Below, piece after piece: positions 1-64,000 of a DNA stretch of 64,000 nt. Origin of the DNA: Cupriavidus basilensis. GTDB taxonomy: Bacteria; Pseudomonadota; Gammaproteobacteria; Burkholderiales; Burkholderiaceae. The translations under genes were made by a program, and so were the position numbers. The notes beneath the pieces are model-generated. The model saw only the letters and a program-made list of their open reading frames with translations, made no database searches and was not told the origin of the DNA. Positions within the stretch are counted from its first letter, which is position 1, and the number at the start of each line of letters is the position of its first letter. Location: assembly GCF_000832305.1 (NCBI RefSeq), contig NZ_CP010536.1, positions 2,666,001-2,730,000 on the forward strand, given 5' to 3'.

Positions 1-724
1 GAAGATCCGGTGCGGCCGGCGAGCGCGTTGCGCCGCACAGGCCGATCGCGCGCAGGGTGCCGCTCCTCAGGTGCGGCGCCACGGCATTCAACGCCACCAC
101 GCCCATCTCCACCTGGCCCGCGATCAGGTCGGTCATCATCGGTCCGGTGCCTTTGTAGGGCACATGGCGAGCCTTGGCATGCGCCTCATCGAGGAACATC
201 TCGGCGGCGAGCTGGATGATGGTGCCGTTGCCCGACGAGGCATAGTTGAGCGAATTGGGCTTGGCCTTGAGCAAGGCAATGAGTTCCTGCACGTTCTTTG
301 CGGGAACCTTGGGGTTGACCACCAGGACCAGCGGCGTGGAGCCGATCACGCTGATGGGCGTGAAGTCCTTGATCGCGTCGAACGGCATCTTCTTGTACAC
401 GCTCGGGTTGATCACGTGGTTGTTGGAGAACAGGCCCAGCGTGGTGCCGTCGGGTGGCGCCTTGGCCACCGCCGCAGCGCCAGTGATGCCGCCGGCGCCG
501 GGAAGATTCTCGATCACCACCGGCTGGCCCAGGCTCTTGCCCAGCGCAGGCCCGGCAGCGCGTGCGATCGCGTCCACGCCCGAGCCTGCGCTGATCGGCA
601 GGATCAGGCGCACCGGCCGGCCCGAGCCCTGGGCCAGCGCGGTGCCGGCCGGCAAGGCAAGCGTAAGTGCGATCGCCGAAGCGGCCATACCGAGTGCTGC
701 CCGGCGCGAAAGGGGGAATGCCAT
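1..724 (-). CDS. Bug-family (TctC) solute-binding receptor, partial
   Basis: Periplasmic substrate-binding protein of the Bug/TctC family, which feeds small carboxylates to tripartite TctAB transporters or acts as a sensor. The start lies at 724 and the frame runs off the left edge, so about 241 N-terminal residues of the usual ~325 are present. A signal peptide ends near ALPAGTALAQ. The family hallmarks follow: PVRLILPISAGSGVDAIAR, then VIENLPGAGGITGA, then HVPYKGTGPMMTDLIAGQ. It lies 69 bp downstream of the CoA transferase on the same strand, so it probably carries the acid that this operon degrades. The substrate cannot be read from sequence. Confidence 0.93.
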   Translation of the reverse strand, partial: MAFPLSRRAALGMAASAIALTLALPAGTALAQGSGRPVRLILPISAGSGVDAIARAAGPALGKSLGQPVVIENLPGAGGITGAAAVAKAPPDGTTLGLFSNNHVINPSVYKKMPFDAIKDFTPISVIGSTPLVLVVNPKVPAKNVQELIALLKAKPNSLNYASSGNGTIIQLAAEMFLDEAHAKARHVPYKGTGPMMTDLIAGQVEMGVVALNAVAPHLRSGTLRAIGLCGATRSPAAPDL

Positions 725-793
725 GTCTGTCTCCGTATGTTTATCTTTCTGGTCCGCGTGGCCGTCCGAAACCACGCGGCAATGCGGGAAGCG

Positions 794-1948
794 TCAGTCC
801 GGGGCATGCACGCCCAGGCCGGACAGGATTTCGTCGTTGTGCTCGCCGATGCCCGGCAGCGGCATGCGCACGCCGGGCCGGCGTCCACCCATCAGCAGCG
901 GCAGCAGTACCACATCGGTGGTGCCGCCGTCCTCGGTCTGCATCGGCACCAGGCCACCGCTTGCTCTCAGGTGCGGGTCATCGAGCAGTTGCTCCGGACG
1001 CATGATGGGCGCGTAAGGAATGCCCGCGGCTTCGAGCTTTGGCGCAAGCGCTTCCACGCGATGGTCCTTGAGAATCTCGCCAAGCCGCTCCAGCAAGGCC
1101 GGGCGTACCGCCACCCGCATCGCGTTAGTGGCCAGCGCCGGGTCGGCGGCCAGGTCGGGACGTTGCAGCACATCGCACAAGGTGTTGAACTGCTTGTCGC
1201 TGACGGCGCCGATGAACAGCTGCTCGCCTTCGGCCAGCGTGAACACGTCGTAGACGCTCCAGGCGGACACGCGCGACGGCATCGGCGGCGGCGGCTCGCG
1301 GGTCATCGAGAACTGCTGCATATGCTGGGACGACAGGAACACGCAATTCTCGAACAGCGCGCTCTGCACTTCCTGCCCCTTACCGGTGCGGTCGCGCTCC
1401 CGCAAGGCCGCCATCACGCCGATGGCGCCGAACATGCCGCCCATGATGTCGTTGACCGAGGTGCCGGCGCGCAGCGGGCGGCCCTTGGGCCCGGTCATGT
1501 AGGACAGGCCGCCCATCATCTGCACGACTTCGTCGAGCGCCAGGCGGTTTTCATAGGGACCGGGCAGGAAGCCCTTGTGCGAGACGTAGATCAGTCCGGG
1601 AAACCTGGCGGACAGCGTAGCGTAATCCAGCCCGCATTTCGCCATCAGCCCCGGGCGGAAGTTCTCCAGCAACACGTCGCACTGGCCAACCAGCTCCGCT
1701 GCCGTGGCCTGCCCTTGCGGGGTGGTGATATCGATGACCACGCTCTTCTTGTTGCGGTTGAACGAGCGGAAGAAGCCAATGCCGAGGCCGGGCAGGTTGC
1801 GGGTCTTGTCGCCACCGGGCGGCTCGACCTTGATGACTTCGGCGCCCAGGTCCGCGAGGATCATGCCGCAGGTCGGGCCCATCACCATATGGGTGAACTC
1901 CACCACGCGGACGCCGGCGAGCGGCAGGCAGGCGTGTTCAGCGGCCAT
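794..1948 (-). CDS. Family III CoA transferase (CaiB/BaiF type)
   Basis: Moves CoA between acyl groups in a catabolic pathway. It has 384 residues, normal for the family. The N-terminus carries the CaiB/BaiF signature (LPLAGVRVVEFTHMVMGPTC, then ADLGAEVIKVEPPGGD), with the conserved stretch around LLENFRPGLMAKCGLDY and the expected Asp near LALDEVVQMMGGLSYMTG. Its start overlaps the end of the upstream lyase gene by 11 bp, which implies translational coupling. With a HMG-CoA-lyase-like partner, a citramalate, itaconate or 3-hydroxy-3-methylglutarate type substrate is possible, but that is inference. Confidence 0.93.
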   Translation of the reverse strand: MAAEHACLPLAGVRVVEFTHMVMGPTCGMILADLGAEVIKVEPPGGDKTRNLPGLGIGFFRSFNRNKKSVVIDITTPQGQATAAELVGQCDVLLENFRPGLMAKCGLDYATLSARFPGLIYVSHKGFLPGPYENRLALDEVVQMMGGLSYMTGPKGRPLRAGTSVNDIMGGMFGAIGVMAALRERDRTGKGQEVQSALFENCVFLSSQHMQQFSMTREPPPPMPSRVSAWSVYDVFTLAEGEQLFIGAVSDKQFNTLCDVLQRPDLAADPALATNAMRVAVRPALLERLGEILKDHRVEALAPKLEAAGIPYAPIMRPEQLLDDPHLRASGGLVPMQTEDGGTTDVVLLPLLMGGRRPGVRMPLPGIGEHNDEILSGLGVHAPD

Positions 1949-2918
1949 GGTTCTCTCTCAGGCGGAAAGCCGCATCGGCAACCGACGCGGGAAATGTCTT
2001 GGGCAGGCCGGCGCGCCACAACGTGCCGTGCAGGGTTTCATTGGTCAGCCAGCCGGCCACGCGCTCGCGCAGCGCCAGCAGCCGGCCGATATCGATGCCG
2101 GTATCGAAGCCCATGCTGCCCAGCAGGTAGGCCAGGTCTTCAGTGGCGACATTGCCGCTGGCGCCGGGCGCGTGCGGGCAGCCGCCGATGCCGGCGAGAC
2201 AGGCATCGAAGCGGGTCACCCCGGCTTCCAGCGCGGCATGGACGTTGGCCAGGCCAAGCCCGCGCGTGTCGTGGAAATGGCCGCACCAGAAGCGGTCGCC
2301 GGCCAGTGCCGTGGCGCGTTCGAACAGGCGGCGAACCATGCCGGGATCGGCGTAGCCCACCGTGTCGGCCAGGCTCACGCGATCGGCGCCCGCGTCCAGC
2401 AGGGCCTGCATCAGCCGCAGCACCTCCTCTGGATCCACATGGCCCTGGATCGTGCAGCCAAAGGCCGTGCCCACGCCACCTTCGATCAGCGTGCGGGAGC
2501 CGGCCGCGTCACGCTCGGCGCGGATCCTGGCGACCTCGGCCACGACTTCGTCGGGCGTCTTGCGCAGGTTGGCCAGGCTATGGGCATGGCTGGCGGACAG
2601 CGGCACCAGCATCAGGTCCGCGCCGCTGGCGATGGCGTTCTGCGCGCCCCGCAGGTTCGGCACCAGGACCGAGACGAACAGCCCCGGCAGCGATCTGGCA
2701 AAGTCCACAAGTTCCGCGGTATCGGCAAGTTGCGGCAGCAGCTTCGCCGGGACGAACGAGCCGACTTCGATCTCCCGCTGGCCCGCCGCGTAGGCCGCCT
2801 GGATCCACTCGCGCTTGGCGGAAGTCGGCAGGATGGTGGCGATGCTTTGCAGCCCGTCACGCAGCCCGACCTCGCGGATCACGGCCTGGCGCGGTGCCGA
2901 TGGAATGTGCGTTGTCAT
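1938..2918 (-). CDS. Hydroxymethylglutaryl-CoA lyase-like aldolase
   Basis: HMGL-like TIM-barrel lyase of 326 residues that cleaves a 3-hydroxyacyl-CoA of the HMG-CoA or citramalyl-CoA type. Motifs: REVGLRDGLQ at the N-terminus with metal- and substrate-binding Arg-Asp, EVGSFVPAKLLPQ, HFHDTRGLGLANVHAAL with metal-binding His residues, and GGCPHAPGASGNVATEDL with the flexible Cys loop. An ATG at 2918 is preferred because GAGGA stands about 10 bases upstream; the frame itself is open to 3032. First gene of the lyase, CoA transferase, receptor operon, divergent from the LysR regulator. Confidence 0.92.
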   Translation of the reverse strand: MTTHIPSAPRQAVIREVGLRDGLQSIATILPTSAKREWIQAAYAAGQREIEVGSFVPAKLLPQLADTAELVDFARSLPGLFVSVLVPNLRGAQNAIASGADLMLVPLSASHAHSLANLRKTPDEVVAEVARIRAERDAAGSRTLIEGGVGTAFGCTIQGHVDPEEVLRLMQALLDAGADRVSLADTVGYADPGMVRRLFERATALAGDRFWCGHFHDTRGLGLANVHAALEAGVTRFDACLAGIGGCPHAPGASGNVATEDLAYLLGSMGFDTGIDIGRLLALRERVAGWLTNETLHGTLWRAGLPKTFPASVADAAFRLRENHGR

Positions 2919-3016
2919 TGGATCAGTGTCTCCTCGGAGGTTCGTGCTTTGATCTGGCCTATGCACTCTATGTTGTTCCGGCCCACGCCAGAAGCGGTAA
3001 TCAAGAAGCACTAACA

Positions 3017-3029
3017 TTCCGAATTGGAA
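3017..3029. promoter_or_regulatory. Candidate LysR operator, copy 1
   Basis: TTCCGAATTGGAA is a TTCC-N5-GGAA palindrome about 90 bp upstream of the lyase start. The same pattern recurs at 3163-3175 in front of lysR. LysR proteins typically bind such T-N11-A type dyads. Binding is inferred. Confidence 0.5.
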
Positions 3030-3159
3030 CATCTAAGCGGATCACGCCGATGCATCCCCAGGCCAGCGGCCCGCCGACTGCGGCGCCCCCGGTGCCGCCG
3101 CTTGCGTCCAGCCCGAGGAATTTCCGGTTGTGACAAAAAACGTTAAGATGACCGCGCTT

Positions 3160-3178
3160 GATTTCCAGATTGGAAATC
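3160..3178. promoter_or_regulatory. Candidate LysR operator, copy 2
   Basis: GATTTCCAGATTGGAAATC is a perfect 8-bp inverted repeat around GAT, 27 bp before the lysR ATG. Its core TTCC-AGATT-GGAA (3163-3175) differs from copy 1 in only two positions. The place fits autoregulation plus control of the divergent operon. Confidence 0.55.
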
Positions 3179-3204
3179 CTCAAATCCTCCGTTGAAGGCT
3201 TTCG

Positions 3205-4107
3205 ATGCGTGATCTAGACCTCACCTCCCTGCGCCTGTTTGCTGCGGTTTGCGAGACCCGCAACATGGCGCGCGCCGGCGAGCAGCAGCACATCGTGGCT
3301 TCGGCCATCAGCAAGCGGCTGGCGCAGCTGGAAGACACGGTGGGCGTCACGCTGTTCGAGCGGCGCCGGCGCGGCGTGATCCCGACCGCGGCGGGTGAGA
3401 TCCTGCTGGAGCACGCTCGCGCCATGCTGGCCGCGGCCGATCGCGTGGAGCGCGACATGGCCGACTACGGGACCGGCATCAAGGGCCAAGTCCGCTTGCT
3501 GGCCACGGTATCGTGCATGGCCGAGTCGCTGCCCGACGATATCGCGAGCTTCCTGCAGGTGGCTGAGCATCGGGACATCCGCGTCACCGTCGAGGAAAGC
3601 CTCAGCCGCGACCTCGTCCGCTCATTGCGTGAGGGATCCGCACCGTTGGGTATCTGCTGGGATGCCGCAGATCTGGAAGGATTCCAGACCCGCCCCTATC
3701 GCAGCGATGCCCTGGCGGCCATCGTGCATCCCGAGCATCCGCTCGCTAGCCAGCCGGATTGCACGTTTGAGCAAACGCTGGAATTCGACCACATCGGGCT
3801 GCCCGGGCAGACGGCTGTGCACACCATGCTCGCGCGCGCCGCGGCCATCATCGGCAAGCCGATGGCGTACCGCGTGGTGGTTTCCTCGTTCGATGCGTCC
3901 CTGCGCTGCGTGCGCGCGCATCTGGGTCTTGCCATCGTGCCGCGCGAGGTGGTCGAGCCCATTTACGCCAGCGTTGGCGTACGGGTGATCCCGCTCACCG
4001 ATAGCTGGGCGCAGCGCCGCTTTGCGATCTGCATGCGCGACGAGGCAAGCCTTTCGCCGGCGGCAAGGCTGCTGGTGGACTACCTGGAACAAAAAGCGGC
4101 AGGCTGA
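3205..4107 (+). CDS. LysR-family transcriptional regulator
   Basis: A 300-residue LTTR with the usual layout. The winged helix-turn-helix lies in residues 1-60 (DLTSLRLFAAVCETRNMARA, then SAISKRLAQLEDTVGVTLFERRRRGVIPTAAGE) and the periplasmic-binding-protein-like effector domain in about 90-295. It is transcribed away from the lyase operon across a 286-bp gap with two matching palindromes, so it most likely controls that operon in response to its substrate. The ATG at 3205 has a GAAGG motif upstream. The inducer is unknown. Confidence 0.93.
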   Translation: MRDLDLTSLRLFAAVCETRNMARAGEQQHIVASAISKRLAQLEDTVGVTLFERRRRGVIPTAAGEILLEHARAMLAAADRVERDMADYGTGIKGQVRLLATVSCMAESLPDDIASFLQVAEHRDIRVTVEESLSRDLVRSLREGSAPLGICWDAADLEGFQTRPYRSDALAAIVHPEHPLASQPDCTFEQTLEFDHIGLPGQTAVHTMLARAAAIIGKPMAYRVVVSSFDASLRCVRAHLGLAIVPREVVEPIYASVGVRVIPLTDSWAQRRFAICMRDEASLSPAARLLVDYLEQKAAG

Positions 4108-4153
4108 AGGCACGCCTGCGCGCCTAGCTTTGCCTAGTCGGCGCAGACCCGTT

Positions 4154-4383
4154 TCACGATGACAAGGCGTACAACAAACCGAGGGCCAGCAGGCATCCGG
4201 TCAGTTTCAGGTAGTACCCGCCACCGTGATGAGGTTGGCCTGTGCGTAGTGCATTGCGGCTGTGCGGCATCATGTTGCTCACCGGATCGGACAGCCCACA
4301 GGTTAAGAACTCGCCCATGCAAATGGCGTAGAAAGCTATCGCCCAGGCATAAACAGCCCGTAAATGTCCATCTGCTGCCGCAT
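4154..4383 (-). pseudogene. Small membrane protein gene, probably frameshifted
   Basis: An ATG at 4383 stands behind an AGGTGGGG ribosome-site-like stretch and reads MRQQMDIYGLFMPGR, then stops. The neighbouring frame continues for about 65 codons with two hydrophobic segments (WAIAFYAICMGEFLTCGL and LKLTGCLLALGLLYALS). A one-base shift near codon 13 would join them into a two-helix membrane protein of about 77 residues. The alternative is an intact 79-residue protein from GTG 4393. It lies in the otherwise empty gap between lysR and the divergent UPF0182 gene. I do not recognise the family. Confidence 0.4.
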
Positions 4384-4488
4384 GATTCCCCACCTACAAT
4401 GAATTGTCGGGCCGGGCCAGCTCGGACCTTCGCCTTGTTGCGGGCAGCCGCAGGCCACGGATGACGGTCCGGCAAAGGAGCATGATCG

Positions 4489-7218
4489 ATGCGCTCGCCA
4501 GGGATATCCGGCCCGCGCCTGAGGCGCATTGCCGCCAGGGTTGCGGCTGGCATCATCGGCTTGATCGTCATCGGCCGCCTCACCGGCATGCTGGTTGACT
4601 GGCTGTGGTTTTCTTCCATTGGCTATGTCAACGTCTTCTGGACGGTCCTTGTCACCAAGGCGCTTCTGTTCGCCGCTGTCTTCGCTGCGTCGGCGGGCGC
4701 GATCTGGGTATCGGGATTGCTGGCGCACCGCTATGCGAGCCCGCCAGGCTCCTGGAAGGCGGAGGTCTTGAGCGAGCTGGTGGGCGAAGTCGCGCCGCAC
4801 CTGCCCTGGCATGCCGCCATCGCCGGTGCCGCCGTCCTCCTGGGCCTGCTGCTCGCCACCAGCGAAATCCCGGACTGGGAGCTCGTGCTTCGCTACTTCA
4901 ACCAGGTGCCCTTTGGCAAGGCCGATCCGATCTTCGGCAAGGACATCGGCTTCTATCTCTTCTCGCTGCCCGCCTATCTTGCGCTGAGGAACTGGCTGCT
5001 ACTGCTGTTGTGCTGCGGCGCGGCGGCGACGGCCGCGGTGTACGGGATGCGCGGCGACATCGCCTGCATGCGCTCGCCGCGCGGGCTTTCACCTGCGGCC
5101 GCCGCCCACGGCTCGGCCCTGCTGGGCTTGTTCTTCCTGCTGCAGGCCTGGTCCTACTGGCTCGACCGCTTTCTGCTGCTCTATGGGGACAACGGCGTGG
5201 TGGTGGGTGCCAGCTATACCGATATCCATGTGGGGCTGCCGGCGCTGTGGCCGCTGATCGGCCTGGCCGGCGCGGCCGCGGCCGCGTCATGGGCCAATAT
5301 GCGCTGGCGGGGCTATCGCATTCCTGCCGCCTCGGCGCTGGCCGTGTTCGGCAGCGCATTGGTACTGGTGCTGATCTACCCGGCGCTGTTCCAGCGCTTC
5401 TATGTCAAGCCGAACGAACTGCAGCTGGAGACGCCCTATATCGCCCACAACATTGCGCTGACGCGCGACGCCTATGGCCTGGCGCAGATCGCGGTAAAGC
5501 CGTTTCCCGCCGAGCAGAACCTCGATCTCGCCGCGCTGCAGGCCAATCGCCCGACCATCGACAACATCCGCCTGTGGGATCTGCAGCCGTTGCGCGATAC
5601 CTACGCGCAGTTGCAGGAGATCAGGACCTACTACAAATTCCTGGCGACAGACATCGACCGCTACCGGTTCGACGCCCGTTACCAGCAGGTGATGCTCTCG
5701 GCGCGGGAGCTGGAGCCGTCGCTGCTTCCCGCCAATGCCCAGACCTGGGTCAACCTGCATCTCCTGTTTACCCACGGCGATGGCGTCGTGATGTCGCCGG
5801 TCACGGAGAAATCCGCGGAAGGCCTGCCTACGCTTTACCTGAAGGATATTCCGCCTGTCTCCCGCGGCGGCCCGCCCATCGGTGAACCGCGCCTGTACTT
5901 TGGTGAAGGCGGCAAGGGCTATGTGATCGTCAACGGCAACGCGCCCGAATTCGATTACCCCAAGGGCGATGAGAACGTCTATGCGACCTACCACGGGCGC
6001 GACGGCGTCGCCATCGGCAGCATGGCGCTGCAGGCCCTCTTCGCCTGGCAATTCGACGATCCCAACATCCTGGTGACCAGCTACATCACGCCCGCGAGCC
6101 GGATCCTGCTCCATCGCAATATCCAGGACCGGGTGCGCACGATCGCCCCGTTCCTCAGCCTCGACCATGACCCCTACATCGTCGTGAGCGGCGGGCGGCT
6201 TTTCTGGATCCAGGATGCCTATACCACCAGCCGCTGGTTCCCATACTCCCAGCCGGGCACCGGTGACGGCGACAATTACATCCGCAACGCGGTCAAGGTG
6301 GTGATCGATGCGTACAACGGGACTGCCGACTTCTACATCAGCGATCCCGCCGATCCCGTCGTGCGGACGTACCAGCGCATTTTCCCGGGCCTGTTCAAGC
6401 CGCTGGGCGCGATGCCGCAAGACCTGCAGCAACATATCCGCTACCCCGAAGACCTGTTCCTGATCCAGGCGCAGGTCTACCGCGCCTATCACATGGAAAC
6501 GCCGGAAGTCTTCTACAACCGCGAGGATCTCTGGCAGTTCCCGCGCAAGCAGGCCGACATCGACGCGGGCACCGGCCCTGGCACGCCCATGACGCCCTAC
6601 TACATGATCGTGCGGCTACCCGCGCAGCCGCGCGCCGAATTCGTGCTGATGCTGCCGATGGTGCCCAGCCAGCGCGAAAACATGATCGCGTGGCTGGCGG
6701 CGCGTTGCGATCCGCCTGACTACGGCAAGCTTGTCGTCTATGCCTTTCCCAAGGACAAGCTGGTCTATGGGCCATTCCAGATCGAGGCGCGCATCCAGCA
6801 AAACACCGAGATCTCGCAGCAGATTTCGCTGTGGAACCAGATGGGCTCGCGCGTCATCCGCGGCCACCTCCAGGTCGTGCCCATCGACAACTCGATTCTC
6901 TACGTCTCGCCGCTCTACTTGCGCGCGGAGTCCGGTCAGCTGCCCGAGCTGAAACGGGTGATCGCCGCCTATGGCGACCATGTGGTGATGGAGGAAACCT
7001 TGGGCGCGGCCCTGGCGGCGCTCTTCAAGGAAGCGGCCCCGCTGGCGACCGCGCCCGGTGGCCAACCAGACGGCCGCGCCCGCGAGGCACTCGCCCACTA
7101 TGACCGCGCCATGGAGCGATTGAAGGCGGGCGACTGGGGCGGCTTTGGCGCGGAACTCGATGCGCTCAGACCGCTGCTCGAAGCGCTCGGCGCCGGGCGC
7201 GCCGACGCGCAGAAATGA
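4489..7218 (+). CDS. UPF0182 family membrane protein
   Basis: A 909-residue integral membrane protein of the UPF0182 family, function unknown. The N-terminal third (about residues 15-315) has around seven hydrophobic segments. The rest is a large domain expected outside the membrane, with the family pattern of YVKPNELQLETPYIAHNIAL followed by conserved Trp/Tyr-rich stretches (NIRLWDLQPLRDTYAQLQEI, DYPKGDENVYATYHG). The start at 4489 has AGGAG eight bases upstream. The family is common in actinobacteria and cyanobacteria and patchy in beta-proteobacteria. The next gene begins 124 bp downstream on the same strand. Confidence 0.9.
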   Translation: MRSPGISGPRLRRIAARVAAGIIGLIVIGRLTGMLVDWLWFSSIGYVNVFWTVLVTKALLFAAVFAASAGAIWVSGLLAHRYASPPGSWKAEVLSELVGEVAPHLPWHAAIAGAAVLLGLLLATSEIPDWELVLRYFNQVPFGKADPIFGKDIGFYLFSLPAYLALRNWLLLLLCCGAAATAAVYGMRGDIACMRSPRGLSPAAAAHGSALLGLFFLLQAWSYWLDRFLLLYGDNGVVVGASYTDIHVGLPALWPLIGLAGAAAAASWANMRWRGYRIPAASALAVFGSALVLVLIYPALFQRFYVKPNELQLETPYIAHNIALTRDAYGLAQIAVKPFPAEQNLDLAALQANRPTIDNIRLWDLQPLRDTYAQLQEIRTYYKFLATDIDRYRFDARYQQVMLSARELEPSLLPANAQTWVNLHLLFTHGDGVVMSPVTEKSAEGLPTLYLKDIPPVSRGGPPIGEPRLYFGEGGKGYVIVNGNAPEFDYPKGDENVYATYHGRDGVAIGSMALQALFAWQFDDPNILVTSYITPASRILLHRNIQDRVRTIAPFLSLDHDPYIVVSGGRLFWIQDAYTTSRWFPYSQPGTGDGDNYIRNAVKVVIDAYNGTADFYISDPADPVVRTYQRIFPGLFKPLGAMPQDLQQHIRYPEDLFLIQAQVYRAYHMETPEVFYNREDLWQFPRKQADIDAGTGPGTPMTPYYMIVRLPAQPRAEFVLMLPMVPSQRENMIAWLAARCDPPDYGKLVVYAFPKDKLVYGPFQIEARIQQNTEISQQISLWNQMGSRVIRGHLQVVPIDNSILYVSPLYLRAESGQLPELKRVIAAYGDHVVMEETLGAALAALFKEAAPLATAPGGQPDGRAREALAHYDRAMERLKAGDWGGFGAELDALRPLLEALGAGRADAQK

Positions 7219-7342
7219 CGAACGATCATGCGAGCGACCCCGCCCATCGCCGAGCCGGCGAAAAAGCCGACACTCGCTTGCAACGGCTAGAATGATCGCC
7301 AACGACCGCCGCACATTGTTCGCTCGCCCTGGAGGAAGACCC

Positions 7343-8218
7343 ATGAAAGCCTGGATCGCAATGGCCATTGGCGCGCTTGGCTGCGCCATGGCGTTCCTGG
7401 CGGGTCCGGCTTGCGCCGCGGACACGGCGACGCTGACCATTGCCGCTGGTGCGCAACAGCGCAACTGGACGCTGGATGCGCTGCTGAAAGACCGCCGCCT
7501 GACCGACGTGACGGTGGACGACGACAACCTGAAACGCCGCCTGACGTTCAAGGCCATCCCCCTGGCCGCCTTGCTGCGCGGCATGCCGGTGACGGCCGAC
7601 GCGAGCGCGACGACCGCGGCCAGCGATGGCTATGTCTCCCACCTGCCGACGCGCCTGTTGCTGGCCGATAGCGCCGACGAGCCGCGCGCCTGGCTGGCGG
7701 TGGAAAATCCTGCCGCGCCGTGGCCAACGCTCAAGGGCCAGGACATCGGGCCGTTCCGCCTGATCTGGACAGTGCCGGCGGGCCGCGCTGCTTCCCTTGT
7801 CAACGAGAGTCTCTGGACGTACGGCATCGTGCGCATCGACATCACCGCGCCGCCGGCGGAGCGCTTTGCGGCCATCCGGCCCGCCCCCGGCCTGCCGGCG
7901 GACGGCGCGGTCATGCGCGGCTTCGCGACGTTCCAGCGCGTTTGCTTCTCGTGCCACTCCCTCAACCGGGTCGGCGACGCGCACCTTGGCCCCGACCTGA
8001 ATGTGCCGCACAGCGCGGTCGACTACCTGGGCGACGACAAGCTGGCCACGCTGATCCGCGACCCGCAATCGTTGCGCTGGTGGCCCAACGCGCGCATGTC
8101 GGCGATCGACGAGAAAACGCTGTCCGACGCGGATCTGAAGGACTTGCTGGCGTATCTGCGTCATATGGCTGGACGCAAGGTGGCGGCGCCGCCGCGGGTT
8201 CCTGACCCCCAGCCCTGA
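7343..8218 (+). CDS. Exported c-type cytochrome with N-terminal molybdopterin-oxidoreductase-like region
   Basis: A 291-residue secreted protein. GGAGGAAG precedes the ATG at 7343, and a signal peptide ends at GPACAADT. Residues 30-190 resemble the small partner of sulfite-oxidase-like systems (LTFKAIPLAALLRGMPV, and a WTVPAGRAASLVNESLWTYG stretch). The C-terminal 100 residues form a mono-haem cytochrome c domain with CFSCH and a late Met in WWPNARMSAI as likely distal ligand. It should carry electrons in the periplasm. No molybdoenzyme gene is next to it, so the partner is unknown. Confidence 0.8.
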   Translation: MKAWIAMAIGALGCAMAFLAGPACAADTATLTIAAGAQQRNWTLDALLKDRRLTDVTVDDDNLKRRLTFKAIPLAALLRGMPVTADASATTAASDGYVSHLPTRLLLADSADEPRAWLAVENPAAPWPTLKGQDIGPFRLIWTVPAGRAASLVNESLWTYGIVRIDITAPPAERFAAIRPAPGLPADGAVMRGFATFQRVCFSCHSLNRVGDAHLGPDLNVPHSAVDYLGDDKLATLIRDPQSLRWWPNARMSAIDEKTLSDADLKDLLAYLRHMAGRKVAAPPRVPDPQP

Positions 8219-8476
8219 TGCACCCGTGCCGGATGGCACGGTCCGGCATCCGGTTCAATTGGCGATGTGATAGGTGACCGAGTGCGCCTCGACCGGCGAC
8301 ACCAGCTATAAATTCACTCAGTTGCGAAATCGCGCGTTGCTCGTTTTCCACTTTTCCACACGACGTGCGCCCGGAACCGCCGCCCGATTGGCGCTTTGCA
8401 GCGTGGCACGGGCGGGCCGTGCGGGCCCGATCCCGGCATAATCCGCAAGAGATACCCAGACGAGCCGGCGCAAAAC

Positions 8477-9238
8477 ATGAACGACTGTCCCCGATGCGCT
8501 CACCCAGGGCTTGCCGCCTTCCTTGGCAAGGTTACCCATGGCATTGCGGCTCCAATACCGATTGGGAAGCCGATTGGGAAGCCGATCGGGAAGTCACCGA
8601 TCCTGCCGGCGATACTTCTGGCAGCCACACTGGCGCTCGGCCACAGCCGCGACGGCTGGGCGGCGCCCCAGGCCGAGCAACCCACGCTAAGCATCGAAGA
8701 GCGTCCGGCAGAGCCGCCCCAATTGTTCCCCCCGAATTACGATGAAGCGGTCACGGCGCTGATCCGTGCGTTTGACGTCGGCGCCATCCTTGCCGCTGGC
8801 CTGGACCAGGCCTTTGCCAGGCTGCCGGCGAAAATCGGGCCCATCCCCAAAGCGCGCTACACGCAATGCACCCGCGCGAAGCTCTCGCCCGAGGTGGTCG
8901 AAGCAGCCGTGCGGCCCGCGCTAGCACCCGAGATCCAGGATGCAGGGCTGGCGATGCAGCTGGCGCGCTTGCTGGGCTCGCCGGTCGGGCGCAAGACCAG
9001 GGAGGCGGCGCTGTCGGGCAAGGAGTTGGCCGAGGCCGGCATTACGGGTGCCGACCGGCTCGAATTCAACCGCTTCATGGAGAACCCCGCGTTGAAGGCC
9101 TTCCTTGAGCAGGGCGGGCTGCGCCGGGTCAAGGATGCCGTGACCCGTGCAATCAGGGTGGAAAGCAAATCGGCCTCGGACGCTTGCGTCCGGGAACTGA
9201 TGCCCCTGTATCGCCTCACCAACGAGCGCTCGGCCTGA
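8477..9238 (+). CDS. Exported hypothetical protein with N-terminal PIGK repeats
   Basis: Unrecognised 253-residue protein. ATG 8477 is chosen because the codons before it look random; an upstream ATG at 8396 is open too. A basic PIGKPIGKPIGK tract precedes a hydrophobic segment (ILPAILLAATLALG) and a probable signal cleavage site near GWAAPQ. The mature part is helical with many charged residues and two Cys (YTQCTRAKLS and SDACVRELM) that could form a disulphide in the periplasm. It resembles DUF2059-type periplasmic proteins in layout, but I cannot assign it. Confidence 0.7.
   Translation: MNDCPRCAHPGLAAFLGKVTHGIAAPIPIGKPIGKPIGKSPILPAILLAATLALGHSRDGWAAPQAEQPTLSIEERPAEPPQLFPPNYDEAVTALIRAFDVGAILAAGLDQAFARLPAKIGPIPKARYTQCTRAKLSPEVVEAAVRPALAPEIQDAGLAMQLARLLGSPVGRKTREAALSGKELAEAGITGADRLEFNRFMENPALKAFLEQGGLRRVKDAVTRAIRVESKSASDACVRELMPLYRLTNERSA
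8558..8593 (+). repeat. Three tandem 12-bp units coding PIGK
   Basis: CCGATTGGGAAG occurs at 8558, again at 8570, and with one change (CCGATCGGGAAG) at 8582. The units stay in frame and code for the basic N-terminal region of the exported protein's leader. Slippage would change its length by four residues without a frameshift. Confidence 0.9.
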
Positions 9239-9347
9239 TCCCCCGCCGGCGCCCTGCGCGCCGTGAAATATCGTTACAGTTGAAATCCCCGGCAGTGCGA
9301 TGGCATGGCTAGAGTCAGCTTATTGCGACTGCGAGATGAGGATCGAC

Positions 9348-9716
9348 ATGCAGCAAGGGAACGTCTACGCGCTGGGGCTTGGCGCATTTGTCCTGGCGCT
9401 CGCCCAGCCCGCATTGGCACGCGTTGATGTGGACCTGAACATCGGCGTGCCTGCGCCGGTGGTGGTGGCGCCGGCCTACCCCGCGCCCGTGTATCAGGTG
9501 CCGCCCGCCTATCCCGCACCCCCGCCGCCCGTGGCCTATCCTGCGCCGGCTCCGGTCTATGGGCCGCCTCCCGGGTATGTCGGGTATGGGCCGCCGGTGG
9601 TGGTGGCGCCGGCGGTGGTGATCGGGTGGCACGGCGAGCGCTACTGGGATGGACGGCGCTGGTGGGGCCGCCGCGACTGGTATGCCTACCATCACGCTTA
9701 CCCGTACCGGCGCTAA
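9348..9716 (+). CDS. Secreted Pro/Val/Tyr-rich repeat protein
   Basis: A 122-residue protein with a signal peptide (MQQGNVYALGLGAFVLALAQPALA) followed by APVVVAPAYPAPV-type PxPV repeats over about residues 35-85, then a conserved end with HGERYWDGRRWWGRRDWYAY. Proteins of this layout are common in Burkholderiales and are probably envelope-associated, with no known function. ATG 9348 has GAGG seven bases ahead, better than ATG 9336. It is followed by a 15-bp inverted repeat. Confidence 0.8.
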   Translation: MQQGNVYALGLGAFVLALAQPALARVDVDLNIGVPAPVVVAPAYPAPVYQVPPAYPAPPPPVAYPAPAPVYGPPPGYVGYGPPVVVAPAVVIGWHGERYWDGRRWWGRRDWYAYHHAYPYRR

Positions 9717-9744
9717 CGATCGGATCTCCGGGAGGCCTGCATCA

Positions 9745-9777
9745 GCCTGCATCACATGTGGCACATGTGATGCAGGC
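9745..9777. repeat. 15-bp perfect inverted repeat
   Basis: GCCTGCATCACATGT, three bases, then its exact complement ACATGTGATGCAGGC. It lies 28 bp after the Pro-rich gene and lacks a T-run on either side. It could be a 3' processing hairpin or a protein-binding dyad. Confidence 0.85.
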
Positions 9778-9851
9778 ATTACCCGGGAGCAGCGCGGGAG
9801 TGGCGCGGATGCAACGGCCCGGACCGCATTTGATTAACGTTGATTACAAAG

Positions 9852-9881
9852 AAAAACCGCCCCGGCAAAGGGGCGGTTTTT
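9852..9881. terminator. Bidirectional hairpin terminator
   Basis: AAAAACCGCCCC, a six-base loop, then GGGGCGGTTTTT: a perfect 12-bp stem with T-runs on both strands. It stands between the Pro-rich gene (+) and the 3' end of clpB (-) and should serve both. Confidence 0.93.
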
Positions 9882-9925
9882 CGTTCTGGCGTACTGCCGT
9901 CGTACTGCCGTGGTAATGCCGTGCC

Positions 9926-12514
<2,589 letters not shown>

Positions 12515-12621
12515 TTAGGAGCCCTCTTTTTTCGGATGAGTGTCCTGATGCGGAAGGCGGGGCGCCTGCGCCCCGGCCTGCCGATCCCGCCACGCGGGCC
12601 GGACACTGGTGTCTGATCGAA

Positions 12622-12649
12622 AGATAAGGCTTTGCGCCTGCATTTCAAG
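12622..12649 (-). promoter_or_regulatory. Candidate sigma-32 promoter of clpB
   Basis: On the minus strand CTTGAAA (12649-12643) is followed after 13 bases by CCTTATCT (12629-12622), close to the heat-shock consensus CTTGAAA-N12-14-CCCCATNT. It lies about 108 bp before the clpB start, which leaves a 5' leader of about 100 nt. This agrees with known heat-shock control of clpB. Confidence 0.65.
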
Positions 12650-12710
12650 GCCTGACTGCACGGCCCTTGATGTGGCGCAGGAAATACGTTGCGCTTTGCC
12701 CCCCGCGGTC

Positions 12711-13640
12711 TCAGGCGGCCTCCAGCGGCCGCTTGTCTTCCAGGTTGCGCACCAGCACCAGCGCCTCCCCGGCCAGCACCACCCGGCCATCGTCGCCGGT
12801 GACCACCGTCGCCAGGTTGACCAGGTCCTTGTCTGCGCGCAGGCGCACGATGCGCACCGATGCGCTCAGCAGCTCGCCCAGCCGCGCCGGCGAGCGCAGT
12901 CGCAGCGACTGCTTCATCCAGCCGGTGCCACGGCCCGGCAAGCGGGTGCCCAGCAGATCCGAGAACATACCGGCCAGCAACGGCAGCGGCACGATGGTGC
13001 CCTCGAAGCCACGGCTGTGGGCGAACACCGGGTCGGTATAGAAGGCATTGCCATCGTCGGTCAACGACACGTATTCATCGATATCGCCCGCGCTGAAGCT
13101 GCGTACCGCCGAAGCCTCCTGGCCCACGCTCAGGTGATAGAGCGTACGGTCGCCGGCCGGCTGCCCCGCAAGGTGCCCGGCCGATTGCGCAACTTCGCCG
13201 GCATCCTGGCGCTGGGCCTCGGCCAGCGATTGCGCGCTGGCATCGACCAGCAGCACCGCGTCGCCTTGTGCCGTAATCTGCTCATCCGTGACGGCCATGC
13301 GGTTGCGGCCGCGCTGCACGCAGCGCACCGAAGTGTCCAGCGCGATCCGGTCCCGCCCGGGCGTTTCGTTCAACACCAGCACGGCGGCCACACCGTCGCC
13401 GACAAAGGTGGGGCGCGGGAACATCAGCGTTTGCGCGATGGGCAGCACCGGCCGGGGGTTGCTGCGCTGCATCTGCGCGCACAGCAGCGAGAACAGGAAC
13501 ATGCCATGCGCGACCGTGGCGCCAAAATGCGTCGTGCGGGCGAACGCCGGATCGCAGTGGATGGGATTGTCATCGCGCGAGAGCGAGGCGAAGCGGTCGA
13601 AATCTTCTTGCGTCAAAACGCGTGGACGGGATGCCTTCAT
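12711..13640 (-). CDS. MaoC-like double hot-dog dehydratase/hydratase
   Basis: A 309-residue protein with two hot-dog folds, of the MaoC / (R)-specific enoyl-CoA hydratase type. The N-terminal half holds the hydratase motif as RDDNPIHCDPAFA (Asp and His), followed by GATVAHGMFLFSLL. In the C-terminal half the corresponding site reads LTDDGNAFYTDP and has lost the His, so only one active site per chain is expected. Its ATG overlaps the stop of the 3HB-oligomer hydrolase gene (TGATG). The neighbours suggest (R)-3-hydroxyacyl metabolism. Confidence 0.85.
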   Translation of the reverse strand: MKASRPRVLTQEDFDRFASLSRDDNPIHCDPAFARTTHFGATVAHGMFLFSLLCAQMQRSNPRPVLPIAQTLMFPRPTFVGDGVAAVLVLNETPGRDRIALDTSVRCVQRGRNRMAVTDEQITAQGDAVLLVDASAQSLAEAQRQDAGEVAQSAGHLAGQPAGDRTLYHLSVGQEASAVRSFSAGDIDEYVSLTDDGNAFYTDPVFAHSRGFEGTIVPLPLLAGMFSDLLGTRLPGRGTGWMKQSLRLRSPARLGELLSASVRIVRLRADKDLVNLATVVTGDDGRVVLAGEALVLVRNLEDKRPLEAA

Positions 13641-15805
13641 CAGTTAGGTACCTCTACGGTGCTGCCGTTGACCGTGATCCGGTCCGCATCAGCGGGCGTT
13701 GCGGCGAACGGCGGCAGATTGGTGGGCAAGATGGTGGGTGCCGGCGACGCGGTGCCGCCGCGCGCAACCGTGCGCACTACCTGCGAGGGTGGCAGCGCGC
13801 GGCCGTTGGCGAGGTTGTCGTAGACCGCGTCGAGCGCCCGGTTCAGGTAGACGTGGAGCGGGATGAAGCGGTTGTCGTAGCCCGCTACCGCGCCGATGAA
13901 ACTGTCGAAATGCTGGCCATTGGTGACTTCCATGTAGGACAGCTTGCTGGCGCTGCCCTCCTGGAGCCGGTTGTAGCCGAGATACGGCCGCGACGTGTGG
14001 TTGACCGGCAGCAGCGCATCGCTGCGGCCATGCACGATGACGGCGGGCTTGCCGTGCAGGTTGCCCGAGCGCAGCGTCTGGGCCAGGCCCGCTTGCAGCG
14101 CCTGGGCCTGCGCGCCGGTGCCGGTGAGCAGCCCGCGCAGGCAGCGCGCGCCGTCGAGGTTGGCGTCGGCCACATTGTTGCTTGGCGACTGGGAGTAGAT
14201 GTCGCGCAGCGGGCCGCCGGGATTGTTGTCGTTGATCAGCTGCACGCCGGCCGCCGGCGGCACGCCATTGCCAGTCGCGTACAGCACGTTGAGCGTAGCC
14301 GGCGCAATCGCCGCCGGCGTCAGGACCGCCGTGCCGGTCGCGGCAAAGCTCAAGCCGCACAAGCGATCCGCCACGCCGGCCCGCGCGAGCGCGTTGGCAA
14401 AGGTCACCGAGACCGCATTGGCCACCTCGAACAGGGCCAGCGACGGATGGAGCGCATCGGATTCGGCTTCCCAGCCAAAGGCGTGCAGCGCCTGCAGCGC
14501 GCTGGCGGCCTGGCTGGCGGCATCCGGCCCCGTCACCAGGCCCGCGTTGGCCAGCGACTGGCAACGGTTGAGCGCCGGCTGCGCCAGCCCGACGGTGGGC
14601 AGCGCGTAGAGCGCCACACCCGGCGCATTCACCAGCGCGGTCGCCTGCGAGGTGCACAGCTGCAGCAGGTTGGCCGTGGTGGTGTAGTCATACAGCGGGC
14701 GCCCGGACAGGCTCACCGGCACGCCGCCGCGGGTGACGGTGACACCCGTGTTGCTGGGCAGGTTGAGGTTCGGCTCGGCCACCGCCACGCCGTCGATCAG
14801 GCCCTGGGTGTCCTGTTCCGCCGCCGCAATCGCCGCGCCGCCGCCGTTGGACACGCTGGACGCGATCACCACGACCTTGTCCGGGCCCAGGCTGCGCTGG
14901 CGCGTGCCATCGGTGGCCACGTTGCCAAAGCGGTCGTTGATGGCCCAGATGGCGAAACTGGCGGCCTGCAGCGTGAACGTGCCCCAGTCCTTCTCGGGGT
15001 TGCGCTGCGAGTGCGCGTGCTTGAACGCCAGCCGGTGCGGCGCCAGCGCATTGAACGCGGCCAGGCTGGTGTTGGGAAACGGCGCGGCAAACTGCGCGTT
15101 GGCGCCGGCCGCGGCGCGGCTGGTGCGAGTGCCGTCGATCAGCGCAACGGTGTCGGTGTCCAGGTCGTGCGGCGCGGCGCCGGTGCCTTTGTCCGTGTAA
15201 GCGACGGCGCAGCCGCGCTTGAGTGCCCATTCGCCGGTGGAGATCGCGCCATAGACGCCGCGCGAGCCGGACGATGTGGCGGTGATCAGGCACGGCTTGG
15301 CCACATTGAAGCTGTCGGGGATCTGCACCAGCATGGTTACGTTCTGCTGGCCGCTGCCATCGTCGGAGAAAGCCAGGTACTCGCGCCCCGCGACCTTGCC
15401 CTGCCCCGTCGTGATGCTGCCTTGCGCGTCCACATTGGGGCCGTACAGCGAGCCATAGCCACCGCCTGCCGTGGTGTCCACCAACGCGCGGTAGTTGGTG
15501 TAGATGGCGTAGCGGCGCAGCTCGGCCGCGGTGGGCGCGGCCGGGTTCAGCGGCAACGGCGCGGTAGCGGAGCCCAGGCCGTCCTTGCCGAGGCCAGCGG
15601 TGAGCAGGTCGTCCGTGTTGCCGTCGTAGGTCTTGATCGTGACCGTGCCGATATTGGCCGGCTTGGTATTGGGATTGGTGTTGCCGCTACTGGTGTTGTT
15701 ATCGCTCGAACCGCACGCCGCCAGCAACAAGCCCGCCGCCCCGGCCAGCGCCAGGCGCGCCCCGTATCTGGTCAAACCGCTATGCCCTGCAAGTCCGCGC
15801 AACAT
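13640..15805 (-). CDS. D-(-)-3-hydroxybutyrate oligomer hydrolase
   Basis: Splits short 3-hydroxybutyrate oligomers to monomers in PHB breakdown. It has 721 residues from ATG 15805, which has AAGGGGG seven bases upstream. The N-terminus carries a lipoprotein-type signal ending LLLAACGSSD. The likely nucleophile lies in SVSNGGG within VVIASSVSNGGGAAIAA, typical of this esterase family, which lacks a standard G-X-S-X-G box. A candidate His is in TNGQHFDSFIG near the C-terminus. It is followed without gap by the MaoC gene. Its signature supports a PHB-forming host such as Cupriavidus. Confidence 0.92.
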   Translation of the reverse strand: MLRGLAGHSGLTRYGARLALAGAAGLLLAACGSSDNNTSSGNTNPNTKPANIGTVTIKTYDGNTDDLLTAGLGKDGLGSATAPLPLNPAAPTAAELRRYAIYTNYRALVDTTAGGGYGSLYGPNVDAQGSITTGQGKVAGREYLAFSDDGSGQQNVTMLVQIPDSFNVAKPCLITATSSGSRGVYGAISTGEWALKRGCAVAYTDKGTGAAPHDLDTDTVALIDGTRTSRAAAGANAQFAAPFPNTSLAAFNALAPHRLAFKHAHSQRNPEKDWGTFTLQAASFAIWAINDRFGNVATDGTRQRSLGPDKVVVIASSVSNGGGAAIAAAEQDTQGLIDGVAVAEPNLNLPSNTGVTVTRGGVPVSLSGRPLYDYTTTANLLQLCTSQATALVNAPGVALYALPTVGLAQPALNRCQSLANAGLVTGPDAASQAASALQALHAFGWEAESDALHPSLALFEVANAVSVTFANALARAGVADRLCGLSFAATGTAVLTPAAIAPATLNVLYATGNGVPPAAGVQLINDNNPGGPLRDIYSQSPSNNVADANLDGARCLRGLLTGTGAQAQALQAGLAQTLRSGNLHGKPAVIVHGRSDALLPVNHTSRPYLGYNRLQEGSASKLSYMEVTNGQHFDSFIGAVAGYDNRFIPLHVYLNRALDAVYDNLANGRALPPSQVVRTVARGGTASPAPTILPTNLPPFAATPADADRITVNGSTVEVPN

Positions 15806-15861
15806 GTTGTGCCCCCTTGTTGCATGCCGGCCCGGCATGCTGGATCGATCGGAACGCAATA

Positions 15862-15888
15862 CAGAAACGACAGAAACGACAGAAACGA
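15862..15888. repeat. Three tandem 9-bp repeats
   Basis: CAGAAACGA stands three times in a row in the 130-bp gap between the acyl-CoA ligase end and the oligomer-hydrolase start. Such iterons upstream of a gene may be binding sites or slippage products. Confidence 0.85.
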
Positions 15889-15935
15889 GAATTTCACGAG
15901 ACCACCACTGCATGACTTCACACTGCGCGCCGCCC

Positions 15936-17483
15936 TCACTGCGACTGGAAGCGCGCGCGCAGCTTGTGCTTTTCCACCTTGCCCGACGGCGTGCGCGGCA
16001 GCGCCTCGATCATCCGCACGTGGCGCGGCACCTTGTAGCTTGCCAGCGCGGCGCGGCAATGCGCGAGCACGCCTTCGGCATCGAGCGCCATGCCGGGCTT
16101 CGCCACCACCAGCGCCATGCCGACCTCTCCCCAGCGCGCATCGGGCACGCCGATGACGGCGGCCTCGGACACGGCAGCAAGCTGAAACAGCACATTCTCC
16201 ACTTCGGCCGGGTAGACGTTTTCTCCGCCTGAGATAAACATGTCCTTGGCGCGGTCGACAATGTAGTAGTCGCCCTCCTCGTCCATGTAAGCGATATCGC
16301 CCGAGTACAGCCAGCCGCCACGGATGGCGGCGTCGGTGGCCTGGGGCAGGTTCCAGTAGCCGGGCGTGACGCCCGGCCCCTTGATCAGCAGCTCGCCACG
16401 CTCGCCCGGCGCCACGTCGCGGCCCTGCGGATCCACCACCCGCGTCAGCATGGAGCCGACCGGCTTGCCGATGGTGCCGATCTTGCGGCGCGCCGTGGCT
16501 TCGTCGCACACGAACACGGTTGGCCCGGTCTCGGTCATGCCAAAGCCGAAGCAGATCGTCACGCCCTTGGCCAGGTAGGCCTCCAGCAGCGGCCGCGGCA
16601 CCGCGGAGCCGCCCGCGGACATATTGCGCACACGGGAAAAATCCGCCGCCGCGAAGCCGGCATGCTGGCTCAGGAACAGGTAGACCGCGGGCACGGCGAA
16701 GAACATGGTGATGCCCTCCCCGGCGCTGGCATCAAGCTTGCGCAACGTCACCTCGGCGTCGAACTGCCGCATGATGTGCACAGTGCCGCCGGCATGCAGC
16801 ACGGGATTGGCGTACAGGTTCAGCCCGCCGGTATGGAAGAACGGCAGCACGTTCAGGAACACGTCGTCGCGCGTGATCTTGTTGGCCAGCATGGCGTTGA
16901 CGGCGTTGAAGAACACCATGCCGTAGGTCTGGATCACGCCCTTGGGGCGTCCCGTGGTGCCCGAGGTGTAAAGCAGGTGCCAAACCTCGTGCTCGTCGCG
17001 GCACGGCATCTCGACGACGCGCCCGGAGCTACCCGCCAGCATCGCTTCGTACTCGGTCCAGCCGCCCGGCACGTCCGCGCTCTCGTCGTCGGCCAGGTGC
17101 AATACCGCGCGCAGCGGCAAGGTGTCGGCAAGCGCGGCGGCGGTGGCAAGAAAGCCGTCACCGGCTACCAGCACGTCGGGCGAGCAGTCGCGCAGGATCG
17201 GCAGCAGCTCCGCGGCCGCCAGCCGCCAGTTCAGGCAGACCATCACCATGCCGGCCTTGGCGCAGCCATAGAGCATCTCGAAATAGTCCGAGCTGTTGTG
17301 GGCCAGCACGGCCACGCGGGCCCCGGGCGCCAGCCCCAAGCGCTCGCCCAGGTATTCCGCGAAGCGGCTGGCGCGCTCGTCGAACTGCCGGTAGGTCACC
17401 GTGCGGCCGCTCTCCACGTCGACCAGGGCGACTTTGTCCGGCGTATGCAGGGCATTCTTGTGCAGCCAGTCGACTACGTACAT
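15936..17483 (-). CDS. AMP-dependent acyl-CoA ligase
   Basis: Activates a carboxylic acid to its CoA thioester with ATP. It has 515 residues and all ANL-family motifs: LLYTSGTTGRPKGV (P-loop), GFGMTETGP, YSGDIAYMDEEGDYYIVDRA, DMFISGGENVYPAEVE, and the catalytic Lys in PRTPSGKVEKHKL. It is the gene after the livM permease on the same strand (62 bp gap), so it probably activates the acid imported by that ABC system. The chain-length or aromatic preference cannot be read. Confidence 0.92.
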   Translation of the reverse strand: MYVVDWLHKNALHTPDKVALVDVESGRTVTYRQFDERASRFAEYLGERLGLAPGARVAVLAHNSSDYFEMLYGCAKAGMVMVCLNWRLAAAELLPILRDCSPDVLVAGDGFLATAAALADTLPLRAVLHLADDESADVPGGWTEYEAMLAGSSGRVVEMPCRDEHEVWHLLYTSGTTGRPKGVIQTYGMVFFNAVNAMLANKITRDDVFLNVLPFFHTGGLNLYANPVLHAGGTVHIMRQFDAEVTLRKLDASAGEGITMFFAVPAVYLFLSQHAGFAAADFSRVRNMSAGGSAVPRPLLEAYLAKGVTICFGFGMTETGPTVFVCDEATARRKIGTIGKPVGSMLTRVVDPQGRDVAPGERGELLIKGPGVTPGYWNLPQATDAAIRGGWLYSGDIAYMDEEGDYYIVDRAKDMFISGGENVYPAEVENVLFQLAAVSEAAVIGVPDARWGEVGMALVVAKPGMALDAEGVLAHCRAALASYKVPRHVRMIEALPRTPSGKVEKHKLRARFQSQ

Positions 17484-17545
17484 GGTCCGGGATCTCCGCT
17501 CGTGGATGTTCTTGTTATCTTGCTAGCCTTTTATTGCATGCAGAT

Positions 17546-18622
17546 CTACGACGCCACCTCGTGCTCGGCGCGATCGCCGCGCAGCCGCCCGACGATGCCT
17601 TGCGGGAAGTAATACACGCTGAGGATAAACAACAGGCCGAGCCACAGCAGCCAGCGGTCCGGATGCAGCAGCCCCGACAGCAGCGGAATCGCCGCGGTGG
17701 CATCGCTCGCCAGCTTCATCACGTCCTGCAAGTAGGTCTGCGCCACCAGGAACAGCGTGGTGCCGATCAGCGCGCCGTACAGCGTGCCCATGCCACCGAT
17801 CACCACGATCAGCAGGATGTCGACCATGATCTCGAAGGACAACGAGGTATCCGGGCCGTTGTAGCGCAGCCAGAGCGCCATCAGCACCCCGGCCAGCGTG
17901 GCAAACCCGGCCGACAGCACGGTGGACACGGTACGGTACACCACGGTGCGGTAGCCAATGGCCTCGGCCCGGAAATCGTTCTCGCGGATTGCCTGCAGCA
18001 CCCGGCCGAACGGCGAGTTCACCACGCGCAGCAGCAACAGGAACAACACCAGCGCGCTCGCGAACACGAAGTAATACGAAAACAGCTTGCCGTTGAGCGG
18101 CACGCCAAGCCATTCGGCGTCGCCCAGCGAAAAGCCCGGCGTGAACACCTCCGGCACCTTGAAGCTGATGCCATCCTCGCCGCCGGTCCACTCGGAGAGC
18201 TGCGACACCAGCGTGGCAAAGGCGGTGGCCACCGCCAGCGTGATCATGGCAAAGAAGATCGCCCTGACCCGCAGCGAAAACAGCCCGATCAGGAAAGCCA
18301 GCAGCATCGACACCAGCAGCGCGCCCAGCGTGCCGAGCGCCAGCGCGCCCCACCCCGGCTCCAGCCGTGACATGGCGATCGCCACGCCATAGCCGCCGAT
18401 GCCGAAAAACATGGTGTGGGCAAAGGAGACGATGCCGGTATAGCCGAGCAACAGGTCGTAGCTGGCCACCAGCACCACGAAGATGCAGATCTTGGCCGCC
18501 ATGTTGAGCGCGCGCGCACCGGGAAACAGGAAAGGCGCGCACGCCAGCGCCAGCAGCATGGCCACCAGGATCACGGTCAGCACGCGGCTTCGTGGCAGGT
18601 CGCCGGAAAGCAGTCGGGTCAT
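17546..18622 (-). CDS. livM: Branched-chain amino acid-type ABC permease LivM
   Basis: Inner-membrane permease of 358 residues with the LivM pattern: about nine hydrophobic helices, DLLLGYTGIVSFAHTMFFGIG in the first half, and IRENDFRAEAIGYRT, the ATPase-contacting EAA-like loop, near residue 230. ATG 18622 is 17 bp after the livH stop. It forms the membrane channel with LivH, energised by LivF and LivG. In this context (hydratase, ligase) the cargo is more likely an organic acid than an amino acid. Confidence 0.92.
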   Translation of the reverse strand: MTRLLSGDLPRSRVLTVILVAMLLALACAPFLFPGARALNMAAKICIFVVLVASYDLLLGYTGIVSFAHTMFFGIGGYGVAIAMSRLEPGWGALALGTLGALLVSMLLAFLIGLFSLRVRAIFFAMITLAVATAFATLVSQLSEWTGGEDGISFKVPEVFTPGFSLGDAEWLGVPLNGKLFSYYFVFASALVLFLLLLRVVNSPFGRVLQAIRENDFRAEAIGYRTVVYRTVSTVLSAGFATLAGVLMALWLRYNGPDTSLSFEIMVDILLIVVIGGMGTLYGALIGTTLFLVAQTYLQDVMKLASDATAAIPLLSGLLHPDRWLLWLGLLFILSVYYFPQGIVGRLRGDRAEHEVAS

Positions 18623-18639
18623 GGTTTTTTCCTGGGCGC

Positions 18640-19671
18640 TCAGCGCTTGGCTACCGGGTAAAGGCCCTGCGGACGCCACAGCAGGATCATCACCATCAGC
18701 AGGATGTTCGAGAACAGTGCCACCTTGGGAAACAGGAAGCCGGTGTAGTTGGCCATCAGGCCGACCAGCAAGGCGCCGACAAAGCAGCCGGTGGTGGAGC
18801 CAAGCCCGCCGATGATGATCACGATAAAGATCAGCACATTGACCTGGGCACCGATGGACGCGGTAATGTTCTGCTGGTACAGCCCCCACAGCACGCCGCC
18901 CATGCCGGCCAGCCCCGCCCCCACCACGAACACGCCGATGAACAAGAGCCGGATGCGGTAGCCGAGCGACTCCACCATCTCGCGGTTCTCCACGCCGGCC
19001 CGGATCAGCAGGCCGATGCGCGTGCGGTTGAGCACCAGCACCATGGAGATAAAAATCACCAGCCCGAGCACCACGGCGATGAGCCGGTACTTCTCGATGG
19101 CCGCGTCGCCCAGCAGCACCGCGCCGCGGAAGGTGGTGGGCACCTGCAGCGCGATGGTCTCGGCCCCCCAGATCGCCTTGATCAGCTGCTCGGCCACGAT
19201 CATGCCGCCCATGGTGATCAGGATCTGCTTGAGGTGCTGGCCGTAGACCGGGCGCACCACGATGCGCTCGAACAGGAAACCGATGACGCCCGCCGCCGCC
19301 ATCGCCGCCAGGATGGCCAGGCCAAACACCGCCAGGTTGAGCCACAGGCTGTCTGCCTCGACCCAGGCGCCCAGCGGCAGCAGCACGGATGCCGCCACGT
19401 AGGCTCCCAACGCGATAAACGCGCCGTGTCCAAAGTTGAGCACGTCCATCAGCCCAAACACGAGCGTCAGGCCCGACGACACCACGAACACGATCATGCC
19501 CATGGCAAGGCCGGCGATGGTCAGCGTAAGCCAGGTCGAACCGCTGCCGATCAAGGGATAGGCCAGCAGCATCAGCAGCGGCGCCAGCGCCAGCGGGGTC
19601 CAGTCGAGCCGGACCTTGGGCAGATTGGCCGGTGTCGCCGGGGTGGTGGGTAAGGAGCTTGTACTCGCCAT
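18640..19671 (-). CDS. livH: Branched-chain amino acid-type ABC permease LivH
   Basis: Second inner-membrane permease, 343 residues, slightly longer than the ~300 usual because of an N-terminal tail before the first helix. It shows the LivH hallmarks SGLTLVFGLMDVLNFGHGAFIALGAY, reading across two helices, and the cytoplasmic loop RIGLLIRAGVENREMVESLGY. It lies between livF and livM in the minus-strand operon. Confidence 0.92.
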   Translation of the reverse strand: MASTSSLPTTPATPANLPKVRLDWTPLALAPLLMLLAYPLIGSGSTWLTLTIAGLAMGMIVFVVSSGLTLVFGLMDVLNFGHGAFIALGAYVAASVLLPLGAWVEADSLWLNLAVFGLAILAAMAAAGVIGFLFERIVVRPVYGQHLKQILITMGGMIVAEQLIKAIWGAETIALQVPTTFRGAVLLGDAAIEKYRLIAVVLGLVIFISMVLVLNRTRIGLLIRAGVENREMVESLGYRIRLLFIGVFVVGAGLAGMGGVLWGLYQQNITASIGAQVNVLIFIVIIIGGLGSTTGCFVGALLVGLMANYTGFLFPKVALFSNILLMVMILLWRPQGLYPVAKR

Positions 19672-19742
19672 TGTCTCGGTCCTGACGATATCTTGTTATG
19701 TGTCTTGCCTGTCTTGTCTTGCTGGCCGCAATTGGTGACGCG

Positions 19743-20489
19743 CTACTGGTGCGCCGCCAGCGACAAACCGAGCAGCCGCTGCTGCAGGCTCTCGTCCCCC
19801 GCCAGCGCTGCCATCGTTCCCGTATGCACCACGCGCCCGTCATCCATCACGGCAACGGCGTCCCCCACCGACTTCGCCATGTGGAAGTTCTGCTCCACCA
19901 GCAGGATCGATACGTCCGTCTGCTTGAGCTCGCGGAACACCGTGATCATGTTCTGGATGATGGCCGGCGCCAGGCCCTTGGTCGGCTCGTCCACGATCAG
20001 CAGCTTGCGCGGCTCGATGATGGCGCGCGCCACCGACAGCATCTGCTTCTGCCCGCCGGACAGCACGCCGGCACGCTGGTGCCAGAAGATCTTCAGCGCG
20101 GGGAACATGCGGAACACCCAGTCAAGCCGCTGCCCGTCGATCGCGCCGCTGCGCGCGGCCAGCCGCATGTTCTCGGCCACCGTCAGCTCGGAGAACACGC
20201 TCATGTTCTCCGGCACATAGGCGATGCCGGCCTGCGCGATGGCAGGCGTGCCGCGGCGCGTGATGTCGGCCCCGTCGAACACGATCCGCCCTTCGCTCGC
20301 CTGCCACAGGTTCATGATGGTGCGCAGCGTGGTGGTCTTGCCCGCGCCGTTGCGCCCCAGCAGCATGGTCACGCCGCCGCGCGGCACGGCAAAGCTCACG
20401 CCGTGCAGGATGTGATACGGCCCGATATGCGTCTGCACGCCATCCAGGCTCAGGATGGGTGCTGCGGGTGCTGCGGGTGCTTCAGCCAT
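19743..20489 (-). CDS. livF: ABC transporter ATP-binding protein LivF
   Basis: ATPase subunit of 248 residues. Walker A GRNGAGKTTT near residue 45, Q-loop region NLWQASEGRI, signature LSGGQKQML near 145, Walker B LLIVDEPTKGLAP and the H-loop VEQNFHMA follow in order. Its start overlaps the end of livG by 8 bp. It powers the LivHM permease as a heterodimer with LivG. Confidence 0.94.
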   Translation of the reverse strand: MAEAPAAPAAPILSLDGVQTHIGPYHILHGVSFAVPRGGVTMLLGRNGAGKTTTLRTIMNLWQASEGRIVFDGADITRRGTPAIAQAGIAYVPENMSVFSELTVAENMRLAARSGAIDGQRLDWVFRMFPALKIFWHQRAGVLSGGQKQMLSVARAIIEPRKLLIVDEPTKGLAPAIIQNMITVFRELKQTDVSILLVEQNFHMAKSVGDAVAVMDDGRVVHTGTMAALAGDESLQQRLLGLSLAAHQ

Positions 20490-21327
20490 GGCTGCCCTCC
20501 TGCTGCGCGCTCTCGTCGCCGGCGGCGATGCCCAGGTACGCCTGCTGCACGATCGGCGAGGCGATCACCTCGGCCGGATCGCCGTCGGCCATCAGGTTAC
20601 CGTTATGCAGCACGATGATGCGGTCGGCCAGCGAGCGCACCACATCCATCTTGTGTTCCACCAGCAGCACCGTCTTGCTCTTGTCGCGCTTGATCTCCTG
20701 GATCAGGCCAAGGATCACCGGCACCTCGTCCACGCTCATGCCGGCGGTCGGCTCGTCGAACATGAAGATGCGCGGCTGCAGCGCCAGCAGGATGCCCACC
20801 TCCAGCTTGCGCTGGTCGCCGTGCGGCAAAGAGGCTACCGGCAGGTGGCGCTTGTCGGCCAGGGCCACCCGTTCCAGACAGTCCTCGGCCTGCTCGCGGA
20901 CCGCGCGGTTTGCGCTCCACACGCTCCACAGATCCAGCCCGATGCGCCGGCGCGACTGCACCGCCAGGCGCACGTTCTCGAACACCGATAGATTGGGAAA
21001 CAGGCTGGTCAGCTGGAAGGCGCGGCCAATGCCGCGCAGCGCCTTGTGCGGCACCGGCAGGCGCGTCACGTCCTCGCCGCCGAGCAGGATCTGCCCGGCG
21101 CTGGGCGGCAACTGGCCCGAGATCAGGTTGAAGTACGTGGTCTTGCCGGCCCCGTTGGGGCCGACGATGCAGGTCAGCTCGCCGGGATGAAACGCGCAGG
21201 AGACCGCATTGACCGCCACGTGCCCGCCAAAGCGGATGGTGAGGTCTCGCGTCTCGAGCGCAGGCGGCCCTGCCACCGCCCGCGAGAGCGCTGCCGTTGT
21301 ATCGATGGAAGCGGCGCCCACTGTCAT
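20482..21327 (-). CDS. livG: ABC transporter ATP-binding protein LivG
   Basis: ATPase subunit of 281 residues from ATG 21327. It has Walker A GPNGAGKTTY, the LivG-specific insertion IGRAFQLTSLFPNLSVFENV, a degenerate signature SLPHGDQRKLEV (LSxGxQ altered to LPHGDQ), Walker B IFMFDEPTAGMS and the H-loop VEHKMD. It carries about 25 extra N-terminal residues before the ABC domain. ATG and the livK stop share one base (TGATG). Confidence 0.93.
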   Translation of the reverse strand: MTVGAASIDTTAALSRAVAGPPALETRDLTIRFGGHVAVNAVSCAFHPGELTCIVGPNGAGKTTYFNLISGQLPPSAGQILLGGEDVTRLPVPHKALRGIGRAFQLTSLFPNLSVFENVRLAVQSRRRIGLDLWSVWSANRAVREQAEDCLERVALADKRHLPVASLPHGDQRKLEVGILLALQPRIFMFDEPTAGMSVDEVPVILGLIQEIKRDKSKTVLLVEHKMDVVRSLADRIIVLHNGNLMADGDPAEVIASPIVQQAYLGIAAGDESAQQEGSHG

Positions 21328-22511
21328 CACCGCCTGTTGCGGATCGGCACGTTCATTTCCTCCGGCTTGATCTCGCGGACCAGCTCGGGCACCCCCCAGG
21401 CGAACGCGGGATCGACCTTGATCTTGAAGTGGTACATCGACTGCAGCGCCTGGTGGTCTTCCTTGCGGAAGGTCATCTTGCCCTTGGGCGTCTCGAACGA
21501 CATGCCCTCCATCGCACCGATCAGCTTCTCGGTGTTGGTGTCGCCATTGGTCTTCTTGAGCGCTTCGACCAGCGCGATGCCAGCCGTCATGCCGCCGGCG
21601 GTGAAGAAATCGGGCGGCGACTTGAACTTGGTGTAATGGTTGGACACCAGCCACTCGTTGGCCTTGTTCTTGGGAATGCCGAAGTAGTAATACGTCGCGC
21701 CTTCCATGCCGGGGAAGTTCTTGTAGTTGCTCATGGCGGGCAGGATATTGCCGCCGGTGGCGATCTCGATGCCATAGCGCTTGGGATCGAGGTCGGCAAT
21801 CTTGAACGGGTTGCCGGCGCCCGCCCAGATGATGAAGATGATCTTGCGGCCCGGCTTGTCCTTGAGCGAATCAAACAAGCGCTGCGCCCCGGCGGTAAAG
21901 TCCGTGGTGTTGGTCGGCAGGTATTCCTCGTGCACGATCCTGGCGTTCTTGAGCGCGCCCTTGAAGGCCTTCACGCCGTCACGGCCAAAGGCGTAGTCCT
22001 GCGCCAGGGTGGCGATCTGCACGCCGGGCTTGTCCAGCGCCACGGCGTTGGAGATGGCGTCCTGCGACGAATTGCGGCCGGTGCGGAAGATGTAGCGGTT
22101 CCACTTCTCGCCGGTGATGGAATCCGCCACGGCGGGCTCGACCAGCAGGATCTTCTTGTACTCCTCGGCCACCGGCAGCATCGCCAGCGCCGTGCCGGAG
22201 GACGTCGGCCCCACGGCGATATCCGCGCGATCATCGCTATACGCCGCGGCAAGCTGGGCCTTGGCCACGTCGGGCTTGCCCTGGGTGTCCTTCTCCATCA
22301 CCACCAGCTTGTTGCCGTTGACCATCATGGTGCCGTTGGTGGCGTAATCCAGCCCCATCATCAGCCCGGTCTGGGTCTGCTTGGCGTAGGCCTCGAGCGC
22401 CCCGGTCTTGTCATAGACGTGGGCGATGCGGATGTCCTTGGCAAGGGCGCCGCCGGCGGCCAGCAGGCTGGCCAGTGCGATGGCGCCAGCGGCTCGGTGC
22501 TTGAATTGCAT
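21327..22511 (-). CDS. Branched-chain amino acid-type ABC substrate-binding protein
   Basis: Periplasmic receptor (LivK-like, Leu/Ile/Val-binding fold) of 394 residues. The signal peptide MQFKHRAAGAIALASLLAAG ends before AKDIRIAHV. The mature protein has two Rossmann-like lobes: DKTGALEAYAKQTQTGLMMG, VGPTSSGTALAMLPVAEEYK and FGRDGVKAFKGALKNA. Size and lobes match receptors for aromatic or aliphatic acids as well as amino acids, and the operon's ligase and hydratase favour an acid. First transporter gene of the liv cluster, 112 bp after the hydratase gene. Confidence 0.9.
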   Translation of the reverse strand: MQFKHRAAGAIALASLLAAGGALAKDIRIAHVYDKTGALEAYAKQTQTGLMMGLDYATNGTMMVNGNKLVVMEKDTQGKPDVAKAQLAAAYSDDRADIAVGPTSSGTALAMLPVAEEYKKILLVEPAVADSITGEKWNRYIFRTGRNSSQDAISNAVALDKPGVQIATLAQDYAFGRDGVKAFKGALKNARIVHEEYLPTNTTDFTAGAQRLFDSLKDKPGRKIIFIIWAGAGNPFKIADLDPKRYGIEIATGGNILPAMSNYKNFPGMEGATYYYFGIPKNKANEWLVSNHYTKFKSPPDFFTAGGMTAGIALVEALKKTNGDTNTEKLIGAMEGMSFETPKGKMTFRKEDHQALQSMYHFKIKVDPAFAWGVPELVREIKPEEMNVPIRNRR

Positions 22512-22623
22512 TCTTGTCTCCTCTGAGGGTGTCGCTTGTCGTTGCAAATGCGGATCCTGCCTGCTTGGTGCTGTTTCGCTTTGCTGTGCTCTTTCCTGCT
22601 GTCGTGCCTTTCCGTTTGCTGCC

Positions 22624-23403
22624 TTATCCTGTGCGCCCATTGCCAAGGAAGCGGCGCATGCCTGCCGCCGCTTCGGCGCTCGTCACCTGCGCCACGAACG
22701 CCACGCGCTCGCGCTCAAGCCCGGCGGCCAGCGCATCGGCATCCCAGCGCAGCAGCGCGCGCGTATGCGCCACGCTGCCGGGTACCTTGTCCTTCAGGCC
22801 GGCCGCCAGGGACAGCGCCATCGCCTCGGCCTCGCGGGCCGGCGCGAGATGCGTCGCCAGGCCCAGTGCCACGGCCTGGCTGGCCGTCAGCGTGGCGTTC
22901 TCAAGCTGGATCGCCCGCGAGCGTGCGACGCCGATCAGTCGCGGCAGCATCGCCGTCCAGCCACCGTCCGGGCTGAATCCCACCACGGTGTAGTAAGGCG
23001 CAATGCGCGTGCCCTCGCCCAGCACCGTCATGTCGCAGGCCAGCACCAAGCCCAGTGAGCCCCCCGTCAGCCAGCCCTCCACCGCCGCGATCACCGGGCA
23101 GCGCAGCGCCGCCAGGCGCAGGATGGCTGCGTTGAGCAGGCCGAGCAGGCGCTGCGCATACTGCGCCAACTCCGCGCTTTGCGGCACAAAGGCGGCAAAA
23201 GCACCGACATCGCCGCCCGTGGAAAACGAGCGCCCCGCATGGCTCAGCACCACGGCGCGCACATCCGGGTCCGCCTCCATGCGCTCCAGCGCGGCCAGCA
23301 GCGCTTCGAGCAGTTCCGGCACCAGGCTGTTGTGCCGCTCGGCGCGATTGAGCCGAAGCACGGCCGTGCTGCCAACACGTTCGACCAGCACCAACGCGCT
23401 CAT
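22624..23403 (-). CDS. Enoyl-CoA hydratase/isomerase family protein
   Basis: Crotonase-fold protein of 259 residues. The oxyanion-hole segments are present (HAGRSFSTGGDVGAF and AAVEGWLTGGSLGLVLACD). The two hydratase glutamates are not: the first position reads Leu in GGSLGLVLACD and the second reads Asp in GFSPDGGWTAML. It may therefore be an isomerase-like or otherwise divergent crotonase rather than a standard hydratase. It overlaps the tetR stop by 4 bp, so the two are co-translated. Confidence 0.87.
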   Translation of the reverse strand: MSALVLVERVGSTAVLRLNRAERHNSLVPELLEALLAALERMEADPDVRAVVLSHAGRSFSTGGDVGAFAAFVPQSAELAQYAQRLLGLLNAAILRLAALRCPVIAAVEGWLTGGSLGLVLACDMTVLGEGTRIAPYYTVVGFSPDGGWTAMLPRLIGVARSRAIQLENATLTASQAVALGLATHLAPAREAEAMALSLAAGLKDKVPGSVAHTRALLRWDADALAAGLERERVAFVAQVTSAEAAAGMRRFLGNGRTG

Positions 23404-24005
23404 CGCGCCGCCAGCCCGTGCGAAATCATGTCAAAGGCCGTATCCACCACCTTGTCCATCGACGCCGGCCGCTTCCACAGCGCATAACGCATGCCCAGGA
23501 AATTGCTGATGCCGATCAGGCACCACGCCCGCACTTCGGCGTCGCCCGGCGAGATCTCGCCTTGCTCCTCGGCCTTGCCCAGGCGCCGGCTATAGACGTC
23601 GGCGAACACCTGGAAGTAACTGCTGTAGATAGTCTCGTCAACCGAATAGGAATCGAGCACGATGCGATACAGATTCTTGTGGCGCGACACAAAGGACAGG
23701 AACGCCTTGAGCCCGAGCCGCTCGGCCTCGATCTGTGTCTGCGCCGGCCCAACGTGCTTGCGCAAATGGGCCCGCACCAGTTCCAGCATGTGCTGCACCA
23801 GCGCGCGGAAGATGTCTTCCTTGTCCTTGAAATAGAGATAAAAGGTGCCCATGGCCACCTCTGCCTCCTGCGTGATCTCGGAGATCGAAGCCACGTAGTA
23901 GCCCTTCTCGCCGAACACTTTCTCGGCGGCGCGCAGCAGCGCTTCGCGGGTCTTCTGGCCGCGCGCGGTCTTGGGCTGGCTGACGCCGGATTCGGTAAGG
24001 GACAT
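23400..24005 (-). CDS. TetR-family repressor
   Basis: A 201-residue TetR regulator. The N-terminal HTH is clear (TREALLRAAEKVFGEKGYYVASISEITQEA in two parts, ending AMGTFYLYFKDKEDIFRAL); the C-terminal ligand domain is variable. First gene of the minus-strand catabolic cluster. A 24-bp dyad stands about 90 bp upstream. By analogy with TetR proteins heading fatty-acid clusters, the ligand is probably an acyl-CoA. Confidence 0.92.
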   Translation of the reverse strand: MSLTESGVSQPKTARGQKTREALLRAAEKVFGEKGYYVASISEITQEAEVAMGTFYLYFKDKEDIFRALVQHMLELVRAHLRKHVGPAQTQIEAERLGLKAFLSFVSRHKNLYRIVLDSYSVDETIYSSYFQVFADVYSRRLGKAEEQGEISPGDAEVRAWCLIGISNFLGMRYALWKRPASMDKVVDTAFDMISHGLAAR

Positions 24006-24093
24006 CGGGGCTCCGCAGTGGCTGGTCAGACCGGAAAACGGCAGTCAGGCAGCGGCATTGCACCGCGGAAACCGCCTGCTCCGGCGACCCTTA

Positions 24094-24117
24094 AAACATG
24101 ATAACTGATTCATGTTT
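24094..24117. promoter_or_regulatory. Candidate TetR operator
   Basis: AAACATGA, eight bases, TCATGTTT: a perfect 8-bp inverted repeat between tetR and the divergent hydrolase gene. A further TCATGAT half-like copy follows immediately. The position suits repression of both directions, with binding inferred. Confidence 0.55.
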
Positions 24118-24237
24118 CATGATATAAAGTTAGCGATCCGTATGTCAATACATGGCTTACCCGGAGCTTTGGCCACGCACGTGGTGGCCAGGCCAGACAC
24201 CCAGACTGGAAGTTCGCCATTGGATGCTTCACACGCC

Positions 24238-25143
24238 ATGACTAACGCCGAGCCCGTCCCCGCCTTTGATAGCCACCCGGCTTCCGGCTCGCGGCCCGGC
24301 TGGCGGGAGGCCGGCGATGGCCGGGCACTGCTGTTGCTGCACGGCTGGTCGCTATCCGGCGAGGCGTTCGACGGCCAGCGCGCGCTGGCGCGTGATGGCT
24401 ATCGTGTGATCGCCCCGGACCATGCCGGGCATGGCTTGTCTGCTGCACTGCCGCACGCCGGACAAGCCAGCCTTGCGCAACTTGCCGCCGATGTGGCCGG
24501 GTTGATTGGGTACCTGGGACTGCAGGACGTGGTGGTAATTGGGTGGTCGATGGGCGCCATGGTGGCCTGGGAGTTGATGCGCGGTGAGCCCACCCTGCCC
24601 TTGGCGGCAATCGGCGCCATCGACATGACACCGCGGCTGGCCAGCGCGGCGGACTGGCCGCATGGCCTGCATGCGCACTACGACACCGCGCAGGCGGCCC
24701 ACATGGCCGCGCATGTGCGCCAGGACTGGCCGCGCCTGATCGACTCGGTGCGCGCCGGCTTATGGGCCGCCGGCAGCAAACCCGATGCGCTCGAGATGGA
24801 CCGGATCGCCGGCATCATGCGCCAGTGCGCGCCGGATGCGCTTGCCGCGTTGTGGGAAGACATGGCCCGCCAGGATTACCGCGCGGCGTTGCGCGATGCT
24901 CGCCTGCCTTTGTTCCATCTGGTCGGGGAGCGCAGCCGCCTCTACGCGCCAGCAGTGGGGCAGGCCACGCTGGCGCTGCAGCCGGCTGCCCGGCTTGTCA
25001 CCATCGGCGGCACCGGCCATGCCCCGCACATGGAACGGCCGGCCGCCTTTAACGCCGCGCTGGCGCAGATGCTTGCGTGGCTGGATTCATTGGCGTCGTC
25101 AGGCTCATTGGCGTCAACGGACGCTCAGGCCAGCAGCCGATAG
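24238..25143 (+). CDS. Alpha/beta hydrolase
   Basis: A 301-residue alpha/beta-hydrolase-fold enzyme. The oxyanion region is LLLLHGWSLSGEAF, the nucleophile elbow GWSMG, and the terminal His lies in GGTGHAPHMERP. A mid-chain Asp before GERSRLYAP completes the likely triad. The layout resembles BioH-type carboxylesterases, although GWSMG alone does not prove it and no biotin genes are near. ATG 24238 is preferred because an open start at 24112 would place coding sequence over the tetR dyad. Its 3' end overlaps crcB by 19 bp, tail to tail. Confidence 0.82.
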   Translation: MTNAEPVPAFDSHPASGSRPGWREAGDGRALLLLHGWSLSGEAFDGQRALARDGYRVIAPDHAGHGLSAALPHAGQASLAQLAADVAGLIGYLGLQDVVVIGWSMGAMVAWELMRGEPTLPLAAIGAIDMTPRLASAADWPHGLHAHYDTAQAAHMAAHVRQDWPRLIDSVRAGLWAAGSKPDALEMDRIAGIMRQCAPDALAALWEDMARQDYRAALRDARLPLFHLVGERSRLYAPAVGQATLALQPAARLVTIGGTGHAPHMERPAAFNAALAQMLAWLDSLASSGSLASTDAQASSR

Positions 25144-25505
25144 GTCCACAGGCCCAGCGCGGTCAGCAGCAGCGAACCGCCAAGGTGTGCCAGCAGGTGG
25201 ACCGCCGCCCAGCCATAGTCGCCCGCAATCAGGTTGCCCACGACCTCGCTGGAAAACGTGGAAAACGTGGTCAGGCCGCCCAGGAAGCCGGTCACCGCCA
25301 GCAAGCGCCATTCGGGCGGCAACTCCGTATGCGCGCCGAAGAATCCCACCGCCAGCCCGATCAGGTAGCCGCCGACCAGGTTGGCCGTCAGTGTCCCATA
25401 GGGCAACGCCGGGTTGGCGGCATTCCACAACACTGAGAACGCCCAGCGCAGCCAAGCTCCCACCGCGGCCCCGACCCCGACCGCCACAAAACCGAGCGCG
25501 CCCAT
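25125..25505 (-). CDS. crcB: Fluoride exporter CrcB/Fluc
   Basis: Small membrane protein of 126 residues with four hydrophobic helices and the family signature GFLGGLTTFSTFSSE, where the Phe residues and central Thr-Ser line the fluoride path. It works as an antiparallel dimer in the inner membrane. The start ATG shares one base with the moaE stop. No fluoride riboswitch is seen because the upstream sequence is moaE coding. Confidence 0.95.
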   Translation of the reverse strand: MGALGFVAVGVGAAVGAWLRWAFSVLWNAANPALPYGTLTANLVGGYLIGLAVGFFGAHTELPPEWRLLAVTGFLGGLTTFSTFSSEVVGNLIAGDYGWAAVHLLAHLGGSLLLTALGLWTYRLLA

Positions 25506-26032
25506 CAGCGCTTGAGACCCAAGGGTTCCGCCGGCTCCACCTCGCCCTGGCCCTCGCCCTCCGGGCTGGCATTGAGCGAGCGAATGCCCCAGCGCGCCAG
25601 CGCGGACGCATCGGTCACGCGCGCGTCGACCCAGCGCGCGCCCTGCGGCGTCTGCTCCTTCTTCCAGAACGGCGCCTCGGACTTGAGGTAATCCATGATG
25701 AATTCGCAAGCGGCAAAGGCGTTGCCGCGATGGGCGGAGGCTACCGCCACCAGCACGATCTGGTCCAGCGGCAGCAAGGGGCCGACGCGATGCACGATGG
25801 TGACGCCAAGCAGCGCCCAGCGCTCCCGCGCCACCGCTTCGATCCGGGCCAGCGCCTTTTCGGTCATGCCGGGATAGTGCTCCAGCTCCATCGCGCTGAC
25901 CGCGCTGCCGTCGTTCATGTCGCGCACCGTGCCGACAAAGCTGGCCACCGCGCCCACGCCTGGCTGCTCACGGCGCAGTACCATCACCTCGGCGCCCAGG
26001 TCGAAATCCTCGCGCTGTACTCTGACGCTCAT
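25505..26032 (-). CDS. moaE: Molybdopterin synthase large subunit MoaE
   Basis: Catalytic subunit of molybdopterin synthase, which adds sulphur from MoaD thiocarboxylate to precursor Z. It has 175 residues, a little longer than the ~150 usual owing to a C-terminal tail. Motifs: GAVASFVGTVRDMN, HYPGMTEKAL, HRVGPLLPLDQIVLVAVASA, HRGNAFAACEFIMDYLK and the catalytic Lys in KSEAPFWKKE. It follows moaD by one base. Confidence 0.96.
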   Translation of the reverse strand: MSVRVQREDFDLGAEVMVLRREQPGVGAVASFVGTVRDMNDGSAVSAMELEHYPGMTEKALARIEAVARERWALLGVTIVHRVGPLLPLDQIVLVAVASAHRGNAFAACEFIMDYLKSEAPFWKKEQTPQGARWVDARVTDASALARWGIRSLNASPEGEGQGEVEPAEPLGLKR

Positions 26033-26033
26033 T

Positions 26034-26291
26034 TCAGCCTCCGGTCACGGGGGGGAAAAACGCCACTTCGCAGCCCTCGGCCAACACACTATCCGCACTG
26101 GCCACCTCATGGTCCACGGCCATGCGCAAGGCACGGCCCTCGGCCAGCACCTCGGCCCAGGCGCCGCCGCGGGCTCCAAGCCAATGGCGCAGGTCCGCCA
26201 CGGTAGCCACCTCGGCCGGCACCGCGACGCGCTCCTGCCCCAGGCCCAACTGCTCGCGCACGCTGGCAAAAAAACGGAGTTCGATGTTCAT
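26034..26291 (-). CDS. moaD: Molybdopterin synthase sulphur carrier MoaD
   Basis: Ubiquitin-like sulphur carrier of 85 residues ending in the required Gly-Gly (FFPPVTGG). The start is MNIELRFFASVREQLGLG. It forms the MoaD-MoaE heterotetramer with the next gene and lies 14 bp after moeA. Confidence 0.95.
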   Translation of the reverse strand: MNIELRFFASVREQLGLGQERVAVPAEVATVADLRHWLGARGGAWAEVLAEGRALRMAVDHEVASADSVLAEGCEVAFFPPVTGG

Positions 26292-26305
26292 GGCGGTCTC
26301 GCTCC

Positions 26306-27547
26306 TTATGCCAGCAGGCCGTCGAAGCCGATGAACTGCACGGTATCTCCCCGCGCGATCGGCTGGTTGGGCGGGTTGTCGACCAGGCCCTCGCCCCACA
26401 CCGTGGAAGTGAGCACACCCGAGCTCTGGTTGGGGAACAGGTCGAGCCCGCCGGCCTGGTTGAGGCGCACGCGCAGGAACTCGTTGCGGCGGTCGCCCTT
26501 GGGCAGGTCGAAATCGGCACGCAGCGGCAGCCGGCGCGGCATCACGTCCTGCACGCCTTGCAGCCGCAGGATGAAAGGCCGCACAAACAGCAGGAAGGTA
26601 ACGAAGCTCGAGACCGGATTACCCGGCAGCCCCAGGAAAAATGCCGGCGCCTGCCCGGCGCGCGCCACCTCGCCGAACGCCAGCGGCTTGCCCGGCTTGA
26701 TGGCGATCTGCCACAGGTTGAGCCGCCCTTCGGCCTCGACTGCCGGCTTGATATGGTCTTCCTCGCCCACGGAGACGCCACCCGACGTGATGATCAGGTC
26801 ATGCCCCTCGGCTGCCCGGCGCAGGGTGTCGCGCGTCGCGGCCAGGGTGTCAGGCACGATGCCGAAATCGCTGACCTCGCAGCCGAGGTTTTCCAGCAGC
26901 CCGCGCAGCGTGAATCGGTTGGAGTTGTAGATGGCGCCCGGCTTGAGCGGCTCGCCCGGCATGGCGAGCTCGTCGCCGGTAAAGAACACGGCCACCTTGA
27001 CGCGCCGCACCACGTCCAGCGACGCCTGCCCCACCGAGGCCGCCAGGCCCAGCGCCTGCGGCGTCAGGCGCGTGCCGGCCGGCAGGATCACGCTGCCGGC
27101 GCGGATGTCCTCGCCGGCCCGGCGGATCCACTCGCCCGGCTGCGGCGTGTGATTGACGATCACATCCTCACCCTGCGCCACGCACTGCTCCTGCATGACC
27201 ACTGCGTCGGCCCCCGGCGGAATCAGCCCACCGGTAAAGATGCGCGCCGCCGTGCCGGCCGCCAGTGCCGTGCCGACATGGCCGGCGGGGATGCGCTGGG
27301 CCACCCGCAGGCGCGTGCCGGGCGCCGCCAGGTCGGCGCTGCGTACCGCGTAGCCATCCATCGAGGTGTTGTCGGCCGGCGGCACGTCCAGCGTGCTCGA
27401 CACCGGCGCGGCCAGCACGCGGCCATTGGCGTCGAGCGTGGCGATGCGCTCTGCCTCGGCGAGCGGGCGGGCGCCGGCCAGCAAGGCTTCGAGGGCCTGA
27501 GCCATGGTCAACATGGGGGGGCGTGCGGGCGCGGCGGCTTGGGTCAT
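26306..27547 (-). CDS. moeA: Molybdopterin molybdenumtransferase MoeA
   Basis: Inserts molybdate into adenylylated molybdopterin. A length of 413 residues from ATG 27547 is normal, although the frame stays open upstream. Motifs: LDVPPADNTSMDGYAVRSAD, FTGGLIPPGADAVVMQE, the MPT-binding core FFTGDELAMPG and ITSGGVSVGEEDHIK. First of three molybdopterin genes in a row (moeA, moaD, moaE). It lies about 200 bp from thrC and may have its own promoter. Confidence 0.96.
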   Translation of the reverse strand: MTQAAAPARPPMLTMAQALEALLAGARPLAEAERIATLDANGRVLAAPVSSTLDVPPADNTSMDGYAVRSADLAAPGTRLRVAQRIPAGHVGTALAAGTAARIFTGGLIPPGADAVVMQEQCVAQGEDVIVNHTPQPGEWIRRAGEDIRAGSVILPAGTRLTPQALGLAASVGQASLDVVRRVKVAVFFTGDELAMPGEPLKPGAIYNSNRFTLRGLLENLGCEVSDFGIVPDTLAATRDTLRRAAEGHDLIITSGGVSVGEEDHIKPAVEAEGRLNLWQIAIKPGKPLAFGEVARAGQAPAFFLGLPGNPVSSFVTFLLFVRPFILRLQGVQDVMPRRLPLRADFDLPKGDRRNEFLRVRLNQAGGLDLFPNQSSGVLTSTVWGEGLVDNPPNQPIARGDTVQFIGFDGLLA

Positions 27548-27718
27548 GAGGAAAACGGGTAAGTGAGACAGCGTAGTCAGCGTAAGCAGTGTCAGACCGC
27601 AAACCCATGGCCATTCGGCGCCCATGGGAAACGGCCCGCGTACCGCCCCCGATACATCCGGAGCAATGCGAGGGCCGTGCGATTTCTGCTCGGCAAGTCT
27701 GATTGTAGCGAGTTGGCG

Positions 27719-27747
27719 CGCTGCCGGCAGGAACACCGCCGGCAGCG
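27719..27747. terminator. Hairpin after thrC
   Basis: CGCTGCCGGC, nine bases, GCCGGCAGCG: a perfect 10-bp stem just downstream of the thrC stop. No long T-run follows, so termination would be weak or aided by another factor. Confidence 0.5.
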
Positions 27748-27754
27748 GCCGGGG

Positions 27755-29203
27755 CTACAGGCCGGTGTGGCCGGCGATGTAAGCCTTGATCCGGTCGGCA
27801 TCCGCCGGCATCACCTCGAAGCGCTGCGGCAGGTTTTCGATGCCTTCGAAGGCTGCCGGACGCTCCGGCTCATGGCCAAGCGCCGCGCGGATGGTGTCGG
27901 CGAACTTGGCCGGCAGCGCGGTTTCCAGCACCAGCATCGGCACGCCGGGCGTGAGATGCTCGCGCGCGACCTTGATGCCATCGGCGGTGTGGGTGTCGAT
28001 GGTGATGCCGTAGCGCTCGGACAGGTCGCGGATGGTGGCGAGGCGATCTTCGTGCGTGCTGCGGCCCGAGACGAAGCCGAAGGCGCGGATGCGCTCGAAT
28101 TCCGGTGTGCCGGACAGATCGAAGCCGCCCTTGGTGTCGACGTCTTCGCGGAACATCTTGGCCAGCTTGTCGCCATCGCGGCCCAGCAGGTCGAAGACAA
28201 AGCGCTCGAAGTTCGACGCCTTCGAGATGTCCATGCTCGGGCTGGAGGTGTGATACGTCTCGGCCGACTTACGCACGCGGTAGGTACCGGTGCGGAAGAA
28301 CTCATCGAGCACGTCGTTCTCGTTGGTGGCAACCACCAGCTTGTCGATCGGCAGGCCCATCATGCGCGCGATATGGCCCGCGCAGACGTTGCCGAAATTG
28401 CCCGACGGCACGCAGAACGAGACCTTCTGGCCCGGACCGTCGGTAGCCAGCAGCCAGCCCTTGAAGTAGTACACCACCTGGGCCACCACGCGCGCCCAGT
28501 TGATCGAGTTGACCGTGCCGATCTTCTGGCGAGCCTTGTAGCCGAGGTCGTTCGAGACCGCCTTGACAATGTCCTGGCAGTCGTCGAACACCCCTTCCAC
28601 CGCCAGGTTGAAGATGTTCGGGTCCTGCAGGCTGAACATCTGCGCGGTCTGGAACGCGCTCATCTTGCGGTGCGGGCTGAGCATGAACACGCGGATGCCG
28701 CGCTTGCCGCGCATGGCGTATTCCGCCGCGCTGCCGGTATCCCCGGAGGTAGCGCCCAGGATGTTCAGCTCCTGTCCGGCCCGCGCCAGCGCGTACTCGA
28801 ACAGGTTGCCGAGCAGCTGCATGGCCATGTCCTTGAAGGCCAGCGTGGGGCCATTGGACAGGCCCAGCAGCTGCAGCTGCGTGCCGCCCTCTTCGCCCAG
28901 CGTGCGCAACGGGGTGATGTCGGCGGTGTTGTCGCCGGGGCGGGCGTTGCAGTACACCTCGGCGGTGTAGGTCTTGCGCGTCAGGGCGCGCAGGTCCTCG
29001 GCCGGGATGTCGTCGCAGAAGCGGGACAGGACTTCAAAGGCGAGATCGGCGTACGACAGCTTGCGCCAGGCCTCCAGCTCGTCGGCCGTGACCTGCGGGT
29101 ACTCCCGGGGCAGGTACAGGCCGCCGTCCGGCGCCAGGCCGCCCAGCAGGATCTCGGAGAAGGTTTGCGGCATCTCATGGCCGCGCGTCGACTGGTATTT
29201 CAT
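27755..29203 (-). CDS. thrC: Threonine synthase
   Basis: PLP enzyme that converts O-phosphohomoserine to threonine. Its 482 residues fit the long proteobacterial/fungal class. The PLP Lys lies in GPTLAFKDMAMQLLG, with phosphate-binding GATSGDTGSAAEYAM and SGNFGNVCAGH. It lies 8 bp downstream of hom, so hom and thrC form one transcript for threonine synthesis. Confidence 0.97.
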   Translation of the reverse strand: MKYQSTRGHEMPQTFSEILLGGLAPDGGLYLPREYPQVTADELEAWRKLSYADLAFEVLSRFCDDIPAEDLRALTRKTYTAEVYCNARPGDNTADITPLRTLGEEGGTQLQLLGLSNGPTLAFKDMAMQLLGNLFEYALARAGQELNILGATSGDTGSAAEYAMRGKRGIRVFMLSPHRKMSAFQTAQMFSLQDPNIFNLAVEGVFDDCQDIVKAVSNDLGYKARQKIGTVNSINWARVVAQVVYYFKGWLLATDGPGQKVSFCVPSGNFGNVCAGHIARMMGLPIDKLVVATNENDVLDEFFRTGTYRVRKSAETYHTSSPSMDISKASNFERFVFDLLGRDGDKLAKMFREDVDTKGGFDLSGTPEFERIRAFGFVSGRSTHEDRLATIRDLSERYGITIDTHTADGIKVAREHLTPGVPMLVLETALPAKFADTIRAALGHEPERPAAFEGIENLPQRFEVMPADADRIKAYIAGHTGL

Positions 29204-29211
29204 CGGTGCGT

Positions 29212-30522
29212 TCAGTTCAGTTCTTCCATGCGCAGGCGCGTGACGGCCGACAGCACGGTCGGCAGCGCCTCGATCTTGGCGATGGCGGCGTTGACCTGCT
29301 TCTCGAGGGTGAGGTGCGAGAGCATGATGATGTCGGTCTGCGGCTCGCCTTCACGCGACTCCTTCTGCAGCATGGCATCGATGGAGATGCCGGCGTCAGC
29401 CAGGATACGGGTGATGTCGGCCAGCACGCCGGCCTCGTCCGCCACACGCATGCGCAGGTAGTACGAGCTGGTGACTTCTTCGATCGGCAGCACCGGCACG
29501 CTGGACAGTTCGTCTGGCTGGAAGGCCAGGTGCGGCACGCGGTGCTCGGGGTCGGCAGTGTGGAGGCGGGTCACGTCGACCAGGTCGGCGATCACGGCCG
29601 AAGCGGTCGGCTCGGCGCCGGCACCCTTGCCGTAGTACAGCGTGGCGCCCACGGCGTCACCTTGCACCAGCACGGCGTTCATGGCGCCTTCCACGTTGGC
29701 GATCAGGCGCTTGGCCGGCACCAGCGTCGGGTGCACGCGCAGCTCGATGCCGTTCTCGCGGCGACGCGTGAGACCCAGCAGCTTGATGCGGTAGCCCAGC
29801 TCTTCGGCGTAGCGGATATCCACGGCCGATAGCTTGGTGATGCCTTCCACGTAGGCCTTGTCGAACTGCACCGGCATGCCAAAGGCGATCGAGCTCATCA
29901 ACGTGATCTTGTGCGCCGCGTCGATGCCTTCGATGTCGAAGGTGGGATCGGCCTCGGCATAGCCCAGCGCTTGCGCTTGCTTGAGCACGGTGCCGAAGTC
30001 CAGGCCCTTGTCGCGCATTTCCGACAAGATGAAGTTGGTGGTGCCGTTGATGATGCCGGCGATCCACTCGATGCGGTTGGCGGTCAGGCCTTCGCGCAGC
30101 GCCTTGATGATGGGGATGCCACCGGCGACCGCGGCTTCGAAGGCGACGATCACGCCCTTCTTGCGCGCGGCTTCGAAGATCTCGTTGCCATGCACGGCCA
30201 GCAGCGCCTTGTTGGCGGTGACCACGTGCTTGCCATTCTCGATGGCCTTGAGCACCAGTTCGCGGGCGATGCCGTATCCGCCGATCAGCTCGATCACGAT
30301 GTCGATCTCGGGACGGGTGACGACCTCGTTGGCATCGGCCACCACCTCGACCTGCCCACCGGTCAGCTCGCGGGCGCGTTCGGTGTTGAGGTCGGCCACC
30401 ATGGCAATCTCGATGCCGCGCCCGGCGCGGCGGCGGATTTCTTCCTGGTTACGTTGCAGCACATTGAACGTGCCGCTACCGACGGTACCGATGCCAAGCA
30501 GGCCTACTTTGATGGGATTCAT
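29212..30522 (-). CDS. hom: Homoserine dehydrogenase
   Basis: Reduces aspartate semialdehyde to homoserine, the branch step to threonine and methionine. It has 436 residues: an N-terminal Rossmann domain (GLLGIGTVGSGTFNVL), a catalytic domain (INGTTNFILSEM, then AYAEADPTFDIEGIDAAHK in the conserved loop) and a C-terminal ACT domain (about 355-435), which usually binds threonine for feedback control. It is a monofunctional enzyme without aspartate kinase. Confidence 0.97.
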   Translation of the reverse strand: MNPIKVGLLGIGTVGSGTFNVLQRNQEEIRRRAGRGIEIAMVADLNTERARELTGGQVEVVADANEVVTRPEIDIVIELIGGYGIARELVLKAIENGKHVVTANKALLAVHGNEIFEAARKKGVIVAFEAAVAGGIPIIKALREGLTANRIEWIAGIINGTTNFILSEMRDKGLDFGTVLKQAQALGYAEADPTFDIEGIDAAHKITLMSSIAFGMPVQFDKAYVEGITKLSAVDIRYAEELGYRIKLLGLTRRRENGIELRVHPTLVPAKRLIANVEGAMNAVLVQGDAVGATLYYGKGAGAEPTASAVIADLVDVTRLHTADPEHRVPHLAFQPDELSSVPVLPIEEVTSSYYLRMRVADEAGVLADITRILADAGISIDAMLQKESREGEPQTDIIMLSHLTLEKQVNAAIAKIEALPTVLSAVTRLRMEELN

Positions 30523-30576
30523 GGACGATCTGACTCTGAGTTGCTGAAAAATGGATTGCGCCGCAAGCGTGCCGGT

Positions 30577-31809
30577 TCAGGCCGCGCGGCCGTGGCGTTT
30601 GCGGTAGGTCTCGAGGAAGCGCCCGACGCGGCTGATGGCCTCGCGCAGGTCTTCCTCGTGGGGCAGGAACACGATACGGAAATGGTCGGGCTTGCCCCAG
30701 TTGAAGCCAGTGCCCTGCACCAGCAGCACCTTGGACTCCTGCAGCAGCTCATAAATGAACTCCTGGTCGTCCTGGATCGGGTACATCGACAGGTCGAGCT
30801 TGGGGAACAGGTACAGCGCCGCCTTGGGCTTGACGCAGGTCACACCCGGGATCTGCGTGATCAGCTCATGGGCTAGATCGCGCTGGCGGCGCAGGCGCCC
30901 GCCTTCGCCCACCAGGTCGTTGATGCTCTGGTAGCCGCCCAGCGCGGTCTGGATGGCCCACTGGGCCGGCACGTTGGCGCAAAGGCGCATCGAGGACAGC
31001 ATGTTCAGCCCCTCGATATAGTCCAGCGCGGGCCGCTTGTCGCCCGACACCACCATCCAGCCGGCGCGGTAGCCGCACGAGCGGTAGTTCTTGGACAGGC
31101 CGTTGAAGGTCACGGTCAGCACATCGGTCGACAACGCGGCGATGGACGTGTGGCTATGGCCGTCGTACAGCACCTTGTCGTAGATCTCGTCGGCAAAGAT
31201 GATCAGGCCGTGTTCGCGCGCGATCGCCACGATGGACTTGAGCAACGCGTCCGAATACAGCGCGCCTGTGGGGTTGTTCGGGTTGATGACGACGATGGCC
31301 TTGGTATTCGGCGTGATCTTGGCGCGGATATCGTCCAGGTCGGGCATCCACTCATTGGCCTCGTCGCACACATAGTGCACCGGGGTGCCGCCCGACAGGC
31401 TCACCGCCGCGGTCCACAACGGATAGTCCGGCGCCGGGACCAGCACTTCGTCGCCGCTGTTGAGCAGCGCGTTCATGGACATCACGATCAGCTCGGAGGC
31501 ACCGTTGCCAACGTAGATGTCGTCCAGCCCCACACCCTCGATATTCTTCTGCTGCGTGTAGTGCATGATCGCCTTGCGCGCGGCGAAGATGCCCTTGGAG
31601 TCCGAATAGCCAGCCGAATTGGGCAGGTTGCGCATCATGTCCTGCTGGATCTCTTCCGGCGCATCGAAGCCGAAGACGGCCAGGTTGCCGATGTTCAGCT
31701 TGATGATCTTGTGGCCTTCCTCCTCCATCTGCTTGGCCTTCTCCAGCACCGGGCCGCGGATGTCATAGCAAACATTGTTGAGCTTGTTGGATTTCTGGAT
31801 CGGTTTCAC
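30577..31809 (-). CDS. alaA: Alanine aminotransferase AlaA-like
   Basis: PLP aminotransferase (fold type I) that most likely makes alanine from pyruvate and glutamate. The product is 410 residues from GTG 31809, chosen because KPIQKSNKLNNVCYDIRGP aligns with the N-terminus of E. coli AlaA; a TTG at 31830 would add 7 residues. The PLP Lys is in FNGLSKNYRSCGYRAGW, with NPNNPTGALYS and DEIYDKVLYDG. It stands 54 bp before hom, a common order in beta-proteobacteria. Confidence 0.93.
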   Translation of the reverse strand: MKPIQKSNKLNNVCYDIRGPVLEKAKQMEEEGHKIIKLNIGNLAVFGFDAPEEIQQDMMRNLPNSAGYSDSKGIFAARKAIMHYTQQKNIEGVGLDDIYVGNGASELIVMSMNALLNSGDEVLVPAPDYPLWTAAVSLSGGTPVHYVCDEANEWMPDLDDIRAKITPNTKAIVVINPNNPTGALYSDALLKSIVAIAREHGLIIFADEIYDKVLYDGHSHTSIAALSTDVLTVTFNGLSKNYRSCGYRAGWMVVSGDKRPALDYIEGLNMLSSMRLCANVPAQWAIQTALGGYQSINDLVGEGGRLRRQRDLAHELITQIPGVTCVKPKAALYLFPKLDLSMYPIQDDQEFIYELLQESKVLLVQGTGFNWGKPDHFRIVFLPHEEDLREAISRVGRFLETYRKRHGRAA

Positions 31810-32127
31810 GGCGATGTTGGCAGGAGGCAAGCGCCACCGGGTAGCGGCGGCTATCTAGGGAATCTGGGTGGAAATGGAGCGGCCCGGGTAGCCTGTGCGC
31901 TGCGTTGCAACGCAAAACGTGGCAGGCAGGGAGGCAAAAGCTATAATTTATCGGATTATGACAGACTTCGGCAGGGATTCTTGCATTGCAGCGTACGCCG
32001 CCGGTACCACGGGGCCGCGGCAAAGCCGCCCGGCCCGCCTGCCCCAAAATGCTATCAACCCGCCCTGCGCTGCCCCGGCCGAGTCGCCGCGCGCGCCGCG
32101 CAGGGCAGCGCCAGATAAGGTTCGCCC

Positions 32128-32508
32128 TTGAAACTCCACGCTGACCAGCCCAATGCCCTCAATACGGTAACGTCGTACGGCCCGGGCTATATCGAAATCA
32201 ATATGGTGCGCCACACCCAATCCGTGCTGGTCATGCCCGAAGGCGAGATCCAGCCCTGGCCGGTGCAACGCTTCGAAGACCTGGAACCCGCGCATTTCGA
32301 GGGCCTGCTGGCGCACTCGCCCGAGGTGGTGCTGCTGGGCACCGGCAGCCGCCTGCGCTTCCCGCATCCCCGGCTGACCGCCTCACTGGCGCGCCTGCAT
32401 GTCGGGGTGGACGCCATGGATCTGCAAGCCGCCTGCCGCACATACAACATCCTGATGGCTGAAGGCCGCAAAGTGGCGGCCATCCTGCTGCTGGAGGAGC
32501 CTGCCTGA
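32128..32508 (+). CDS. Mth938-like (NDUFAF3/DUF498) domain protein
   Basis: A 126-residue single-domain protein of the Mth938/NDUFAF3 fold. Homologues in mitochondria assist complex I assembly; the bacterial role is unproved. Signature: YGPGYIEINMVRHTQSVLV, then VVLLGTGSRLRFPHP and GVDAMDLQAACRTYNILMAE. The start is TTG at 32128 with AAGG about eight bases upstream. A TATAAT at 31942-31947 could be the -10 of its promoter. Confidence 0.88.
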   Translation: MKLHADQPNALNTVTSYGPGYIEINMVRHTQSVLVMPEGEIQPWPVQRFEDLEPAHFEGLLAHSPEVVLLGTGSRLRFPHPRLTASLARLHVGVDAMDLQAACRTYNILMAEGRKVAAILLLEEPA

Positions 32509-32653
32509 GCCCGCCCGGCGGCCCGGAAGGCCGGTTCTCGCAAGTTAGGCACACGCCACGCTTGAAGTTAGCCGCCCTGCCCCCATCTGCCGCCACCATG
32601 GTGGCCGCACTCACGCAGCCACCCCCTTCCTGTCCCTCCCAGGAGCCATAAGA

Positions 32654-33118
32654 ATGACAACAGCCAGTCTCAGCCAGCCCGTACCCGATTTCGGCGCGCC
32701 CGCCACCGGCGGCACGTTCAGCCTTGCCGCCCAGCGTGGCAAGACCGTCGTCCTGTATTTCTATCCCAAGGACAACACCCCGGGCTGCACCACCGAAGCC
32801 ATGAACTTCCGCGACCAGCATGACGCCTTCGTCAAGGCAGGCACGGTGGTCTTCGGCATCTCGCGCGACAGCCTGAAGTCACACGAGAACTTCAAGGCCA
32901 AGCTGGAACTGCCCTTCGAGTTGATCTCCGATGGCGATGAAGCTGTGTGCCATCTGTTCGATGTCATCAAGATGAAGAAAATGTATGGCAAGGAAGTGCG
33001 CGGCATCGAGCGCAGCACCTTCATCATCGACGGCAAGGGCATCCTGCGCCATGCGCTGCGCGGCATCAAGGTGCCCAACCACGTCGACGAGGTACTGGAA
33101 ATCGTGCGCGGGCTCTGA
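32654..33118 (+). CDS. bcp: Peroxiredoxin PrxQ/Bcp
   Basis: Thiol peroxidase of 154 residues that reduces hydroperoxides. The peroxidatic Cys lies in PKDNTPGCTTEAMNF and the Arg in FGISRDSLKSH. E. coli Bcp has its resolving Cys five residues after the peroxidatic one; here that place is Met. The only other Cys is in EAVCHLF. It is therefore either a one-Cys enzyme or it resolves through that late Cys. Located 145 bp after the Mth938-like gene; probably co-transcribed. Confidence 0.93.
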   Translation: MTTASLSQPVPDFGAPATGGTFSLAAQRGKTVVLYFYPKDNTPGCTTEAMNFRDQHDAFVKAGTVVFGISRDSLKSHENFKAKLELPFELISDGDEAVCHLFDVIKMKKMYGKEVRGIERSTFIIDGKGILRHALRGIKVPNHVDEVLEIVRGL

Positions 33119-33487
33119 TCCGGGGCTTGATCCACGATGGCTCGGCCCGGCGCTTTAATGCGGCGCAGCAACACCTTCAAAAGTCCTCTCGGCAAGCGAT
33201 TGCAAAAGAGAAAACCTTCGGATACATTGACCTTTAATGAGTTCAAGATCCGGATGCCACGCTGCTTCATCGTCCCGGCCCAGGCGCACCCTGCCACAGG
33301 CCGGTAGCGGACCTGCCGTGTCTCCGGTCCGAAAGAAAGCCGCCAAACCTGCCACCCAGGTTGGCGGCTTTTTTGTTTGTGTGTTTTGCACGCAGGACAC
33401 GATCCCCGAGTACGCGGCGCCATGCGGCCGCGCCAGTGTCCTGCGCCGTTTTCCAGCCGTCTTCTCCCCCTGAAAGGAAAGCCTAGC
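33119..33487. other. Gap without a convincing gene
   Basis: Between bcp and the PIN-PhoH gene. The first 200 bp hold only a doubtful 49-codon frame from ATG 33158 rich in Lys/Arg. A terminator follows at 33337-33374. The remaining 110 bp should carry the promoter of the PhoH gene; no clear -35/-10 pair was picked. Confidence 0.5.
33337..33374 (+). terminator. Rho-independent terminator after bcp
   Basis: AAGCCGCCAAACCTG, five bases, CAGGTTGGCGGCTT, then a T-run and GTTTG. The stem is perfect except for one bulged A. It ends the Mth938-bcp transcript. Confidence 0.9.
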
Positions 33488-35209
33488 ATGCCGCTGCCGA
33501 CCATGCCCGCCAAGCCTGCCCAATTGCTTGACCCGAGCGAATTCGCCCCGGTGACCAAGCTGACTAAGGCCAAATCAGCGTCGCAGGGAAAGAAACCTGT
33601 GCCGGCGCTGGAGCGTGTGGCCTTGCTGGAAACCGGAACTAGCAAAGCGGAAAATGCGCCGGCCGTGGTGGCCAGCGCCAGCGGTTCGACGCGAGCGCGC
33701 ACCAAGGATGCGCCGCCGTCCGCGCTGAAGTCCGTGCCATCGCTGGCCGCCGTGCCCAAGGCTCCCGCCAAGGCCCCCGGCACGACCAACCGTCGCATGC
33801 AGAAACACACCGGCCCCAGCAAGCTGTTCGTGTTGGACACCAATGTGCTGATGCACGACCCGTCCTCGCTGTTCCGTTTCGAAGAGCACGACGTCTATCT
33901 GCCGATGATGACGCTCGAGGAACTGGACAACCACAAGAAGGGCATGAGCGAAGTCGCGCGCAACGCCCGCACCGTCAGCCGCACGCTCGACGCGCTGGTG
34001 GGCGGCACCGACGGCGTGCTCGACGACGGCTTGCCGCTCGCCAAGCTGGGCAACCGCGACGCGCAGGGCAAGCTGTTCCTGCAAACCAAGCTCAATGAGA
34101 TCAAGCTGCCCGACGGCCTGCCGCAGGGCAAGGCGGACAACCAGATCCTGGGCGTGGTCAGCGCCCTGCAACAGCAGTTCCCGGAGCGCCAGGTCGTGCT
34201 GGTGTCGAAAGACATCAACATGCGCATCAAGGCGCGCGCGCTCGGCCTGCCCGCCGAGGATTACTTCAATGACCAGGTCCTCGAGGACAAGGACCTGCTG
34301 TACTCGGGCGTGATGCTGCTGCCCAACGACTTCTGGGCGAAGCATGGCAAGGGGGTGGAAAGCTGGCAGGATCCGAAGTCCGGCGCGATGTTCTATCGCC
34401 TGACGGGGCCGCTGGTGCCCTCTTTCCTGGTCAACCAGTTTGTCTTCCTGGAACCCAGCGACGGTAGCCTGCCGCTGTACGCCCAGGTCAAGGAAATCAA
34501 CGGCAAGACTGCGCTGCTGCAAACGCTCAAGGACTACACGCACCACAAGAACAATGTGTGGAGCGTGACCGCCCGCAACCGCGAGCAGAACTTCGCGCTC
34601 AACCTTCTGATGCATCCGGAGATCGACTTCGTCACCCTGCTGGGCCAGGCCGGTACCGGCAAGACCCTGCTGGCGCTGGCGGCGGGCCTGGAGCAGGTGC
34701 TCGACCAGAAGCTCTACAACGAGATCATCGTCACCCGCGCCACCGTGCCGGTCGGCGAGGACATCGGCTTCCTGCCGGGCACCGAGGAAGAAAAGATGCA
34801 GCCCTGGATGGGCGCCTTCGACGACAACCTTGAAGTGCTGCAAAAGAGCGACGACAGCGCCGGCGAGTGGGGCCGCGCGGCGACTCAGGAACTGATCCGC
34901 TCGCGCATCAAGGTCAAGAGCATGAACTTCATGCGCGGACGCACCTTCGTCAACAAGTTCGTCATCATCGACGAGGCCCAGAACCTGACGCCCAAGCAGA
35001 TGAAGACGCTGGTAACGCGTGCCGGCCCCGGCACCAAGATCATCTGCCTGGGCAACATCGCGCAGATCGACACGCCTTACCTGACCGAAGGATCGTCCGG
35101 TCTTACCTACGTGGTCGACCGGTTCAAGGGCTGGAGCCACAGTGGCCATGTGACGCTGGCGCGCGGCGAACGCTCGCGCCTGGCCGACCATGCCGCGGAT
35201 GTCCTCTAA
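33488..35209 (+). CDS. PIN domain-PhoH ATPase fusion
   Basis: A 573-residue protein with three parts: an Ala/Pro/Lys-rich low-complexity tail (1-105), a PIN nuclease domain (about 110-265) with FVLDTNVLMHDP and further acidic residues (TLEELD, LVSKDINMRIKA), and a PhoH-type P-loop NTPase (about 350-570) with GQAGTGKTLLALA and Walker B VIIDEAQNLTPKQMK. This fusion is thought to act on RNA. ATG 33488 has AGGAAAG upstream. It is a single-gene unit between two terminators. Confidence 0.93.
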   Translation: MPLPTMPAKPAQLLDPSEFAPVTKLTKAKSASQGKKPVPALERVALLETGTSKAENAPAVVASASGSTRARTKDAPPSALKSVPSLAAVPKAPAKAPGTTNRRMQKHTGPSKLFVLDTNVLMHDPSSLFRFEEHDVYLPMMTLEELDNHKKGMSEVARNARTVSRTLDALVGGTDGVLDDGLPLAKLGNRDAQGKLFLQTKLNEIKLPDGLPQGKADNQILGVVSALQQQFPERQVVLVSKDINMRIKARALGLPAEDYFNDQVLEDKDLLYSGVMLLPNDFWAKHGKGVESWQDPKSGAMFYRLTGPLVPSFLVNQFVFLEPSDGSLPLYAQVKEINGKTALLQTLKDYTHHKNNVWSVTARNREQNFALNLLMHPEIDFVTLLGQAGTGKTLLALAAGLEQVLDQKLYNEIIVTRATVPVGEDIGFLPGTEEEKMQPWMGAFDDNLEVLQKSDDSAGEWGRAATQELIRSRIKVKSMNFMRGRTFVNKFVIIDEAQNLTPKQMKTLVTRAGPGTKIICLGNIAQIDTPYLTEGSSGLTYVVDRFKGWSHSGHVTLARGERSRLADHAADVL

Positions 35210-35330
35210 GGGGCGGGGGTGCATCATCGCTGAAGACTAAGCTTTCGCAACTTCTGGCACCATCGGATGCCTTGTAGGACCGCGACCGGCAGATTTGCCT
35301 GCCGGCGTGGCCTAGCATCAAAGCATCCGG

Positions 35331-35383
35331 AGCGCCCGCCATTTCGGCATTTCGCGTGCCGGCGCCTGGCGGGCGCTTTTTTT
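35331..35383 (+). terminator. Rho-independent terminator after the PhoH gene
   Basis: AGCGCCCGCCA, a 25-base loop, TGGCGGGCGCT, then seven T. The stem is a perfect 11 bp. Confidence 0.85.
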
Positions 35384-35418
35384 GCCCCTCCCGGCTTGTT
35401 GGATCGATGGAGACATTG

Positions 35419-35841
35419 ATGGACAACCACCTGCACCACACACCGCTGCGGCTCGCGCTGGCCAGCAGCGCCGCGATTGCCGCGGCCTCGTTGCTTGCGG
35501 GTCCCGCGCTCGCCGCTGACGAAATGGTAATCCGCACCATGGGCCCCGTCAGCTATGTCTGCGGCGGCATTGCCGCGGACGAGCAACAGCAACTGGCCGC
35601 GCAGCAAAAGAACTTCAACATGGGCCTGCTGTTTACCCAGGGTGAGCGCGGCGAATTCCTCGCGGACGTGGCCGTCAAGATGACGCGCGAAGGCCACGAA
35701 GTGGCCAGCTTTACCGCTTCCGGACCCAAGTGCCTGATCAAGGCCCCGCAAGGCAGCTACAATATCGAAGCGACTTATAAGGGACAGGCCAGGTCGGTCA
35801 ACGTGAGTACGGGCACCTACAACGCGCAATTGCGCTGGTAA
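35419..35841 (+). CDS. Periplasmic hypothetical protein
   Basis: Unrecognised 140-residue exported protein. ATG 35419 has GGAG six bases upstream; ATG 35407 is possible. The signal peptide ends at GPALAADE. The mature part has two Cys (SYVCGGIAADEQ and GPKCLIKAPQ) suited to a disulphide, and its C-terminal half (YNIEATYKGQARSVNV) resembles a small beta-sandwich of carboxypeptidase-regulatory type. It lies between the PhoH terminator and the NlpC/P60 lipoprotein on the same strand. Confidence 0.75.
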   Translation: MDNHLHHTPLRLALASSAAIAAASLLAGPALAADEMVIRTMGPVSYVCGGIAADEQQQLAAQQKNFNMGLLFTQGERGEFLADVAVKMTREGHEVASFTASGPKCLIKAPQGSYNIEATYKGQARSVNVSTGTYNAQLRW

Positions 35842-35916
35842 GGCGCCAGGGGAGGCACCCTCACCGGGCGGTACCCCTCACGCCACGGCTCCTGGCCCGG
35901 GATCGGACCAAGAAGG

Positions 35917-36594
35917 ATGCCTCTGCGCCAGATAGCCCCTGCCGGAAGACGTGTGCCCAGCCAGGCCGACGTGTTCCACACTGCCCGCCTGCCCCTGCTT
36001 TGCGCGGCGGCATTGCTGCTCGCCGCCTGCGCTTCGACGCCGCCTGGGCGCTATAGCGCCCAGCCGCGTCCGGCAGGCACCCCCATGGTGGATCCCAGCG
36101 CCGGGCTGGAAGAAGTCTCCATCCAGGCGATGTCGCTGGTTGGCACGCCCTATCGCTATGGCGGAAATACGCCTGACTCGGGCTTCGACTGCAGCGGCCT
36201 GGTCCGCTATGTGGTGCTGCGCGCCGCCAACGTCAACCTGCCACGCACCACCGACGCCATGGGCGAGCGCGGCGTCTCGCTGGAGCGCGGCCAAGTGGCC
36301 TCGGGCGACCTGGTTTTCTTCAATACCACCGGCCGGGCCAATTCGCATGTCGGCATCTATGTCGGGCAGAACCGCTTTGTCCACGCGCCATCCACCGGCG
36401 GCACGGTTCGGCTCGAAGACATGACCAAGTCGTACTGGGCCTCCCGGTACAACGGCGCGCGGCGGGTTGCATCGGGCATCAACCAGGCACCGGCATCGGC
36501 CGCGCCCCCGGCCGCACCAGCATCGCCGCCGCCTTCCGTTGCGCCCCCGGCCCCCGTGGATGACGATCCGATTGCCGCGTTCGCCAATCGTTAG
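35917..36594 (+). CDS. NlpC/P60 (C40) peptidase lipoprotein
   Basis: A 225-residue cell-wall endopeptidase, probably cutting D-Glu-mDAP peptide bonds. The lipobox is LLLAACAS, so it is anchored in the outer membrane facing the periplasm. Catalytic residues: Cys in DSGFDCSGLVRYV, His in NSHVGIYVG and a polar third residue near FVHAPSTGG. A Pro/Ala-rich tail of about 40 residues follows the domain. The long basic N-terminus before the hydrophobic stretch suggests that the true start may be later than ATG 35917. Confidence 0.92.
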   Translation: MPLRQIAPAGRRVPSQADVFHTARLPLLCAAALLLAACASTPPGRYSAQPRPAGTPMVDPSAGLEEVSIQAMSLVGTPYRYGGNTPDSGFDCSGLVRYVVLRAANVNLPRTTDAMGERGVSLERGQVASGDLVFFNTTGRANSHVGIYVGQNRFVHAPSTGGTVRLEDMTKSYWASRYNGARRVASGINQAPASAAPPAAPASPPPSVAPPAPVDDDPIAAFANR

Positions 36595-36618
36595 CCATCT
36601 CGGCTCCGGCCTTCCCGA

Positions 36619-36657
36619 CAAACAAAAAGCCAGGCATTGCGCCTGGCTTTTTGTTTG
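36619..36657. terminator. Bidirectional terminator
   Basis: CAAACAAAAAGCCAGGC, five bases, GCCTGGCTTTTTGTTTG: a perfect 17-bp stem with T-runs both ways. It separates the convergent NlpC/P60 and pit genes. Confidence 0.95.
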
Positions 36658-36691
36658 CTTGTGTCGAGCGAGAATCCGATGACCCGAAGGC

Positions 36692-37702
36692 TTAGAGGAT
36701 ATGCCGGCCAATCCACCATGCGATGGCGGCCATGAAGGCAGATGCGGGAATTGTCAGCACCCAGGCCCAGACGATGTTGCCAGCCACGCCCCAGCGCACC
36801 GCCGACATCTTCTGCACCGAGCCCACGCCGACGATGGCGCCGGTGATGGTATGGGTGGTCGACACCGGCACGCCCAGCGCCGAGGCGATGAACAGCGTGA
36901 TGGCGCCGCCCGTCTCCGCGCAGAAGCCGCCTACCGGCTTGAGCTTGGTGATCTTCTGGCCCATGGTGCGCACGATGCGCCAGCCACCAAACATGGTGCC
37001 CATGCCGATCGCCACGTAGCAGGAAACGATGACCCAGATCGGCGGCTCCGCACCGCCCTGCGCCACGTGGCCGCTAGCGATCAGCAGCATCCAGATGATG
37101 CCGATGGTCTTCTGCGCGTCATTGCCGCCATGGCCCAGGCTGTACAGCGATGCCGAGACCAGCTGCAGCCTGCGGAACCAGCGATCGACCCGCGACGGCG
37201 GCGTACGGAAGAATGTCCAGGCCACGATCACCATCATCAGCGAACCGAGCAGGAAGCCCAGCAGCGGCGAAATGACGATAAAAGCCACGGTCTTGAGAAG
37301 ACCGCCGCCCACCAGTGCGCTGGTGCCGCTCTTGGCCACCGCGGCCCCAACCAAGCCACCGATCAGCGCGTGCGAGGACGACGAGGGTATGCCGTAGTAC
37401 CAGGTGATCAGGTTCCAGGCAATGGCACCCATCAGGGCACCGAAGATCACGTAGTGATCGACGATATTGACATCGATCGTGCCAGTCCCGACGGTTGCCG
37501 CCACCTTCAGGTGGAAGATGAAAATCGCCACCACATTGCACATGGCCGCCATGGCCACCGCGTGGTGCGGCTTGAGCACGCCCGTCGACACCACCGTGGC
37601 AATCGAGTTGGCGGCATCGTGAAAGCCGTTCATGAAATCGAACAGCAGGGCGAGAGCCACCAGCAGGCCAATGACCCACAGGCTCATTTGTATTGTTTGC
37701 AT
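36692..37702 (-). CDS. pit: Low-affinity inorganic phosphate transporter Pit
   Basis: Inner-membrane metal-phosphate:proton symporter of the PiT family. It has 336 residues and about ten helices. Both inverted signature repeats are present: GFHDAANSIATVVSTGVL at the N-terminus and GVPVSTTHTITGAIVGVG near the C-terminus. It is co-transcribed with the DUF47 protein 13 bp upstream, the usual pair. Confidence 0.95.
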   Translation of the reverse strand: MQTIQMSLWVIGLLVALALLFDFMNGFHDAANSIATVVSTGVLKPHHAVAMAAMCNVVAIFIFHLKVAATVGTGTIDVNIVDHYVIFGALMGAIAWNLITWYYGIPSSSSHALIGGLVGAAVAKSGTSALVGGGLLKTVAFIVISPLLGFLLGSLMMVIVAWTFFRTPPSRVDRWFRRLQLVSASLYSLGHGGNDAQKTIGIIWMLLIASGHVAQGGAEPPIWVIVSCYVAIGMGTMFGGWRIVRTMGQKITKLKPVGGFCAETGGAITLFIASALGVPVSTTHTITGAIVGVGSVQKMSAVRWGVAGNIVWAWVLTIPASAFMAAIAWWIGRHIL

Positions 37703-37715
37703 GCCGATTTGTGCC

Positions 37716-38342
37716 TCAGGCGTTTTCCAGGACGATGCCTTCGAGAATGTTGGCGACGTCCTCGCACTTGTCGGTAATGGTTTCGAGCTGCTCGTAGATC
37801 GCCTTCAGCTTGATCAGGCGCTTGACGTCCGTTTCGTCGCGGAACAGCTTGGACATGGCGGCGCGCATCACGCGATCAGCCTCGGACTCGAGCTGGTCGA
37901 TCTGCTGCGCCGTCTTCAGGATGGCGCCGGCATTGCTCATGTCCTCGAGCAGGCCTACCGCGATCTTGACCTGGTCGCAACACTGCACGCAGATGGAGGC
38001 CAGCTTGCGTGCCTCATCGGTCAGGCTGGTCACGTCGTACAGCGAAATGGTCTCCGCCACGTCTTCCATCAGGTCGAGGATGTCGTCCATCGTGGTGATG
38101 AGCTTGTGGATCTCATCGCGGTCCAGCGGCGTGATGAAGGTCTTGTGCAGCAGGTCGATCGTGTCATGCGTGATGCGATCGGCTTTCTTTTCCGTGGCCT
38201 GCACGCGGCGGGCGTGGGCCTCGGCATTGGGCAGGTCGTTGACCAGCACTTCCAGCTCGCGGGCGGCTGTCACCGCGCAATCAGCATGCTGGTTGAAGTA
38301 TTCGAAGAACTTGCCCTCAGTGGGCATGAATCGGCCGAACAT
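37716..38342 (-). CDS. DUF47 (PhoU-like) Pit accessory protein
   Basis: A 208-residue all-helical PhoU-like protein that accompanies Pit transporters and is needed for their activity in some bacteria. It starts MFGRFMPTEGKFFEYFNQHA and has the conserved ETISLYDVTSLTDEARKLA and acidic helices (EKKADRITHDTID). First gene of the pit operon. Confidence 0.93.
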   Translation of the reverse strand: MFGRFMPTEGKFFEYFNQHADCAVTAARELEVLVNDLPNAEAHARRVQATEKKADRITHDTIDLLHKTFITPLDRDEIHKLITTMDDILDLMEDVAETISLYDVTSLTDEARKLASICVQCCDQVKIAVGLLEDMSNAGAILKTAQQIDQLESEADRVMRAAMSKLFRDETDVKRLIKLKAIYEQLETITDKCEDVANILEGIVLENA

Positions 38343-38410
38343 GGAATGTTCCTTGTCGAAGCGCGGGGGCGCCGCGGGTAGTTACTGAATCAGGCGGATA
38401 CGCATTAAAC

Positions 38411-38434
38411 GACAGCCGCCCGAGGGCGGCTGTC
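38411..38434. terminator. Hairpin between dnaB and the pit operon
   Basis: GACAGCCGCCC, two bases, GGGCGGCTGTC. The stem is strong but only short T stretches follow on either strand. It probably ends dnaB transcription. Confidence 0.6.
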
Positions 38435-38553
38435 ATCAAAACGCAATATTTTACAGGTTTGTGCCGCGATGCCGGGGGACTTTGACACGCGGCAGGCACG
38501 ATCGACTGTGGCCACCGAGCCACGATGCCCGGCAAGCCGCGCCACGACTGGCT

Positions 38554-39945
38554 TCAGTTGTCGTTGTCGAAGAAGGCGGGGCCGCCGCTGAAGTTGTCGA
38601 ACTTGGTGAACTGCCCCAGGAACGTCAGCCGCACGGTGCCAATTGGGCCATTACGCTGCTTGCCGATGATAATCTCGGACGTACCCTTGTCCTGCGAATC
38701 GGGGTTGTAGACCTCGTCGCGGTAAATAAACAGGATCACGTCGGCATCCTGCTCGATAGCGCCGGATTCACGCAGGTCGGACATCACCGGGCGCTTGTTC
38801 GGGCGCTGTTCCAGGCTTCGATTCAGCTGCGACAGTGCGATCACCGGGCAGTTGAGTTCCTTGGCCAGGCCCTTGAGCGAGCGCGAGATTTCCGAGATTT
38901 CGGTGGCGCGGTTTTCCCCGCCGCCCGAGCCCGACATCAGCTGCAGGTAATCGATGACGATCAGTCCGAGCTGGCCGCATTGTCGTGCCAGCCGCCGCGA
39001 ACGGGCGCGCAGCTCCATCGAGCTCAGTGCCGGTGTTTCGTCGATGAACAATTGCGCATCGTTCATGCGCTGGATGGCATGCGTGAGCCGCGGCCAGTCT
39101 TCGTCAAGCAGGCGGCCGGTACGCAAGCGGTGCTGATCAAGCCGGCCGACCGAGCCCAGCATACGCATGGCCAGCTGCGTACCCGCCATTTCCATCGAGA
39201 ACACGGCCACCGGCAGGCCCTGCTCCACCGCCACGTGCTCGCCGATATTCAGCGAGAAAGCGGTCTTACCCATGGAGGGGCGCCCCGCCACGATGATCAG
39301 GTCGCCCGCTTGCATGCCACTGGTCATGCGGTCCAGGTCGATAAAACCGGTAGGCACGCCAGTGACGTCGGTGCTCGAGTCCCGGTGGTACAGCTCGTCG
39401 ATGCGCTCGACCACCTGGGTCAGCAGCGGCTGGATTTCCTGGAACCCCTTCTGCCCGCGCGAGCCCTCCTCGGCGATGGCGAACACCTTGGATTCCGCCT
39501 CGTCGAGCAACTCCCGCACCTCGCGCCCTTTGGGGGCGAAGGCCGCGGTAGCGATATCGTCGGCCACGGTCACCAGCTTGCGCAGCACCGAGCGCTCGCG
39601 CACGATCTCCGCATAGCGGCGGATATTGGCCGCGCTGGGCGTGTTCTGCGCCAGGGAATTCAAATAGGCCAGGCCGCCCACCTCTTCCGCCTTGCCAGCG
39701 CCTTGCAGCGACTCGTAGACGGTGATGACGTCGGCGGGCTTGGTCGCGGCGATCAACCGGGAGATGCTCTGGAAGATCATCCGGTGATCGAAGCGATAGA
39801 AATCGGCTTCGTTCAGGAAGTCGGCGATACGGTCCCAGGCGGCATTGTCCAGCAGCAGGCCACCCAGCACCGATTGCTCGGCCTCGATGGAATGCGGCGG
39901 TACCTTGAGATTGTCTAGTTGGGGGTCTGCGACAGGCGCGTTCAT
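38554..39945 (-). CDS. dnaB: Replicative DNA helicase DnaB
   Basis: Hexameric 5'-3' helicase of the replication fork, 463 residues. The N-terminal domain (1-120) starts with LKVPPHSIEAEQSVLGGLLL. A linker helix follows, then the RecA-like C-terminal domain with Walker A GRPSMGKTAF, Walker B LIVIDYLQLM and the beta-hairpin region SDLRESGAIEQDADVILF. There is no intein or insert. It lies downstream of the rpsF-rplI operon, separated by a strong terminator. Confidence 0.98.
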   Translation of the reverse strand: MNAPVADPQLDNLKVPPHSIEAEQSVLGGLLLDNAAWDRIADFLNEADFYRFDHRMIFQSISRLIAATKPADVITVYESLQGAGKAEEVGGLAYLNSLAQNTPSAANIRRYAEIVRERSVLRKLVTVADDIATAAFAPKGREVRELLDEAESKVFAIAEEGSRGQKGFQEIQPLLTQVVERIDELYHRDSSTDVTGVPTGFIDLDRMTSGMQAGDLIIVAGRPSMGKTAFSLNIGEHVAVEQGLPVAVFSMEMAGTQLAMRMLGSVGRLDQHRLRTGRLLDEDWPRLTHAIQRMNDAQLFIDETPALSSMELRARSRRLARQCGQLGLIVIDYLQLMSGSGGGENRATEISEISRSLKGLAKELNCPVIALSQLNRSLEQRPNKRPVMSDLRESGAIEQDADVILFIYRDEVYNPDSQDKGTSEIIIGKQRNGPIGTVRLTFLGQFTKFDNFSGGPAFFDNDN

Positions 39946-40083
39946 AGGGGGGGATTATAACGGTCGGCGCCAGCGCGCCGGCGGAGAATTCGCAGCCAGC
40001 CGTTGGGGCATCCTGCCGTGTGACGGCGGGACAACCGGCCCCGCCTTGTAGCGATCGGGCAATCGGGCAAGCAAGGGGTGCGG

Positions 40084-40128
40084 CCAAACAAAAAGGCAGG
40101 AGCGCGATGCTCCTGCCTTTTTGTTTGG
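40084..40128. terminator. Strong bidirectional terminator after rplI
   Basis: CCAAACAAAAAGGCAGGAGC, five bases, GCTCCTGCCTTTTTGTTTGG: a perfect 20-bp stem, about 75 bp after rplI on the minus strand. It ends the ribosomal protein operon and insulates dnaB. Confidence 0.95.
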
Positions 40129-40201
40129 TCAAGCAAGTGGCGCTGGCATCCGGCTCCCACCTGCCCGAAGGACAAGCAGGAACCGGCAGCAACACCGAAG
40201 C

Positions 40202-40654
40202 TTAGACGTGTTCGCCCAGGACGGAAACCGTCACGTCGACCAGCACGTCGGTGTGCAGCGAGACGCTGACCGGGTGGTCGCCAACAACCTTCAGCGGACC
40301 ATTCGGCAGGCGCACTTGCGCCTTCTCGACCTTGAAGCCTTGGCCAGCCAGGGCTTCAGCGATGTCGGCGTTGGTCACCGAACCGAACAGGCGGCCGTCC
40401 ACACCCGACTTCTGGGTGATTTGCACGGTCAGGCCGTTCAGCTTTTCGCCTTCGGCTTGCGAAGCTGCCAGCTTTTCAGCGGCTGCCTTTTCCAGTTCGG
40501 CGCGCTTGACTTCGAACTCGCTGATAGCGGTCTGGGTAGCGCGGCGGGCCTTCTTGTTCGGGATCAGGAAGTTACGGGCGTAGCCGTCCTTCACGCGAAC
40601 GATGTCACCCAGGTTGCCCAGGTTGATGACTTTTTCAAGCAGAATAATTTGCAT
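40202..40654 (-). CDS. rplI: 50S ribosomal protein L9
   Basis: 150 residues: N-terminal domain [17 protein letters not shown] and [18 protein letters not shown], long connecting helix, then the C-terminal rRNA-binding domain. Last gene of rpsF-priB-rpsR-rplI. Confidence 0.98.
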
Positions 40655-40685
40655 CGTGTTTTCTCCTTAACGGACCTAGGGCCGA

Positions 40686-40964
40686 TCAGTTCTTGTGCAG
40701 GTCGGTGTAGGGCATCAGCGCGAGGAAACGCGCGCGCTTGATGGCCGTGTCGAGCTGACGCTGATAGTGCGCCTTGGTGCCGGTCAGGCGGGCCGGCGTG
40801 ATCTTGCCGTTGTCGCCGATGAAATCCTTCAGGGTGTCCAGATCCTTGTAGTCGATCTGTTCCACGCCAGCCACGGTGAAGCGGCAGAAGCGCTTGCGCT
40901 TGAACAGCGGGTTTTGCTGTTGGAAGCGCTTCTTGTTCTTGTTGTCACGTTTGACGAATGCCAT
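40686..40964 (-). CDS. rpsR: 30S ribosomal protein S18
   Basis: 92 residues, with a basic N-terminus, [20 protein letters not shown] and the conserved [19 protein letters not shown]. It binds S6 in the small subunit. It stands 3 bp after priB. Confidence 0.98.
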
Positions 40965-40967
40965 GAT

Positions 40968-41267
40968 TCAATCCTTTTCGAATGCTTTACATCCAGTGAT
41001 GTGAAAGACGAGAGCCTTGCTGTTGCGGTGCCTGCGGGCCAGGAATCCTTCGCAGTCGAGCATCGCGCCGAGCGGGGTACGCTCAAGCCGCTGGCCGATC
41101 TGACCGATTCCCATGGCGGCGATGGCGAACTCCACCTGCCTGGGCGTTTGCGCCTCGACCGTCTCGCCCGCGTACTGCAAGATGCAGTTGACCACGGGGA
41201 CCCCGGCCGGGGTGTAACGCAAGGCATCGCGTTCCGCGAGCGTTGCGCAGAGCCTTAACTGGTTCAA
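40968..41267 (-). CDS. priB: Primosomal replication protein N (PriB)
   Basis: Single-strand-binding OB-fold protein that helps PriA restart replication. It has 99 residues from TTG 41267, chosen because GGAG stands six bases before it and because NQLRLCATLAERDALRYTPA then aligns with the PriB N-terminus. Conserved: GVPVVNCILQYAGETVEA and AMLDCEGFLARRHRNSKAL. It lies between rpsF and rpsR as in other proteobacteria. Confidence 0.93.
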   Translation of the reverse strand: MNQLRLCATLAERDALRYTPAGVPVVNCILQYAGETVEAQTPRQVEFAIAAMGIGQIGQRLERTPLGAMLDCEGFLARRHRNSKALVFHITGCKAFEKD

Positions 41268-41341
41268 CGCACTCTCCCGCACCGATGCCCGCACTTGCCG
41301 CTGCGGCGATCAACGCCGGCGGCAACCACAACAGTCCGCAC

Positions 41342-41716
41342 TTAGGCGGCCTGGACTTCGCTGGTCTGTTGCGCGGCCTTGCGAGCTTCTTCGCGCTGCA
41401 CTTCCTTCATCATCGGGGACGGTGCGGTTTCAGCCTTCTTGGTCTGAACGATGAGGTGGCGCAGCACTGCATCGTTGAACTTGAACGCGTGTTCGAGTTC
41501 AGCCAGGGTTTCCTTGCCGCATTCGATGTTCAGGCAAACGTAGTGAGCCTTGGCCAGCTTCTGGATCATGTAGGCCATCTGACGGCGACCCCAGTCTTCC
41601 ACGCGGTGGATCTGGCCTTCCTGGGACGTGACCAGCGCCTTGTAACGCTCGATCATGGCCGGGACTTGTTCGCTCTGGTCCGGATGGACGATAAATACGA
41701 TTTCGTAATGACGCAT
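41342..41716 (-). CDS. rpsF: 30S ribosomal protein S6
   Basis: 124 residues: [39 protein letters not shown] and [20 protein letters not shown], then a Lys/Glu/Ala-rich tail. First gene of its operon. Confidence 0.98.
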
Positions 41717-41781
41717 TGACGCTCCTTTTGGATAAGCTGCCCGAGCGCCATGTCCGGTGCAGCAAGGTTGAATAGCCTTAA

Positions 41782-41811
41782 AGTATAGCGTGCTTTTGCT
41801 ATCGGGAGCAA
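41782..41811 (-). promoter_or_regulatory. Candidate sigma-70 promoter of rpsF operon
   Basis: On the minus strand TTGCTC (41811-41806), an 18-base spacer and TATACT (41787-41782), about 66 bp before the rpsF ATG. It lies directly after the asparaginase stop. Confidence 0.55.
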
Positions 41812-41817
41812 GACGCC

Positions 41818-42816
41818 TCAGTTTTCGGTGAATAGTGCCTGCAGCGCCGCCGGGTCCTTTGCCAGCCCTGGCTCAGCAGCCAGAGCCAGCGCCAGGAGCA
41901 CGCGCGCCTTATAAGGATTGAGGTCGCCGGCCGAAACAAAAACGCCCGCCGCAGGCCGGGGAGGCGCAGGAATCGCCACATGCCCCGCTCCTGTGCGCGA
42001 ACTGCGCACCACTGCCACGCCCGCGCCAGCAGCATCAGTCAGCGCCTCCACCAGCGACTGGTGGACCGACCCGTTGCCAGCCGCCGCCACGACCAAGCCC
42101 GACACGCCCGCCTGCGCCAAGGCATCCACCACGATCCGGCCCGGCTCCGCATAGCTAGCCACGATCTCGACCTGCGGCCATGCGCCAGGAACCGGCCAGG
42201 CCTTGGCCGGCAAGCGGCTGGGGGTGCGCACAAAGCGCACGAGGTTGTCCTGAACAAAACCAATCGGCCCGGATACCGGAGACACAAACGCATTCACCGC
42301 CGATGTGTGCGCCTTCATCACATCGCGCCCTGCGTGGATCTCCTGATTGATCACCAGCAGCACGCCCTTCGCCGTCGCGCCAGCATCCGCCGCCACGCGC
42401 ACCGCATCCAGCAGGTTCAACGGGCCATCCGCCGACAACGAGGTCGACGGCCGCATCGCAGCCGTCAGCACAACTGGCACCGTACCCACGCAAGCCAGGT
42501 GCAGCAGCATGGCCGTTTCTTCCAGGGTATCGGTGCCGTGCGTAATGACAATGCCCGACACATCGGGCTGCGCGGACCAGAACGCCACGCGCTCCACCAG
42601 CCTTGACCAGAGCGCGAACGACATGTCCTTGCTATCTACCTGTGCGAGCTGCTCGGCTTCGATCCGCGCCACCGCGCCCAGCGCCGGCACCGCGTCAAGC
42701 AGCGCCGTCACCGGCACCGTCGCCGCCTGGTATTTCGCACTGCTAGCTGGATTGGAAGAAGAACCGGCAATGGTGCCGCCAGTAGCGAGCACGACGACAC
42801 GAGGCAGGAGAGACAT
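41818..42816 (-). CDS. L-asparaginase
   Basis: Hydrolyses asparagine to aspartate and ammonia. It has 332 residues with both catalytic threonine sites ([15 protein letters not shown] and [15 protein letters not shown]), plus [17 protein letters not shown] and the C-terminal [17 protein letters not shown]. No clear signal peptide is seen, so it may be cytoplasmic despite resembling the type II sequence class. It is divergent from lexA, with the two SOS boxes about 170 bp upstream of its start. Confidence 0.94.
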
Positions 42817-42986
42817 GGCGGGAAAGTGGCCGGGAGCCAGAAAAGTTGAACAGCAAGCAGCGCAAGACGCTTCGGGTGCCGCGGATTGTAACCCTCCGCA
42901 CGCCCGTCACGGCACGCGCCAAGACCCGTGGGACGCACCTGTCAATGCGCAAACTCCCAAAAATTCCGCTTGCACTTCACTCGATA

Positions 42987-43002
42987 CTGTATAAAATCAC
43001 AG
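42987..43002. promoter_or_regulatory. SOS box 1 of lexA
   Basis: CTGTATAAAATCACAG fits the LexA consensus CTGT-N8-ACAG. It overlaps a likely lexA -10 (TAAAAT, with TTGCAC 16 bases upstream). Confidence 0.9.
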
Positions 43003-43006
43003 CATA

Positions 43007-43022
43007 CTGTTTAAACATACAG
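43007..43022. promoter_or_regulatory. SOS box 2 of lexA
   Basis: CTGTTTAAACATACAG, a second CTGT-N8-ACAG site exactly 20 bp after the first and 21 bp before the lexA ATG. The spacing puts both sites on nearly the same DNA face. Confidence 0.9.
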
Positions 43023-43043
43023 TGCTCACAAACACCGGCGACC

Positions 43044-43700
43044 ATGGCGACCCTGACACCGCGACAGCAGCAGATTTTCGACTTGATCCGCAGCAGCCTC
43101 CAGCACACGGGCTTCCCGCCCACGCGCGCCGAGATCGCCGCCAAGTTCGGCTTCTCCTCACCCAATGCAGCCGAGGAACACCTACGTGCCCTGGCCCGCA
43201 AAGGCGTGATCGAGCTCACCCCCGGCGCCTCCCGCGGCATCCGCCTCAAGGTCTCCCGCAGCGACTCGGAGCTGCCCGACCAGTTCTCCCTGCCTATGGC
43301 CGGCGTCATGCAGCTAACCCTGCCACTGGTCGGGCGCGTCGCAGCCGGCAGCCCGATACTCGCCGCCGAACACATCGACCGTCAATACCAGGTCGACGCC
43401 TCGGTGTTCGACGTGCAGCCCGATTACCTCCTCCGGGTGCGTGGTCTCAGCATGCGCGACGCCGGCATCCTCGATGGCGACCTGCTCGCCGTCAAGCGCG
43501 CCAGCGAAGCCGCCAACGGCAAGATCGTTGTAGCGCGCCTGGGCGACGACGTCACCGTCAAACGCCTCAACCGCCGCGGCGACATCATCGAGCTGATAGC
43601 CGAGAACCCCGACTTCCCCAGCATCATCGTGCAAGCCGGCCGCGAAGAGTTCTCACTAGAAGGCATCGCTGTCGGCCTCATCCGACCCAGCGCGTTCTGA
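43044..43700 (+). CDS. lexA: SOS repressor LexA
   Basis: 218 residues from ATG 43044. N-terminal winged HTH ([40 protein letters not shown]), linker, then the S24 self-cleaving domain. The Ala-Gly cleavage site is in [10 protein letters not shown], the catalytic Ser in GLSMRDAGI and the Lys in [10 protein letters not shown]. Two SOS boxes in its promoter show autoregulation. Confidence 0.98.
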
Positions 43701-43808
43701 CGAGTGCGGCTGAGGCGGGCGAACCCCGAACAAGCCGACACCCGATTGTGCCAACGCACCCGCATAGCGGGTACCGCTAACTGTTGTTGCAAGTCACCAG
43801 GTGTAGCC

Positions 43809-43979
43809 ATGCTGCCAGCCAACCGCCTCTCCGCCCGCCGCCCCGTCAAGCCCGTGCCCTTCCGCCAATCCAAAGGCGTGCGCATCTACCAGGGCGCACA
43901 ACGACGCACCATGGTTGGCAGCATGGCCGCTATCTGCCGAATGCTCGAGTTGGAGGAATCGTCCAAGCTGGCTGGTTAA
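43809..43979 (+). CDS. Small hypothetical protein
   Basis: Unrecognised 56-residue basic protein from ATG 43809 with an AGGTG motif upstream; the frame is open earlier, from 43704. The C-terminal half (SKGVRIYQGAQRRTMVGSMA, then AICRMLELEESSKLAG) is less basic than the start. It lies between lexA and tRNA-His. Confidence 0.45.
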   Translation: MLPANRLSARRPVKPVPFRQSKGVRIYQGAQRRTMVGSMAAICRMLELEESSKLAG

Positions 43980-44081
43980 TGGAAGGCACCAAAAAAATTT
44001 GTGCCGAGTACTAGCCATCCGTCTCTTGGCATTGTATGATCTTCTTCTTCGTCGTTCGGCACCAAGCAAAACGACATCGAC

Positions 44082-44158
44082 GGTGGCTGTAGCTCAGTTG
44101 GTAGAGTCCAGGATTGTGATTCCTGTCGTCGTGGGTTCGAGTCCCATCAGCCACCCCA
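44082..44158 (+). tRNA. tRNA-His (GTG)
   Basis: Full cloverleaf with anticodon GTG in TCCAGGATTGTGATTCCTG. The extra G-1 (44082) pairs with C73, the identity mark of tRNA-His, and the CCA is encoded (44156-44158). A terminator follows 15 bp later. Confidence 0.96.
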
Positions 44159-44172
44159 AGAATTTGCTTTAC

Positions 44173-44202
44173 AAAACAGCGACTTAGGCAAGTCGCTGTT
44201 TT
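44173..44202 (+). terminator. Rho-independent terminator of tRNA-His
   Basis: AAAACAGCGACTT, four bases, AAGTCGCTGTTTT, then TGTTTG. The 13-bp stem is perfect. Confidence 0.93.
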
Positions 44203-44477
44203 TGTTTGTGCCTCGCAAAACGATGTTCTATTCCCATCATATTTCCACGGTGGGAATACTCGGCACCCTCATCCCTACCCCCCTAACAGCCAGCGCCATC
44301 ACCGCGCAAGGCATCGAGACGCGCCACATCGAGAAGATGGTGTGGACCGCCAATTCCCTGTCATTCGAGCATGATAGCCAGCATCACCGGATCAAGTTTG
44401 CCGGGCCGGCGGTAAAAACGTCGTTGCGCGCGCACGCGTCTAGTAAGCATGCCGCCAGATACGCCCGGGCCGTGGAT

Positions 44478-45160
44478 TCATGCTCTACGCCATGCCGCGT
44501 TCAGCCAGCGCCAGCCCAGGACAGGACAGGACAGGTAAGGTCGCAGGTCTTGCGGCCGGACCAGTCCGCGGAAGCCGCCTAGCTTGATAGTGATGTAGTC
44601 GATCTGGTCGAACGCCGGCAGCGAGACTTTCATCTTCCCCATGCGACCGAAGTACTCAGCCTCATAGCCGGGGCACGCGGGGCAGTTGACCGCGCCAACA
44701 TAGCCGAGCACGATGCGCGAACCTGGACCGGCAACCAGGCGACTCTGTACAGGATAGCGACCCACACAACCCTTCCTCGGGCCACCCGCCTGCGCCGCGT
44801 CTGCGCGCAGCGCATTGATCTCATCAGCCGATAGTCGTGTGAGCCGCACCTCGGCCTTGCGGCCCTTGGTGTTGACGAAAGTGCAGAGGATGGTCTGCTC
44901 GCCCACACGCAACTCCGCCTCGATCAACGAATTGGCGTTGGTGTAGAAGGCGATGCGCAGCGTGTCGCCGCTCACGCTGCCCTTGAAGTCCCGCGCCAGC
45001 AACGAGTTAGCGGGTGCAGATGCCGGCAGCTTAGCCGATCTGGAACCAACCGCCTTCCCGGGCCATCGCGCTGAACTCGACGGTGGACGCCATCACGATG
45101 AATCGTCGCATGGGCGAAAGTGAACAACCAACTAATCGGCAAGAGGGAAGCCAAAGACAT
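44478..45160 (-). pseudogene. Decayed exported-protein gene next to the rrn operon
   Basis: Three frames each hold a sensible piece. ATG 45160 gives a signal-like MSLASLLPISWLFTFAHA. A second frame reads STVEFSAMAREGGWFQIG to a stop at 45033. A third frame reads from KLPASAPANSLLARDFKGSV to 44478, with FYTNANSLIEAELRVGEQTI and a CPAC site in AVNCPACPGYEA. Two single-base shifts would explain it. Near the 3' end CCTGT is repeated three times (about 44518-44533), a slippage-prone tract. Alternatively only the 174-codon frame from 45002 is translated. Family not recognised. Confidence 0.45.
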
Positions 45161-45185
45161 CCAGCATTTCGATCGCACAAAAGCA

Positions 45186-45217
45186 AAACCCCCCAGTACT
45201 TTCGTACTGGGGGGTTT
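45186..45217 (-). terminator. rrn operon terminator
   Basis: AAACCCCCCAGTAC, four bases, GTACTGGGGGGTTT: a perfect 14-bp stem just after the 5S gene, followed on the minus strand by TTTTGCTTTTG. Confidence 0.93.
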
Positions 45218-45227
45218 CAAGGGAGAG

Positions 45228-45340
45228 CCTGGCGATTACCTACTTTCACACGGGTATCCGCACTATCATCGGCGTGGAGTCGTTTCACGGTCCTGTTCGG
45301 GATGGGAAGGGGTGGTTCCAACTCGCTATGGTCACCAGGC
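45228..45340 (-). rRNA. rrf: 5S rRNA
   Basis: The 5' GCCTGGTGACCATAGCGAG and 3' GGTAATCGCCAGGC ends pair, and the loop with CCGAACAGGACCGTGAAAC is typical. About 113 nt. Ends are estimated to within a few bases. Confidence 0.95.
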
Positions 45341-45470
45341 ATAAACGGTGGCCGCGCTGAGGGTTGCTCAACGCAGCGAATAGGGATGTAGTAAGTAGGT
45401 TGTGCGTATCGGCCAAGCTGCTGCGCAGCGGCACGCGACACTCACACCAGGTAGAAACACACTGGTTATA

Positions 45471-48348
<2,878 letters not shown>

Positions 48349-48652
48349 CTATAACGAGTGTGTCTCAAACTTGCGTTCAAGCCGTGCTCGCTACAGGATG
48401 AGTTCTCGCATTTGTGCCGTATTCCAAGTCATCTTTCGATCACTTAAATACATTTCGGTTGATACAATCACAACCCGGTATCGTGTTTTTTACTGCAGCG
48501 TCTCATCAACGCTCACGACACCTTTACTACATCCCATATTGTTAAAGAACAGCCGTGCGAAACTTCGTCTCGCAACGTCTTGGCCAAGGCCAAAGGCAAA
48601 CGCTCAATCCTAAGCGCTTGCCTTTGACGACCAATCCAAGGTACCAGGTAAT
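48349..48652 (-). other. tRNA-Ala to 23S spacer
   Basis: A 304-bp internal transcribed spacer with no gene. It holds a boxA-like site (48539-48550) and AT-richer sequence that should pair with the 23S 3' flank in the RNase III stem. Confidence 0.8.
48539..48550 (-). promoter_or_regulatory. boxA antitermination site in the spacer
   Basis: GTTCTTTAACAA on the minus strand matches the rrn boxA core that binds NusB-S10, ahead of 23S. The same 12 bases occur in the leader. Confidence 0.75.
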
Positions 48653-48728
48653 TGGTGGAGGATGACGGGATCGAACCGACGACCCCCTGCTTGCAAAGCA
48701 GGTGCTCTCCCAGCTGAGCTAATCCCCC
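48653..48728 (-). tRNA. tRNA-Ala (TGC)
   Basis: 76 nt with CCA. Anticodon TGC lies in CTGCTTTGCAAGCAG, and the 5' end is GGGGGATTAGCTCAGCTGGG. Located in the 16S-23S spacer. Confidence 0.97.
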
Positions 48729-48776
48729 AAATACTACTGACGCCGGAAGCTCAACATCGAACCACCGTCTATAACT

Positions 48777-48853
48777 TGGTGGGTCTGGTAGGACTTGAAC
48801 CTACGACCCCCGCCTTATCAAGACGGTGCTCTAACCACCTGAGCTACAGACCC
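48777..48853 (-). tRNA. tRNA-Ile (GAT)
   Basis: 77 nt with CCA. Anticodon GAT lies in CCGTCTTGATAAGGCGG, and the 5' end is GGGTCTGTAGCTCAGGTGG. First tRNA after 16S. Confidence 0.97.
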
Positions 48854-48914
48854 TTGGCTGTAACAGCAAACAAACCGATAAGTGTGAACGCTCGACTTAA
48901 GATGCACGCTCTTG

Positions 48915-50446
<1,532 letters not shown>

Positions 50447-50630
50447 AATACCTGTGTGGTTCCGAAGAACCTCGCTCTTTCGAGCGGTCGCTCACTCTCA
50501 GAAAACTGACTGGTTACATCCGAAGACATAACCAACATGTTTTACTGTGCGAGCACTTTATAACTTGTAAGCTAAAAGACCGAAGTCTTCCGCATCCGCT
50601 ATCAAGCGCCCACACTTATCGGTTGTTTGT

Positions 50631-50642
50631 TTGTTAAAGAAC
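50631..50642 (-). promoter_or_regulatory. boxA in the rrn leader
   Basis: GTTCTTTAACAA on the minus strand, identical to the spacer copy, about 190 nt before 16S. Expected to load the rRNA antitermination complex. Confidence 0.75.
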
Positions 50643-50839
50643 TTGCCGCGGTTCGCTTTGCTTACCGCGTCGCTGCGTTTGCTGCAGCAGAGAAACGAGA
50701 TTATGAAGCGTGATCATCGTTTCGTCAACAGGTTTTTTACTTCGGTTCGCTGCGCTGTTTGCGCCGCCAACCATCCCGCCAACCCCGCAACCCTTGTCCC
50801 GTCTGCTTTGCAGCGGCGTTTCGTGTTGCGAGGGGGCGA

Positions 50840-50868
50840 ATCATAGGGGACCCCCTCGGCCTTGGCAA
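50840..50868 (-). promoter_or_regulatory. rrn promoter
   Basis: On the minus strand TTGCCA, a spacer of exactly 17 bases, then TATGAT. It stands about 395 bp before 16S and is followed by a GC-rich stretch as in stringent rRNA promoters. Confidence 0.8.
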
Positions 50869-50927
50869 GCGTTTTCTTGAGCGAATCTTTCGAGAGGACT
50901 AAAGTTGAGCATAATCAACATTTCGGA

Positions 50928-51401
50928 TCAATTTTGCTCGTATGCCTGCGCTAGCAAAGCGATGTCTAGCTTACGCATCTTGAGCATTGCCTCCATGACC
51001 CGAGCCGACTTGCCCGCATCCTTGTCCTGCAGCAGCCGGCCGAGGATCGATGGAACGATCTGCCAGGACACGCCAAACTTATCCCTGAGCCAACCGCACT
51101 GCCCTTCCTCCCCGCCAGCGGACAATTGCCCCCACAGGGCGTCCACTTCCGATTGCGACTCACAGCTCACAAACAATGAGATAGCCGGGGTAAATGTGAA
51201 ATGCGGTCCGCCGTTGAGCGCCGTGAACTCGAGGCCCTCCAGCTCGAACGAGGCCGAGAGGACTGAGCCATTCACTCCCGGGCCGGCTTCCCCGTAGCGC
51301 ATGACCCTTCCGGGCCGCGAGTTCTTGAAGACGGACGTGTAGAAATGCATGGCCTCTTCAGCCTGGCCGTCGAACCACAGGAAGGGGGTGATCTTCTGCA
51401 T
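50928..51401 (-). CDS. VOC/PhnB-like protein
   Basis: A 157-residue glyoxalase-fold protein of the PhnB / '3-demethylubiquinone methyltransferase-like' group, whose members have no proved methyltransferase activity. Typical start ITPFLWFDGQAEEAMHFYTS, then SFELEGLEFTALNGGP and the C-terminal QIVPSILGRLLQDKDAGKSA. It ends about 60 bp from the rrn promoter and is transcribed in the same direction. Substrate unknown. Confidence 0.9.
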   Translation of the reverse strand: MQKITPFLWFDGQAEEAMHFYTSVFKNSRPGRVMRYGEAGPGVNGSVLSASFELEGLEFTALNGGPHFTFTPAISLFVSCESQSEVDALWGQLSAGGEEGQCGWLRDKFGVSWQIVPSILGRLLQDKDAGKSARVMEAMLKMRKLDIALLAQAYEQN

Positions 51402-51604
51402 GAAGTGTCCTCTGATCGGTCATATCCGTTAGTTGCGCCAATGCGCGGCCGGCCAGCACGCGTCAATGACGACGACAAGCGACAGGTCAGGATATCAACA
51501 TGGACATGAATTCCGGCGCACGCAAAACGCCTGCGGACCGATAACGCACGCGCCGGCAGTGACACAGCCTCGTCGCGCGACCCACACGAGTTCGCTCAAG
51601 TCGC

Positions 51605-51754
51605 CTATTCATGGTTGCGGAGGGCCTTGTGCCGCGCGCAGCAGAGGCACCCGAACGCCAGCAAGGCACCCAGCACAAGCACGCCAATGGCTAAGCCCCT
51701 GGCAGCACACCCCCCCTCTGCGGAGCACTCCCCATCCAGATCACACTTTCCCAT
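51605..51754 (-). CDS. 49-residue Cys-rich single-helix membrane protein
   Basis: Reads MGKCDLDGECSAEGGC, then a hydrophobic helix LAIGVLVLGALLAFGC ending in CLCCARHKALRNHE. GAGGAG lies six bases before ATG 51754, a very good ribosome site; a further in-frame ATG at 51760 abuts the GAGGAG. Three Cys precede the helix and four lie at its end, which suggests metal or redox binding, or acylation. I do not know the family. Confidence 0.65.
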   Translation of the reverse strand: MGKCDLDGECSAEGGCAARGLAIGVLVLGALLAFGCLCCARHKALRNHE

Positions 51755-52267
51755 AACCATCTCCTCAAACCTGCGCCAGGAAAATCTGACGGTTCCATGC
51801 TAGATCAAGTCGAAGGGAGAACAAAGCACACACCACCCGTCACCTGCCGCGAGGTGCAGCTTGCCAGCGCATGGAGTCTTGGCGGTCTCCACCTCCTCAA
51901 AGGGCGACAGCCGGCTTGCCACTGCCGGCCCCGGCATCCAGCTCAGGACGTCTTCCGCAATAACGCCCTCGCCACAAGAGGGACGCCAGTGCACCATCCC
52001 GCCGCTGATGCGCCCTAGCGTTGAATCTAGGCCAAGAAACTGCAGAGGGTAACGACAAGCTTGTACCGACCCGCCCTGCAAAACCGCAAACAATGGCACA
52101 CGCCATCAAGTACGCTGTCCGCCACCCCGATTCGACTTAATTCTGACTTAGAAAAGTCTCAGTTGGTTTAGGTGCAGTTTGCGCTATTTTCACAAGCATT
52201 CTTGGCATGCGCCAGGCGCCCTACCCGGCCCACGGAGGGGCTCACAATCCAAGTGGAAAAAACAGCG
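51755..52267. other. Gap without a supported gene
   Basis: About 510 bp. A 99-codon minus-strand frame (51800-52099) starts with GTG, has no ribosome site and resembles no family I know. The final 100 bp have a lower G+C content (AATTCTGACTTAGAAAAGTC) and probably hold the promoter of the small membrane protein that follows. Confidence 0.5.
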
Positions 52268-52567
52268 ATGCTGTCCTTCAGCGCCAAACTCACCCTCAAG
52301 CTAGCCGCCACGCTTTGCCTGGTCGTCCTCCTGCTCGGAAGTGCGTACGGGCTCTTCGGCCCGCATGGCGGAAGCGAAGTGTCGCAGGCTGCGAACGCCG
52401 GCCACCCCAATACCGTGCTTTCCTTGCTGATGCATATCCTTGGTCCGATTGCTGCGATCCCCGCCCTAATCGGTATGTGGTCGCAGCGATTCCCCGCACT
52501 GGGCGGACTGGTCCTCGCCTGCCCAGCCATTGCGACGTTGCTGCTGCACCGTTTTGTCATCGGATAA
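52268..52567 (+). CDS. Small membrane protein
   Basis: Unrecognised 99-residue protein from ATG 52268; GTG 52253, with GGAGGGG upstream, is an alternative. It has three hydrophobic stretches: LKLAATLCLVVLLLGSAYGL, HILGPIAAIPALIGMW and LGGLVLACPAIATLLLHRF, separated by a short polar loop (GPHGGSEVSQAANAG). Likely an inner-membrane protein. Confidence 0.6.
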   Translation: MLSFSAKLTLKLAATLCLVVLLLGSAYGLFGPHGGSEVSQAANAGHPNTVLSLLMHILGPIAAIPALIGMWSQRFPALGGLVLACPAIATLLLHRFVIG

Positions 52568-52741
52568 GCCAGACGTCAGATGGTCCCAAGGTAGCCCCCC
52601 CTACCCCCGCCTCTTTCCGCCTAATTTCCCCGCAGGAGTTCGCCGCCGCTCGTTGCGCGGGTTGCCCCCAAACGGGAACCAAACCCGGTACCAGATACCC
52701 AATAGGGAATGCCGTTTCCTCGGCAACACAGGGAAAGAACC

Positions 52742-52891
52742 ATGAAGCAAACGTTGTGGGGACGGCTGGCGGGCTGCGCGCTACTGGCACTCCTTATGGG
52801 ATGTGCCAGCCAAGGCGCCGATGGCCGGGCGTCAAGCATCACGGCATATGGCGCCGTTGACATGGGCATCTCACGCACCAGCGAAAAGTAG
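52742..52891 (+). CDS. Small lipoprotein
   Basis: 49 residues from ATG 52742 with AGGGAAAG upstream. The signal peptide ends in the lipobox LLMGC, so the mature chain is only about 30 residues (CASQGADGRASSITAYGAVD). Function unknown. Located 174 bp after the small membrane protein. Confidence 0.65.
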   Translation: MKQTLWGRLAGCALLALLMGCASQGADGRASSITAYGAVDMGISRTSEK

Positions 52892-52958
52892 CGCGCGGTA
52901 CCTGCCAAGGCGGCCACTTGATGGCGAGCGGTAACAGACAAAAACAGGCAAAAAAAGC

Positions 52959-52986
52959 AAAAAAAGAACCCGCAACGCGGGTTCTT
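52959..52986 (-). terminator. Minus-strand terminator
   Basis: AAGAACCCGC, three bases, GCGGGTTCTT: a perfect 10-bp stem. On the minus strand it is followed by seven T and, two bases later, another seven. Confidence 0.85.
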
Positions 52987-53094
52987 AAATTTGCGATCTC
53001 AATTGCCCTGAAGGCCTTGGTAATCTAGCTGTCATTTCCCATTCGTACTATCCGGGTAAACCGAAGTCGACCATGCGGTCGCAGTACCCACGAC

Positions 53095-53120
53095 AAAAAA
53101 AAGCCCGCACTAGGCGGGCT
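53095..53120 (-). terminator. Minus-strand terminator
   Basis: AGCCCGC, five bases, GCGGGCT, followed on the minus strand by eight T. It is about 110 bp before the next minus-strand terminator and about 335 bp after dusA. Confidence 0.85.
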
Positions 53121-53454
53121 GAACAATCAGTTGAAGAAAGCCCTGTATTCGAGGGCAAGCACAGTGTAAGAACTTGCGGCTTCGTGACTAATTAGGGGAA
53201 TCCCTTTGCCATGGCGGCAAAGCGGCCCGCCGCGACGATCAAGTGCGCATCACAGCCCCCCGCGACTCCCGAGCATAAAAAGGATATTCGAAGTTAGAGG
53301 AAATACTCCAGCCAACACCGCAACAAGCGCTCAACATCCATTATGCTCGGGGCGCACAAATGCGATCTATTCGCAATCAGGACTGCTTGCTGGCCGCATA
53401 CGAGAGTACCTCCAGAGAATCCGGACTCCAGCCGCTAGCCCTAGCGGATCTTGC

Positions 53455-54468
53455 TCAAGCCGCCGCGAGGGATGGCGCGCCTCCCGGCAGCAGATGCGCC
53501 CGCGCCTCTTCAAACATAGCGTCGACGGCTGCGCGTGTGCGCACCGCGTGCATGCGGCGCGCATCCGACAAAACCCGCCGCCAGCCGCGGCCGCCATGGA
53601 TTCCGCGATGCAGGCCCAGCATATGGCGCGTCACCGCGCCCATATAGCCGCCCTTCTCGACCAAATCCCCGATATAGCGCTGCATCGCCAGTTCAACGTC
53701 CAGCCGTGACGGCACCGGGGTCTGCGCAGTGTAGAAACGCCTGTCCATTTCCGCCAGCACGTAGGGCTGGTGATAGGCCTCGCGTCCAATCATGACGCCA
53801 TCCACATGCGCCAGGTGCACGTCCATCTCGTCGTGCGTGACGATACCGCCGTTGATCAGGATCTCGAGATGCGGGAATTCCTGCTTGAGTTGGTAAGCCA
53901 CTTCGTAGCGCAGCGGCGGGATCTCGCGATTTTCCTTCGGGCTCAATCCCTTCAGGATCGCATTGCGCGCATGCACGATAAAGGTCTCGCACCCCGCATC
54001 AGCCACGGTGCCGACGAAGTCGCGAACAAAGTCGTAATGTTCGATCGTGTCAATGCCGATGCGATGCTTGACGGTCACGGGAATCGATACCGCGTCGCGC
54101 ATCGCCTTCACGCAATCCGCCACCAGTTCCGGTTCCGCCATCAGGCAAGCACCGAATGCGCCGCGCTGAACCCGCTCGGAAGGGCAGCCACAGTTCAGAT
54201 TGACCTCCACGTAGCCCCATCGCTCACCCAGTTTCGCCGCGGCGGCCAGGTCAGCGGGCTCGCTGCCGCCGAGTTGCAGGGCCACGGGTTGCTCAGCGGC
54301 GTCAAAGTCGAGATGACGAGCCACATCGCCATGAAGCAGCGCACCAGTGGTCACCATCTCAGTGTACAGCCAGGTATGGCGGCTCAGTTGCCGGTGAAAC
54401 ATACGACAATGACGATCAGTCCAATCCATCATCGGTGCAACTGAAATACGGCGAGGAGTCGAATTCAT
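53455..54468 (-). CDS. dusA: tRNA-dihydrouridine synthase A
   Basis: FMN enzyme that reduces U20/U20a in tRNA D-loops. 337 residues. FMN-binding start RISVAPMMDWTDRHCRMF, catalytic Cys in VNLNCGCPSERVQRGAFG, KHRIGIDTIEHYDFVRDFVG and the phosphate site INGGIVTHDEMDVHL. The 5' end of dusA is a known target of some integrative elements; no integrase is seen beside this copy. Confidence 0.97.
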   Translation of the reverse strand: MNSTPRRISVAPMMDWTDRHCRMFHRQLSRHTWLYTEMVTTGALLHGDVARHLDFDAAEQPVALQLGGSEPADLAAAAKLGERWGYVEVNLNCGCPSERVQRGAFGACLMAEPELVADCVKAMRDAVSIPVTVKHRIGIDTIEHYDFVRDFVGTVADAGCETFIVHARNAILKGLSPKENREIPPLRYEVAYQLKQEFPHLEILINGGIVTHDEMDVHLAHVDGVMIGREAYHQPYVLAEMDRRFYTAQTPVPSRLDVELAMQRYIGDLVEKGGYMGAVTRHMLGLHRGIHGGRGWRRVLSDARRMHAVRTRAAVDAMFEEARAHLLPGGAPSLAAA

Positions 54469-54817
54469 GGTCTTACAGCTTCAAAGCTAAGTTCTTCGGG
54501 CGCCCGGCAGCAGTCTCGATCCCTGCCCTTGCACCCATTCCAATGCACTCCCTGTCAATTTGCCTCGACCTGCACCAGCTTTTGGTCGCAAATCAACAAA
54601 GATAAGGAAACGCTCACGCTGCGCGTGAAAGCACGAGAGTATACGGCACCCCGCCCTCGGTCGCCGGCGGCCGCCCCGACGTGCCGCCAGCCCGCGCAAC
54701 AACATCCCTCGTTCACGTCACCCGGCGTGGCAAAGCAGACAGAATGCGGTGTGCCCCGCCCTTTCGGGGGGGCGTGCGTGGCTGCCGCCAGCAGCCATTC
54801 CTAGCCAGGAGCTTTCA
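54469..54817. other. Gap between divergent dusA and thioesterase genes
   Basis: About 350 bp. No gene seen. A GC-rich near-palindrome CCCGCCCTTTCGGGGGGGCG lies at about 54755-54774 without a T-run. It must hold both promoters; no convincing boxes were picked. Confidence 0.5.
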
Positions 54818-55315
54818 ATGTTGATGCGAGACGCAATCCCCCATGTGCTTAGCCGCGGTAGCGACATGTTCACGCGAGACATACAGGAGACGCCCCCGCA
54901 AAAGACGTTCCATCATGCAATCGATATCTATCTCAAGGATTCCAACGCCTTCATGAATACTTACTTTGCGCGCTACTTCGAGTGGCAGGGTGTCTGCCGG
55001 GAACGCTGGTTCCACGAGTGCATTCACGACAACCTGCTGGCTGCCGGAGGCGTGTTCGTGACCAAGCGCGCGCATCAGGAGTACGTGGAAGAGACCTTCC
55101 CGTTCCAGAAGGTGGACTGCTACCTCAATACCTTCCAGGTGAAGCAGTGCTCGGCTTACCTGCTGTTCCGCTTTTGCGTTGGAGGCCGCCCCGTGTCGCT
55201 CGGCTACCAGCAGATCGTGTTCGCCGGCAGGGACAAGCGCATCATGCGCTTCCCGAAGGAGATCGTGGAGCGCGTCAAGGAGTATGAGTTGAAGTTGCCT
55301 ACCTTCGCTAGCTAA
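54818..55315 (+). CDS. Hot-dog acyl-CoA thioesterase-like protein
   Basis: 165 residues from ATG 54818 (AGGAG seven bases before). It resembles the 4HBT/YbgC thioesterases. The fold starts at TFHHAIDIYLKDSNAFMNTY and goes on with FARYFEWQGVCRERWFHECI, with the expected Asp replaced by the KDSNAF turn. The C-terminal strands VKQCSAYLLFRFCVGGRPVS and GYQQIVFAGRDKRIM complete the sheet. The last 4 bp overlap the end of the convergent histidine kinase gene. The substrate is unknown; a fatty acyl chain is plausible. Confidence 0.75.
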   Translation: MLMRDAIPHVLSRGSDMFTRDIQETPPQKTFHHAIDIYLKDSNAFMNTYFARYFEWQGVCRERWFHECIHDNLLAAGGVFVTKRAHQEYVEETFPFQKVDCYLNTFQVKQCSAYLLFRFCVGGRPVSLGYQQIVFAGRDKRIMRFPKEIVERVKEYELKLPTFAS

Positions 55316-56760
55316 ACGGGCCCCGCCCCGCTGGCCGGCACTTGGCTGGCGGGGCGGGCACGCATGACACGGCCTTTGCCGGTGTGCGCGTCCGGCAGGC
55401 GCAGCGTGAAGGTGGTATGGACGCCACGCACGGATTCGCATTGGATGCGGCCATCGAACGCCTCGACCACGCGCCGGCAGAAGGCCAGCCCCATGCCAGC
55501 GCCGCTGCCGTGGGCCTTGGTGGAAAAGAAGGGATCGAAGATCCGCGGGAGGACTTCCCGCGCGATGCCGGGGCCGGTATCGCTGAAGCGAAGCAGCCAG
55601 CAGCCGCGTTCTTGCACCACTCCGATCTCGATGCGGCCGTCGACGCTCGCACGCATGGCCTGCAGTGCGTTCTTGAGCAGGTTGAACAGCACGTAGACCA
55701 GCAGCGTGTCGGAGCCCCGGAAGCACCAGGCCGGATCAATCGGGCCTACCGCCACCCTTTCCCGCTCCCCCGCCAGGAACGGATAGCGCTCGAGAGCGGA
55801 CACCACGCAGTGCCGCAGGGATTGTGCGGTGAAGCTATGGCGGTCCAGCCGTTCCAGCGTGACGGAGGCAAGCGCCATGTCGATCACGGTGTGGGTGCCA
55901 TCAATCTCCCGTTGAATGGAGGCGACCAGGCCGGCGGCCCGGTTCAGTTGCCCGGGCCGCATGCTGTCCTTGCACAAACCGTGCTCCACCGCCAGTTGAT
56001 AGCCGGCCAGCAGATCGGGCCAGGCTCGGCCGATTTCGTCGGCCTGCAGGCGGATCGTGGTCAAGGGGGTGCGCACCTCGTGCGCCACGGTAGCCGCCAG
56101 CGAGAAGGGGTGCATCAAGTCGTAGCGCACGATGGTCACCGCAAGAATGCCCAGGCTGATGCCGATAAAGATCACGCCCGGCGGATAAAAGGCATAGCCG
56201 TAATTGGCCGCGTAGTCGACCGCCGCCAGCGAGTAAAGGCACAGGCTCACCAGGCACAGATCCAGACGCTTGCGCTTCTCGCCCGTGGCGCTGCGGCGCG
56301 CGCCCAGTAGCAGCCAGCCGCTGCGGCAGGCCAGCAGCACCGTCTGCGCCACATGCAGCGGATGCAGCCGCCCGGCCTTGGGGTACTCACCGAAGAAATA
56401 GGTATAGAAGCCGGACACCACCTCACCGCCAGTCAACACCATCACCGCCAGCACCAGGGACAGCCCGTAGGAAACCAGCAGCAGCGGGCGCTCGGTGCGG
56501 CACTCGGTGACCTCGGTCACGAAGTGATAGAAACAGGTCGGCAGGAAGATGATGAACAGATAGCCCACCTTGGCGAGCAGCAGCGCCACATCCGGCTGCT
56601 CAGCCTGGAACAGGAAGGCCCAGGTTCCCTGCCAGGCAAAGGTGGTCACGCACATCAGAAAGAAGGACGTGGAAATGCGCGTGACGCCCTTGGTGACCAG
56701 CACGTACAAGCCGAATCCCAGAAAAATGGCGGACACGAAGGCTGGCAGGATGGCGTACAT
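55312..56760 (-). CDS. 7TM sensor histidine kinase, CqsS/LqsS/PhcS-like
   Basis: 482 residues. About seven hydrophobic helices (1-215) form the sensor. The H-box is AATVAHEVRTPLTTIRLQAD, then HTVIDMALASV. The ATPase part has an N-box VLFNLLKNALQAM, DTGPGI, DPFFSTKAHGSGAGMGLAF. The stretch FRGSDTLLVYVLFNLLKNAL and the ERYPF motif before it recall kinases for long-chain hydroxyketone or hydroxy-ester autoinducers. No receiver domain or response regulator is present here, so it is an orphan. The next gene is a convergent thioesterase. Confidence 0.82.
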   Translation of the reverse strand: MYAILPAFVSAIFLGFGLYVLVTKGVTRISTSFFLMCVTTFAWQGTWAFLFQAEQPDVALLLAKVGYLFIIFLPTCFYHFVTEVTECRTERPLLLVSYGLSLVLAVMVLTGGEVVSGFYTYFFGEYPKAGRLHPLHVAQTVLLACRSGWLLLGARRSATGEKRKRLDLCLVSLCLYSLAAVDYAANYGYAFYPPGVIFIGISLGILAVTIVRYDLMHPFSLAATVAHEVRTPLTTIRLQADEIGRAWPDLLAGYQLAVEHGLCKDSMRPGQLNRAAGLVASIQREIDGTHTVIDMALASVTLERLDRHSFTAQSLRHCVVSALERYPFLAGERERVAVGPIDPAWCFRGSDTLLVYVLFNLLKNALQAMRASVDGRIEIGVVQERGCWLLRFSDTGPGIAREVLPRIFDPFFSTKAHGSGAGMGLAFCRRVVEAFDGRIQCESVRGVHTTFTLRLPDAHTGKGRVMRARPASQVPASGAGPV

Positions 56761-56903
56761 GGGGTTCCGGAGGGGCCGGGCGGCGCGCCCGGACGGGCGT
56801 CAGGCTGACCGGCAACCGCCATTCTAAGTCGCGGCAAGCGCACCTGCGCAAAGTCCGGCTAATGACGGCCCTGCACGACATTGAAGTGCCGGGGCCTGCC
56901 CGG

Positions 56904-57125
56904 CTAGTTCACCTGCCCGGCGTCGATGGTCCGCATGGCCGAGGCTTCCGCCAGGGCAATCGCGGCTTCCGCCGTGCCAGCCACGCCAGCCTCTTCCTCG
57001 AATGAAGGCTGCGGCGCGTCGCCGAAGGCGTCGGAAATGACAACCGTCGCCATATAGCCGCCACCAGCCAGCGCAGCCGCGCGTGCCACCACGGCATAAC
57101 CGCCGTACTCGAATCGTCGTTCCAT
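56904..57125 (-). CDS. Small hypothetical protein (73 aa)
   Basis: Starts at ATG 57125 with GAGGAG seven bases upstream, so it is very likely translated. Reads MERRFEYGGYAVVARAAALA, then GGGYMATVVISDAFGD, then an acidic end with EEEAGVAGTAEAAIALAEAS. It looks like a small soluble alpha/beta protein. Family not recognised. It stands on the same strand as the next two genes upstream, perhaps in one operon. Confidence 0.65.
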   Translation of the reverse strand: MERRFEYGGYAVVARAAALAGGGYMATVVISDAFGDAPQPSFEEEAGVAGTAEAAIALAEASAMRTIDAGQVN

Positions 57126-57223
57126 CGTGCGGCTCCTCGTCGCTGGGGATGAAGCCATGATAGATGGACACGTCGCTGCGTGGCCAGAAGAAGGCATCGA
57201 GCACGCATGCGGCGTGGCGCAGG

Positions 57224-57454
57224 TCAAGCACCCCAGCCCACCCTGAGCGCTGGCGGGAATACGCACCAGCACCCATCGGCATGGCGGAAGAAGAACATCG
57301 ACAACTGCCCCGACGGGCGGGCCACATCCACTCGGATACAGCCGCTGCGGCAAGCCCGCGAACTGCGCACGCGGGTGATCCGCGCGGGTGCCGCCAGGTT
57401 GGCGCCAAGCCATTTGTCGATCAGCCCACGCAGGGATATCTTGGCGGTTTGCAT
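57224..57454 (-). CDS. Small hypothetical protein (76 aa)
   Basis: ATG 57454 has CAGGAG seven bases upstream. The protein is basic at the start (SLRGLIDKWLGANLAAPARI) and has a Cys/Phe-rich end (SMFFFRHADGCWCVFPPALR). Unknown function. It lies 45 bp after the LRAT gene and 98 bp before the 73-residue gene. Confidence 0.6.
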   Translation of the reverse strand: MQTAKISLRGLIDKWLGANLAAPARITRVRSSRACRSGCIRVDVARPSGQLSMFFFRHADGCWCVFPPALRVGWGA

Positions 57455-57499
57455 GTCAGTCTCCTGGACTTGCCTTGTTGATACGCCCCACGTCAGGCG

Positions 57500-57976
57500 C
57501 TAGGCGGCACGGGCACCGAAGTGCGCGCCCTTGAACTCGGTTTCGAGAAATGCCCTGAGCAGGTTGGCGACGGCCTGCACAGCCATGGAGGGGTGGTGCA
57601 GGCAGGCTTCCACTTGCTCGCTGCGGCCTTCGCCAAGCAGGCACCAAGTGCAGAAATGCTCGCAATTGTTGGTCAGGAGCCGGTAGTTGTCCTCACCGAG
57701 GCGGGAGCGGGCGCGCGCCACGGCTTCCAGGCCGACATACCTGGCGCAAGGATTGGCCTTCACGGTGACTGTGTGGCCTGCCGCGAAAGCGCCCACCGTG
57801 GTTTCCTCCACAGGGCCGCGATGGAGCGAGCCGGCAAAGCCGGCGTAGTGGACGACCTTGCCGTCGCCAATGTAAATGCCGTGATGGGCATAGCCGCGGC
57901 GTTCCGTGACCAGGTGCGCGCCCAGGGGAAGGTCGGCATCGATAGCCTTGTCTTGTTGTTGGTGTTGGTGGTTCAT
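57500..57976 (-). CDS. LRAT/NlpC-P60-superfamily acyltransferase-like protein
   Basis: 158 residues from ATG 57976. It has the permuted-papain LRAT-domain triad: His in YAHHGIYIGDGKVVHYAG (two His), and Cys in NNCEHFCTWCLLGEG. Eukaryotic members transfer acyl chains from phospholipids; bacterial ones are largely untested. The first 15 residues are Gln/His-rich. The C-terminus (MAVQAVANLLRAFLETEF) is amphipathic and could touch membrane. Heads a minus-strand group with two small genes. Confidence 0.85.
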   Translation of the reverse strand: MNHQHQQQDKAIDADLPLGAHLVTERRGYAHHGIYIGDGKVVHYAGFAGSLHRGPVEETTVGAFAAGHTVTVKANPCARYVGLEAVARARSRLGEDNYRLLTNNCEHFCTWCLLGEGRSEQVEACLHHPSMAVQAVANLLRAFLETEFKGAHFGARAA

Positions 57977-58533
57977 GGCTGCCTCTGATCTGTTTGCTAT
58001 CTGTTTGCTGGCTGCAGGCATTGCCTGCTGGTTGCCATACCGTCCGCATCAACCGTGCCACCCGGCGCCATCCCAGGCAGATCAGGGGATTGCGGAGCTT
58101 TCAACCGGACAGGCAGGGGATAAGCGTCTGCGGCCAGCCAACAGCCTGATGCCAATAGTGTTGGTGCCATGCCATCAGAGAGGCCCCGATGCCGTGGAAG
58201 CCATGGCGAAGTGGATGCGATGGCCGCGGCAGTGCTCTATGGCGCGACTTCGCGCGAGACAGCTGCCGGGCGGCGAGCCCGAGTCAAATCGGTGGGTTTC
58301 CCCCACCATGCCGGCAGAGGATGTTGGCGTTGCGCCAACGCTCACGGCCCCGCCGCGAAGTCCGAGATCAGCCTGGCGTCGCCAACGAGGAGGGGAAACA
58401 CAGAAAATTCAAGCACTTACGGCACCGCATCGGGCCAGCCGCATCACTGGCATGCGCTTTGCTCTATAGAAGCATGGCAAGTAGCCACGGACCGCAACAC
58501 AGCCCCTACTCATCCCACGCACCGGAGACCATC
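57977..58533. other. Regulatory gap before the secreted-peptide gene
   Basis: About 560 bp without a gene. Frames open here are shadows of random GC-rich sequence. It holds the sigma-54 promoter at 58448-58463. Activator sites are expected 100-200 bp upstream of that, but no clear dyad was identified by eye. Confidence 0.6.
58448..58463 (+). promoter_or_regulatory. Sigma-54 promoter of the peptide gene
   Basis: TGGCATGCGCTTTGCT matches TGGCAY-N5-TTGCW exactly. The GG (58449-58450) and GC (58461-58462) doublets are 12 bases apart, as -24/-12 elements must be. Start of transcription would be near 58474, 60 bp before the peptide ATG. A sigma-54 activator gene lies 1.2 kb away. Confidence 0.8.
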
Positions 58534-58821
58534 ATGGCGGCGCTCACCATCAAAGACCTCTACACCAACCGCACGCTGGACGGCCAGGCCATGGCGGCCA
58601 TCCGCGGCGGCGGCGCGCCCTGGGTATTCGGCTGGATCCAGCCCTATTCCCCGCCCCGGCAGAGCGTTGGGCCCGTCGTCAACTTTTACGAGATCAACAA
58701 CAGCTTCTATGCTGATCAGATGGTTAACCAGTTCCAGAACATCGACGTTCGCAATACGGCGCCCGGCGCGAACATCAATGTGCAAGCGGGACAAGGGGCA
58801 AGGAACGACGGCCGGATGTAG
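58534..58821 (+). CDS. Double-glycine-leader secreted peptide precursor
   Basis: 95 residues from ATG 58534 (GGAG upstream). The leader ends TLDGQAMAAIRGG at residue 26, with Leu at -12, Met at -7, Ile at -4 and Gly-Gly at -2/-1, the exact pattern cut by C39 peptidases of bacteriocin exporters. The predicted core is 69 residues: GAPWVFGWIQPYSPPRQSVG, then an Asn/Gln-rich part (NNSFYADQMVNQFQNIDV, NTAPGANINVQAGQ) and no Cys. A matching peptidase-transporter is 2.3 kb away. Function (toxin, signal or surface polymer) is unknown. Confidence 0.8.
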   Translation: MAALTIKDLYTNRTLDGQAMAAIRGGGAPWVFGWIQPYSPPRQSVGPVVNFYEINNSFYADQMVNQFQNIDVRNTAPGANINVQAGQGARNDGRM

Positions 58822-58865
58822 CCCGGTTCGCGCACAGCCCGAACGGCCCGGCCATGCGCCGCCCG

Positions 58866-58896
58866 CCACGCCAACGCCACCCAGGCGCTGGCGTGG
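58866..58896 (+). terminator. Intercistronic hairpin
   Basis: CCACGCCAACGCC, five bases, GGCGCTGGCGTGG: a 13-bp stem with one mismatch and no T-run, between the peptide gene and the phosphatase gene. It may stabilise the peptide mRNA or partly stop transcription. Confidence 0.45.
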
Positions 58897-58930
58897 CATT
58901 GCGGCGTCCAAGCTTGCCCGAACACCGGAG

Positions 58931-59707
58931 ATGATCGTGACCTGTGCATCGCAATTCCGCTGGACTTCAGCCGCTCGCACCGATGTCGGCCTGGTACGGG
59001 AGCGCAATGAGGATGCCTGCCTCGCCCAGCCGGAGCGAGGGCTCTGGGTGGTGGCGGATGGCATGGGCGGCCACGCGGTTGGCGACTATGCCAGCAATAT
59101 GGTCGTGGAGACGCTGTCCCGGCTGGCCTTGCCGCACAGCCTCGATAGCTTGCTCGACGGGGCCCGCATCGCCTTGCAGGAAGTCAATCGCGAACTGCTG
59201 GAGGAAGCGGCACGCCGGCAGGTCCGGCGCATTGGCAGCACGGTGGTAGTGCTGATGGCCTGCGAACGCTTCTGTGGCTGCCTGTGGGCAGGCGACAGCC
59301 GCATCTACTTGTACCGGGATGCGCACCTGACCCAGTTGACGAGGGACCACAGCCGCGTGGAAGAACTCAAGGCGCGCGGTCTGATCACCGCGGAAGAAGC
59401 CGTGCATCACCCAGCGCACAACACCATCACCCGGGCGGTCGGCGCGAACACGGCGCTGGAACTGGACCAGACCTGGGTGGAAGTCGCGGACGCCGACATG
59501 TTCCTGCTCTGCAGCGACGGCCTGAGCAATGAACTGCGGGACCCGGAGATCGCCAGCGTGCTGGCCTGCGGCGATTGCGAACTGGCGGCGCAGGCGCTGG
59601 TGACCGCGGCGCTGGGCCGCGGCGGCCACGACAACATCTCGGCGGTGGTGGTGCGCGCGGAGGATCTCTACGCCTCGGACAAGACCATGGTGAATCCCGC
59701 GCTGTAG
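58931..59707 (+). CDS. PP2C-type Ser/Thr phosphatase
   Basis: 258 residues. Metal-binding and catalytic motifs of PPM phosphatases appear in order: DVGLVRERNEDACLA, VVADGMGGHAVGDYA, GSTVVVLM, WAGDSRIYLYR, LCSDGLSNELRDPE and GRGGHDNISAVVV. It has no signal peptide or membrane helix. ATG 58931 directly abuts GGAG, so GTG 58937, six bases after it, may be the true start. It is probably read from the sigma-54 promoter with the peptide gene. No Ser/Thr kinase is in the window, so its target is open. Confidence 0.93.
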   Translation: MIVTCASQFRWTSAARTDVGLVRERNEDACLAQPERGLWVVADGMGGHAVGDYASNMVVETLSRLALPHSLDSLLDGARIALQEVNRELLEEAARRQVRRIGSTVVVLMACERFCGCLWAGDSRIYLYRDAHLTQLTRDHSRVEELKARGLITAEEAVHHPAHNTITRAVGANTALELDQTWVEVADADMFLLCSDGLSNELRDPEIASVLACGDCELAAQALVTAALGRGGHDNISAVVVRAEDLYASDKTMVNPAL

Positions 59708-59735
59708 CCTGGCGTGCGGCTCACCGCCTGCCCTC

Positions 59736-61043
59736 CTACCGCGCCTTGCCGCCCTGCGCGGCGCCCTGATTGCGAAAATCCTTGGAATGGATGCCGTGTT
59801 TCTTCAGGAGCATCTGCAGGTGCGAGCGATTCATGTCGAAGCGCCTGGCCAGCTCCGCCACCGTGCCGCCGACCTCCTGCAATCCCCGCTCGAGAAAAGC
59901 GCGTTCGGCTTCATCGCTGGCGGCGCGCTTGGCTTCGCTGAGCGAGGTGGCCGTGGACGCATCCACCACGAGCGGTGCCGCGGCGCCGCTGGTGACTGGC
60001 GCCGGAGCTGATGGCTTGGGCCGCAGGTCCTGTGGAAGATGCTCGAGATCAGCCGTATCGCCAGCCAGGCACGAGGTACGGTACATCAGGTTACGCAATT
60101 CGCGGATATTGCCCGGGTAGGCGTAATTCATCAGGAAGTCGCGCAGGCGCGGGGTCAGCTTGACGGGCCGGCGCTTTAGCGCGCCGGCCGCCTCGTCGCC
60201 GAAGTACGCTACCAGCAAGGCGATTTCGTCGCGCCGCTCGCGCAGCGGCGGCAGCGTGACGTGGATCACGCTGAGGCGGTAGAACAAGTCTTCGCGAAAC
60301 TTGCCCTCCTCACTCAGGCGCCGCAGGTCCCGGTTGGTGGCCGCCACGATGCGCGTGTCGACCGAAATCGTCTCGTCGGAGCCGACCCGCTGGATCTCGT
60401 GCGACTCCAGCACGCGCAGCAGCTTGACCTGCCCGGTGAGAGGCAACTCGCCAATCTCATCAAGGAAGATGGTGCCCGTGTGCGCGCTCTCGAACTTGCC
60501 GCGGCGATCATTGGCGGCGCCCGTGAAGGCGCCCTTCTTGTGGCCGAACAACTCCGACTCCAGCAGATTCTCAGGGATGGCCCCGCAGTTCACCGAGATA
60601 TAGGGCTTGTCCGTCCTGGAGCCGTTGGCATGGATCACCTTGGCCATCAGCTCCTTGCCCGTGCCGCTCTCGCCATCGATCAACACCGGCAGATCAGTGG
60701 GCGCCGCTTTCTCGGCGATCTCCAGCGCCTCCAGCAGCTTGGGATTGTCGCCGAAGGTGCCCTCAAAAATAAAGCTGCGTTCCAGCAACGCCTGCCGGCG
60801 CTCGCGCGGTGCCAGGTCGGCCGGAACAGGCTCCGCCACGGCCGCCTGCACAAAGCGCTCCTTGTGCGATAGCTGCATCACCTCGTCGCGCAGCGTAGTG
60901 GCCTGCTTGAGCAGCTTCTCGATCTCCGTGCGCTCGAGCTTGGAGGCCCAGCGCAACGTCGAGCGCAGGATTTCGATCTTCTCGATCAGCCCGGCATAGG
61001 AGATGGCCGACCCGACGGAGCCACCCTGGTTGAACAGCTTCAT
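59736..61043 (-). CDS. Sigma-54-dependent activator (AAA+/Fis)
   Basis: 435 residues from ATG 61043 (GGGGGAG six bases before). Residues 1-105 are charged and helical (LIEKIEILRSTLRWASKLER, KLLKQATTLRDEV), with no receiver, PAS, GAF or FHA signature. The AAA+ domain (about 110-345) has GESGTGKE, the sigma-54-contacting GAFTGA loop, Walker B GTIFLDEIGE and the Arg-rich LPPLRERRDEI. A Pro/Ala linker leads to a Fis-type HTH (GGTVAELARRFDMNRSHLQ). It ends 28 bp from the convergent phosphatase gene and follows the exporter gene by 94 bp. Confidence 0.95.
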   Translation of the reverse strand: MKLFNQGGSVGSAISYAGLIEKIEILRSTLRWASKLERTEIEKLLKQATTLRDEVMQLSHKERFVQAAVAEPVPADLAPRERRQALLERSFIFEGTFGDNPKLLEALEIAEKAAPTDLPVLIDGESGTGKELMAKVIHANGSRTDKPYISVNCGAIPENLLESELFGHKKGAFTGAANDRRGKFESAHTGTIFLDEIGELPLTGQVKLLRVLESHEIQRVGSDETISVDTRIVAATNRDLRRLSEEGKFREDLFYRLSVIHVTLPPLRERRDEIALLVAYFGDEAAGALKRRPVKLTPRLRDFLMNYAYPGNIRELRNLMYRTSCLAGDTADLEHLPQDLRPKPSAPAPVTSGAAAPLVVDASTATSLSEAKRAASDEAERAFLERGLQEVGGTVAELARRFDMNRSHLQMLLKKHGIHSKDFRNQGAAQGGKAR

Positions 61044-61137
61044 GTCGCGCTCCCCCATGCGTCGCGATACGGCAGATATGCCAGAAGCGCCAGATGCGCC
61101 GTTGCCGCCCAGCGGCACCCGGGCTGTGCGAAAGCGC

Positions 61138-64000
61138 TCACTCCGAGCTCAGCTGCTTCTGCACCAGCTGGTAGTACATGCCCTTGCGCTCCAGCAGCTC
61201 CTCATGCCGCCCTTGCTCGACGATGGCCCCTTCGTACAGCACCAGGATCTTGTCCGCGCGCATGATGGTGCTCAGGCGGTGCGCGATGATCACGGCCGTG
61301 CGGCCCTGCAAGATCTCCTGCATGTTGCCAAGGATATTGCTCTCCGATTGCGTGTCCAGCGCCGAGGTTGCCTCATCGAAAACCAGCAGGCGCGGATCGT
61401 GATAAAGCGCGCGGGCAATGCACAGGCGCTGGATCTGCCCGCCGGACAAACCCACGCCGCGCTCGCCCACCACCTGCTCGTAACCCAGGGGCAGCTTGCT
61501 GATGAACGCGTGGGCGTCGGCCATCTTGGCGACTTCCTCGATATGGCGGCGATCCGGGCTGTCGTCGCCGCAGGCAATGTTCTCGGCGATGGTGCCCGAG
61601 AACAGCAGGTTGCTCTGCATCACGTAGCCGATCTGCGCGCGGTAATACTCCTTATCGATCACGCCGAGGTCGTAGCCGTCCACGGTGATCTTGCCCTCCG
61701 TGGGCACGTAGAACCCCACCAGCATCTTGGCCAGCGTGGTCTTGCCCGATCCGCTGCGTCCCACGATGGCCAGCAATTCGCCGGGCTTGATGCTGAAGCT
61801 GATGTTCTCCAGCACGTAGGGCGTTTCGGCGCCGCCGTAGCGGAAATAGACGCCGTCCAGGTTGATCTCGCCTTGCAGGTCCGGCAGCATCACGCGCGAT
61901 GCCAGATCCTGCGGCTTTTGCTCCGGATCGAGGTCCAGCACGTCGCCCAGGCGCTCCATCGCCACGCCGGCATCGTTGAGCTGGCCCCACAATGCCACCA
62001 GCCCCATCAAAGGCGCTAGCACGCTGCCCATGAAAGCGTTGAACGCAATGAGCTGGCCAACGGTCAGCTCGCGCTGCAGCACCAGGTTCGCACCGACCCA
62101 TAGCACCGCGATGGTGGTCGCGGCATTGAGCAACTGGCTGGCCAGCCCAACCAGGATATGGAACGCCTGCGCCCGGTACTGGACCTCCAGCGCCTTGGCG
62201 TATTTCTTCTCCCACTTCAGGCGCACCGGACGCTCGATTCCCATGCCCTTGACCGTTTCCACCCCGCCCAGCGCCTCCATCAGGTAGGACCGCGCATCGG
62301 TCGTGGTGGTGAACACCTCGCGCGCGAAAGCCTTGACCTTTGGCGTTGCCACGATCGTCAGGATCGCGATCGGGATCACGAAGGCGATCAGCACCAGCGT
62401 CATCTTGACGTTGTAAAGGAACATGATGGTGAAGTAGATAAACACCATCAGCAGGTTGAGCGCCGTCGTCACCGTGGACTCGGTCAGGAAGGCGCGGATA
62501 GTCTGGTTCTCCTGGAAACGCGCAAAGATGTCGCCCGTCTTGCGCTTGGCAAAGAAGGAAAATGGCAGCGACAAGGTGTGCTTGAAGAAGTGCGACATCA
62601 TGGCGAAGTCCATATTGCGCACCATGAAATTGGCGAGATACGCCCGCACCGAACTCATCAGTTGCGAAAACACACTGGAAACGATCAACCCAAGTATCAG
62701 CAGGTTCAGCAGGCCCATGTTCTGGTGCACGACCACCCCGTCAAGGATGTTCTGGATGATCAGGGGCGGCACCACGCCCAGCACCTGGATCACGAAGGTC
62801 GCCATGAACAGGTGCGCAAGGATCCGTTTGTACGGTGCCAGGTAGCCGATGAAGCGCAGCCAGGGCGAGCGTGCCACCGCCAGTTGCGCCATGCTTTCGC
62901 CGGAGGTGAAAAGCAGGCAGGTGCCGCTCCACCCGCGCTCGAACTCCTCCACGCCCATCTTGCGAAAGCCCAGGGCCGGGTCGGCCACCCACACCCAGCG
63001 CTTCGATACACCGTAGACCACCACGTAGTGGTAGCCCTCCCAGTGCACGATGAACGGCAGCTCGAAACCCAGCAGGGAATCATGCGTGCACTGCACGCCG
63101 CGCGTGGTAAAGCCGAGCGACTCGCCGGCGCGCGCCAGGCTGTCCAGCGTGGCGCCCTGCGTGGTCACGTTGGCCAGCTCGCGCAGCTTGCCGAGCGTCA
63201 TGGAGATGCCGTGATGGCGGCAGATCATCGCCAGGCAGGCAGCGCCGCAATCCATCTCCTCGGCCTGCTCGACCAGAGCGAAGCGGCGGATAACGCGTTC
63301 GCCGAACTCCGGCTTCGAGCGCAGATCGAGCATCACCGGATGCTTGCGCCGCTCGGCCATCCGCTTTTGCCGATGCAGTTCCCTGTCGATAAAACGTATG
63401 CGCTCCTCCAGCACCTCGCGCAGCTTGGGATTGCGCTCCAGGATCAGCTGCACGGTCTTCTCCGGAATCACCAGCAGCCGCGCATCCGTGCCGGCGATGG
63501 CCGACGCAATCTGCTCCTGTCGCATCACGCAGGCGCGCTCGCCAAAGATATCGCCCTGGCGCAAGGTCGCCAACGGATACTCGACTCCCTCCTCGGTGCG
63601 CACAATGCGCACTTCGCCCTGGCGCACCACGTACAGGCGGCGATCCTCCCGTGCATCCTGCTTCAGGATTTCCTTGCCGGCGGACACGCGCTTTACCCCC
63701 ACGCTGCGCACGGCCTCCTCCAGCTCACTCTTGTCGAGCTTGCCACGCAGGTCGAACAAGCGGGCGACAAAGCCGCCGGCCGACCCGATCGCCACATAGC
63801 TGGCAACAAAAGCCATCGCCGCCGGATTTTGCGCAATCATGGGTTCGGTCGCACTGCGCGGAATAAAGAGCAGCTCAGTCTTGGCGGACGAACGCACCGA
63901 GGATTCATGCCGGTACTCGCGCAGCATGGCGATGTCGGCAAACACCTCGCGCGCCTTGCGCACGCCAAGGCTGACTTCCTTGCCATTGTCCTCGTTGAAG
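61138..64000 (-). CDS. C39-peptidase ABC exporter with cNMP-binding domains, partial
   Basis: The frame is open through the right edge, so the N-terminus is missing; about 954 residues are seen. Order: the tail of a first cyclic-nucleotide-binding-like domain (VFADIAMLREYRHESSVRSS, ELLFIPR), a second such domain (ILKQDAREDRRLYVVRQGEV, FGERACVMRQEQ), a C39 peptidase (Cys in AEEMDCGAACLAMICRHHG, His in HWEGYHYVVVYGV, Asp in VADPALGF), six membrane helices, then the ABC domain (GRSGSGKTTL, LSGGQIQRLCIARAL, LLVFDEATSALD). It should cut double-glycine leaders and export the peptide. A periplasmic adaptor gene would be expected beyond the edge. Confidence 0.95.
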   Translation of the reverse strand, partial: FNEDNGKEVSLGVRKAREVFADIAMLREYRHESSVRSSAKTELLFIPRSATEPMIAQNPAAMAFVASYVAIGSAGGFVARLFDLRGKLDKSELEEAVRSVGVKRVSAGKEILKQDAREDRRLYVVRQGEVRIVRTEEGVEYPLATLRQGDIFGERACVMRQEQIASAIAGTDARLLVIPEKTVQLILERNPKLREVLEERIRFIDRELHRQKRMAERRKHPVMLDLRSKPEFGERVIRRFALVEQAEEMDCGAACLAMICRHHGISMTLGKLRELANVTTQGATLDSLARAGESLGFTTRGVQCTHDSLLGFELPFIVHWEGYHYVVVYGVSKRWVWVADPALGFRKMGVEEFERGWSGTCLLFTSGESMAQLAVARSPWLRFIGYLAPYKRILAHLFMATFVIQVLGVVPPLIIQNILDGVVVHQNMGLLNLLILGLIVSSVFSQLMSSVRAYLANFMVRNMDFAMMSHFFKHTLSLPFSFFAKRKTGDIFARFQENQTIRAFLTESTVTTALNLLMVFIYFTIMFLYNVKMTLVLIAFVIPIAILTIVATPKVKAFAREVFTTTTDARSYLMEALGGVETVKGMGIERPVRLKWEKKYAKALEVQYRAQAFHILVGLASQLLNAATTIAVLWVGANLVLQRELTVGQLIAFNAFMGSVLAPLMGLVALWGQLNDAGVAMERLGDVLDLDPEQKPQDLASRVMLPDLQGEINLDGVYFRYGGAETPYVLENISFSIKPGELLAIVGRSGSGKTTLAKMLVGFYVPTEGKITVDGYDLGVIDKEYYRAQIGYVMQSNLLFSGTIAENIACGDDSPDRRHIEEVAKMADAHAFISKLPLGYEQVVGERGVGLSGGQIQRLCIARALYHDPRLLVFDEATSALDTQSESNILGNMQEILQGRTAVIIAHRLSTIMRADKILVLYEGAIVEQGRHEELLERKGMYYQLVQKQLSSE

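What the first reader, a model, noticed from the sequence alone, without database searches (positions are those of the whole stretch)
58448..64000. Sigma-54-controlled peptide secretion locus with phosphatase and cNMP-domain exporter
Seen: sigma-54 promoter, double-glycine peptide gene, PP2C phosphatase, sigma-54 activator with no known sensor domain, and a C39 ABC exporter with tandem cyclic-nucleotide-type domains, all within 5.6 kb. Known: C39 exporters cut double-glycine leaders, and GAFTGA activators open sigma-54 promoters. Inferred: the activator switches on the peptide, and the exporter matures it under nucleotide control, with the phosphatase reversing a phosphorylation. I know of no described system with exactly this set.
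Basis: partly seen in the sequence, partly recalled or inferred. Interest (0 to 1): 0.82.

Follow-up and report, generated by a model that had tools for sequence, protein, structure and literature searches.

The report
Kinase-linked peptide secretion locus
Soil bacteria related to Cupriavidus and Paraburkholderia carry a conserved gene locus, not found described in our searches, that seems to switch on, cut and export a family of small asparagine-rich proteins, with its own protein kinase and phosphatase to control it.

Summary
Beyond the edge the exporter continues, followed by a PpiC-type isomerase, HlyD, a double-FHA protein, a NodT-type channel, more double-glycine (GG) precursor genes, a caspase/FGE protein and a Ser/Thr kinase; an LRAT-family gene joins on the left. 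In 299 family genomes the exporter orthologue is in 104; peptide A is in 103 of these and 1 of the other 195, the kinase in 103 and 2. Sigma-54 sites and a shared palindrome (TGTTGG-N7-CCAACA) precede the peptide units across orthologues; a composite pattern hits 6 places in the 8.4-Mb genome, 4 of them peptide units, one on the other replicon.

I read it as a sigma-54-switched, Thr-phosphorylation-controlled type I secretion system for Asn-rich small proteins. Canonical cyclic-nucleotide control is doubtful: the phosphate-binding Arg position holds no Arg in 108 distinct orthologues. Cargo function is unknown; a surface or matrix role is a guess, and the model of peptide A is too poor to use. 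Ten searches of an open library found no description.

The parts
57500..57976 (-). LRAT-family (lecithin retinol acyltransferase fold) protein gene, divergent from peptide A
   Evidence: PF04970 E 2.4e-23; found in 90 of 145 fetched loci (which include duplicates and flank-only stretches), in all 90 on the strand opposite to peptide A with starts 326-652 nt apart
58045..58060 (-). sigma-54-type site TGGCACGGTTGATGCG of the LRAT gene
   Evidence: <=1 mismatch (slightly relaxed pattern) in 73 of 84 distinct orthologous upstreams, shuffles about 2%
58159..58177 (.). copy of the shared palindrome (1 of 12 mismatches), placed for the LRAT promoter
58322..58340 (.). shared palindrome TGTTGGCGTTGCGCCAACG, putative activator-binding site of the peptide A promoter, starting 126 nt upstream of the -24 element
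58448..58463 (+). sigma-54 -24/-12 promoter of peptide A and (inferred) PP2C
58534..58821 (+). peptide A precursor, 95 aa; double-glycine leader 58534-58611, Asn-rich mature part
58931..59707 (+). PP2C-type Ser/Thr phosphatase, 258 aa, metal-binding Asp conserved
59736..61118 (-). sigma-54 activator (AAA+, GAFTGA; probable start 61043), no sensor family found
61138..64000 (-). exporter: two cNMP-type domains, C39 peptidase, ABC membrane and ATPase domains; 1019 aa, start lies outside the window at window-equivalent 64197

Best explanation
This is one end of a conserved locus of about 22 kb that makes, matures and exports a family of GG-leader small proteins. Shown by sequence: a complete C39-ABC / HlyD / NodT channel set, several GG precursors with one leader type (L.I.DL....LD..AM.A(V/I)RGG), sigma-54-type sites before each of four precursor units and the LRAT gene of this genome, one shared palindrome upstream of them, and a kinase, a PP2C phosphatase and a double-FHA protein that occur with the exporter. 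Inferred mechanism: the kinase, which has a hydrophobic stretch (seen by eye) and a DUF4384-type part that would lie outside the cytoplasm, senses a state of the cell envelope and phosphorylates a Thr on a locus protein. The FHA protein reads it and the PP2C, probably co-transcribed with peptide A, erases it. This sets the activity of the activator and/or the exporter. The activator binds TGTTGG-N7-CCAACA and opens the sigma-54 promoters, including that of the operon in which it and the exporter seem to lie (positive feedback). The C39 domain cuts after GG and the peptides leave in one step through HlyD and NodT. The cNMP-type domains probably gate the exporter through a non-cyclic ligand or a protein contact. 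Most likely cargo role (about 40%): structural surface or matrix material.
For: Co-occurrence in 299 family genomes: exporter and peptide A 103 of 104, exporter and kinase 103 of 104, although the kinase lies 100 kb to 1.05 Mb away in 11 of the 82 genomes with both on one contig. Gene set: 60 of 71 named loci with enough flank have all nine of peptide B, OMF, FHA, HlyD, PPIase, exporter, activator, PP2C, peptide A. Catalytic residues conserved: C39 Cys/His/Asp 108 of 108, PP2C Asp 100, 100 and 99 of those aligned, kinase HCD 25 of 25 and DFG 26 of 26. Promoters and palindrome. Genome-wide composite pattern: 6 hits, 4 at peptide units including contig 2, reversed-pattern control 0; no precursor scores at the other two places. 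The leader is conserved (mean identity 0.71) while the peptide B core varies (0.37), as expected for one exporter with several cargoes. Mature parts about 14% Asn in A, B and C, low charge, no Cys in A (64), C (7) and D (9), Cys in 12 of 118 B.
Against: No experiment. The palindrome was derived from the same upstream regions in which it was counted (peptide A and B sets agree), random windows from the same loci reach the same mismatch limit in 3.8%, and the composite pattern was chosen after seeing sites in this genome, so one search is not an independent discovery. Peptide C and D genes have no sigma-54 site of their own (0 of 7 and 0 of 9 with <=1 mismatch) and must be read from upstream. 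Only 74 of 117 peptide B upstreams have a <=1-mismatch site (later tandem copies lack one; many Cupriavidus sites score 2). Two of 20 genomes with extended flanks keep the kinase 100-111 kb away; G296 lacks peptide A and PP2C at its locus. Four Noviherbaspirillum or Herbaspirillum loci (L088, L094, L122, L126) lack HlyD, FHA and OMF in the fetched stretch. The cargo role rests on composition and on one distant relative locus beside LapD and an MBG-repeat protein. The AlphaFold model of peptide A has mean pLDDT 41.5, pTM 0.22: it shows no stable fold and tells neither for nor against.
Confidence: 0.75

Rival explanations
1. The peptides are class II microcin-like bacteriocins, and the locus is a weapon.
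For: Same export machinery as class II microcins (C39-ABC, HlyD-type adaptor, TolC-type channel) and GG leaders; several diverging paralogues per genome.
Against: No immunity-gene candidate seen beside the precursors of this genome (inspection only); peptide A core is conserved (mean pairwise identity 0.70 over 45 sequences); low positive charge (K+R 4.9% in A, 3.4% in B); a precursor family so constantly tied to a kinase is unusual for bacteriocins (my judgement).
Confidence: 0.25
2. The peptides are signals to sister cells or to plants, like GG-leader pheromones or RaxX.
For: PCATs export signal peptides elsewhere (HetC passages; RaxABC seen only as a listing and start of abstract; RaxX itself recalled); cores under purifying selection; no receptor is needed in the same locus if the target is a host.
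Against: Several precursor types of about 45-70 aa mature length and near-identical tandem copies fit bulk material better than a signal (my judgement). Receptor genes were not searched for.
Confidence: 0.25
3. The exporter is gated by cAMP or cGMP through its tandem domains.
For: Both domains match cNMP_binding (E 4.9e-34, two stretches) and the best sequence matches among solved structures are cGMP kinases. An Arg a few residues before the usual place is invariant in both domains (R93 and R226, 108 of 108), so a displaced phosphate contact is not excluded.
Against: The position aligned to the phosphate-binding Arg of the cGMP kinases (register read) is His97 in domain 1 (107 His, 1 Ser) and Gln229 in domain 2 (108 of 108); the next positions, 98 and 230, hold no Arg either in 108. 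HetC's related domain was reported to bind ppGpp and not cAMP (PMC10986499, passages).
Confidence: 0.12
4. Chance neighbours: the kinase, phosphatase, FHA protein and secretion genes merely share a chromosomal region.
For: The kinase is unlinked or far away in part of the genomes.
Against: Such kinases still co-occur with the exporter (103 of 104 against 2 of 195), and gene order is kept between genera.
Confidence: 0.03

Closest known systems
HetC of Nostoc PCC 7120 (PCAT with N-terminal cNMP domain; PMC10986499, passages seen)
   Same: cNMP-type N-terminus joined to C39 peptidase and ABC exporter in one chain
   Different: There one cNMP domain, substrate unknown and no GG-leader gene found near hetC; here two cNMP domains, substrates in the same locus, plus kinase, phosphatase, FHA, sigma-54 activator, HlyD and channel
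Class II microcin / colicin V-type T1SS (defining features recalled)
   Same: GG leader, C39-ABC exporter, HlyD-type adaptor, TolC-type channel
   Different: No immunity candidate seen, Asn-rich neutral cargo, sigma-54 and Thr-phosphorylation control (inferred), added PPIase and LRAT proteins
NHLP / N11P natural-product systems (PMC2887384, passages seen)
   Same: GG-type cleavage, HlyD and C39-ABC genes, several precursors
   Different: Leader here about 26 aa, there about 83 and 70 on average; exporter and HlyD score below the NHLM cut-offs; no cyclodehydratase among the proteins scanned
Pseudomonas Fap functional amyloid (PMC5557850, passages seen)
   Same: C39 peptidase and Asn/Gln-rich secreted subunits
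   Different: Fap uses a periplasmic, Sec-exported C39 peptidase and the FapF pore; here the C39 domain is part of an ABC exporter; fibre formation untested
Threonine phosphorylation switch of type VI secretion (PpkA-PppA-Fha; recalled, no call)
   Same: Ser/Thr kinase, PP2C phosphatase, FHA protein with a secretion machine
   Different: Here with a type I peptide exporter; no type VI protein among the locus proteins scanned

Membership tests
PCAT (C39 peptidase ABC exporter) | C39 peptidase with catalytic Cys/His/Asp fused to ABC membrane and ATPase domains | tested here: met
   PF03412, PF00664, PF00005 above cut-off; catalytic residues 108 of 108
HetC-type cNMP-PCAT | cNMP-type domain at the N-terminus of a PCAT | tested here: met
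   Two PF00027 stretches
HetC-type cNMP-PCAT | Binds ppGpp through that domain | not testable with these tools
   Known for HetC from PMC10986499 passages only
cAMP/cGMP-binding cNMP domain | Arg of the phosphate-binding cassette | tested here: not met
   His97 (107 of 108, 1 Ser) and Gln229 (108 of 108); 98 and 230 hold no Arg (register). Invariant R93 and R226 lie 4 and 3 residues earlier
NHLM/NHLP export system | TIGR03796 and TIGR03794 above curated cut-off, long NHase- or Nif11-like leader | tested here: not met
   552 against 853 bits and 72 against 156 bits; leader about 26 aa
HlyB-type T1SS (TIGR01846) | Score above curated cut-off | tested here: not met
   618.7 against 725.6 bits
Peptide cleavage/export ABC transporter (TIGR01193) | Score above curated cut-off | tested here: not met
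   487.6 against 523.9 bits
TIGR04500 peptide maturation PpiC-related | Score above curated cut-off | tested here: not met
   97 against 180 bits, but the best NCBIfam match of the PPIase
Class II microcin system | GG-leader precursor with C39-ABC, adaptor and TolC-type channel | tested here: met
Class II microcin system | Linked immunity gene | tested here: inconclusive
   None seen by inspection of ORF lists; LRAT and DUF4399 proteins not excluded
Class II microcin system | Antibacterial activity | not testable with these tools
   none
Bacterial sigma-54 activator | AAA+ domain with Walker A and GAFTGA | tested here: met
   PF00158; GAFTGA 108 of 108; no HTH family among Pfam hits at E<=0.01, C-terminus aligned only through NorR/NifA models
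Functional amyloid subunit | Forms cross-beta fibres | not testable with these tools
   Only Asn-rich composition seen; the AlphaFold model is of too low confidence

The most novel reading that the evidence does not exclude
A kinase-phosphatase-FHA switch gates a sigma-54-driven type I exporter that lays down a set of Asn-rich small proteins as an extracellular fibre or coat: a one-step, ABC-exported counterpart of curli and Fap, with the cNMP-type tandem acting as a phosphorylation- or alarmone-responsive gate and the LRAT enzyme modifying (for example acylating) or anchoring the cargo.
Probability: 0.25. Interest if true: 0.88.

Novelty: new variant of a known kind. Interest (0 to 1): 0.7.

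Why it matters
It gives a cNMP-PCAT exporter, an architecture whose example HetC has no known substrate (PMC10986499, passages), a list of likely substrates in the same locus, so gating of such exporters becomes directly testable. It would also be a case of Ser/Thr phosphorylation control wired to a type I rather than a type VI secretion machine. The exporter is in 104 of 299 sampled genomes of the family and in tractable strains such as Paraburkholderia xenovorans LB400 (L121), yet the precursors scanned (one A, one B, two C, one D) match no Pfam model and no NCBIfam model above cut-off.

Tried and rejected
Sigma-54 scans with one mismatch on a single locus are uninformative (6 found, 8 expected); only the cross-genome comparison carries weight. 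That the sigma-54 site was a chance match was rejected. Filing the exporter under HlyB, NHLM or bacteriocin_ABC failed the curated cut-offs. FGE-type modification of the peptides by the linked caspase/FGE protein seems unlikely because nearly all mature parts lack Cys. Peptide A against solved structures gave one match, at E 0.2. GG peptides were not found in the fetched stretches of the 68-74% relatives L181 and L182, whose contigs end near the peptide A side. The P. phymatum rpoN papers were looked at by passages only and those passages say nothing on this locus. The 2026 plant-microcin screen does not mention Burkholderia, Paraburkholderia, Cupriavidus or Caballeronia (find in text). Structure prediction of peptide A (entered, 23 unfinished collecting calls from 99 to 137, done): mean pLDDT 41.5, no residue above 70, so no fold search was made; the second job (peptide B) could not be entered. 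On checking I found that I had first read the cNMP Arg one residue off; one search recounts both registers and the conclusion and odds stand.
Full report
Observation. The window is bases 2666001-2730000 of contig 1 of an 8.42-Mb, two-contig genome; the closest named relatives of its isomerase are Cupriavidus basilensis strains (up to 96% identity). The exporter frame runs past the window edge to window-equivalent 64197 and encodes 1019 aa.

The locus is larger than the window. Reading on to the right on the same strand (L004, window coordinate = L004 + 55999): a PpiC-type isomerase, an HlyD adaptor, a protein with two FHA domains, a NodT-type outer-membrane channel, three tandem copies (316-bp period) of a second GG-peptide gene (peptide B), and two DUF4399 proteins. 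Beyond (L157): a caspase-plus-FGE protein, a Ser/Thr kinase (PF00069 E 1.2e-39, DUF4384 at its C-terminus), then on the other strand two more peptide B genes, a peptide C and a peptide D gene. A profile of the precursors (A3) finds nine well-scoring precursors in the genome (E 1.6e-17 or better): peptide A, five B and one C in the linked region, one B and one C on contig 2 (L180). The peptide D gene scores E 3.5e-4 and one further place on contig 2 E 0.08. To the left of the finding an LRAT-family gene (PF04970), divergent from peptide A, is found in 90 of the 145 stretches searched (duplicates and flank-only stretches included), always on the opposite strand with starts 326-652 nt apart.

Conservation and co-occurrence. 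In 399 genomes spread over the order, three reached E 1e-160, all in the same family. Over 369 genomes of the class, two further orthologues (73% and 68%) and seven full-length or nearly full-length tandem-cNMP exporters at 35-38% appeared at E 1e-150 or better. Peptide A, searched as a profile in the same 299, is in 104 genomes, 103 of them exporter genomes. The kinase is in 105, 103 of them exporter genomes; of these, 82 have both on one contig, 71 within 20 kb and 11 between 100 kb and 1.05 Mb apart. In 41 fetched neighbourhoods (own plus 40) I found exporter 41, activator 41, PPIase 40, HlyD 40, FHA 40, PP2C 40; L058 starts at a contig end and L072 lacks peptide A and PP2C. Of 80 named loci from the genome collection (the best 80 of 224 relatives), 71 had at least 9.5 kb on both sides, and 60 of these held all nine of peptide B, OMF, FHA, HlyD, PPIase, exporter, activator, PP2C and peptide A, 59 of them in one order. 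The named and unnamed sets overlap in part, so they are not independent. The kinase was found at the locus in 18 of 20 genomes whose flanks I extended, in three of them only as a part cut by the edge of a stretch; in the other two, G132 and G160, it lies 101 and 111 kb away.

Active sites. Over distinct orthologues, C39 Cys/His/Asp, Walker Lys and GAFTGA are invariant (108 of 108), PP2C Asp residues are kept in all aligned (100, 100, 99), FHA Ser/Arg/His 101 of 101 in both domains, kinase HCD motif 25 of 25. In contrast the two cNMP-type domains lack the Arg that holds the cyclic phosphate: the position aligned to it in cGMP kinases is His97 (107 His, 1 Ser) in domain 1 and Gln229 (108 of 108) in domain 2, and the neighbouring positions 98 and 230 hold no Arg either. 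Against this reading, an Arg 4 and 3 residues earlier (R93, R226) is invariant, so a displaced contact is possible. HetC's related domain was reported to bind ppGpp and not cAMP (PMC10986499, passages). Canonical cyclic-nucleotide control is therefore not the reading I favour.

Promoters. Upstream of peptide A a sigma-54 site with at most one mismatch is found in 62 of 64 distinct sequences (48 perfect), 53-93 nt before the start codon; shuffles give about 1% and random 250-nt windows from the same loci about 2%. For peptide B 74 of 117 have one, mostly 80-98 nt before the start; later tandem copies lack one. Peptides C and D have none of their own (0 of 7, 0 of 9). For the LRAT gene 73 of 84 distinct upstreams have one, with a slightly relaxed pattern. 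After single-linkage clustering of similar upstream regions the peptide A result is 45 of 47 clusters, peptide B 28 of 42. A palindrome search in the upstream regions gave TGTTGG-N7-CCAACA; with at most 2 of 12 mismatches it occurs within 250 nt upstream of the -24 element in 61 of 61 peptide A and 92 of 97 peptide B promoters (shuffles 1.5% and 1.3%, random windows from the same loci 3.8%). This motif came from the same data, so the counts are not an independent test, but the two promoter sets agree. In the own genome all four peptide units have it 126-128 nt upstream of the -24. The composite TGTTGG-N(98-128)-TGGCAYN6TGC, chosen after those sites were seen, has 6 matches in the whole genome; four are the peptide units, including the unlinked one, and the control pattern has none. 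At the other two no precursor is found by the profile; they lie in or next to ordinary reading frames.

Cargo. Precursors share the leader L.I.DL....LD..AM.A(V/I)RGG. Profile-profile comparison of peptides A and B aligns 82 columns over leader and core (E 3.4e-17; the leader alone may carry much of this). Mean pairwise identity is 0.66 leader and 0.70 core for A, 0.71 and 0.37 for B. dN/dS is 0.02-0.26 for nine peptide A pairs and 0.06-0.31 for eleven peptide B pairs. Mature parts are about 14% Asn in A, B and C, low in charge, without Cys in A, C and D and with Cys in 12 of 118 B sequences. No Pfam model, and no NCBIfam model above cut-off, matches the five precursors scanned. The AlphaFold model of peptide A is of very low confidence (mean pLDDT 41.5, pTM 0.22): the single chain has no predicted stable fold, which neither supports nor excludes assembly outside the cell.

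Distant relatives. Eight loci at 34-74% exporter identity were looked at (L181-L188). L181 and L182 keep activator, PPIase, HlyD, FHA and OMF; L185 keeps PP2C, activator, PPIase, HlyD and FHA; L187 and L188 keep activator, PPIase, HlyD and FHA; L186 keeps activator and PPIase; L183 and L184 show one partner each. L187 lies beside a ShlB-type transporter, a LapD-type protein and an MBG-repeat protein, which hints at adhesion or matrix, from a single locus.

Interpretation. Best reading: a sigma-54-switched, threonine-phosphorylation-controlled type I secretion system for a family of GG-leader Asn-rich small proteins. The secretion apparatus, the precursors, the promoter sites and the kinase/phosphatase/FHA set are shown by sequence; the order of events, the phosphorylated protein, the sensor input, the ligand of the cNMP-type domains and the function of the cargo are inferred. 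Ten full-text searches in an open-licence library turned up no description of this locus in their listings; most subscription papers are not in it. Parts are known kinds; the combination, the substrates and the phosphorylation set are what is new.

Noticed in passing
L005 5749-6252 and 6685-8196 (own genome, contig 2, near 61 kb): A FapD-like C39 peptidase gene lies beside two proteins with clear GG motifs (KLDGIRGG, ERLQDLRGG, ERLDDLRGG). A 2017 paper (PMC5557850, passages) calls the FapD target unclear and says Pseudomonas Fap proteins lack canonical C39 sequences, so this cluster may show the target. L006 holds a second such peptidase.
   Followed up: no
L189 4141-4876: In genome G016 two GG precursors of a different core type (leader IQDLDLTHELSDKAMSEVRGG and a relative) lie near the kinase: further cargo families exist.
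   Followed up: no
L088, L094, L122, L126: Noviherbaspirillum and one Herbaspirillum locus keep PPIase, exporter and activator but not HlyD, FHA and OMF within the fetched stretch; where the rest lies was not looked up.
   Followed up: no
L157 3450-5597 and 2264-3174: A caspase (C14) plus FGE-sulfatase protein and DUF4399 proteins travel with the locus; their role is unexplained.
   Followed up: partly
L157 5616-7793: The kinase has an HCD instead of an HRD catalytic motif in 25 of 25 distinct orthologues, that is, a non-RD kinase.
   Followed up: partly
L187 13664-18925: A distant relative exporter locus sits beside ShlB, LapD and an MBG-repeat protein.
   Followed up: partly
55312-56760: What looks by eye like a membrane histidine kinase gene lies left of the LRAT gene; neither its family nor its membership in the locus was tested.
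   Followed up: no
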